IMG/VR virus record: IMGVR_UViG_3300022871_000110
Location: 1-24,219 of that record
Length of the DNA stretch: 24,219 nt
Source of the DNA: a virus
Reading direction: 5' to 3' (one strand)
Shown in pieces: positions 1 to 24,219 of the stretch. The position numbers and the translations under genes were made by a program. Numbering within the stretch: the stretch's first letter is position 1; the number at the start of each line of letters is the position of its first letter. Below the pieces are notes generated by a model that did not search any database, had not been told where the DNA came from, and worked only from the letters and a program-made list of their open reading frames with translations.

Positions 1-1
1 C

Positions 2-770
2 GATATTAAACACATTGCAGTCTCGCAAACATCACAAACTAAAGGACGCATTGAAATAGCAGATAAATCGCAGACAGCCCAAGCTAAAGCTAGAATCGAG
101 GCATTAAACTTAAAAACCACTCAAGCGAAAGGGCGCGTTAAAATAGTAGATCAATCGGTAGAAATTCAAGCAAAAGGAAGGATAGAACAATCAGGAGTTT
201 CGGCCACAGCTCAAGCTAAGGCTAGAATCGAATCGTCAAACATTAAAACCACTCAAGCAAAAGGAGATATTAAAAAGTTTGGACAATCGGCCACAGCTCA
301 AGCTAGAGCCAATATCGAGTCTTTTGACGTGAAGACGATCCAAGCTAAAGGACGCATTAGAACAGTAGATCAATCAGCAACAATTCAAGCAAAAGGAAGG
401 ATAGAACAATCAGGAGTTTCTGGAACAGTTCAGACGAAGGCTGACATTAAACAACTAGATCAATCCGCCACATCTCAAGCGAAGGCTAGAGTCGAGGCAC
501 TAAACATAAAAACGATTCAAGCTAAGGGGAGCGTAAAAGTAGAAGATCAATCAGCTACAGCTCAAGCTAAAGGACGCGTAAAAGTAGCAGATCAATCGGT
601 AGAAATTCAGGCAAAGGCTAGAATAGAAAGTGTAAGTATATTAAAAACCATCCAAGCCAAGAGTCGCATATTAACTCTAGGCAACATATCAACCGCTATG
701 TCTAGAGGGCGAATAGAGCAAGAAGGAGTAATAAGAACGATTACCGCTAAGGCAAGTATATGGGCTTTCA
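2..770 (+). repeat. Tandem ~45-bp coding repeats
   Basis: The 14-15 residue protein repeats are also visible as DNA repeats of 42-45 bp. They have mostly diverged at wobble positions, but one 39-bp stretch is identical at 163-201 and 382-420. The identity suggests recent unequal exchange or conversion within the array. Confidence 0.8.
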
Positions 771-892
771 GACAAGGATATGTTACAATGAAAGGGGAAG
801 ATGATTTTGCAATGAGAAGTGATGAGGATTTTGCAATGGACGGAAACGATCAAAATGGAATAGTATCTTTAGATGATAATAGAATATTATAA
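2..892 (+). CDS. Repeat-rich virion protein, C-terminal part (5' truncated)
   Basis: The frame is open from the second base of the window, so these are the last 296 residues of a longer protein whose start lies outside. At least 16 copies of a 14-15 residue unit fill residues 1 to about 256, with a core of QAK(G/A)RI followed by segments such as DQSAT. Alternating hydrophobic and polar residues suggest a beta-rich or solenoid rod. The last 40 residues break the pattern and are acidic (GEDDFAM and DEDFAMDG repeat a small motif). It ends two bases before the next virion gene and belongs to the rightward structural block. A tail-fibre, whisker or other extended virion part is inferred from the repeats and place only. 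No family was recognised. Confidence 0.75.
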   Translation, partial: DIKHIAVSQTSQTKGRIEIADKSQTAQAKARIEALNLKTTQAKGRVKIVDQSVEIQAKGRIEQSGVSATAQAKARIESSNIKTTQAKGDIKKFGQSATAQARANIESFDVKTIQAKGRIRTVDQSATIQAKGRIEQSGVSGTVQTKADIKQLDQSATSQAKARVEALNIKTIQAKGSVKVEDQSATAQAKGRVKVADQSVEIQAKARIESVSILKTIQAKSRILTLGNISTAMSRGRIEQEGVIRTITAKASIWAFRQGYVTMKGEDDFAMRSDEDFAMDGNDQNGIVSLDDNRIL

Positions 893-894
893 AT

Positions 895-1737
895 ATGATA
901 ACATCTGCATTTATCTCCGTTTTAAGGAGAAGATACCACGACCTGCCTGTCAAGCATGAAGATATAAGGACCGGCGATGGTTCGTCAACAATTTATAAGA
1001 CAAAATTCGCTCCAATTAAAGAGGGAAGCTTTAAGTTATATATTAATAATGCACTTCAGGCTGCGAGTGGATATTCGATAGATTTAGATACTGGTGATTT
1101 GGTATTACAGTCTGCAACGAGCGCTGTTATAAAACCACAATATCAAGAAGTCAAGTTTAGAGATCAGCATTGGCTCGAGACTATTCAAAGTTCTGTAGAT
1201 TCATTAGGAGATCAATTCTATAAATCAGTAGTTGGTGATCCGACAGCAATGACCTTATCTGCGAATATACAAGCGTATAATTGCCCATCAACATGTATCA
1301 GACTTACTGAAGTTTTGCAGTCTGACAATCACACAACTTCTGGTTCATGGACAAAGTTATCAATAAATAAAAGATACGATCGTCGCTCTAATAAATTAAT
1401 TATTGGCGGTAAACCAACAACTGCAAATTATCTTCTTATTTCATATTTAAGAAGAATCACTAGACCGACAGCAGTTACCGATGTACTAGATGTAGAAAAT
1501 AACTGGCTAGAATTACTAGAGCTTAAATCTGGAGCTAACTTTCATAGATCGATGGCTAGTAAGATCGCTCTTCAAGGAAACGCAACAGTTGAAGAAGGAC
1601 ATCTTTCAATGGCTCATTTGCGCATATTGGCAAATGACAATGAATCAATGTACGAAAACCTAAAGAAGACACTAAAACCTGTTATGCCTGCTTCAGAGAT
1701 ACCATACTATATCAATGGAGGAGGTTATATTTTCTAA
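895..1737 (+). CDS. Putative virion structural protein
   Basis: 280 residues. Residues 27-72 show a pattern common in phage structural proteins: GDGSSTIYKT, then a short API-x-GS strand, an INNALQ turn and YSIDLDTGDLVL. This resembles the 'G-T-Y-x(n)-G-S-x-V-x-V-N-G-x(n)-Y-x-D-x-x-T-G' beta module found in tail and neck proteins. The remainder is mixed alpha/beta with no recognised domain. There is no signal peptide or membrane segment. It sits between the repeat-rich protein and the beta-propeller-like protein, with a one-base gap to the latter. A neck or tail accessory role is inferred from place. It could also be a baseplate or adsorption component. Confidence 0.65.
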   Translation: MITSAFISVLRRRYHDLPVKHEDIRTGDGSSTIYKTKFAPIKEGSFKLYINNALQAASGYSIDLDTGDLVLQSATSAVIKPQYQEVKFRDQHWLETIQSSVDSLGDQFYKSVVGDPTAMTLSANIQAYNCPSTCIRLTEVLQSDNHTTSGSWTKLSINKRYDRRSNKLIIGGKPTTANYLLISYLRRITRPTAVTDVLDVENNWLELLELKSGANFHRSMASKIALQGNATVEEGHLSMAHLRILANDNESMYENLKKTLKPVMPASEIPYYINGGGYIF

Positions 1738-1738
1738 C

Positions 1739-3814
1739 ATGGCAGCTACTGGAGTTAGAGACAAATACCATATTGCTGTTAATAGCAAGGGTTATATGTT
1801 AAGAGGTGCACCAGATCGCCCCGCATATCAGAAAAGCATCGTCCCATCTCAAATAGATAGACTGGCAATTTCAGACCTTGCTTATTCGGATTTCTCCGGA
1901 CAAGGTCTATTTTATTTAGCTCAAACAGATTGGAGCGCAGGAGTGAAAAGTGAAAAAACATGGAGAGATGATGCAAAGTATTGGTATTCAACAAATATTG
2001 ATACTTATTCAGAGCAAGGATGCATTCAATTAGAAAAACAAGTGGTACTAGAAGATGGACTTTCTGAAGTTGCTATTTGTGGAACAGTAGCAGAAGTTGA
2101 TGATGCTATAAGTGAATATATAGGATGTGAAGATGACGGATCTGGAAATGTAAAAATATATAAAGAATCTGCTGGATCATGGAGCGACATAGCTGGAACC
2201 GACTTTCATACAAATCAGAATTCTTGTACTCAGCTATTTGGACATAAGAATCTTTTATATGCCACAACTATTGGAATTGGAGATTTAGACGTCGTTGCAT
2301 CTTACGATGGAACTTCCTGGACAGATCATTCCGCAGCTATTATTACAGCAAGCACACTCACGTCTATAAAAGGAGCAAGAGGATTTTGTGAATTATCTGG
2401 GACATTGTACGTTCTCGTTAATGACTACCTAAATGAGGAATCTGCAATAATGTCAACAGTAGATAATGGAACAACATGGGTAGAGGAATTACATATAGCC
2501 AGCACTAAAACTCCAAATTCAGCAGCAGTATATAATAGTAAAATATATTATATACTATCTACAACTAATTTAGCGGAACTAAGAGCGTTCGATCCATCAG
2601 ATTCGTCTGATATTTTAATAAAAAAGTTTCTAGGATCAAGTATGACAAATACTGGTGTGGGAGATAAATACTTATCAGAGTATGGCGGAAAACTAATAAT
2701 AACAATTCCAGACAAAAAGATTTATGAATATGACGGATCTGCGATAACTGAAATATGGTCACGAGACGATGATAAATATAGCATAACTGGAAATGTTGCA
2801 GAGGGTATTATACATTATGGAGCAACGGAATATGATGATAAATTGCATTGGGGGAATCTAATATATGATGGAACAGCGTTTTATAATTGGAAGCAGCCTC
2901 TTGGAGACGATAGTGACTACTATTTATTCTTACTATACGTCAACCAGAGTGGATCAAAAAGATTGCTTAATACATCAGATAAATCTTATGTCTTTGAAGA
3001 TGCTACAACATACAAAACAACACTAGCTAAGAATTATTTAGTATTTAATGAAATGGCCCCGGTGGCGTCTCTTGATAAACTTCTTAATAGCGTAACTATT
3101 ATTTTCGATAAAATGGCAACTGGCCAATCGATAAAATTAGAATACTCAATAGATGGAAGAAGCACATGGGTAGCTGCCGGAACTCGTTCATACTCAGCTT
3201 CTGATAGCGATACTAAGAAAGAATTTATAATTCCAGGAAGCGTAATTTTCAATAAGATCTGGTGGAGAATATCATTAGACGGAAGCGCGACAACTCCAAA
3301 AATTAGAGATGTTATTATGTCATATAAACCAATGCCTGACTTCAAAAATAGATGGTCATTGGGACTGAATTTCTCTGATAGCGTAAAACTTTTGAATACC
3401 CAACAAGATCAGAGAGAAGGAGATGAGATGAATTCAGAACTTTGGAACGAAAAGTTCACAAAGCAAAAAGTTGTTTTCGAAGATATTGATTATGCAGAAT
3501 GTACAATAGTTTCCGGAATAACTTCTGCAAGCACATCAGCTTTGATAAGTAGTAGCGGAAGGTTCCCTAGGCAAGGAAGAGTAAGGGCAGTATCAGGAAG
3601 TGTAGCAGAGGAAATGTATTATACGTCGGCTACGACTAACAAGATCCTGGGACTTAATAGAGGACAAAGAGGAACTACCCCTCGCGCATATTCCGCAGCT
3701 CAACAATTAGACAATGGCTATGATGTTTATGTCGAAGACATCAGAACGAACATTAATTTCACAGACGAAAATAAAACAGAATCCATAGCTCAGGTTCTTT
3801 TATTGGAAGCATAA
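1739..3814 (+). CDS. Large tail-type protein with Asp-box motifs (beta-propeller-like)
   Basis: 691 residues from the ATG at 1739, one base after the upstream TAA. An ATG at 1715 lies in frame but would overlap the previous gene; one-base stop-to-start gaps are usual here, so 1739 is preferred. Two Asp-box (BNR) motifs of the S-x-D-x-G-x-T-W type are visible: STVDNGTTW near residue 239 and YSIDGRSTW near 469. A third related turn is SYDGTSW near 190. Many short strands ending in YDG or YNSK fit a beta-propeller such as those of sialidase-like tail proteins. The C-terminal 120 residues are different and may bind the virion. A role in host-surface recognition is inferred. No catalytic triad was identified, so enzymatic activity is not claimed. 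Confidence 0.7.
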   Translation: MAATGVRDKYHIAVNSKGYMLRGAPDRPAYQKSIVPSQIDRLAISDLAYSDFSGQGLFYLAQTDWSAGVKSEKTWRDDAKYWYSTNIDTYSEQGCIQLEKQVVLEDGLSEVAICGTVAEVDDAISEYIGCEDDGSGNVKIYKESAGSWSDIAGTDFHTNQNSCTQLFGHKNLLYATTIGIGDLDVVASYDGTSWTDHSAAIITASTLTSIKGARGFCELSGTLYVLVNDYLNEESAIMSTVDNGTTWVEELHIASTKTPNSAAVYNSKIYYILSTTNLAELRAFDPSDSSDILIKKFLGSSMTNTGVGDKYLSEYGGKLIITIPDKKIYEYDGSAITEIWSRDDDKYSITGNVAEGIIHYGATEYDDKLHWGNLIYDGTAFYNWKQPLGDDSDYYLFLLYVNQSGSKRLLNTSDKSYVFEDATTYKTTLAKNYLVFNEMAPVASLDKLLNSVTIIFDKMATGQSIKLEYSIDGRSTWVAAGTRSYSASDSDTKKEFIIPGSVIFNKIWWRISLDGSATTPKIRDVIMSYKPMPDFKNRWSLGLNFSDSVKLLNTQQDQREGDEMNSELWNEKFTKQKVVFEDIDYAECTIVSGITSASTSALISSSGRFPRQGRVRAVSGSVAEEMYYTSATTNKILGLNRGQRGTTPRAYSAAQQLDNGYDVYVEDIRTNINFTDENKTESIAQVLLLEA

Positions 3815-3818
3815 ATAT

Positions 3819-4088
3819 ATGTCAATATCAACTGGTCCAAAAAACGTATTACCATTGAAGAAAATCGATAAGATTGGATCTTCAATGAAGGTGATGGCGA
3901 AAAAGGCAATTAAAGGAATTAATAACAATACCTTTAGTTCAATCCTTATTCTATTAATAATAATATCTGGAATAGGAGAATCAATGGGACGAGATTATAG
4001 TTGGAAATGGTATTTAATTGTATTTGTAATCCTTTCTTCTTATGTAGCAGATTGGATTTTGACTAAAACTAAAAAAGAAAATGGATAA
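3819..4088 (+). CDS. Small membrane protein, holin candidate
   Basis: 89 residues. A basic N-terminus (to about residue 38) precedes two hydrophobic segments, about 40-53 (SSILILLIIISGIG) and 64-79 (WYLIVFVILSSYVADW), and a lysine-rich end (TKTKKENG). Two-helix topology, small size and a place directly before another membrane protein and a peptidase fit a class II holin. It follows the tail gene by four bases and overlaps the next gene by eight bases, so the two are probably translationally coupled. No family was recognised by sequence. Confidence 0.65.
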   Translation: MSISTGPKNVLPLKKIDKIGSSMKVMAKKAIKGINNNTFSSILILLIIISGIGESMGRDYSWKWYLIVFVILSSYVADWILTKTKKENG

Positions 4089-4320
4089 TCCAGATATGAT
4101 TCAAATATTAGTCCAGGGCGGTGCAATTGGAATTGCATTAGCATTAATAGCGTACGCAGGGTGGAAAGACAAAATATATAATAAGACAATGAACAACCAC
4201 CTTGAGCATTTTACAGCTGCACTAGATAGAAATTCGACTGTTCTAGGACAAAACAATGAGACAAACAAATTAGTTTGTAAGGTAATTGAGCGAATTGAAA
4301 ATAAATTAGATAAATTATAA
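4081..4320 (+). CDS. Small membrane protein with one TM and coiled tail, holin or antiholin candidate
   Basis: 79 residues. One hydrophobic segment lies near residues 9-26 (LVQGGAIGIALALIAYAGW). It is followed by a hydrophilic helical tail with heptad-like spacing (NHLEHFTAALDRNSTVL, IERIENKLDKL). This single-TM plus coiled-coil layout is like XhlA/BhlA-type lysis accessory proteins; that match is by architecture only. Its ATG overlaps the stop of the preceding two-TM gene and it ends two bases before the peptidase gene, which argues for a shared lysis cassette. Confidence 0.6.
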   Translation: MDNPDMIQILVQGGAIGIALALIAYAGWKDKIYNKTMNNHLEHFTAALDRNSTVLGQNNETNKLVCKVIERIENKLDKL

Positions 4321-4322
4321 AC

Positions 4323-5405
4323 ATGCCGGATTCAGATAAGATAATTCCATATAGAATAGTAGGAATCAATGGATGTCATCCAGACAAAGAGGATGAACGT
4401 GACTTTTCGTACGATCAGCTAGTAATGGGTGCGCCTCCAGTGGCAATAGATTGGGATAAGGGTTTTGATATAAGAAATTTACTTAATGACGAAATTTACA
4501 TAAAGAATCAATACATAACCATGAGTTGTGTTGGTCAAGGATGGTCGTATTATCTATGGGTTAAGCAAGTGATTGAGATGATGAAAAGACATAAGATGGA
4601 TTTGTCAAAGCTAAGAATTTATCATAAAGCAGAAGTTGACGAAATATCGGCGAAAGCATTCTATTCACAAATTTTCATTGAACCTGACGGAGGTGCATAT
4701 ATTAGAGATGCAGCTAAGCTAGCAGTTAATTGGGGAGCATTATTTGAGAAAATTGTTCCGAGTACAAATAACGGACGAACAACGGAAGGATTTATGCGAG
4801 ACAAGAGCTGGTTAAATGCGAAGACGATAGAGCTTGCTAAGGCCCTAAGAGGGCTAGAATATAGAGTTATAAATGCGGCAGATAATATGGACTTATTTGC
4901 TCAAGCGATTATACAAAATCATGGAGTTGTCGGTGGCTTGATCGGTCAAAGCGGACGAGGCTGGGGCACAGAGAACCCTCTTCCTCCGACTGAGGAAGGT
5001 TTTACATGGGGACATTGCGTATTTTATGGAGCCATTGGAACCGATGAAAAAGGTCGATTTATAGCCACGCCCAATAGCTGGAGTGACGCTTTCCAAAATC
5101 CAAAAAGAACTTGGAAGCCAGGATCAAAGCCAGGAGATGGGTGGCAAAAACTTCGTGCTGATTACTTTAATAATAAGTATCAATTTAATCCGTGGACATT
5201 TGTTGATAAAGATAACATGCCTGAAACAAACGCTAAAATAGTTAAGGACACTAACAGCTTAACAGCTGGTATATGGATTCCGGCAATAAGCCAGGAGGCG
5301 CTAGAATCGTATTGCAAAAACTTCGCTATCGATATCCCAAGAAACCCAGATAAAAGCATAAATTGGGATGAATTTATTCAAGGAGAATTAACATTAAAAA
5401 AATAA
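4323..5405 (+). CDS. Papain-like (C1-type) cysteine peptidase in the lysis cassette
   Basis: 360 residues with the catalytic layout of peptidase family C1. Q63 lies six residues before C69 (QYITMSCVGQGW), as the oxyanion-hole Gln precedes the catalytic Cys in papain. H231 lies in WGHCVFYGA, and N251 lies in PNSWS, equivalent to the N-S-W of papain. The segment GGAYIRDAAKLAVNWG (residues 123-138) matches the conserved GG-x-x-x-x-A-x-x-Y-x-x-x-x-G helix of C1 enzymes. There is no signal peptide. The C-terminal ~90 residues after the core are of unknown fold. It sits between holin-like genes, exactly where an endolysin is expected. Role as lysin, or as a peptidase acting on host surface protein, is inference. 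Confidence 0.8.
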   Translation: MPDSDKIIPYRIVGINGCHPDKEDERDFSYDQLVMGAPPVAIDWDKGFDIRNLLNDEIYIKNQYITMSCVGQGWSYYLWVKQVIEMMKRHKMDLSKLRIYHKAEVDEISAKAFYSQIFIEPDGGAYIRDAAKLAVNWGALFEKIVPSTNNGRTTEGFMRDKSWLNAKTIELAKALRGLEYRVINAADNMDLFAQAIIQNHGVVGGLIGQSGRGWGTENPLPPTEEGFTWGHCVFYGAIGTDEKGRFIATPNSWSDAFQNPKRTWKPGSKPGDGWQKLRADYFNNKYQFNPWTFVDKDNMPETNAKIVKDTNSLTAGIWIPAISQEALESYCKNFAIDIPRNPDKSINWDEFIQGELTLKK

Positions 5406-5406
5406 C

Positions 5407-5649
5407 ATGACAAAAAAAATGACAGACGAAACCAAGCAAACTATTAAAAGATGGGTGATCAGTTCGATCCTCTCATTCCTTACCGGATTTGCTCTAATAA
5501 TTTTCAACGACATCGATAGTATATCTATCTCAAGTTTCAAGGATGGATCCTTGGTTGGATTAATATTCCTAGCTACTAGAGCTGGAATAAAGGCAATACT
5601 TGAGCTATTTCTCGCTCGCAAAACTATATTAGGAAAGTTCAAAAAATAG
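5407..5649 (+). CDS. Small two-TM membrane protein, second holin candidate
   Basis: 80 residues. A short basic N-terminus leads to a hydrophobic segment near residues 17-35 (VISSILSFLTGFALIIF). A polar loop (NDIDSISISSFKDGS) and a second hydrophobic stretch near 49-67 follow, ending in a basic tail (ARKTILGKFKK). It begins one base after the peptidase stop. Two-TM topology, charged tail and context suggest a holin; with the two genes upstream of the peptidase it makes three membrane proteins in one cassette. It ends with TAG, a minority stop here. Confidence 0.65.
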   Translation: MTKKMTDETKQTIKRWVISSILSFLTGFALIIFNDIDSISISSFKDGSLVGLIFLATRAGIKAILELFLARKTILGKFKK

Positions 5650-5661
5650 GAGGTGGTCCTA

Positions 5662-5910
5662 GTGGGCAAGAAGAGTAAGCGCCGTAAACACAAGCACCGA
5701 AAACCTCATAAAGATAAGCGGAGGTTGCGCGGTCGAAACAAACACCACTTGACGCCAAAGTCGCGGGGTGGGCGCGCTACACCAAACAACCTCCTTTTGA
5801 TTGAGATAGAGAAGCATGCTTGTTGGCACAAAATCTTTGGGTTAAGAACCCTAAGAGAAGTTATTCAACTTCTAGAAAGGTTGGATAAAATAAAACAAGG
5901 GCGGAGATAG
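5662..5910 (+). CDS. Small HNH-type nuclease-like protein
   Basis: 82 residues from the GTG at 5662. A strong Shine-Dalgarno site (GGAGG at 5649-5653) lies eight bases upstream, which decides this start over the GTG at 5653. The first 28 residues are almost all Lys, Arg and His. The HNH core follows: HHLTPKSRGG, then TPNNLLLI, then EKHACWHKIFG. These supply the His-His, Asn and His-x-x-x-His positions. Composition is markedly more GC-rich than neighbours and it has a classical ribosome binding site, unlike the genes around it, which suggests recent acquisition. Free-standing HNH genes beside lysis or terminase genes often act as homing or packaging-linked nucleases. From memory, short proteins with RGG-x-x-x-x-x-NLLL and EKH-x-x-WH-x-x-FG are common in Patescibacteria. 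Confidence 0.75.
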   Translation: MGKKSKRRKHKHRKPHKDKRRLRGRNKHHLTPKSRGGRATPNNLLLIEIEKHACWHKIFGLRTLREVIQLLERLDKIKQGRR

Positions 5911-5925
5911 CTTCGCCCTTTATTC
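5897..5925 (+). terminator. Weak hairpin terminator at end of late operon
   Basis: AAGGGCG at 5897-5903 pairs with CGCCCTT at 5914-5920, followed by a short broken T tract. The 5' arm lies inside the last codons of the HNH gene. It ends the rightward block just before the stronger bidirectional hairpin. Confidence 0.5.
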
Positions 5926-5932
5926 TATATAT

Positions 5933-5971
5933 AAAAAAAGCCCGATATCTACAGGAACATCGGGCCTTTTT
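5933..5971. terminator. Bidirectional intrinsic terminator between converging operons
   Basis: GCCCGAT at 5940-5946 pairs with ATCGGGC at 5959-5965. Eight A residues (5932-5939) flank the left and a T tract (5967-5971) flanks the right. It therefore works as an intrinsic terminator for both the rightward late genes and the leftward early genes. Confidence 0.85.
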
Positions 5972-5975
5972 ATTA

Positions 5976-6332
5976 TTACATCTTCATCGGCTGGGGCTTG
6001 TTGGCTGAAGAAAGATTTATGATACTTACTCCTTCTTTTTTAGCTAATTCATTCCATCCGATATTTTTTGTAAAAATATCTTCATCTCCAATTTTCTCGA
6101 TAGCTTGACGCATTGCGAACCAGAAGTTCTTTGCATAAACATCGAATTCTACATTTAGCTTATCAAATTCTCTTGCCTTTCCGATAAATGCTTCGCTTTT
6201 CTTCTGAAATTCGGTTGTTGCCACTTCCATCCCGGATGGAACAGCAATCATCGTGCCATTAGACTCTGCGCATCTTTGTCTCCACACAGATTCAGGAGTA
6301 GCAACGATTTTGTTTTTGTTCTTTTTTGACAT
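5976..6332 (-). CDS. Hypothetical protein, 118 aa
   Basis: Last gene of the leftward early operon, ending just before the bidirectional terminator. It is a soluble, mixed-charge protein with a basic start (MSKKNKNKI) and predicted helical middle (AKEFDKLNVEFDVYAKNFWF region). No domain was recognised and there is no membrane segment. It begins two bases after the stop of the upstream gene, so the two are co-transcribed. Function unknown. Confidence 0.65.
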   Translation of the reverse strand: MSKKNKNKIVATPESVWRQRCAESNGTMIAVPSGMEVATTEFQKKSEAFIGKAREFDKLNVEFDVYAKNFWFAMRQAIEKIGDEDIFTKNIGWNELAKKEGVSIINLSSANKPQPMKM

Positions 6333-6334
6333 AA

Positions 6335-6541
6335 TTATTTTTTAAGTTTCTTTTTATCAAGCTTAATTCCTTTCTTTACTTTCTTTTCAAGTTTCTTTGG
6401 TTTTGTTATAGGGGCCTTATCGGAAACTTCTACAGAATTCTCTTCTTGTGGCATGTCTGGCATGCTACCGCGTGCGATGTGTTTGTCTTCTGGTAATGAG
6501 GCTGCATCTGGAGCCATACCAGGAATTCTTTTTCCATTCAT
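6335..6541 (-). CDS. Hypothetical protein with lysine-rich tail, 68 aa
   Basis: 68 residues. The N-terminal half is rich in Pro, Met and Asp/Glu and looks disordered. The last 20 residues are almost all Lys and Leu (KLEKKVKKGIKLDKKKLKK). Such tails often bind nucleic acid, but no family is recognised. The gene is separated from the upstream gene by about 60 bases, longer than usual in this operon. Confidence 0.55.
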   Translation of the reverse strand: MNGKRIPGMAPDAASLPEDKHIARGSMPDMPQEENSVEVSDKAPITKPKKLEKKVKKGIKLDKKKLKK

Positions 6542-6600
6542 GTTATTGTTTTTTCAATTAATTACTTATTTTTAGTCGACCTTTGATATTATTGATTATA

Positions 6601-7110
6601 CTACTTTTTATCCGGATTAACCCATAAAACTTTATCAACATAAGTGATTGTTCTTTTTCCCATTTTTCTGGTGGTAAATCCAAACTTAAAGAATGAATCT
6701 CGTTCTCTACCGGTCATCTGTTCAATGAGAGATTTGTAAGAGGTATCTGTCATTGTAATTATTGCTTCTAGTGTTGAATCACTATACTGCTTTTTCTCTT
6801 CGCTATTCCATTCAGAGTAAGATACTTCTTCTGAGAACCTAACATGCACTCTATGATACAGAGCCATCTTAACCCAGTGGCCATTTATCCATGCAGCTTT
6901 TTCCTTCCACTGACTTATTGGGATAACTTGACTGGTTTCTTTATCAAAATATCCCCAACTTCCATCGTCGGTCTTGAACAAATAAACAGTTTTAGATATA
7001 GTGCTATCCCATCCTTGTAATATGCTTTCCGTTTTTTCAATACACTGAAAAGGATTTTCTCCAACTTCAGCTATTTTTTTAATCCTTGGTATTTCTGTTT
7101 TGTTTGTCAT
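6601..7110 (-). CDS. Hypothetical protein, 169 aa
   Basis: Start chosen at the internal ATG (7110), which cuts the overlap with the upstream HTH gene to 32 bases; an ATG at 7146 would give 181 residues. The protein contains a strand-rich stretch with TVYLFKTDDGSWGYFD and a Trp-rich middle (AAWINGHWVKMALYHRV), then helices and a basic C-terminus. No domain recognised. No Cys pairs or membrane segments. It ends with TAG. It lies between the excisionase-type HTH gene and the small disordered gene in the same operon. Confidence 0.6.
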   Translation of the reverse strand: MTNKTEIPRIKKIAEVGENPFQCIEKTESILQGWDSTISKTVYLFKTDDGSWGYFDKETSQVIPISQWKEKAAWINGHWVKMALYHRVHVRFSEEVSYSEWNSEEKKQYSDSTLEAIITMTDTSYKSLIEQMTGRERDSFFKFGFTTRKMGKRTITYVDKVLWVNPDKK

Positions 7111-7294
7111 CTTTTTTGTTCTTACTTTTTTTGATGAATTTATCAATTTCTTCCCTAGAGATTCTATACACGGATCTCTGGCCGGTTCCTAAGTTAGATG
7201 CAACAAGCTTACCTGTATTAATAAAACGTAAGATAAGATATTTATTTACAGATAATAGCTCGGCTGCTTCTTGTGGCGTGTAATATTCTTTCAT
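7079..7294 (-). CDS. Excisionase/MerR-type helix-turn-helix protein
   Basis: 71 residues. The N-terminal 52 residues match the helix_turn_helix 17 (AlpA/excisionase-like) pattern. They run YYTPQEAAELLSVNKYLILRF, then an IN-TGKL wing, then SNLGTGQRSVYRISREEIDKFI. This small winged-helix fold binds DNA as a regulator or excisionase. No integrase is visible in the window, so a regulatory role is as likely as excision. The C-terminal tail is basic and overlaps the next gene downstream. It starts two bases after the upstream gene's stop. Confidence 0.8.
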   Translation of the reverse strand: MKEYYTPQEAAELLSVNKYLILRFINTGKLVASNLGTGQRSVYRISREEIDKFIKKSKNKKDDKQNRNTKD

Positions 7295-7296
7295 AA

Positions 7297-7644
7297 TTAT
7301 ACTTGAAATTCTACTGGCGGTTGAGAGGCTGTATCACTTGGAGTCATAGGAGGAGTCATTGGAGGCAAAGCTGTGGCTGGCTGACTTAGAATTGGAGTCG
7401 GGGCCGGAGCTGGAGTCAGGTCTGGTAATTTTAATTTTGGTGTCTTCGGTTTAGTTTTTGCATTATTTATTGCCTCTGCTTTTGCTCGATAATATCCGAT
7501 GCGTTCCGCAACTGCCGGATCGACAATTTTGTATGCTTCCTCAAAACTGTCAGCTTCAATAACGCCAAGATCTTCCGTTTCATACGGCCAAATCTTTTTA
7601 TCGATATTTGTCAAGCAGATTTTTCTTGTGACGTTAAATTTCAT
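7297..7644 (-). CDS. Hypothetical protein with proline-rich tail, 115 aa
   Basis: The first 60 residues form a small alpha/beta unit (strand, then VIEADSFEEAYKIV). A similar V-x-EA-x-x-x-x-EA-x-x-x-Y pattern occurs in the protein encoded at 16018-16344. After residue 62 the chain becomes Pro/Thr/Ala-rich and probably disordered (TPAPAPTPIL, ALPPMTPPMTPSDT). No catalytic motif. Function unknown; the tail could be a linker or protein-binding segment. Confidence 0.6.
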   Translation of the reverse strand: MKFNVTRKICLTNIDKKIWPYETEDLGVIEADSFEEAYKIVDPAVAERIGYYRAKAEAINNAKTKPKTPKLKLPDLTPAPAPTPILSQPATALPPMTPPMTPSDTASQPPVEFQV

Positions 7645-7670
7645 ACTTGTGTGCCCTTCAGTTACATTTA

Positions 7671-8036
7671 TTATTGCTTACTTGAACTATCCTTCGTTTC
7701 TTTCGTATCCTTCTTCTCTGTGGCGTCTGGTGCTTCTGGTGAGGTCTTGGTGTCGCTTTTGTCTATTTTACCACAAACTACCCCTATTTCACTCACAAAC
7801 TTGTCTAAATCCTCTAATAATGGTTCCGCGTCGACAAAATCGTAACCTTTTATTTGATCTAGTAAATTTCTTGGAAGAGAAACAACTTTGAAGATGAATA
7901 ATTTAGTCCTAGTTTCGACTGCTGTATCACTCCATTTTATTAATTGTCTCTTATTGGTCTCATTTTTAATAATCTCATCTTTCTTTTTTTTGAGATCATC
8001 TGGATTTGATCTTGCGATTAGATGTGTTTGTTTCAT
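7671..8036 (-). CDS. Hypothetical protein with charged tail, 121 aa
   Basis: A basic N-terminal helix (DDLKKKKDEIIKNETNKR) precedes a strand-rich core (TKLFIFKVVSLP) and an acidic helix. The last 30 residues are mostly Asp, Lys, Ser and Thr and probably disordered. It lies six bases downstream of the ATPase gene and is likely co-expressed with it, so a role in DNA metabolism is possible but not shown. Confidence 0.6.
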   Translation of the reverse strand: MKQTHLIARSNPDDLKKKKDEIIKNETNKRQLIKWSDTAVETRTKLFIFKVVSLPRNLLDQIKGYDFVDAEPLLEDLDKFVSEIGVVCGKIDKSDTKTSPEAPDATEKKDTKETKDSSSKQ

Positions 8037-8042
8037 GTTTTT

Positions 8043-9230
8043 TTAATTAATCTTTTTAATCTCGCCATCTTCCATAAATATTCCGACTTTACCGGAATTA
8101 TCAACTCGTTCGATCCAAACTTGCCAATCCTTATCTTTAGCCATGCTTTCTATAACTTTCATATTATCGCTATCGAGGAGAGAGCCGTCTCTGATCAGAA
8201 TGACTTTGAGCTTTGGATTACTAGCCATTGCGATGGCCATTGATACTCTTAGTTGTTCAGCTGCGGATATTTGACTATAAGGAATGTTATTGTACAAAAC
8301 CCCGTCTTCTTCCCAACTAAGCCCACTTACAGGCATCTTTACTTTCGATAGCTTATCCTTTTTCTCTTTATCAATACCAGCAATAACCCTAGTAAGCTTA
8401 TCGTATTCGCTCTTGGCCTTATCTATTTTATCAGCATCTTCAACGACCTGCCTAGAGCTTACTATCTGCTCGCTAAGAGATTGTATGTTACTAATCTCAT
8501 CTTTCATGGCAGTTAAGTCATGTAAAGGTTTCTTTACTTTTTTAAGGTTTACTATCGCTGAACGAGCATCTTTAACATAAAGTTCTTGTTCCTTAATAGC
8601 TTTAAGTGCGCGCTCGTAATTACTTACTTCAGCACTGGCGTCATTAAATTTTGATACAAGCTCTTGCATGGACGGAATCTTGGGATTTTCCTTTAATATT
8701 TTTTGCGATTCCTGAATTGATTCAGGTAATCTTGTTGGCATGGCTTTTATTTGTCTACCAACTAATAATCTATCCTGGGTAAGTTCCTTCTTCTTTTCAT
8801 CTAACGGTGAGAGATCAAGCCCAACGACTCTTGTAAGCTCGTCAACTTGTTTTTTATTGTCGAGCCTTGAAAACTCCAGAGGATCAAACGATAAGCTTCC
8901 AACCACATAATCAAGGAATTCCTGTGGATTGCTATATTTAGATCCTTCGCCATTCGTAACAGATAGATATGAACCGCTTTCAGTGAATGTTCTCTTTACG
9001 ATATATCCATCTAGATCTATTTCGATCTCGGCCTTCTCTTCGCCATCACGGATTGGCTTTTGCTGTGCAGCTTTCTTGCCACCCAGCGCGTACCATATTG
9101 AGTCTAGAACCGAAGTCTTTCCTTGACCATTCTTTCCAGTGACTAATATGACATTTTTATTCTCGTCAAGCTTTAGCTCAACGGCCTTCAATTTTTTAAT
9201 GTTATTTGATTTTAATTCTATAATTTTCAT
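8043..9230 (-). CDS. RecF/SbcC-type AAA ATPase
   Basis: 395 residues. The N-terminus IIELKSNNIKKLKAVEL is the usual RecF/SMC-type first strand. Walker A is GKNGQGKTS at residues 32-40. A Q-loop region and a long helical, coiled-coil-prone middle (about 130-300) follow. The C-terminal signature is ISAAEQLRVSMAIAM at about 321-335, then VILIRDGSLLDSDN at about 344-357. A canonical Walker B D-E pair is not seen; the aligned place reads RDG, so the catalytic Glu may be absent or shifted. The protein is shorter than SbcC and lacks a zinc hook. It is encoded near a PD-(D/E)XK nuclease, which fits a recombination or end-processing pair. Its start abuts the upstream stop (TAAATG). Confidence 0.85.
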   Translation of the reverse strand: MKIIELKSNNIKKLKAVELKLDENKNVILVTGKNGQGKTSVLDSIWYALGGKKAAQQKPIRDGEEKAEIEIDLDGYIVKRTFTESGSYLSVTNGEGSKYSNPQEFLDYVVGSLSFDPLEFSRLDNKKQVDELTRVVGLDLSPLDEKKKELTQDRLLVGRQIKAMPTRLPESIQESQKILKENPKIPSMQELVSKFNDASAEVSNYERALKAIKEQELYVKDARSAIVNLKKVKKPLHDLTAMKDEISNIQSLSEQIVSSRQVVEDADKIDKAKSEYDKLTRVIAGIDKEKKDKLSKVKMPVSGLSWEEDGVLYNNIPYSQISAAEQLRVSMAIAMASNPKLKVILIRDGSLLDSDNMKVIESMAKDKDWQVWIERVDNSGKVGIFMEDGEIKKIN

Positions 9231-9395
9231 TTAAGTTGTTTTTAATATAATCATCAAGACCAATAGTGCAGATATGATGTTAGCGATACAAAACATGAAA
9301 GCAACTTCTATCCTTTTTCTGCTATAACTTAGAGAGATAAATGTAATTATCATTTCAGCTAAGATAATAAGCGGTATTAGGTAATATAGCTTCAT
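9231..9395 (-). CDS. Small two-TM membrane protein, 54 aa
   Basis: The ATG at 9395 lies one base after the upstream KTSC stop (TAAC-ATG), a junction used repeatedly in this genome, so the longer frame starting at 9542 is rejected. The protein is almost all hydrophobic: helix 1 is LYYLIPLIILAEMIITFISL, then a short basic loop (SYSRKRIE), then helix 2, AFMFCIANIISALLVLMIIL. An inner-membrane early protein of unknown role. Confidence 0.65.
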   Translation of the reverse strand: MKLYYLIPLIILAEMIITFISLSYSRKRIEVAFMFCIANIISALLVLMIILKTT

Positions 9396-9396
9396 G

Positions 9397-9636
9397 TTAT
9401 TTTTTTGGTTTAGCTCCAAGTTTTTTGTTCTTATACTTACCCCTAACAATCCACTTCTGGACAAATCCACCGGGAGAATCAGACTTAAAGATACCTTCAT
9501 AAATATAACGTGGAATTTCGTCATATCTATAAGTAGATCCATTACTAAATGTTATCTCAAGACTTCTGCTTGTCTCGTCATATCCAGCTGATTGAATGTT
9601 TGACGATACTACTGAATGATGTTTTATTTTCTCCAT
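9397..9636 (-). CDS. KTSC-domain protein
   Basis: 79 residues matching the KTSC domain across nearly its whole length: SSNIQSAGYDETSRSLEITF, then NGSTYRYDEIP, then YEGIFKSDSPGGFVQKWIRG-type end (VRGKY). The domain is a small beta-rich fold named after a lysyl-tRNA-synthetase-associated C-terminal module and is common in phages; its biochemical role is not settled. The start overlaps the upstream basic gene by 13 bases. Confidence 0.8.
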   Translation of the reverse strand: MEKIKHHSVVSSNIQSAGYDETSRSLEITFSNGSTYRYDEIPRYIYEGIFKSDSPGGFVQKWIVRGKYKNKKLGAKPKK

Positions 9637-9827
9637 AAATTTTGTTTGTTTTTATTTTGCTTTTTTCTCATTTTTTTTCGGCGCTTTTTTATCTTACGCT
9701 CAACTTTTTCTTGGATAGCGGTTTTTCTTTCATTCCATGCTTTCGATTGAAACACCGGAACATTGTGCTTTGTTTCTTCACTACCCCTCAATCGCCTAGC
9801 AAGCTTTAGTTTTTGTTTATGGTTCAT
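9624..9827 (-). CDS. Very basic small protein, 67 aa
   Basis: About 45% Lys plus Arg. The N-terminus is KQKLKLARRLRG and the C-terminal third is nearly all basic (KIKKRRKKMRKKQNKNKQN). It is probably helical and could bind RNA or DNA. It overlaps the KTSC gene by 13 bases. No family recognised. Confidence 0.55.
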   Translation of the reverse strand: MNHKQKLKLARRLRGSEETKHNVPVFQSKAWNERKTAIQEKVERKIKKRRKKMRKKQNKNKQNLWRK

Positions 9828-9841
9828 AGATTCCGTTATGT

Positions 9842-10018
9842 TTATTTAATCTTAGATTTAATAACTTCAAATCCTTCTATAATATCTATTTTATGTCCCA
9901 ATCTTTGGAGTGTCATTGGTAAATGCGCTGGACATGTTGTAGACCAAGTCCATCTTCCACATTTAATACGCCTTTTTCTATTGATTGGTCTGTATTGTAT
10001 TATCTTTTCTTTAGTCAT
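9842..10018 (-). CDS. Small basic protein, 58 aa
   Basis: This short gene starts one base after the stop of the nuclease gene (TAAC-ATG). It encodes a basic N-terminus (RPINRKRRIKCGRW) with two Cys at about residues 20 and 29, then HLPMTLQRLGHKIDIIEGF. The coupled start and the fill of an otherwise empty 180-bp gap support it as real. Function unknown. Confidence 0.6.
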   Translation of the reverse strand: MTKEKIIQYRPINRKRRIKCGRWTWSTTCPAHLPMTLQRLGHKIDIIEGFEVIKSKIK

Positions 10019-10019
10019 G

Positions 10020-10937
10020 TTATTTTAATTCGCTCGGATCGAATCTTACTTGATTCTTTTTACGAGTAGAATATCCAGTGGTTACTTTTCTAATTATCTC
10101 TAGCTCTTTTTCTGAATATCCTAGGCACGTTCCTTGCTTCTTAACAATCATGTCTTTGAAGTCACTGTACTTGATTTGCCAATCTCCGTGAACAGATTTA
10201 TCGTTTCGCGCCTTAGAGATTATAGAGGATGATACATTATCCCAATTAATCTTATCAACAGGATATTTATATAGGTATTCTATTTTTGGTTCTATTCCTG
10301 GCTTGACGTTCTCAATCCAGATCTTCTCGAATCTCTTAAAGACTCGTTCTAGATCTATCTCAACCGTATTGTCGGGACAGATAAAGTGATGAGGATTGTC
10401 TCCAGTTTGATACAAGTCGTACTCATATCGCTCGCCAGTACCTTGATTAATCATTAATAGAATTCCTCGCTTGATCTTTAAGTGATATAGATAGATAGCT
10501 AACTGAGACAGATAAGATGTCTTTACATCTCCTATCCGTACCCTGCTATGCTGAAATCCTCCGTAATACGTTTTTACTTCTACAATGATTTCTTCGCCGT
10601 TTATCTCTATTCCTGCATCAGGATATCCAGAGATCGGGACCTTGTGTTTGCCCCATTCGAAAAAACATCTCTCGTCATTGGAAAATCTTTCTATAAGTTT
10701 TCCGGACTTTCTTAGGAAGAGAATAACGGCTTCTTCCGTAAGCTTGCGCATCTTTAACATCATAAGCTTCTCTTCACTTATAGGATTGGTAGGCTTAGTT
10801 CCTATCCACCTATGGAAGATCTCAAAGGCCATGATCTCTGACTCAGAGGCCCAGAAGGTTGACTTCTTTTTGCCAAGATATTCTTCGTTTCTCGATAATT
10901 TAATTGACTCGTCTAGTAGTGGAATTATTAATGACAT
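10020..10937 (-). CDS. PD-(D/E)XK nuclease (RecB/Cas4-like)
   Basis: 305 residues from the ATG at 10937; an upstream ATG at 11003 would overlap the previous gene by 104 bases. The nuclease core is clear: E69 in the KLTEEAV helix, D107 in GYPDAGI, and E120-x-K122 in IIVEVKTYYG. A RecB-family motif with Q145 follows in SYLSQLAIYLYHLK. These are the metal-binding and QxxxY-type residues of the lambda-exonuclease/RecB/Cas4 group. No Cys cluster is present, so it is not a Fe-S Cas4. The C-terminal 130 residues are charged. With the RecF-like ATPase in the same operon it probably resects or processes phage DNA ends. Confidence 0.8.
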   Translation of the reverse strand: MSLIIPLLDESIKLSRNEEYLGKKKSTFWASESEIMAFEIFHRWIGTKPTNPISEEKLMMLKMRKLTEEAVILFLRKSGKLIERFSNDERCFFEWGKHKVPISGYPDAGIEINGEEIIVEVKTYYGGFQHSRVRIGDVKTSYLSQLAIYLYHLKIKRGILLMINQGTGERYEYDLYQTGDNPHHFICPDNTVEIDLERVFKRFEKIWIENVKPGIEPKIEYLYKYPVDKINWDNVSSSIISKARNDKSVHGDWQIKYSDFKDMIVKKQGTCLGYSEKELEIIRKVTTGYSTRKKNQVRFDPSELK

Positions 10938-11103
10938 TTTGTTTGTTTGGCTTGTTATAAACACGAATACGGTTACGTCCTGAGTAAGGATCGCAATATA
11001 CATGACCGAACTTGCTTAACGCCTTCAGAGATTTATCACTTAATAAATCCATGAGATTTGTCCCATTATTTCTAGTTATTATCTTTCGTGTCTTAGTTGC
11101 CAT
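10900..11103 (-). CDS. Hypothetical protein, 67 aa, first gene after promoter
   Basis: The start at 11103 lies six bases after a TATAAT hexamer, so the mRNA would begin at or beside the ATG. An in-frame ATG at 11121 lies upstream of that promoter element and is less likely. The protein is basic (MATKTRKIITRNN) with one Cys and a RNRIRVYNK segment. No family recognised. It overlaps the nuclease start by 38 bases. Confidence 0.55.
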   Translation of the reverse strand: MATKTRKIITRNNGTNLMDLLSDKSLKALSKFGHVYCDPYSGRNRIRVYNKPNKQNVINNSTTRRVN

Positions 11104-11109
11104 AAGTTG

Positions 11110-11138
11110 ATTATAACACATCTTAGATACCCTTAAAA
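11110..11138 (-). promoter_or_regulatory. Extended -10 promoter, near-leaderless
   Basis: On the minus strand TGTTATAAT gives a perfect -10 (TATAAT, 11115-11110) with a TGn extension. Seventeen bases upstream is a poor -35 (TTTTAA, 11138-11133). The expected start point coincides with the ATG at 11103, so the transcript should have no leader or almost none. Confidence 0.65.
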
Positions 11139-11142
11139 GCTC

Positions 11143-11409
11143 TTACTTATCCACAGCCATCTCCTTAAACATGATACTTGTAAAGTATCGACCGGGATTT
11201 CTTGGGTTCATTTCTTTAACAAGAGTTACTTTTTTTCGCACAAAGTAGTCAGGAAACACCTTGCAGATTTTCATATATATTCCTATATGATCCATATCGT
11301 CGAAGCCCTTAGCAACATCAATTGCGAGTTGTTGGTGTGCAGAATGAACTTTTTGTGTCTCTCCTTTCCTATCTTTAAGTTTATTTAGATAGTCTCCTAT
11401 TGATTCCAT
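11143..11409 (-). CDS. Hypothetical protein, 88 aa
   Basis: Start at 11409, ten bases after the upstream stop; an ATG at 11436 would overlap it. The protein is mixed alpha/beta (MESIGDYLNKLKDRKGE, then DDMDHIGIYMKICKVFP). It ends FTSIMFKEMAVDK; those last codons happen to contain a TTATCCACA word on the plus strand. No domain recognised. It lies just upstream of the promoter for the next operon. Confidence 0.6.
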   Translation of the reverse strand: MESIGDYLNKLKDRKGETQKVHSAHQQLAIDVAKGFDDMDHIGIYMKICKVFPDYFVRKKVTLVKEMNPRNPGRYFTSIMFKEMAVDK

Positions 11410-11419
11410 TGTTATAGTT

Positions 11420-11806
11420 TTACCAATTAATCTCACCCATGCAGTTGTCTATTGTATCTGTAAAGATGCCTATTGATTCATCTGAGGCATCATCAGTATA
11501 TAGCGATACAAAGAATTCAAATAGATTATCTTCTCCAACTCTTTTTAACATATAGTCGTATGTACACTGGCAATAGTCTTCTTGGCCTCCAATTTCTTCC
11601 GTGCAACCCCAAATATAGTCGTCTCTCATTGAATAGCTGCTAGTCAAATCATCATCTTTTAAGAACTCTCTTACAAGACTTTCAGTGGGTATGTTTTGTT
11701 CTTTTCGCTGATTACTAATGTAATAATTATTAGCAATCAGAGTTGAGATACCGATAGCTGCTATCAATATTGCGCCTCCTATGATCCAAGCTGTTTTATT
11801 TTTCAT
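11420..11806 (-). CDS. Membrane-anchored Cys-containing protein, 128 aa
   Basis: An N-terminal basic start (MKNKTAW) and hydrophobic segment at about residues 8-25 (IIGGAILIAAIGISTLIA) act as an anchor or uncleaved signal. The remaining 100 residues are acidic and should lie outside the membrane. Four Cys are in the soluble part (WGCTEE, YCQCTY, DNCMGE), consistent with two disulfides or a metal site. It is placed next to another anchored protein with a 3D domain, so both may act at the cell envelope. Family not recognised. Confidence 0.65.
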   Translation of the reverse strand: MKNKTAWIIGGAILIAAIGISTLIANNYYISNQRKEQNIPTESLVREFLKDDDLTSSYSMRDDYIWGCTEEIGGQEDYCQCTYDYMLKRVGEDNLFEFFVSLYTDDASDESIGIFTDTIDNCMGEINW

Positions 11807-11810
11807 TGTT

Positions 11811-12302
11811 TTATTTTGAGTTATAAATTTTAATTAATTTTTCTTGAACGCCCCAGTTAATTGCATCAGTCGTAGTTTCCATCCAGATATCGAAGTTATA
11901 ATTATCTCTATATCTTGGAGCCATACGATCCTCACAAGTATAAATTTTCCCGTCTATTCCTATTTTAGTTTCTAGATCCATAAAGGATGGGCACGCGATA
12001 GCACCATTGTATACAATTTTTCCGCTTGCCATTATAAATGGATCGCTATCAGTTTTAGATACTTCTGAATTATAGGCATAGACCTTAGCTACCACCTCTA
12101 TATGGTTATTAACTACAGGAGTGATTGCTTCATCAGTGTATCTATCTAGGCCAAGAGTCTCGATGTAATACTCAATACTCTCACAGTAACAAACCACAAT
12201 CAGGAGAGTAGCGATTAGACAAGCCCAGATAAGTTTAGAAAAGCTTCCCGGCCCTAGGTGACGGGATAAGATCTTTTTCATAGTCATATAATCCTTTTTC
12301 AT
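11811..12302 (-). CDS. Membrane-anchored 3D-domain protein
   Basis: 163 residues. A hydrophobic segment at about 23-42 (KLIWACLIATLLIVVCYC) follows a basic start. The C-terminal part resembles the 3D (Asp-Asp-Asp) domain, a double-psi beta-barrel of peptidoglycan lytic transglycosylase type: a CPSFMDLETKI strand, TCEDRMA, then FDIWM and TTDAINWG. This corresponds to the A-x-D-x-G / D-I-Y-F / A-x-x-W-G series of that family. The match is partial and the first Asp region is altered. It may remodel host peptidoglycan during infection. An ATG at 12287 with AAGGA upstream is an alternative start. It overlaps the upstream gene by 50-70 bases. Confidence 0.65.
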   Translation of the reverse strand: MKKDYMTMKKILSRHLGPGSFSKLIWACLIATLLIVVCYCESIEYYIETLGLDRYTDEAITPVVNNHIEVVAKVYAYNSEVSKTDSDPFIMASGKIVYNGAIACPSFMDLETKIGIDGKIYTCEDRMAPRYRDNYNFDIWMETTTDAINWGVQEKLIKIYNSK

Positions 12303-12780
12303 CTAACAATTCAATCAGTTTAGGGAAATCCCTAACTGTCACATAATGAGACTCGACGATCTCATTTGTGATTTGATTAAGTGTTATTTGGATTGGAATG
12401 TCTCTTTTGCCAGCAAAGAATTCCTTAGCGCGTTTCATATTAAGGCCGAAGAGTGCTTTGCGACTCTTTCCATGCTCATCTTTTGGCTTATATACTACGC
12501 CTCCAAATCTGACTAAATCACCAAAGCGAGCGTAGTTATTTTTAGATAACAGATGCTTAATATCCTTAGTCTCGAACTCGTGGACTTCTTTTTCTCCACA
12601 CCACTTATATATCTCGTACAGCGCGCTTATAAGCTCCTTATAGAGCGTAACCTTCCTGTCCTTTATGTTATGGCCACAGGTTGGGCAAAAGCCAAGTTTC
12701 TTCCTGAGTATACTGTCTCCTTCCAGAACGGCACGAAAATCCTTCGCCTTCCTAAATAACTTAAAGTTAGTGGTACTCAT
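12235..12780 (-). CDS. Zinc-knuckle phage protein, 181 aa
   Basis: Start at 12780, inside the end of the upstream gene; the ATG at 12819 would overlap more. A C-x-x-C pair (FCPTCGHNI) lies at about residues 31-36; a second pair is not obvious, so metal binding is possible but incomplete. The rest has helices (YKELISALYEIYKWCG, KDIKHLL) followed by a strand pair (GGVVYKPKD, LFGLNM). This order suggests a winged-helix-like DNA-binding domain, an inference from pattern only. It ends inside the 3D-domain gene. Confidence 0.65.
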   Translation of the reverse strand: MSTTNFKLFRKAKDFRAVLEGDSILRKKLGFCPTCGHNIKDRKVTLYKELISALYEIYKWCGEKEVHEFETKDIKHLLSKNNYARFGDLVRFGGVVYKPKDEHGKSRKALFGLNMKRAKEFFAGKRDIPIQITLNQITNEIVESHYVTVRDFPKLIELLDEKGLYDYEKDLIPSPRAGKLF

Positions 12781-12961
12781 GTTTGATTTTGAATTTATTA
12801 CTTCTATCTTGAGACTCAAATCCCTCCTTAGTCTTTTCTAATAAAGAGAGGAAGACACTATTAAATAGAGTGCGTTGACCTCTATTGGCAAACCTAATAT
12901 CTATTGTAACAGTCATGTAGTTGCCAATGTGTTTCTTTCTTTTGAAGTATTTTTTGAACAT
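12767..12961 (-). CDS. Hypothetical basic protein, 64 aa
   Basis: Basic start (MFKKYFKRKK), a strand (YMTVTIDIRFA) and a helix (LFNSVFLSLLEKTKEGF), ending FKIKHEYH. One base separates it from the upstream stop. It overlaps the next gene's start by 14 bases, a typical coupled junction. Function unknown. Confidence 0.6.
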   Translation of the reverse strand: MFKKYFKRKKHIGNYMTVTIDIRFANRGQRTLFNSVFLSLLEKTKEGFESQDRSNKFKIKHEYH

Positions 12962-12962
12962 A

Positions 12963-13151
12963 TTAATCTTTTCTCTGGGCTAATTTTAGGAGAATATTCG
13001 TCCAGAAGTTAAGTTTTTTAATCGCTTTTATGTGATCATTTTTAGTTGAAATCATAGCTGTTTCTTTAATGTGTACAGCCGCATGAACTACCAGCGCGAG
13101 GACTTCGTCACTTGAAAGGTTAAGTTCTTTAATTTTTAATTTTGTGCTCAT
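12963..13151 (-). CDS. Hypothetical helical protein, 62 aa
   Basis: Short helical protein: LSSDEVLALVVHAAVHIKE then KAIKKLNFWTNILLKLAQRK. No membrane segment is certain because the hydrophobic helix is broken by charged residues. It sits between a two-TM gene and a basic small gene. Function unknown. Confidence 0.6.
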   Translation of the reverse strand: MSTKLKIKELNLSSDEVLALVVHAAVHIKETAMISTKNDHIKAIKKLNFWTNILLKLAQRKD

Positions 13152-13160
13152 ATTTTTTGA

Positions 13161-13367
13161 TTAATGTTTTAGAACAGCAACAGTAAATATAAATGCTATA
13201 AATACCGCTACTACAAACGCAGTCACTCCATCAGAACCCTTTCCTATTGCTAATATAAGTAAGCCGACCATTACTATGACAAATATAAGGGTTACTAAGG
13301 CGACTACTATGACGCCACGACGATCTTCTTCGTGATAAAACTGTTCTATTTTTTTTGTTATCTTCAT
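13161..13367 (-). CDS. Two-TM membrane protein, 68 aa
   Basis: A charged N-terminus (MKITKKIEQFYHEEDRR) is followed by helix 1 (GVIVVALVTLIFVIVMVGLL), a short GKGSDG loop and helix 2 (AFVVAVFIAFIFTVAVL). Its ATGAAGA start directly follows copy 1 of the junction repeat. An early membrane protein of unknown role. Confidence 0.65.
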   Translation of the reverse strand: MKITKKIEQFYHEEDRRGVIVVALVTLIFVIVMVGLLILAIGKGSDGVTAFVVAVFIAFIFTVAVLKH

Positions 13368-13370
13368 AGT

Positions 13371-13400
13371 TATATATTACTAAGTTAATTTGCTATTTGG
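13371..13400 (-). repeat. Junction repeat, copy 1
   Basis: Plus-strand core ACTAAGTTAATTTGCTATTT. On the minus strand it encodes the last codons (N-S-K-L-T-stop) of the 53-aa gene and leads into TAATATATAACT then ATG of the next gene. Confidence 0.8.
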
Positions 13401-13541
13401 TTTTTTTTGTTCAATTAAGTCTAATGCCTTTGCTATGTTAGATAAGCCTTTCTTGCGCAACCACGTACTTGTGTTCATGTTTTTACGAGCATCCATTTTA
13501 ATGCCATATTCCTTTTCAATATCACGTATCTTCATTTTCAT
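13380..13541 (-). CDS. Small protein with possible HTH, 53 aa
   Basis: This gene is bounded by junction repeats on both sides and its stop (TAG) lies inside copy 1. The protein reads MKMKIRDIEKEYGIKMDARK, then NTSTWLRKKGLSNIAKALD. The spacing of helices could form a small helix-turn-helix, but this is not certain. Two in-frame ATG codons (13541 and 13535) are possible starts. Function unknown. Confidence 0.6.
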   Translation of the reverse strand: MKMKIRDIEKEYGIKMDARKNMNTSTWLRKKGLSNIAKALDLIEQKKPNSKLT

Positions 13542-13564
13542 ATTACTAAGTTAATTTACTATTT
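13541..13564 (-). repeat. Junction repeat, copy 2
   Basis: Core ACTAAGTTAATTTACTATTT. It starts immediately after the 3' end of the 219-nt tRNA-like element and ends at the ATG of the 53-aa gene. Confidence 0.8.
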
Positions 13565-13783
13565 GGTGAGAGCGAGGATTTGCACCTCGCATGCAGACAG
13601 TTGGCACGTATGCGCCCTGTCCTACTCTATGCAAGTAGTATCCACTAAATTTTCTCAGCAATGATTATTTGCAACTAATCATCTCAAAAAGTTAGCTTCA
13701 ACGCCACACTCTATTGCTCTCGTGTATCTTCGGGACTTGTATCTGCACCGAAGCCTTTGCGTCTACTATTCCGCCACCTCACC
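13565..13783 (-). ncRNA. 219-nt tRNA-Leu-like RNA with long insert
   Basis: The minus strand begins GGTGAGG-TG-GCG, then GAATAGTAGA-CGC, the acceptor, linker and D-arm of a tRNA-Leu. It ends with a T-arm-like hairpin (GCGAGG-TGCAAAT-CCTCGC) and TCTCACC, which pairs with the first seven bases (one G-U). Instead of a normal anticodon and variable arm there are about 140 nt with further hairpins (plus coordinates): 13728-13753 (6 bp), 13661-13682 (7 bp), 13622-13638 (5 bp), 13596-13621 (5 bp plus inner 5 bp). A G-U pair in the inner stem exists only if the minus strand is transcribed. No group I intron core was recognised and no anticodon stem could be assigned. It could be an intron-bearing or decayed tRNA, or a new RNA built on a tRNA frame. 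Confidence 0.5.
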
Positions 13784-13822
13784 AAGCAATAAACTAATTT
13801 ATTGAACATTAGTATCTCTTGT

Positions 13823-14221
13823 TTAGTCATGGTCTATTGCGTTAAATTCTTTATAGAAATATTCTTTCTGATGTTCTTCATTGAAATATTGTGCGGCTAG
13901 GTCAAAGAGCCTCTTACATACTTCTATATGGCTTCGCCACTTCCTTCCACCACAGATATGTATATATCCTTCTTCGCCAAAGTAAACATGAGAACATCCA
14001 TCCCATTTTATTGTTCCGTCCATATAGGTTTCGGCATCCCCTAACTTTTTGGTAGTATCTACAGAGCTATCAACGCCTTTCTTTTCGTATATCGGAATAT
14101 TAAATTTCCCAAAAAAGTTTTGTTCGTGCCCAACAATTTCATAGACCCAAAAATTCATAAATGTATCACCGTATTCAATTAGACAAATAAAGTCCATGTC
14201 TTCCCAAGTTATTTTCTTCAT
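13823..14221 (-). CDS. Hypothetical protein, 132 aa
   Basis: A soluble, aromatic-rich protein: WEDMDFICLIEYGDTFMNFW, then a middle with GCSHVYFGEEGYIHICGG and a basic CKRLFDLAAQYF helix. Several Cys (about residues 13, 76, 90, 102) are scattered and do not form a clear knuckle. Its ATGAAGA start directly follows junction repeat copy 3. No family recognised. Confidence 0.6.
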   Translation of the reverse strand: MKKITWEDMDFICLIEYGDTFMNFWVYEIVGHEQNFFGKFNIPIYEKKGVDSSVDTTKKLGDAETYMDGTIKWDGCSHVYFGEEGYIHICGGRKWRSHIEVCKRLFDLAAQYFNEEHQKEYFYKEFNAIDHD

Positions 14222-14223
14222 AG

Positions 14224-14252
14224 CTATATATTACTAAGTTAAATTACTATTT
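14224..14252 (-). repeat. Junction repeat, copy 3
   Basis: Core ACTAAGTTAAATTACTATTT. It forms the last codons (N-S-N-L-T-stop) of the 79-aa gene and the leader of the 132-aa gene. Confidence 0.8.
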
Positions 14253-14473
14253 ATTTCTCCACTTTTAATAAGGTCATACATTAACTTTAGTGGCACAATT
14301 CCCTGCACCAATTCTTTCTTATCAAACTTTTCACAATACTCATCTAGTATCTCTTGTGTAAGCCCATCTCCCTTTTCCGTGGGCAATCTGCCCTTAACTC
14401 GTAGAAAAATATCTACTTCTTCAAAGTTATAATTTTTCTTTGCTATAAAAATCGGTCTATTAAGTTCTTTCAT
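14234..14473 (-). CDS. Hypothetical protein, 79 aa
   Basis: Short soluble protein (ELNRPIFIAKKNYNFEEVDI, then TQEILDEYCEKFDKKELV). Its ATG overlaps the upstream stop by one base (TAATG). Its last residues (NSNLT) and TAG stop are supplied by junction repeat copy 3. Function unknown. Confidence 0.6.
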   Translation of the reverse strand: MKELNRPIFIAKKNYNFEEVDIFLRVKGRLPTEKGDGLTQEILDEYCEKFDKKELVQGIVPLKLMYDLIKSGEINSNLT

Positions 14474-14682
14474 TATGTGCTTTCTATTAAATTTTTAATA
14501 CTTTGTGGATTGTTATAACCCATAATGCGAGCAATTTCTCGATAAGAATACTTTTCTGCTCTCAATGACTTTGCAATATACTTAGCGTCAACCTGTATAT
14601 TGAAATATGGATTAAGTTTATTTGGAATATCTATTGTTCCTTTTCCTTTGCATATTGGACATTTTAATTCCTTCTTCTTCAT
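14473..14682 (-). CDS. Zinc-knuckle plus HTH protein, 69 aa
   Basis: A C-x-x-C knuckle (KCPICKGKG) at residues 8-11 resembles half of a zinc ribbon or the DnaJ-type CxxCxGxG motif. It is followed by a helix-turn-helix candidate (YSYREIARIMGYNNPQSIKN) near residues 45-64, with the R-E-I-A-R-I-M-G pattern of sigma-70 region 4 or AsnC-like HTHs. A small DNA-binding regulator is likely. The start follows junction repeat copy 4. Confidence 0.7.
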   Translation of the reverse strand: MKKKELKCPICKGKGTIDIPNKLNPYFNIQVDAKYIAKSLRAEKYSYREIARIMGYNNPQSIKNLIEST

Positions 14683-14685
14683 AGT

Positions 14686-14714
14686 TATATATTACTAAGT
14701 TAAATTATTATTTG
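14686..14714 (-). repeat. Junction repeat, copy 4
   Basis: Core ACTAAGTTAAATTATTATTT. It provides the N-N-N-L-T-stop end of the 69-aa gene and the leader of the zinc-knuckle gene. Confidence 0.8.
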
Positions 14715-14904
14715 GCATTTCTATCTCAAGCCCTCTACCGTACCATTTTTCATTATTGTTGTGAATCTTTTCATAATTAGTCAAGCAACCAACCAAGTAT
14801 TCTGCTAAAATAAAGTCTGGAGTATTTGATAGATTCTCTCGACAATGCTTATTTATTAGCTCACTCAGCTCTTTTTCAAATTGTTTTATTGTGCTATCTG
14901 GCAT
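14695..14904 (-). CDS. Hypothetical helical protein, 69 aa
   Basis: Acidic, helical (TIKQFEKELSELINKHC, DFILAEYLVGCLTNYEK) with end NNNLT-stop inside junction repeat copy 4. The start lies about 40 bases downstream of the 60-nt tRNA-like RNA, with junction repeat copy 5 between. Function unknown. Confidence 0.6.
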   Translation of the reverse strand: MPDSTIKQFEKELSELINKHCRENLSNTPDFILAEYLVGCLTNYEKIHNNNEKWYGRGLEIEMPNNNLT

Positions 14905-14917
14905 GTTTTTGTATACA

Positions 14918-14944
14918 CATATTACTAAGTTAATTTACTATTTA
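14918..14944 (-). repeat. Junction repeat, copy 5
   Basis: Core ACTAAGTTAATTTACTATTT. It lies between the 3' end of the 60-nt tRNA-like RNA and the next gene's ATG. Here it is wholly noncoding. Confidence 0.8.
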
Positions 14945-14945
14945 A

Positions 14946-15005
14946 GCCCCAGGGAGGAATTGCACCTCCTACAGGCATATCTGCCAGCGCGCTCTTTACT
15001 GGGGC
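14946..15005 (-). ncRNA. 60-nt tRNA-like RNA
   Basis: GCCCCAG pairs with CTGGGGC as a perfect 7-bp acceptor-like stem. A T-arm-like hairpin (GGAGG-TGCAATT-CCTCC) follows tRNA spacing exactly. The middle is only 29 nt instead of about 41. It reads TAAAGAGCGCGCTGGC, like the 3' half of a D-arm plus the start of an anticodon arm, and its only hairpin is GGCA-GATA-TGCC. A normal tRNA is therefore not possible as written. It may be a deleted tRNA gene or a minimal tRNA-like structure. No CCA is encoded. Confidence 0.5.
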
Positions 15006-15006
15006 A

Positions 15007-15022
15007 TATAATTCACTATTTA
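15007..15022 (-). repeat. Junction repeat, partial copy 6
   Basis: AATTCACTATTT matches the distal half of the junction repeat. It lies between two tRNA-like RNAs. Confidence 0.55.
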
Positions 15023-15024
15023 TT

Positions 15025-15085
15025 AGAGACAAGGAAGGACTCGAACCCTCTGGGTGGCCATCTCCCTACACCGCGTCATGTCTCT
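15025..15085 (-). ncRNA. tRNA-like RNA with 12-bp terminal stem
   Basis: AGAGACA pairs with TGTCTCT. The pairing extends outward to a perfect 12-bp inverted repeat (TTATTAGAGACA at 15020-15031, TGTCTCTAATAA at 15079-15090). A canonical T-loop (GAGGG-TTCGAGT-CCTTC) lies at the expected end, but two bases intervene before the closing stem. The middle is about 28 nt, too short for both D and anticodon arms. Like its neighbour it has the outer frame of a tRNA but not the body. Confidence 0.45.
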
Positions 15086-15107
15086 AATAAGTAACGAACT
15101 ATATATA

Positions 15108-15298
15108 TTTAGAGGGGAATGACCCCCCTAGGCTTACGCCTAGAGGAGTCTTGCTAGATGATTACCTACATGGCGATAGGCATGACTGCACATCTAGTTT
15201 CCTTGCCGGTGAACCAGACAAGGAGATTGATAGAGGGTCGTTTCCTCTGCCAATCACCGTGACTGGGTCGTTTCCTCTGCGACTTATAATTTTTTTCT
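15108..15298 (-). ncRNA. Hairpin-rich noncoding stretch
   Basis: No gene is seen. Consecutive stems (plus coordinates): CTAGGC 15128-15133 with GCCTAG 15138-15143; CTAGATG 15154-15160 with CATCTAG 15191-15197, enclosing CCTA/TAGG; CCTTG 15201-15205 with CAAGG 15219-15223, enclosing a 4-bp stem; and GATTG 15225-15229 with CAATC 15251-15255, enclosing AGAGG/CCTCT. The inner stem at 15206-15217 pairs fully only on the minus strand (G-U). A 16-bp direct repeat (GGGTCGTTTCCTCTGC) occurs at 15235-15250 and 15265-15280. This looks like a structured RNA downstream of the 159-aa gene; no known class recognised. Confidence 0.5.
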
Positions 15299-15299
15299 T

Positions 15300-15332
15300 T
15301 TTTTTAGGCGGTCGGGGTTTCCGCCTAAAAAA
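15300..15332. other. 12-bp hairpin after the 159-aa gene
   Basis: TTTTTTAGGCGG pairs with CCGCCTAAAAAA around a 9-base loop, one base past the stop of the leftward gene. On both strands the T tract is in the 5' arm and A residues follow, so it is not a classical intrinsic terminator. It may be a stability or processing hairpin. Confidence 0.6.
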
Positions 15333-15333
15333 T

Positions 15334-15813
15334 TTATTCCATGATCCTCGCTATTTCTTTTTCAATATAGCTCGTCATTTCTTTATAAGTCATTGGTAAG
15401 CCGTGAATATCCGCCAAGAGTTGCAATTTTAACTCTTCCATTTTATTTCTCTTGATCCTCCAGTTATCACCCATTTTTGCGATCTCCTTATGCTTTCCGG
15501 TGATACTAAATTCTTTGCCATATCTGGATCTAGTGAAGCCGGCTTCATCGATTTTCTTGTCCGCCCTACCGATCAATTCATCCGCATTTTTGATGTCATC
15601 CATCAATTTTTGAATTGCTCCGCCTTTACCGATAGCTTTTTCTTCCAGCTCATTGCTCAATACTTCCTCATCATGATTATGTTTTTGTTGTGCTTCTTTG
15701 ATCTTTGTTATGATCTTAGCTTCAAAAAGTTTATATAAGACTTTTTTCTGCTCGCCGTTTAGAAGTTTTTTCATGCTCATCTCTCGAATTGTTTCCTGTT
15801 GTTTTTTTGCCAT
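15334..15813 (-). CDS. Hypothetical helical protein, 159 aa
   Basis: Strongly helical and charged (KKLLNGEQKKVLYKLFEAKI, ELEEKAIGKGGAIQKLMDDI, KMEELKLQLLADIHG), with coiled-coil potential between residues 20 and 90. No membrane segment or recognised domain. It has a clear Shine-Dalgarno site (GAGAGG, about eight bases before ATG), rare in this genome. The same TCGAGAGGAAAAAA leader precedes the gene starting at 17897. An 18-bp hairpin ends a few bases upstream of this site and could gate it. Confidence 0.65.
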   Translation of the reverse strand: MAKKQQETIREMSMKKLLNGEQKKVLYKLFEAKIITKIKEAQQKHNHDEEVLSNELEEKAIGKGGAIQKLMDDIKNADELIGRADKKIDEAGFTRSRYGKEFSITGKHKEIAKMGDNWRIKRNKMEELKLQLLADIHGLPMTYKEMTSYIEKEIARIME

Positions 15814-15831
15814 AATTTTTTCCTCTCGACT

Positions 15832-15875
15832 GGAGTATATTATTTATATACTTTCGAATATAAGTAATACACTCC
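15832..15875 (-). promoter_or_regulatory. 18-bp hairpin upstream of a Shine-Dalgarno site
   Basis: GGAGTATATTATTTATAT (15832-15849) and ATATAAGTAATACACTCC (15858-15875) pair at 17 of 18 positions on the minus strand (one G-U, one mismatch), with an 8-base loop. It ends about six bases before the GAGAGG site of the 159-aa gene and overlaps the end of a 30-codon frame. It could regulate translation or be an operator. Confidence 0.55.
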
Positions 15876-15932
15876 GGCAATAATTAAAGCTAACCACTGG
15901 AATTTGTTCATCTTTTCAGGATTATTTTTCAT
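15840..15932 (-). CDS. Possible 30-aa membrane peptide
   Basis: ATG at 15932 to TAA at 15840. The peptide is MKNNPEKMNKFQWLALIIAG followed by VYYLYSKVYK, a single short hydrophobic helix with charged ends. It fills a gap in a dense operon, but its last third coincides with the 18-bp hairpin, so coding is uncertain. Confidence 0.4.
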   Translation of the reverse strand: MKNNPEKMNKFQWLALIIAGVYYLYSKVYK

Positions 15933-15980
15933 GGTAAGCTGTATATATTAAGTTGTTAAAGTACCCCGACCATTTTTAGT

Positions 15981-16017
15981 TCTTAGCTCGCCGGCTATAA
16001 AGCCGGCAACCTAAAGA
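15981..16017. other. GC-rich hairpin after the 108-aa gene
   Basis: GCCGGC (15990-15995) pairs with GCCGGC (16002-16007); outer TCTTAG and CTAAAGA arms extend it with a bulge. It begins directly after the leftward gene's TAG stop at 16018. No T tract follows on either strand, so a processing or partial termination role is a guess. Confidence 0.5.
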
Positions 16018-16344
16018 CTAAAGATTTCCATTTAGTTTATTAAACTCTTCTAAAAATAACTTAGATAATTTTTCCGTCTTGTCTCCGTCTAGAGGTTCAT
16101 TGATTTGTGATTGAATTATTTCATGTGCTTCTGCCGATATTATTTTTGCGATATTGTTTAAGTCATGCTTTTCCGGATCAATTAATTCTACATTACATAC
16201 ATACTCATCAGTGTTTACCTCCTCAACATTTCCCATTGCGATCATGTCTGTATATTTTTCTTCTGCCTCGTTTTCATCTTTCGCCTCGATAACCTTAGTT
16301 AAATAATAAGTTGTTTCGTGTGCATTTGCATTATATTTTGGCAT
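16018..16344 (-). CDS. Hypothetical protein, 108 aa
   Basis: Start at 16344 (MPKYNANAHETTYYLTKVIEA), four bases after the upstream stop; a longer frame to 16428 would overlap that gene by about 80 bases. The N-terminal strand-helix unit (YYLTKVIEAKDENEAEEKY) resembles that of the protein at 7297-7644. The rest is acidic and helical. It ends with TAG. Function unknown. Confidence 0.6.
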   Translation of the reverse strand: MPKYNANAHETTYYLTKVIEAKDENEAEEKYTDMIAMGNVEEVNTDEYVCNVELIDPEKHDLNNIAKIISAEAHEIIQSQINEPLDGDKTEKLSKLFLEEFNKLNGNL

Positions 16345-16348
16345 AGTC

Positions 16349-16663
16349 TTAGAAGTTATCAACAAATAAATCAGGGAATTCGCATATTTCGTCATTAAAT
16401 TCACAAAATGGGCATGTAAGTAGTTCATCTCCGGTTATGTGAAGAAAAGCCTCGCCACAGCTACCACAGGCTACAGCATTAAATCCCTTGTCTTGCATTT
16501 TAAGTAATATCTCATATTGCTTTTTAAGATATTTTTCTATATTTTCTTTTTTTGTTCTATTAAACAAAGCCCTAGCCTCAAACAATCCACAGACCTCACT
16601 TTCTTTAAGTCCTTCAGTGGCTTTGATAAGTTTTTTTAATATTTCGTATGTTTTTGTAGTCAT
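16349..16663 (-). CDS. Zinc-ribbon protein, 104 aa
   Basis: Helical N-terminal 65 residues (YEILKKLIKATEGLKESEV, ENIEKYLKKQYEILLKM). A zinc ribbon then follows at about residues 66-86: CGSCGEAF, a hairpin of about 14 residues, then CPFCEF. Two C-x-x-C pairs at this spacing are typical of nucleic-acid or protein-binding ribbons. A transcription or replication accessory role is possible. The acidic end is EFPDLFVDNF. Confidence 0.7.
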   Translation of the reverse strand: MTTKTYEILKKLIKATEGLKESEVCGLFEARALFNRTKKENIEKYLKKQYEILLKMQDKGFNAVACGSCGEAFLHITGDELLTCPFCEFNDEICEFPDLFVDNF

Positions 16664-16668
16664 ATTTT

Positions 16669-17028
16669 TTAATAAGCACTTACCGGCATATTTTGATTTT
16701 TCTTATAGCTCATAGCCGACCACTCGTCCCAGTCTTCTGCTATTTCATTTGTATAGTAGAAAAAATACTTTTTAATTTCTTCTTTCAGTTCATCGAAAAT
16801 AATTCTGTTGTCTTTCGATAGATCATCCGGATTAAACATAGAAGCCCCGACGACTGATCCAGCAAGCTCTCCGCCTAGATAGTTTTGATATGCTCCCATG
16901 ATTGCTTCTCCTTCTAGATCAGGGAATAATTCTAATACATCAATTTTTATGCTTCCGCCTCGACTGGAGGCATCAAAACTTATTTGGTTTTCATCGATAA
17001 ATTCTTTATAGTTTATTTTTTTTGCCAT
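16669..17028 (-). CDS. Hypothetical acidic protein, 119 aa
   Basis: Acidic protein with a Gly/Ala-rich centre (GGELAGSVVGASMFNPDD) and a Trp/Tyr-rich end (YFFYYTNEIAEDWDEWSAMS). No membrane segment or recognised domain. It sits in the leftward early operon, 18 bases after the upstream gene. Function unknown. Confidence 0.6.
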   Translation of the reverse strand: MAKKINYKEFIDENQISFDASSRGGSIKIDVLELFPDLEGEAIMGAYQNYLGGELAGSVVGASMFNPDDLSKDNRIIFDELKEEIKKYFFYYTNEIAEDWDEWSAMSYKKNQNMPVSAY

Positions 17029-17046
17029 GTTTTTATTTTAATTAAT

Positions 17047-17253
17047 TTATTCTCTTATAATGTTGTACTTGAAAGGGCTACCATTAAAGAATTTATCATC
17101 AAGTAGATTTTTGATTATTTGATGTTTTCTTTCATTATCCCCTAGTACTTCATGAATTTTTCCCCCGTCTTGTTTGTGATAAGATAGGGACGATGAAAAG
17201 ATAACGCCTCTTTCTTTTTGATCTCCAGTGAGTTCTAAGTATATCTTTTTCAT
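17047..17253 (-). CDS. Hypothetical protein, 68 aa
   Basis: Start at 17253, where ATG overlaps the upstream stop (TAATG); the longer frame from 17265 is less likely. The protein reads MKKIYLELTGDQKERGVIFS, then DGGKIHEVLGDNERKHQIIK. A small alpha/beta protein, probably translationally coupled to the upstream gene. Function unknown. Confidence 0.6.
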   Translation of the reverse strand: MKKIYLELTGDQKERGVIFSSSLSYHKQDGGKIHEVLGDNERKHQIIKNLLDDKFFNGSPFKYNIIRE

Positions 17254-17897
17254 TATAATATACACTCAATAGCACCATTTAACCTTTTTTCCTTCTCGTC
17301 TTCTGTTAGATCGTCCCAGTCTTCCGGCATAGTCAATCCCTTCCCTTCTAATCCCGCTTTCATCATTCTAGCTTTCCAGTCATTTTTTTCTTTTTTTGTA
17401 TTGCCGAATACATCCCCAAGAAGAGCGATCATCCCCGTAGTTTTTAGAATACTACTATTTTGTGAAGCCGGATCTTTTCTTTCGCCATCACCTCGCCCAG
17501 TCATTAAAGAGATAACTCTTTTAATTTCTAGGATATCATTTTTAATGCCTTGTTCTCTCTTTGTGTTTTTTCTAACAAGCCCGCCCAATTCTTCCAGCTT
17601 TTCATCAAGCTCATTCTTTAGAGCCGTTCTGATTGCCTCCGGAGATAGATCAACTTGACGGCTTGCGAGACTAACGCCACCATCCGCACAGCTCCACGCC
17701 AAATTTATGTGCTTTGCCGTAGAATTTGAATATCCTCTAGTATTGACCAACCAAACACCGGCAACATTAAACAGTAGCGGATAACGATAACCATAGCTAT
17801 AAAAATTTCCGTCTGTACCTTGCATAACAGAAGAGCACCATTTATCCCGCACTGGTACATTCCCGATATTTGCTTGAATAAATTCTTGTGTAGTCAT
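17253..17897 (-). CDS. Phage protein with DUF8033-like N-terminus, 214 aa
   Basis: The first 80 residues show a strand pattern I associate with small phage domains of the DUF8033 type: FYSYGYRYPLLF, then GVWLVNTRGYSNSTAKHINL. This is like the 'Y-S-Y-x-x-P-L ... V-N-T-x-x-Y-S-x-T-T-x-K-H' series; the match is from memory. The rest is helical and charged (LKNELDEKLEELGGLVRK), ending acidic (WDDLTEDEKEKR). It has a GAGAGG ribosome binding site immediately upstream, shared with the gene starting at 15813. The upstream leader carries a UUCG-capped hairpin. Confidence 0.65.
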   Translation of the reverse strand: MTTQEFIQANIGNVPVRDKWCSSVMQGTDGNFYSYGYRYPLLFNVAGVWLVNTRGYSNSTAKHINLAWSCADGGVSLASRQVDLSPEAIRTALKNELDEKLEELGGLVRKNTKREQGIKNDILEIKRVISLMTGRGDGERKDPASQNSSILKTTGMIALLGDVFGNTKKEKNDWKARMMKAGLEGKGLTMPEDWDDLTEDEKEKRLNGAIECIL

Positions 17898-18037
17898 TTT
17901 TTTCCTCTCGATAGCTCCGAATAGATAACAAGTTATATATCCAGAGCCATCATTTTTTTACTATTTTTTCTCCTTAGCCGGCAAGCCGAAGCCCGCACAA
18001 GCCCGCTAAGTGTATCAATTGCGGGGGATTTAATAAT
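17898..18037 (-). promoter_or_regulatory. Structured leader of the 214-aa gene
   Basis: 140 bases without a gene. On the minus strand GCGGGC-TTCG-GCTTGC (17981-17996) forms a UUCG-capped hairpin with two G-U pairs, enclosed by TTAGC/GCTAA (17974-18009). The G-U pairs would be mismatches on the plus strand. An AAGGAG followed by a six-codon frame (MMALDI) and then the TCGAGAGGAAAAAA leader lead to the ATG at 17897. It may be a 5' regulatory leader. Confidence 0.45.
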
Positions 18038-18205
18038 TTATAATCCAGCCCAATTAATACCAATCCCCAACGCTAGAGCCGAAGCAAAAATTACATACCA
18101 GCTCCAGAGGATCAAAGATCGAAGAGTTGCGAAACTTCTTTTACTTTCATATTTTTTCGCCTCTTGTTCTATCTCCTGTAAGATTGTTTTTTCTTGTATT
18201 GTCAT
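18038..18205 (-). CDS. Small membrane protein, 55 aa
   Basis: A charged N-terminal helix (MTIQEKTILQEIEQEAKKYE) is followed by one hydrophobic segment (LILWSWYVIFASALALGIGI) and a short end. It starts one base after the upstream stop. The layout is a single-pass early membrane protein. Function unknown. Confidence 0.6.
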   Translation of the reverse strand: MTIQEKTILQEIEQEAKKYESKRSFATLRSLILWSWYVIFASALALGIGINWAGL

Positions 18206-18206
18206 T

Positions 18207-18389
18207 TTATTTGTTTTGAAAAATAAGTCTATCTCCTACCATGTAAAAATATATATCTTTATCTTTATCAACCCAGAAGATTGGTGAATTATATATAAAG
18301 TCTTCTCCTTTTATTTGTTTAATCTCATTCTTAGAAAGTCTTTTTTTTAACAGCTCAACATTTTTCAATAAGTCTTTTTTAGTTATCAT
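18207..18389 (-). CDS. Hypothetical protein, 60 aa
   Basis: A basic helical N-terminus (KKDLLKNVELLKKRLSKNE) leads to a strand-rich, aromatic end (NSPIFWVDKDKDIYFYMVGD). It starts eight bases downstream of the upstream stop. No family recognised. Confidence 0.55.
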   Translation of the reverse strand: MITKKDLLKNVELLKKRLSKNEIKQIKGEDFIYNSPIFWVDKDKDIYFYMVGDRLIFQNK

Positions 18390-18397
18390 TGTTTTAT

Positions 18398-18565
18398 TTA
18401 AGAGTTATAAGCTATACACTCATCGACTTGCTCAACGCTCAACAGCTCCGGCAAGCGGTAAACTGATATTTCGTGCTTTGCCTCTTGCTCATCATATCCC
18501 AGCACATCAACCAAGTAATTTAATAACATTTCTTTACTCAATTTTTTGTGTTTTATTTCTGCCAT
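18398..18565 (-). CDS. Hypothetical acidic protein, 55 aa, first gene of the operon
   Basis: First gene after the strong leftward promoter. It reads MAEIKHKKLSKEMLLNYLVD, then GYDEQEAKHEISVYRLPELL. Probably a small helical protein made early and in quantity because of its place; such first genes are often host-takeover factors, but nothing in the sequence shows this. Leader of about 30 nt without a clear Shine-Dalgarno site. Confidence 0.6.
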   Translation of the reverse strand: MAEIKHKKLSKEMLLNYLVDVLGYDEQEAKHEISVYRLPELLSVEQVDECIAYNS

Positions 18566-18601
18566 GTTTTTTTAATAAACTTATTAATCAATCCTAAGTC
18601 T

Positions 18602-18630
18602 ATTTTAGCATACGCTATAATACATGTCAA
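18602..18630 (-). promoter_or_regulatory. Strong sigma-70-type leftward promoter
   Basis: On the minus strand TTGACA (18630-18625), a 17-base spacer, then TAAAAT (18607-18602) preceded by TGC. This is a near-consensus early promoter for the operon starting at 18565. Confidence 0.85.
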
Positions 18631-18667
18631 TAGTTTTCAATGCTTTTCAATGATTGACAATGCTTCC
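18627..18667. repeat. Four 10-bp phased repeats beside the early promoter
   Basis: TCAATAGTT-TTCAATGCTT-TTCAATGATT-GACAATGCTT: the word (T/G)(T/A)CAAT(G/A) recurs every 10 bp, once per helical turn, abutting the -35 of the leftward promoter. Likely an operator array or iterons. Confidence 0.55.
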
Positions 18668-18728
18668 CAAACTCAACGCTAGCTTGCTATATAAAAGCAC
18701 AAAAAATCCCCTTATTTAATGCCATGAG

Positions 18729-18737
18729 TTATCCACA
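18729..18737 (+). promoter_or_regulatory. DnaA box (TTATCCACA)
   Basis: A perfect match to the 9-base consensus, in noncoding DNA, about 100 bp upstream of the early promoter. A second perfect box in opposite orientation lies at the other end of the noncoding region. Confidence 0.55.
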
Positions 18738-18961
18738 GCCCCGCCGAACAAAAAAAAAGAATAAGATCATCCGAAGCTTCGCCGCTAGGCGTAAGTCTTT
18801 TTGCCTTATAGTCAATATCTCATCATTAATCCGATCCGTCCCGTTCTCGCCGGCTCGCCCATTGTTTTCAACATATATAGTAAAGACCAACCCAGAAGAG
18901 TATCACCAACGAAACGCCTTATAGTAATCTTCTCCACTTAATAGATATAGTTTCGTCGAAC

Positions 18962-18990
18962 AAAAAAAAAGAGACGAATATGTTTCGCCT
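18962..18990 (-). terminator. Leftward intrinsic terminator
   Basis: On the minus strand AGGCGAA-ACATA-TTCGTCT (7 bp, one G-U) is followed by C and nine T residues (18970-18962). Confidence 0.8.
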
Positions 18991-19437
18991 CAATTGTTCC
19001 CCTTCCTATTAGTTGTCTTCATCGTGTGTCTCGCTTACATTTGTTTTTACCTACAATGCAAGCAGTTGCACCCTTGTGTCCCTTATAGTGTTCTTCAACA
19101 CCTTTGTCTCCATTGTGTTGCACACTACACATTTGCCCACTGTGCCAGCACTTGTACACATTGTACACGGGGGGGTACACTGTGTTTGTACACATTGTGA
19201 TACATTGTGTTGCAATAGGTGTGATATTGTGTACAGGTTGTCTACACCTCTGCAAACAAATGTACAACAGTAGAAAACCATCTACTGGAAAAGGTAGTGA
19301 GGGGTCATACAAGAGCGATCTTAGCATTCTAGGATTCTACCTCTATAACACAGGGTTTTCTCAAAGTGTATCTACAATGCTATCACTATGTATCAGTTTG
19401 TAACCATTTGTAGCACCTGTCATCCCAGTGTGACAAT
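18991..19437. other. Noncoding DNA with TACA/TTGTG repeat cluster
   Basis: Frames on both strands are open for 70-100 codons but low in complexity and rich in Cys and Val, so none is accepted. Between 19150 and 19270 TACA words begin at 19155, 19164, 19176, 19189, 19201, 19232, 19243 and 19263, mostly 9-13 bp apart. They often lie within TTGTACACATTGT or ACATTGTG. They look like iterons or clustered protein sites, perhaps part of an origin. No gene seen. Confidence 0.5.
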
Positions 19438-19464
19438 AAAAAAACACTATAGGAAGAGTGTTTT
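19438..19464 (-). terminator. Leftward intrinsic terminator
   Basis: On the minus strand AAAACACT-CTTCCTAT-AGTGTTTT (8 bp) runs into a tract of seven T residues in all. On the plus strand only four T follow, so leftward termination is favoured. Confidence 0.65.
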
Positions 19465-19499
19465 ACACTATAGCAATAGCTTGTAACAACAGGAGGCGA

Positions 19500-19660
19500 G
19501 GAGTTGCAACGGGAGAGATTTGAATCTCTTCTTTGTCTTATAGGATATCCTCAATTATTTTCGACGAAATGTCATTTCCCCCAACTATAAGCGTATAGTT
19601 CGAGGCTGTGATCAGAACCCGATTACGATCGGGGGAGAGGACACTCCGCTTAATGGATAT
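19500..19660. ncRNA. Cluster of hairpins, possible structured RNA
   Basis: No gene. Consecutive stems: AGAGAT-TTGA-ATCTCT (19514-19529), AACTATA-AGCG-TATAGTT (19583-19600), CCCGAT-TACG-ATCGGG (19618-19633), GGAG/CTCC (19634-19647). On the minus strand the first resembles a T-arm (AGAGATTCAAATCTCT) but no acceptor partner was found. Orientation is uncertain; a leftward terminator follows at 19438. Confidence 0.4.
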
Positions 19661-19707
19661 TCCCTATATAGCAATTCCTATATATATTTTTTTTCAATCG
19701 GCGCTTA

Positions 19708-19737
19708 TTGACACGATAATATTCCTCATGCTAGGAT
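19708..19737 (+). promoter_or_regulatory. Rightward sigma-70-type promoter of a small RNA
   Basis: TTGACA (19708-19713), an 18-base spacer ending in TGC, then TAGGAT (19732-19737). There is no open frame downstream before a terminator at 19870. Confidence 0.65.
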
Positions 19738-19743
19738 CTTATA

Positions 19744-19896
19744 GAGTTCGGATTTTCTCAACCTGTAGAGCTATCCTGGGTTAATACTTACGAACATTTT
19801 ATAGGTACATACAGCTTATAATCTACTAGAAAAAACTCAGAGCTTCGATGGGTATAAAACTTGCAATCAATCTCCTTTATTATAAGGGGATTTTTT
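19744..19896 (+). ncRNA. Small RNA of about 150 nt between promoter and terminator
   Basis: Defined by the promoter at 19708-19737 and the intrinsic terminator at 19870-19896. It has no start codon with a ribosome binding site and no open frame of note. No match to a known RNA family (6S, tmRNA, RNase P) was recognised. A role in phage or host regulation is possible. Confidence 0.55.
19870..19896 (+). terminator. Rightward intrinsic terminator of the small RNA
   Basis: ATCTCCTT (19870-19877) pairs with AAGGGGAT (19884-19891; one T-G), 6-base loop, followed by a T tract through 19896. Confidence 0.75.
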
Positions 19897-20573
19897 GCTT
19901 GGGCCAGGCGAGCAAGGGGATTGGCTAAAGTTATGTATTTAATATATGTATATTATTACATGAGCTATCTCCAAACTTGCCTGGTCCTACATCCCTTGTG
20001 TGTCGAAGGTAAGAAATAACACTCAATTATATGCTATTCGCCCGTTCTCGTACCCGTCCTGGCATTTCAACCAGGAAGGTCCCACAGACTTGACGTTGGA
20101 TCAGCTTGGCCTTCTGTGGTCGTTATTACTTCCGGGCCTTCTGAACGCGCCGCTTTATTAATGGTGGAGATTTAGGCCACACGCACGGCGATTTACCATC
20201 AGTGATGGTTTAGATTATTAATCTAATTCGTGTTATATATTTTTTATTGTGTACTTTTAGGGGTGGGCAGATTTTGTCTGTGTGTCCACAGGTTTGTCTG
20301 AAATAAGAATCTACTCAGTTTAGATAAGAAACTTCAGACTAATTCTTAATGTGAGCCAAAATTGGGTTTTTTGTATATTCGTTTTCTATGTCTAAATATT
20401 ATGAGATTTTTTTTGAAGGTACTGCCCTGACCCACCCTTAGAAGGTCGCAATATATTAGAGAGGAATGGATGACTTCACCCGAGTTAAGAATCTATGCAA
20501 TAGATTTTTTTCGAAGAACAGTTGAAGCCCTACTTACACGCAGTATCGAAGCCATAACTCTTTTATATTATAT
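19897..20573. other. Noncoding region with many hairpins
   Basis: No gene seen. Stems: TCCTGG/CCAGGA (20057-20062, 20071-20076), CCACAGA/TCTGTGG (20082-20088, 20113-20119), ACCATC-AGT-GATGGT (20195-20209) and TAGATT-ATT-AATCTA (20211-20225). A possible H-type pseudoknot lies at 20296-20347 (GTCTGA/TCAGAC interleaved with AAGAAT/ATTCTT). GGCCTTCTG is repeated at 20108 and 20135. The content suggests structured RNA or origin DNA. Strand is not decided. Confidence 0.4.
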
Positions 20574-20601
20574 AAAAAAACCAACCTTGTTATCGGCTGG
20601 T
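20574..20601 (-). terminator. Leftward intrinsic terminator
   Basis: On the minus strand ACCAGCC-GATAACAA-GGTTGGT (7 bp, one G-U) is followed by six T residues. It must stop a leftward transcript started within 20602-20760 or read from the right; no leftward gene lies there. Confidence 0.7.
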
Positions 20602-20703
20602 ATGGTCTGCTAGGTTGTTTGCTATGTATTGCATTTAGTTTTTTAGATATTCTCAACTAATAATAGTTTACTCTTTATTTTTAATTATACAATTATGCTA
20701 ACC

Positions 20704-20712
20704 TGTGGATAA
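20704..20712 (-). promoter_or_regulatory. DnaA box (TTATCCACA, minus strand)
   Basis: A perfect 9-base match, ending one base before the -35 of the late promoter. Binding of host DnaA here could affect late transcription as well as replication. Confidence 0.5.
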
Positions 20713-20713
20713 G

Positions 20714-20742
20714 TTGCAGAAAGACATTCAAAGTATTATAAT
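20714..20742 (+). promoter_or_regulatory. Rightward promoter of the terminase operon
   Basis: TTGCAG (20714-20719), exactly 17 bases, TATAAT (20737-20742). The expected start gives a leader of about 15 nt before ATG 20764, with no Shine-Dalgarno site. Confidence 0.8.
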
Positions 20743-20763
20743 AATAGCAAGTAATCAACACTA

Positions 20764-21312
20764 ATGACACAACGAAAAAAGTTAAAAAAAATAAGAATAA
20801 CAGCGATACAGAAATCTGAATATTTCTCCAAAATAATGGAGAAGTATGAGCTAGTGGGAAGACACATGACCAGTGCTGATTTTCATAAGAAATATGTTGA
20901 GACTCTAGATCCTACAATATCTTATAGGCAATGGAACTTTCACGTTTCGAAGATCGATAAAAAGATTGCTATAAAAACTAATAAGATTATGAACCGAGTT
21001 AGTGACAGCGCAATCACTGACATGAAGATGGAACAAAATTCTCTTAGAAAGATTCTTACTATCGCAGACATTACGCTAGAAGAAGTAATAGACAAGCCAG
21101 AGTTATTGGAACAAATACCAATAGCGAAAAGAATGGCGTGGTTTTTTAGTACCATGAATGCAAGAGACTCAAGAATGACTGCGGTAGCTAAGATAAATGC
21201 CGAGAAACGAAAAACAAGTATGTTTGAAGACATGCTTCAGAGCGCGCAATACGGAGGAGAAGGATCTGTAGACCAGCTTGAAGGTGCTATAGTTCAAGAA
21301 AATGCAGAATAA
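20764..21312 (+). CDS. terS: Putative small terminase subunit
   Basis: 182 residues, directly before the large terminase gene and overlapping it by 11 bases. The N-terminus is very basic (RKKLKKIRITAIQK). A helical DNA-binding-like part with MTSADFHKKYVETLDPTISY follows, then a long helical middle (about 75-150) suited to oligomerisation and an acidic end (EGSVDQLEGAIVQENAE). TerS proteins are poorly conserved; the call rests on position, size and helical make-up. In a packaging motor it would recognise phage DNA and regulate the large subunit. First gene after the 20714-20742 promoter. Confidence 0.65.
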   Translation: MTQRKKLKKIRITAIQKSEYFSKIMEKYELVGRHMTSADFHKKYVETLDPTISYRQWNFHVSKIDKKIAIKTNKIMNRVSDSAITDMKMEQNSLRKILTIADITLEEVIDKPELLEQIPIAKRMAWFFSTMNARDSRMTAVAKINAEKRKTSMFEDMLQSAQYGGEGSVDQLEGAIVQENAE

Positions 21313-23044
21313 CAAAAATCACTCAAAAACTATAAAAGAAATGTCTGACCAAGAAAGGGAAACAGTTCTTCCTTTGGTAGAAGCAATTGCAAAAGGGAGA
21401 AAAGATCCTGTTTTTTTTGGAGAGCACTTTCTAGGACTGAAATTTCATCCTAGTCAAAAGATTTGGCTCTGGCTGACAACAAAGACTCAAATAAAAAGAG
21501 CACATGAGCTGGCTGTTGCAGTAGGTATAGAATTGCCAGAGTTAGAAGAGTTACTGATCCACCCATTTTTGAAGAACATTTTGTGCCCAGCAAATAGATT
21601 TGGCAAGACCTTTGTTACATCTGTCAAACATATATGGTATAATTTTTATAAGATCGGATGTAAGGGTCCACCGGAATACATTCATGACGTCCGATATAGT
21701 ACCTTAAATATCTCACCTCACTCATTACAGGTTGATGCAGCCTATAGATATATCATTGATATATTCGATAATAAGTTTATTTACGAATGGGATGGAGCGA
21801 AAGTCAGGAATAATTGTATTTTGCAAGGATTTCTAGTCGATCACAAACAAACCAGGCGCGAAATAATCTTTAATAATAACGCAACGATCAAAGGCGTTCC
21901 AACAGGAGAAGATCAGGCTTCATCATTAGCCGGAACACAATTCTTCTATATTTCATACGATGAAGCACCTCAATCTCTGCATCTTCGCAAGGAGTTGCCT
22001 GCAAAGATTCAATCTAGGTTGATTGATTCTGGTGGTCCATTAGACATTATTGGCACTCCAGAGGTTGATAAACCATCTCATACTTACTATCAACGCATAG
22101 TAAAGCAAGGAATTGGTCTTAAAAAGGGCTTCTTTACTCTTCTTGGTAAGCTATCAGAGAATATATTTATTGGCGAAGAAGAAAAAAGTATCACTTTAGA
22201 AGCAATTAGACAGACAGATCCTGAAAAATATAGGCAAGTTGCCTTCGGAGAGTTTGTCACTTCAGGAGCAAAGCTTCTTCCAAACATCGCAGTATCAAGA
22301 TTATGGGAAGGAGAGACTCCATTGCAGATGGGTGAACCAAATAAGCACTACATTATCGGTGCTGACTGGGGATTTTCCGACACAGGTGATCCAACAGTCT
22401 TCTATATCTTTGACTATACAGAGCTGTTAGACGTTCTCAATAGCCAAGCGAAGCCGAAAAATGACAAAGTATTATACAAAGTAGTCTTCCGGGAATCAAT
22501 AAAAGGAGGATCTCCGTATGCAGTTCTAGCAAAACTTAAAATATTACAACAAGATTTCAATGATGCAAGGATTATTCATGATTCATCTTCTATGGGAGGA
22601 ACTATGATAAAGAAAATGCTCAGAGAGATGCACGTCCGTCATATATACGATTTCAGCTTCACGAGTGGAGGAAATCCGAAAGATGAAATGCTTTTCCTCA
22701 TGGCAAGAGCACTAACAAGCGGTCGTGCAGTCAAAACAACAGAAGATGGAAGAATTGAAGAATTAAATCCAGACTTTGGCAAGGTAAGATCGTACTATAT
22801 TGCTGATCTAGAAGAGCAACTCGGTAATTATCGCATTGACGATAGCAAGCTCGAGCAAGATGAAGTAATGGCATTCGGACTACCAATATGGTTCTGCGAA
22901 AAGAAGCTCTCTGGTCATAGAAATAAAGTATTTAATCTAAATATACTTGCCGATAAGCCAGAGCAAATTATAAATATTCCAGACAATAAAAATAAAGAAA
23001 TAAAAACAAAATCATTTAACATCAGCGAAAGAATTATCGGATAA
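21302..23044 (+). CDS. terL: Terminase large subunit
   Basis: 580 residues with both motor and nuclease motifs. Walker A-like CPANRFGKTF lies at residues 95-104 (arginine-bearing, as usual in TerL). Walker B FFYISYDE lies at 214-221 with D220-E221. The coupling motif is IIGTPE at 249-254. The RNase H-like nuclease has D355 in IIGADWGFSD, D427 in RIIHDSSS and a late acidic pair D520-E521 in KLEQDEVMAFGL. It powers DNA packaging into proheads and cuts concatemers. Start overlaps the upstream gene by 11 bases; the portal gene follows after five bases. Length and motif order are normal for the family. Confidence 0.95.
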   Translation: MQNNKNHSKTIKEMSDQERETVLPLVEAIAKGRKDPVFFGEHFLGLKFHPSQKIWLWLTTKTQIKRAHELAVAVGIELPELEELLIHPFLKNILCPANRFGKTFVTSVKHIWYNFYKIGCKGPPEYIHDVRYSTLNISPHSLQVDAAYRYIIDIFDNKFIYEWDGAKVRNNCILQGFLVDHKQTRREIIFNNNATIKGVPTGEDQASSLAGTQFFYISYDEAPQSLHLRKELPAKIQSRLIDSGGPLDIIGTPEVDKPSHTYYQRIVKQGIGLKKGFFTLLGKLSENIFIGEEEKSITLEAIRQTDPEKYRQVAFGEFVTSGAKLLPNIAVSRLWEGETPLQMGEPNKHYIIGADWGFSDTGDPTVFYIFDYTELLDVLNSQAKPKNDKVLYKVVFRESIKGGSPYAVLAKLKILQQDFNDARIIHDSSSMGGTMIKKMLREMHVRHIYDFSFTSGGNPKDEMLFLMARALTSGRAVKTTEDGRIEELNPDFGKVRSYYIADLEEQLGNYRIDDSKLEQDEVMAFGLPIWFCEKKLSGHRNKVFNLNILADKPEQIINIPDNKNKEIKTKSFNISERIIG

Positions 23045-23049
23045 AAACT

Positions 23050-24219
23050 ATGTTAGAATACAAAACAGACATGACTTCAAAGGAGCATACAAGCTTCGAA
23101 GAGTCATTAAAACAAGAATACCTAGACCATGATGGTGAAACACAAAAAGACCTAGAATTTAGGTTGAATGGTATTTCTGCAACCCGTGGATCAAGTGGCA
23201 AGCAATTCGTTGGCTATGAGACATTGGGTCAGTTCTATCGTGGAGATCAATGGGATCATGACGAGCCGCCTGGAGCAAGTCAGAGAACAGATAATTACTG
23301 CGCACCAATAGTAGATAATTTCTCATCTCTTCTTTTTGATGCTCCGGTAGAGGTAAATTGCCCTTCTCAGGACGAAACTGACGAACTTCTAGAAATGAAA
23401 GCAGAGTTCAAAGAAAAAATGTTGAAAAAGATTTACGACGATAATGATGCTGATGATATTATATTTCCAGAGCTTTCAAAGTGCGGATCTCTTTATGGTG
23501 ATAGTTACCTAAAGGGACCGATGCTAGAAAAAAACAATAGTAAGAATAAAGATGATTGGAAAATGGTCTTTTTTAATGTTGAGAATCCTGCAAATATTCG
23601 ACCAATCTTTGAAGACGAAAACTATAAAAAACTTTATGGCTTCATCGATACGACATCTATCTCTCCAATGAAGGCAGCGCGACTATACGAAAAAAATCTC
23701 AGCGAGAGAGGAATAGCAATGAAAGATCTTTTGAAGAAATATAAAGCTAAGTCACGAATTGGATTTAGATCAAACCCAAATATTAATTCTCAGCAAACCT
23801 ATCAATCTTTAATTAGCAGAAATGAATATTGGACGAAAGATGTAATGGCAATCTTCCTAGAAGACGAGCTTGTAGATTGGTATTGGCATGGATGGGGATT
23901 TGTACCACTCGAGTTTATAAAAAATATCTATGTACCTAACCATCCGTACGGAAGATCCGACATAGAAGATGTTATCGATCCACAGTTATTCTATACAAGA
24001 GTCAATAATGATTTAGCGAATGCTCTTAAATTCTTATCAACGATAAACTTAAAAGGTAAAAATCTTGACGGAATGGAAGTCTTGGTTCATGGGCTATCGA
24101 AGATATTTAACATGCCAGACGAAGGAGAGCTAGACCCAATACAGCGTAGCGGTGATCCTTATGCTACTAGCAATTTTGTTGGCGGCAGGAGAACTGCAAT
24201 ACTTGATGTCTCTGGAATC
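23050..24219 (+). CDS. Portal protein (3' truncated by window end)
   Basis: The frame runs from ATG 23050 to the end of the window, giving 390 residues without a stop. Position after terL, size and sequence fit an SPP1 gp6-like (DUF1483/phage portal) dodecameric head vertex protein. Visible features are QFYRGDQWDHDEPPGASQRT, then NYCAPIVDNFSSLLFDAPVE (a typical early helix and membrane-like strand), CGSLYGDSYLKGP (the crown/stem transition) and NHPYGRSDIEDVIDPQLFY. The N-terminus is acidic and probably flexible. It forms the DNA channel with the terminase docked on it. The C-terminal part is outside the window. Confidence 0.8.
   Translation, partial: MLEYKTDMTSKEHTSFEESLKQEYLDHDGETQKDLEFRLNGISATRGSSGKQFVGYETLGQFYRGDQWDHDEPPGASQRTDNYCAPIVDNFSSLLFDAPVEVNCPSQDETDELLEMKAEFKEKMLKKIYDDNDADDIIFPELSKCGSLYGDSYLKGPMLEKNNSKNKDDWKMVFFNVENPANIRPIFEDENYKKLYGFIDTTSISPMKAARLYEKNLSERGIAMKDLLKKYKAKSRIGFRSNPNINSQQTYQSLISRNEYWTKDVMAIFLEDELVDWYWHGWGFVPLEFIKNIYVPNHPYGRSDIEDVIDPQLFYTRVNNDLANALKFLSTINLKGKNLDGMEVLVHGLSKIFNMPDEGELDPIQRSGDPYATSNFVGGRRTAILDVSGI

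What the first reader, a model, noticed from the sequence alone, without database searches (positions are those of the whole stretch)
13565..13783. A 219-nt RNA framed like tRNA-Leu but with about 140 nt of extra hairpins
The minus strand opens with a tRNA-Leu 5' half (acceptor, linker, D-arm) and closes with a T-arm and a 3' strand that pairs back with 7 bp, yet the middle is three times too long. No group I core or anticodon stem could be placed. A G-U pair in one inner stem supports minus-strand transcription. It may be a tRNA with an undescribed intron, a relic, or a new RNA class on a tRNA scaffold.
Basis: partly seen in the sequence, partly recalled or inferred. Interest (0 to 1): 0.75.

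Follow-up and report, generated by a model that had tools for sequence, protein, structure and literature searches.

The report
tRNA-like phage RNA with swappable insert
The 219-nt RNA belongs to an apparently undescribed family found in many phages and some plasmids of Gram-positive bacteria: all keep the outer frame of a leucine tRNA but carry, in place of the decoding part, a swappable insert that differs from phage to phage.

Summary
No anticodon arm, group I core or single excision that gives a tRNA exists, and ARAGORN and Rfam find nothing. The decisive step was finding relatives. Short blastn hits led to 24 further members in Listeria, Enterococcus, Brochothrix, Lactobacillus, Leuconostoc, Paenibacillus and Bacillus SPP1 phages and in Enterococcus and Weissella plasmids, mostly unannotated. 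All share a 7-bp acceptor stem, U8-G9, a tRNA-Leu D arm, a 6-bp T stem with loop UGYAAAU (G55) abutting the acceptor (13 bp in all) and usually A73. The frame covaries strongly (11 of 16 pairs changed on both sides, 98.9% of cells paired, 0/500 shuffles). Between D arm and T arm lies a body of 0-232 nt, mostly unrelated between members. Phages with 95-100% identical flanks carry unrelated bodies, and phages with unrelated flanks carry 100% identical bodies: the frame is a slot for an exchangeable body. So this is neither an intron-bearing tRNA nor a relic but a functional tRNA-mimic class, often in phage RNA islands. What the body does is unknown; a host-directed payload or decoy on a tRNA chassis is most likely. 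I found no description of the class, but the literature search was limited.

The parts
13565..13783 (-). whole tRNA-framed RNA (219 nt)
13777..13783 (-). acceptor stem, 5' strand GGTGAGG
   Evidence: pairs with 13565-13571; this helix covaries in relatives
13775..13776 (-). U8-G9, invariant in all members
13759..13774 (-). tRNA-Leu-like D arm GCG-GAATAGTAGA-CGC (one G in the loop instead of GG)
13591..13758 (-). variable body replacing anticodon and variable arms; most stable hairpins at 13728-13753, 13660-13683 and 13596-13621
   Evidence: folding; no similar body among relatives
13572..13590 (-). T arm: 6-bp stem GCGAGG/CCTCGC and loop UGCAAAU (G55)
13565..13571 (-). acceptor stem, 3' strand TCTCACC, directly abutting the T stem
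13564..13564 (-). discriminator A73 (A in 22 of 25 members); no CCA encoded
13537..13563 (-). copy of the intergenic repeat AAATAGTAAATTAACTTAGTAATAT that bounds cassettes in this region
13823..14221 (-). upstream ORF (132 aa, phrog_33479, unknown function), replaced together with the RNA in L008

Best explanation
The 219-nt RNA is a member of a widespread phage and plasmid RNA class: a tRNA mimic made of the top half of a tRNA-Leu (7-bp acceptor, D arm, 6-bp T stem with UGCAAAU loop, A73) that frames an exchangeable body. Shown here: the common frame and its covariation, the hypervariable body, and the exchange of bodies in both directions (same flanks with different body; different flanks with same body). 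Inferred: the frame folds into the tRNA elbow, so that host tRNA enzymes trim its 5' end (RNase P) and finish its 3' end (CCA addition), which stabilises the RNA and gives access to tRNA-binding proteins. It cannot decode, because it has no anticodon arm in most members and G55 in all; the 13-bp acceptor/T helix is also non-standard. The body is the payload, most likely a decoy or binding element aimed at host RNA biology or at RNA-targeting defences, renewed by recombination in the constant D-arm and T-arm sequences as hosts change.
For: Twenty-five members with the same frame; 23 frames aligned: 98.9% of cells paired, 82 cells changed on both sides against 21.4 in shuffles, 11 of 16 pairs with double changes, 0/500 shuffles reach the covariation score, and sliding the partners destroys it. 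Random expectation 0 in 20 Mb. Body exchange: BtpYZU01 and BtpYZU02 have 97-100% identical flanks but bodies of 133 and 32 nt without similarity; EFDG1 and 21C1 have 95-99% identical flanks but unrelated bodies; phiFL2A is an empty 51-nt frame in flanks 97-99% identical to VEsP-1 (152-nt body). ADU4 and BtpYZU01, and EFDG1 and VEsP-1, have unrelated flanks but bodies 100% identical over 130 and 150 nt. Members sit near tRNAs, tmRNA and ROOL or between an ArpU-type regulator and the next late genes. E. coli tRNA-Leu lacking the anticodon and variable arms is still leucylated, depending on A73 and the D/T-loop contacts (PMC9976931), so charging of such a frame is possible. In the phage itself the RNA+ORF132 unit is swapped for an RNA ligase+ORF130 unit in a 99.99% identical relative.
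Against: No expression, processing or binding data. Bodies have weak folding signals (mean z -0.7 over 23 members), so a structured payload is not proven. G55 breaks the normal G18:U55 contact, which is reported as important for leucylation. The window's phage contributes only one distinct sequence, its host is unknown, and its link to the Gram-positive members rests on the frame alone. The decoy role is inference.
Confidence: 0.6

Rival explanations
1. The body is itself the selfish part: a small mobile cassette that spreads by recombining or inserting into tRNA-like frames, which act only as landing slot and processing signals; no benefit to the phage.
For: Identical bodies in unrelated phages and empty 51-nt frames.
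Against: Acceptor stems stay perfectly paired in loaded and empty frames; no shared ends, repeats or coding capacity seen among bodies; many unrelated bodies rather than a few spreading ones.
Confidence: 0.17
2. A leucylated, tmRNA-like RNA: LeuRS charges the frame and the leucine or the charged RNA has a role in translation rescue or peptide transfer.
For: tRNA-Leu D arm, A73 in 22 of 25, U8, C56 (in nearly all) and A58 kept; arm-less tRNA-Leu can be charged; one member directly follows a tmRNA.
Against: G55 in all members; bodies unrelated, without a common reading frame; 13-bp acceptor/T helix.
Confidence: 0.1
3. A decayed tRNA-Leu gene (relic).
For: No anticodon arm; non-canonical T loop; known from one distinct sequence in uncultured phages; the 89-nt PSA member looks nearly like a tRNA.
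Against: Frame helices maintained by compensatory change in 23 sequences; the same G55 and 6-bp T stem everywhere, which decay would not give.
Confidence: 0.04
4. A tRNA-Leu gene with an undescribed intron, spliced to a working tRNA.
For: tRNA ends with an internal insert; insert-free or short variants exist (phiFL2A 51 nt, PSA 89 nt).
Against: No excision gives an anticodon arm or an ARAGORN tRNA; empty frames lack an anticodon arm; no group I match in Rfam.
Confidence: 0.03

Closest known systems
tmRNA (Rfam RF00023)
   Same: tRNA-like domain closing a non-tRNA body; acceptor and T arm kept, anticodon arm replaced
   Different: tmRNA is Ala-like with G3-U70 and a tag ORF and pseudoknots in a conserved body; here the frame is Leu-like, has a 6-bp T stem and G55, and the bodies are unrelated and exchangeable
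tRNA-Leu
   Same: U8-G9, D arm GGCGGAATAGGTAGACGC, A73
   Different: no anticodon arm in most members, 6-bp T stem, UGCAAAU loop, body of 0-232 nt
Pseudo-tRNAs such as tRNA-Other of Bacillus cereus and non-proteinogenic tRNA-Gly of Staphylococcus (PMC3399842, PMC4052509)
   Same: tRNA-like RNAs kept out of translation
   Different: those keep an anticodon arm and normal length; no variable body
Bacterial Y RNA YrlA (RF02553)
   Same: tRNA mimic, also known from phages (own knowledge)
   Different: no Rfam match for this RNA at any useful score; a Ro-binding module was not seen
ROOL and GOLLD RNAs
   Same: phage RNAs of RNA islands near tRNAs (PMC12286853); ROOL lies about 1 kb from two members in phage ADU4
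   Different: much larger, conserved bodies, no tRNA frame

Membership tests
canonical tRNA-Leu | acceptor, D arm, T arm | tested here: met
   (T stem 6 bp instead of 5)
canonical tRNA-Leu | 5-bp anticodon arm with U33 and Leu anticodon | tested here: not met
canonical tRNA-Leu | T loop UUCRANY | tested here: not met
   UGCAAAU
tRNA with group I or other intron | excision restores a tRNA | tested here: not met
tmRNA | match to the tmRNA model / G3-U70 | tested here: not met
   pair 3-70 is U-A
YrlA | match to RF02553 | tested here: not met
tRNA-framed exchangeable-body RNA (class described here) | 7-bp acceptor abutting a 6-bp T stem with UGYAAAU loop | tested here: met
tRNA-framed exchangeable-body RNA (class described here) | TG + [GA]YGGARYA(G)GTAGACRC 3' of the acceptor | tested here: met
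tRNA-framed exchangeable-body RNA (class described here) | body swapped in a constant frame | tested here: inconclusive
   shown for Brochothrix and Enterococcus members; for the window only the larger RNA+ORF unit is seen swapped
tRNA-framed exchangeable-body RNA (class described here) | expressed and trimmed RNA | not testable with these tools
   needs RNA-seq or northern blot

The most novel reading that the evidence does not exclude
A general phage and plasmid RNA 'slot': a covarying tRNA-mimic frame that hosts interchangeable RNA payloads acting on host RNA biology or defence, i.e. a combinatorial RNA counterpart of protein anti-defence loci.
Probability: 0.35. Interest if true: 0.93.

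Novelty: categorically new. Interest (0 to 1): 0.85.

Why it matters
It defines an RNA class in model phages (SPP1, Listeria PSA, Enterococcus EFDG1) and in E. faecalis plasmids, with no match in Rfam and mostly without annotation, and shows a fixed tRNA-like frame used as a slot for exchangeable RNA bodies. That makes a function testable at once in culturable systems and may explain what some unannotated stretches of phage RNA islands encode. It also warns that tRNA finders miss such RNAs because of G55 and the 6-bp T stem.

Tried and rejected
Rfam at gathering and permissive thresholds: nothing. Four pattern scans of IMG/VR found only identical copies, because they fixed the start of the body, an exact body stretch or a spacing of 140-172 nt; genome contigs pattern: two chance matches. 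The first phage BLAST gave only E = 1-4 hits that I at first took for ordinary tRNA-Leu D arms; reading the sequences showed they were relatives. Relatives of the phage by terminase lack the RNA. Intron test negative. Enrichment of TGCA in the RNA (5 copies, p = 0.015) was not pursued. AlphaFold of the neighbouring ORF132 gave a poor model (pLDDT 58). The smaller tRNA-like RNAs of this window (61 and 60 nt) do not fit the class signature.

Full report
What is there. On the minus strand 13783-13565 lies a 219-nt RNA gene with the ends and D arm of a tRNA-Leu: GGTGAGG-TG-GCGGAATAGTAGACGC at the 5' side, GCGAGG-TGCAAAT-CCTCGC-TCTCACC-A at the 3' side. It occupies an intergenic gap in an operon of small minus-strand genes. 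ARAGORN with and without introns and Rfam find nothing. The frame is not chance: the same search returns nothing in 4 Mb of random sequence, and a stricter signature written to fit the other members returns nothing in 20 Mb.

Not an intron-bearing tRNA. I tried every single excision between D arm and T arm. None leaves a 17-nt anticodon arm with U33, and none is accepted by ARAGORN, even when the T loop is made canonical for the detector only; shuffled inserts give several acceptances by chance.

Context in the phage. The window is a 24-kb fragment of an uncultured phage. In IMG/VR the RNA is known only as identical copies. A 43.7-kb relative that is otherwise 99.99-100% identical replaces the RNA and the upstream ORF132 by an RNA ligase (PF09414) and another ORF, and a contig with a different terminase shares the RNA up to the intergenic repeat that follows it. 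The RNA therefore sits in a region of cassettes bounded by short repeats.

Relatives. Weak blastn hits in isolate phages turned out, on reading the DNA, to have the same architecture. Searches with the constant parts and retrieval of the loci gave 24 further members: Brochothrix phages ADU4 (two), BtpYZU01, BtpYZU02; Lactobacillus phages 8014-B2, Bacchae, Lpa804, Lenus, phiJL-1; Listeria phages PSA, B025, LP-114, LP-101; Enterococcus phages 21C1, EFP01, VEsP-1, EFDG1, phiFL2A, Efs 1-1-1; Paenibacillus phage Pd_22F; Leuconostoc phage Ln-9; Bacillus phage SPP1; plasmids of E. faecalis and Weissella. Some are crossed by small hypothetical ORFs; none is annotated as an RNA in the regions I read. 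The counts of further hits suggest that many more exist; I retrieved only these.

The frame. In the aligned members the order is: 7-bp acceptor, UG, D arm [GA]YG-GA..GTA.A-CRN, body, 6-bp T stem, loop UGYAAAU, acceptor 3' strand without a gap, then A in 22 of 25. Counting pairs on 23 frames: 98.9% of cells are standard pairs; 11 of 16 pairs show changes on both sides; 82 double-changed cells against 21.4 +/- 3.6 in shuffles; covariation score 0.657 against 0.202, reached by 0 of 500 shuffles; sliding the partners by 1-3 columns drops pairing to 28-51%. Relatedness inflates such numbers, but the changes occur between phages of different families and hosts. The acceptor sequence goes with the host genus (Listeria ATACTCG in four phages; Enterococcus phages GTCACTG; L. 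plantarum phages GTGCTTG), while the body does not.

The body. Its length runs from 0 (51-nt frames of phiFL2A and Efs 1-1-1) to 232 nt. Apart from three clusters of identical or near-identical bodies, no two are similar. Flank comparison shows exchange both ways: BtpYZU01/BtpYZU02 share flanks (97-100%) but not bodies; phiFL2A/VEsP-1 share flanks (97-99%), one with an empty frame, one with 152 nt; EFDG1/21C1 share flanks (95-99%) but not bodies; conversely ADU4/BtpYZU01 and EFDG1/VEsP-1 have unrelated flanks but 100% identical bodies over 130 and 150 nt. In about a dozen members the widest helix of the body ends two (in one case one) nt before the T stem, where a class II tRNA has its variable arm; in PSA that place is an ordinary variable arm, preceded by an anticodon-like arm TATGG-ATGAGTC-CTATA. 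I infer descent from a tRNA-Leu whose variable arm grew into the body and whose anticodon arm was lost in most members. Folding energies of the bodies are only slightly better than shuffles (mean z -0.7), so their structures are not established, including the hairpins in this window (z -2.6).

Where members live. In Herelleviridae they lie beside tRNAs, a tmRNA and, in ADU4, ROOL and drum RNA; in temperate phages between an ArpU or similar regulator and the next late genes; in SPP1 between genes 9 and 11; in an E. faecalis plasmid after a surface-exclusion gene. The window fits this picture: its phage carries two more small tRNA-like RNAs, a structured RNA and a large conserved RNA nearby.

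How it most likely works. Shown: conserved, covarying tRNA-like frame; exchangeable body. Inferred: processing by tRNA enzymes, exclusion from decoding, and a payload role of the body. Published work shows that E. coli tRNA-Leu without anticodon and variable arms can be leucylated if A73 and D/T-loop contacts are kept (PMC9976931), and that pseudo-tRNAs can act outside translation (PMC3399842, PMC4052509); both make such a chassis plausible, but neither proves it here. The diversity and exchange of bodies resemble loci under an arms race, hence my preference for a host-directed payload or decoy (about 0.35 for that specific role, about 0.9 for the RNA class itself).

Novelty. No Rfam 15 family matches these RNAs and ten full-text searches found no description, but the library is partial, so prior description cannot be excluded.

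Noticed in passing
window 20600-19440 (minus): Large ORF-poor region conserved in the whole phage family; the core 20205-20005 has 18 of 45 pairs with compensatory change in five phages, folding z -5, no Rfam match. A probable large ornate RNA in the style of ROOL or GOLLD.
   Followed up: partly
window 15290-15115 (minus): About 180-nt strongly folded RNA (z -5.7) with the motif GCAGAGGAAACGACCC twice; homologue in L029 3690-3480 with a consistent fold.
   Followed up: partly
window 15085-15025 and 15005-14946 (minus): Two further tRNA-like RNAs of 61 and 60 nt: perfect acceptor and T arms, no D arm or anticodon arm; the 60-nt one also has G55 (TGCAATT).
   Followed up: partly
window 13371, 13537, 14225, 14686, 14916: Intergenic repeat ATATTACTAAGTTAAWTT at cassette borders; cassette exchange in L008 and L003 occurs at it.
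   Followed up: partly
L008 1822-2920: RNA ligase (PF09414) plus a 130-aa ORF occupy the place of ORF132 and the 219-nt RNA in an otherwise identical phage.
   Followed up: partly
window 18060-17896 and 16020-15810 (minus): Strong hairpins just upstream of GAGAGGA ribosome-binding sites (z -5.6 and -4.3); perhaps mRNA leader stabilisers.
   Followed up: no
L035 9858-9931: tRNA-like gene with an 8-nt anticodon loop (ARAGORN 'tRNA-???'), next to the large RNA in a related phage.
   Followed up: no
L055 2295 and 2495: Phage ADU4 carries two members of the class in tandem, 122 and 184 nt, downstream of ROOL and drum RNAs.
   Followed up: partly

Follow-up and report, generated by a model that had tools for sequence, protein, structure and literature searches.

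What does a phage whose genes are otherwise packed almost end to end keep in 2.1 kb that seems to encode no protein? The window, by which we mean the whole stretch of 24,219 nucleotides analysed here, is an entire viral contig (G000). Its early genes read leftward on the minus strand, the last of them near position 18570 forming the left border of the gap, and TerS, TerL and the portal gene read rightward on the plus strand from position 20764; the terminase matches phrog_2 and the portal is SPP1-like, and TerS, having no family match, is named by position alone. Median spacing between mechanically called ORFs is 4.5–15 bases in four related genomes, so the gap is exceptional, as a preliminary description of this DNA had held. 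Elsewhere in the window, the product of the first ORF (2–892) contains numerous imperfect copies of a QAKGRIE-like unit, and across positions 10000–15000 the related genome G001 is longer by 423 bases between identical sampled flanks, which reflects an insertion, a deletion or an assembly difference.

Between the last early gene and TerS we found no conserved protein frame, and positions 18631–20760, described earlier as lacking a convincing one, are indeed free of it. The longest stop-free run in the gap is 105 codons, a length equalled by 37 of 200 shuffles. Those frames that match relatives sit on conserved DNA, in several frames and on both strands and with no codon periodicity; net indels were not a multiple of three in three of six comparisons with relatives, and substitutions were spread across the three codon positions (10/56, 11/58 and 13/56 against L005, for example). 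Because matches follow conserved DNA in this way, a protein reading was rejected with both translation tables tried (11 and 4), and the conserved genes under another code that could have overturned the noncoding view did not appear.

Relatives were gathered through TerL, yielding 20 loci in the viral collection, or 24 with the alignment query, and none in 50,697 phage records. Four of these (L001–L004) are identical in DNA (100%) to the window over the parts covered, and two relatives of about 42 kb (G003 and G004) have direct repeats at their termini, 127 and 123 bases long respectively, as circular assemblies should. A blastn query with positions 18301–21320 matched inside the gap of L005, L009, L012, L017 and L020; L015 was added by sequence, in agreement with nhmmer and with the covariance model described below (R1), both built with L015 included. 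Comparison across relatives revealed three conserved noncoding elements in the gap, which we call E1, E2 and E3. E3 is present once per genome, and in all six relatives that have at least 62% TerL identity and sufficient DNA upstream of TerS; the other TerL loci at or above 62% start within TerS or TerL, or shortly ahead of them, and thus fall outside this count. Together with the window, the six relatives provide seven distinct E3 sequences (window, L005, L009, L012, L015, L017 and L020).

E3 lies at 19985–20202 on the minus strand, with its core at 20034–20202. We recognized its structure by eye in alignment A2, which contains the seven sequences on the minus strand, and then counted. The 37 pairs comprise 253 cells, 92.9% of them paired as compared with 71.6% in shuffles; 23 of the 37 pairs are changed on both sides (54 such cells) against 12.5 in shuffles, and the covariation score is 0.634 against 0.221. 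None of 500 shuffles reached the real value on any of five measures, and sliding the structure by 1–3 columns reduced the paired cells to 34.6–44.7%, a control that favours the structure since this was derived from the same sequences. Additionally, a mechanical helix scan, blind to the structure, recovered on the minus strand a 7-bp helix d together with 5-bp helices c and a; its plus-strand result lacked c and contained d and a in shortened form only.

In the predicted fold, read 5′ to 3′, a helix P1 encloses hairpin P2 and is followed by a stem of short helices a, b and c. The apical loop of this stem contains the near-invariant GGAAGUAAUAACGA, followed by a 7-nt strand pairing just 3′ of the stem, which creates an H-type pseudoknot (helix d); the 3′ part consists of a hairpin, P6, and of a conserved tail that includes GGGCGAAUA. 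Helix d, of 7 bp, is paired in 49/49 cells and has double changes in six pairs, and helices c (34/35) and a (28/28) are nearly as consistent; helix b is weak (15/21). A shorter alignment without helix d (A6) is 95.4% paired. Most of P1 and P2 is missing from L015 in A2, and L012 (5850–5960) has an insertion of about 90 bases inside P6 that retains both arms, the P6 loop being therefore variable. The near-invariant loop sequence GAAGUAAUAACGA (window about 20115–20135, minus strand) is, we presume, similar to the decoding-site stretch of 16S rRNA, which may be chance; a search for the loop sequence in the open-licence literature found it in no paper text.

The strand was assigned from the wobble pairs. 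G-U and A-C counts exchange when a structure is read on the opposite strand, and G-U outnumbers A-C by 20 to 4 among the 253 helix cells, so that the RNA corresponds to the minus strand; our first reading by eye, as a plus-strand RNA, was dropped on this test. Folding energies were lower on the minus strand in 7/7 sequences for one choice of stretch and in 5/6 for another (exception, L020). For stretches of 147–149 nt the energies of the window and L020 do not favour the minus strand, and nested folding was no better than in shuffles on either strand (z −1.06 to 0.94). Single-sequence hairpins thus say little, and the evidence for E3 is its covariation. We regard the structure and strand of E3 as very nearly certain, from seven sequences of one phage group, a small sample. 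By these comparisons E3 is a previously unlisted, newly seen RNA family, pseudoknotted and encoded on the minus strand, and the suspicion that the gap harbours a noncoding RNA locus was well founded. A single long RNA spanning E3 through E1 was considered and discarded, as no covarying helix occurs outside E3, and E1 and E2 were treated apart.

The distribution of E3 was examined with R1, a covariance model of 168 positions for the core. R1 matched each of the seven distinct sequences once (112–182 bits) and nothing else in 33 sources (402,680 bases) that include four near-complete or complete genomes; matches to the building sequences arise by construction, and the result informs on copy number and on absence elsewhere. 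In the sequence of the records of six terminase relatives at 46–54% TerL identity R1 found no E3, nor did it find any in 395 and 392 genomes of two arbitrarily chosen phyla, searched with stricter filters and no positive control. Likewise, blastn of E3 against phages and plasmids, and of the gap region against phages, gave no match. When the viral collection, and in a single scan genome contigs, were searched by pattern, true E3 came up in this phage group alone. Among the other loci with the pattern, L027, L030–L033, L035 and L036–L039 have no E3 around it (nhmmer E 1.7 or worse where listed) and L053 (nhmmer E 0.53) has none by sequence; for 17 further loci (L068–L084) the best R1 match, in L077 (E 0.042), covers part of the model alone, and L069, L073, L074, L075 and L080 had no match even at a limit of E 10.

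Identity of E3 to the window is 132/169 in L005, 114/168 in L009, 116/165 in L012, 83/145 in L015, 111/167 in L017 and 115/165 in L020. By tblastn, 6 of 30 early minus-strand ORFs of the window, some of which may not be genes, match all of G002–G004 and 20 match none; in these three genomes TerS retains 43, 45 and 27% protein identity. E3 is present in all three, and its retention despite so many changed neighbours suggests a basic role in the phage.

We then considered how E3 would be supplied. Terminator-like sites, four of which had been proposed, are more frequent in the gap than expected (5 against 1.5). For the promoters also proposed there the outcome was divided: their count does not exceed chance (6 against 8.7 expected), and conserved positions support some of them. 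At the left end, the early promoter P_E (18602–18630, minus strand; TTGACA-17-TAAAAT, 11/12 consensus, with TG before the second hexamer) reads into the early genes, and L017 and L020 likewise carry strong minus-strand promoters at this end of the block. A terminator-like hairpin with a T run lies at 18971–18991 on the minus strand (8 pairs, 4 of them G-C), and another, T1, at 20580–20601 on the same strand between TerS and E3, an element found in 6/7 records, L015 being the exception. The presumed late promoter before TerS (20714–20742, plus strand; TTGCAG-17-TATAAT) was read from the sequence and falls below the scan threshold, its first hexamer being weak and its second perfect; plus-strand promoter-like sites of at least 9/12 occur near TerS in L009, L012, L020 and L015, and not in L005, L017 or the window.

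Several TerS starts in G001–G004 lie just behind a TATAAT box, such that the TerS mRNA may be leaderless. Of the 137 ORFs in G001–G004 with 120 codons or more, only 12 are preceded by an SD-like motif, by a rough estimate about the chance level, and the host may therefore make little use of SD. The 11-mer ATCACCTCCTT, which we take to be like the 3′ end of 16S rRNA, occurs on either strand once each in L017 (near 8188), L005 (near 6949) and L020 (near 8188); each copy falls in the noncoding block, with no start codon evident beside it.

For leftward transcription, a minus-strand promoter beside TerS (at least 10/12) is present in 5/7 records, the window and L020 excepted, at a shuffle rate of 5.5–21.5%. 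Between T1 and E3, L020 has three minus-strand tRNA calls (7811–8524; Asn, Gln and one untyped) and L012 has ORFs on that strand, an arrangement suggesting that these phages make use of leftward transcription here. Alternatively, E3 could have its own start in place of the promoter beside TerS, although no such start emerged.

On its left, E3 faces a second candidate unit. E2, including its promoter, spans 19708–19897 on the plus strand, tail-to-tail with E3. A promoter (TTGACA-18-TAGGAT, 19708–19737) precedes a presumed small RNA (19745–19897, its start placed from the promoter) with the conserved sequence AGAGCTAT...ACTCAGAGC, and a terminator at 19869–19892 closes the unit. In alignment A3, which leaves out L015 as the AGAGCTAT core is not evident there, AGAGCTAT is invariant in 6/6 records. 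The sigma-70-like promoter (at least 10/12) is found in 5/6 records, L017 being the exception (shuffle rate 1–6% per record), and the terminator in the homologous place in 6/6 (shuffle rate 1–9.5% per record); from its end to the conserved 3′ end of E3 there are 12–145 nt. The mechanical scan found no covarying helix in E2, so that the case for E2 rests on conserved sequence and signals rather than on structure. E2 looks like a small RNA gene, and we think it quite probable that it is a transcribed unit. In L020, a plus-strand tRNA-Met (6998–7070) lies inside the unit, between promoter and core.

Taking these results together, we lean towards reading the gap as a conserved noncoding block with two facing units, in which E3 acts as an RNA and E2 limits leftward transcripts. 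We infer that both are transcribed, and the start and end points given for them are inferred likewise. E3 would probably be transcribed leftward from the minus-strand promoter beside TerS, past T1; since T1 sits between this presumed promoter and E3, read-through of T1 must be assumed. The RNA would fold compactly and act as such by binding a phage or host machine. E2 would be read rightward from its sigma-70-like promoter to its own terminator and, facing E3, might limit or titrate leftward transcripts running beyond the 3′ end of E3. The array and E1 on the left would probably be a DNA element, possibly a replication origin. The functional part of this model is tentative, resting on position, and L015, with neither the AGAGCTAT core nor T1, counts against the model as a whole.

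The terminators also admit another role for E3, as a cis-acting leader, put-RNA- or attenuator-like, that lets polymerase pass the terminators of the 2.1-kb stretch. Several of them lie on the leftward path with E3 between them, and put RNAs are described in PMC9378689 as cis RNAs near early promoters, of about 70 nt and two stem-loops, that suppress terminators. However, E3 is downstream of T1 and within a single transcript cannot act on it; past the gap the early genes are served by a strong promoter of their own (18602–18630), and the fold of E3 is larger than that described for put RNA and pseudoknotted. We consider such a leader unlikely.

The left part of the block bears on replication. 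E1 (19225–19460, no strand assigned; alignment A4, 7 records) is a conserved noncoding sequence ending in AAAAAAACACTATAGGAAG. The sequence AAAAAACACTATAGGAAG, searched in an 18-base form, was confined to six stretches in the entire viral collection, each belonging to this phage family, and the mechanical scan found no covarying helix in E1. E1 also contains AACACTATAGGAAG, which we take to resemble a T7- or SP6-like phage promoter; genomes with this motif have a single copy of it. The RNA polymerase model PF00940 had no match in five records and none in control genomes either, an empty test. Overlapping the left end of E1 is an array of short imperfect repeats (19019–19262, limits set by eye; no strand assigned): in positions 18631–19440 there are five copies of ACANNNTGT against 0.1 expected, and six of CA[CT][ACT][GT]TGT against 0.07. 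Such repeats are enriched left of E1 in 4/6 records (window, L005, L020 and L009), and not in L017 or L012. Perfect DnaA-box-like sites TTATCCACA are found at 18729–18737 (plus strand) and 20704–20712 (minus strand). Over six records, 8 of 19 such sites lie inside the gap (2/4, 2/3, 2/7, 1/2, 0/2 and 1/1 by record; none in the gap of L009) where about 1.4 would be expected by length, a post hoc comparison made after two had been seen by eye. The array and E1 together are probably a DNA element and possibly a replication origin.

An origin had already been suggested for the gap, and could be combined with the two facing units. The array, E1 and the DnaA-box-like sites would form the origin, with E3 as leftward pre-primer or activator and E2 as counter-transcript, in control of the ColE1 type; more broadly, E3 and E2 might constitute an RNA-run switch of replication or timing, with E3 as primer, activator or scaffold. 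The excess of TTATCCACA sites and the enriched array argue for an origin, no replication protein was recognised among the window ORFs scanned, and the cumulative GC skew reaches its lowest point near 19500. Conversely, the skew turn proves nothing alone because gene direction suffices to explain it, the TTATCCACA comparison was post hoc with L009 lacking gap sites, the array is absent from L017 and L012, and early genes of unassigned role could encode the initiator. RNA I of ColE1 is an antisense RNA that overlaps the structured part of the primer RNA II, unlike the cores of E2 and E3, which do not overlap. Both forms of this proposal, the ColE1-type control and the broader switch, appear to us rather improbable.

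The preliminary description had also raised an identity with the large RNAs GOLLD or ROOL. This was not borne out: at E ≤ 1 the models RF02032 and RF03087 matched none of seven records, scans with all Rfam families returned neither RNA, and the accession given for GOLLD, RF01998, is that of group-II-D1D4-1, GOLLD being RF02032. The GOLLD and ROOL models matched no control genome either, and therefore do not establish sensitivity. In the gap, an Rfam 15 scan was empty at gathering scores and gave only chance-level matches up to E 5, and in L024, L026, L015 and L021 an Rfam scan found no family beyond chance and no pRNA family. Among the phage structured RNAs of the open-licence literature, none was identifiable with E3. 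As for a tRNA neighbourhood, ARAGORN called no tRNA in the window, and among 10 loci L020 alone has nearby calls (four), which makes one of the six E3-bearing relatives outside the window's own phage and one of seven distinct records.

Could E3 still be a divergent ornate RNA of the GOLLD or ROOL kind, beyond the reach of the models? The phage setting, the pseudoknot and the tRNAs near E3 in L020 would fit, GOLLD and ROOL being placed near tRNA islands in phages by PMC12286853. Against this stand the empty searches (with models that had no positive control), tRNAs in a single record of seven, and a core of about 170–220 nt as compared with 416 and 574 model positions, and we find such kinship very unlikely. 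Least probable of all is a packaging-linked RNA that would work with terminase in the manner of phi29 pRNA. E3 is invariably found upstream of TerS-TerL and is retained along with them, but the E3 homologues were themselves found through terminase, the six terminase relatives at 46–54% identity have no E3 in their records, these phages carry TerS in the ordinary way, no pRNA family was matched with Rfam, and position alone is weak.

The locus is also of wider interest. There are few known examples of a structured RNA that is retained within a phage group more strictly than the majority of the early proteins. E3 combines strong covariation and a defined strand with a modelled core of 169 nt, a size suited to probing, crystallography or cryo-EM, and the covariance model could be rebuilt by others and used in searches. 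Should E3 act in replication, transcription or packaging, phage biology would gain a new RNA component; should it oligomerize, it would belong with the ornate RNAs, whose function is unknown.

Comparison with known systems places E3 near several of them. Like the HK022 put RNA, it is a structured phage RNA near control promoters and terminators; according to PMC9378689, put RNA has two stem-loops in about 70 nt and precedes the terminators that it suppresses, whereas E3, which lies past T1, has P1/P2 and P6 in addition to its pseudoknot. Like phi29 pRNA, E3 is a conserved RNA kept beside packaging genes, although it has no Rfam match, is not known to be linked to the portal, and its phages do have TerS. 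Like GOLLD and ROOL, it is a pseudoknot-bearing noncoding RNA encoded by a phage, and one relative has tRNAs close by; it differs from them in its smaller core, in having no covariance-model match, in its facing partner E2 and in being confined so far to one uncultivated phage group. As in the RNA I/RNA II pair of ColE1, two opposed RNA units would occupy a gene-poor stretch with possible origin features, but the ColE1 RNAs overlap, whereas E2 faces the 3′ side of E3 with the two cores apart.
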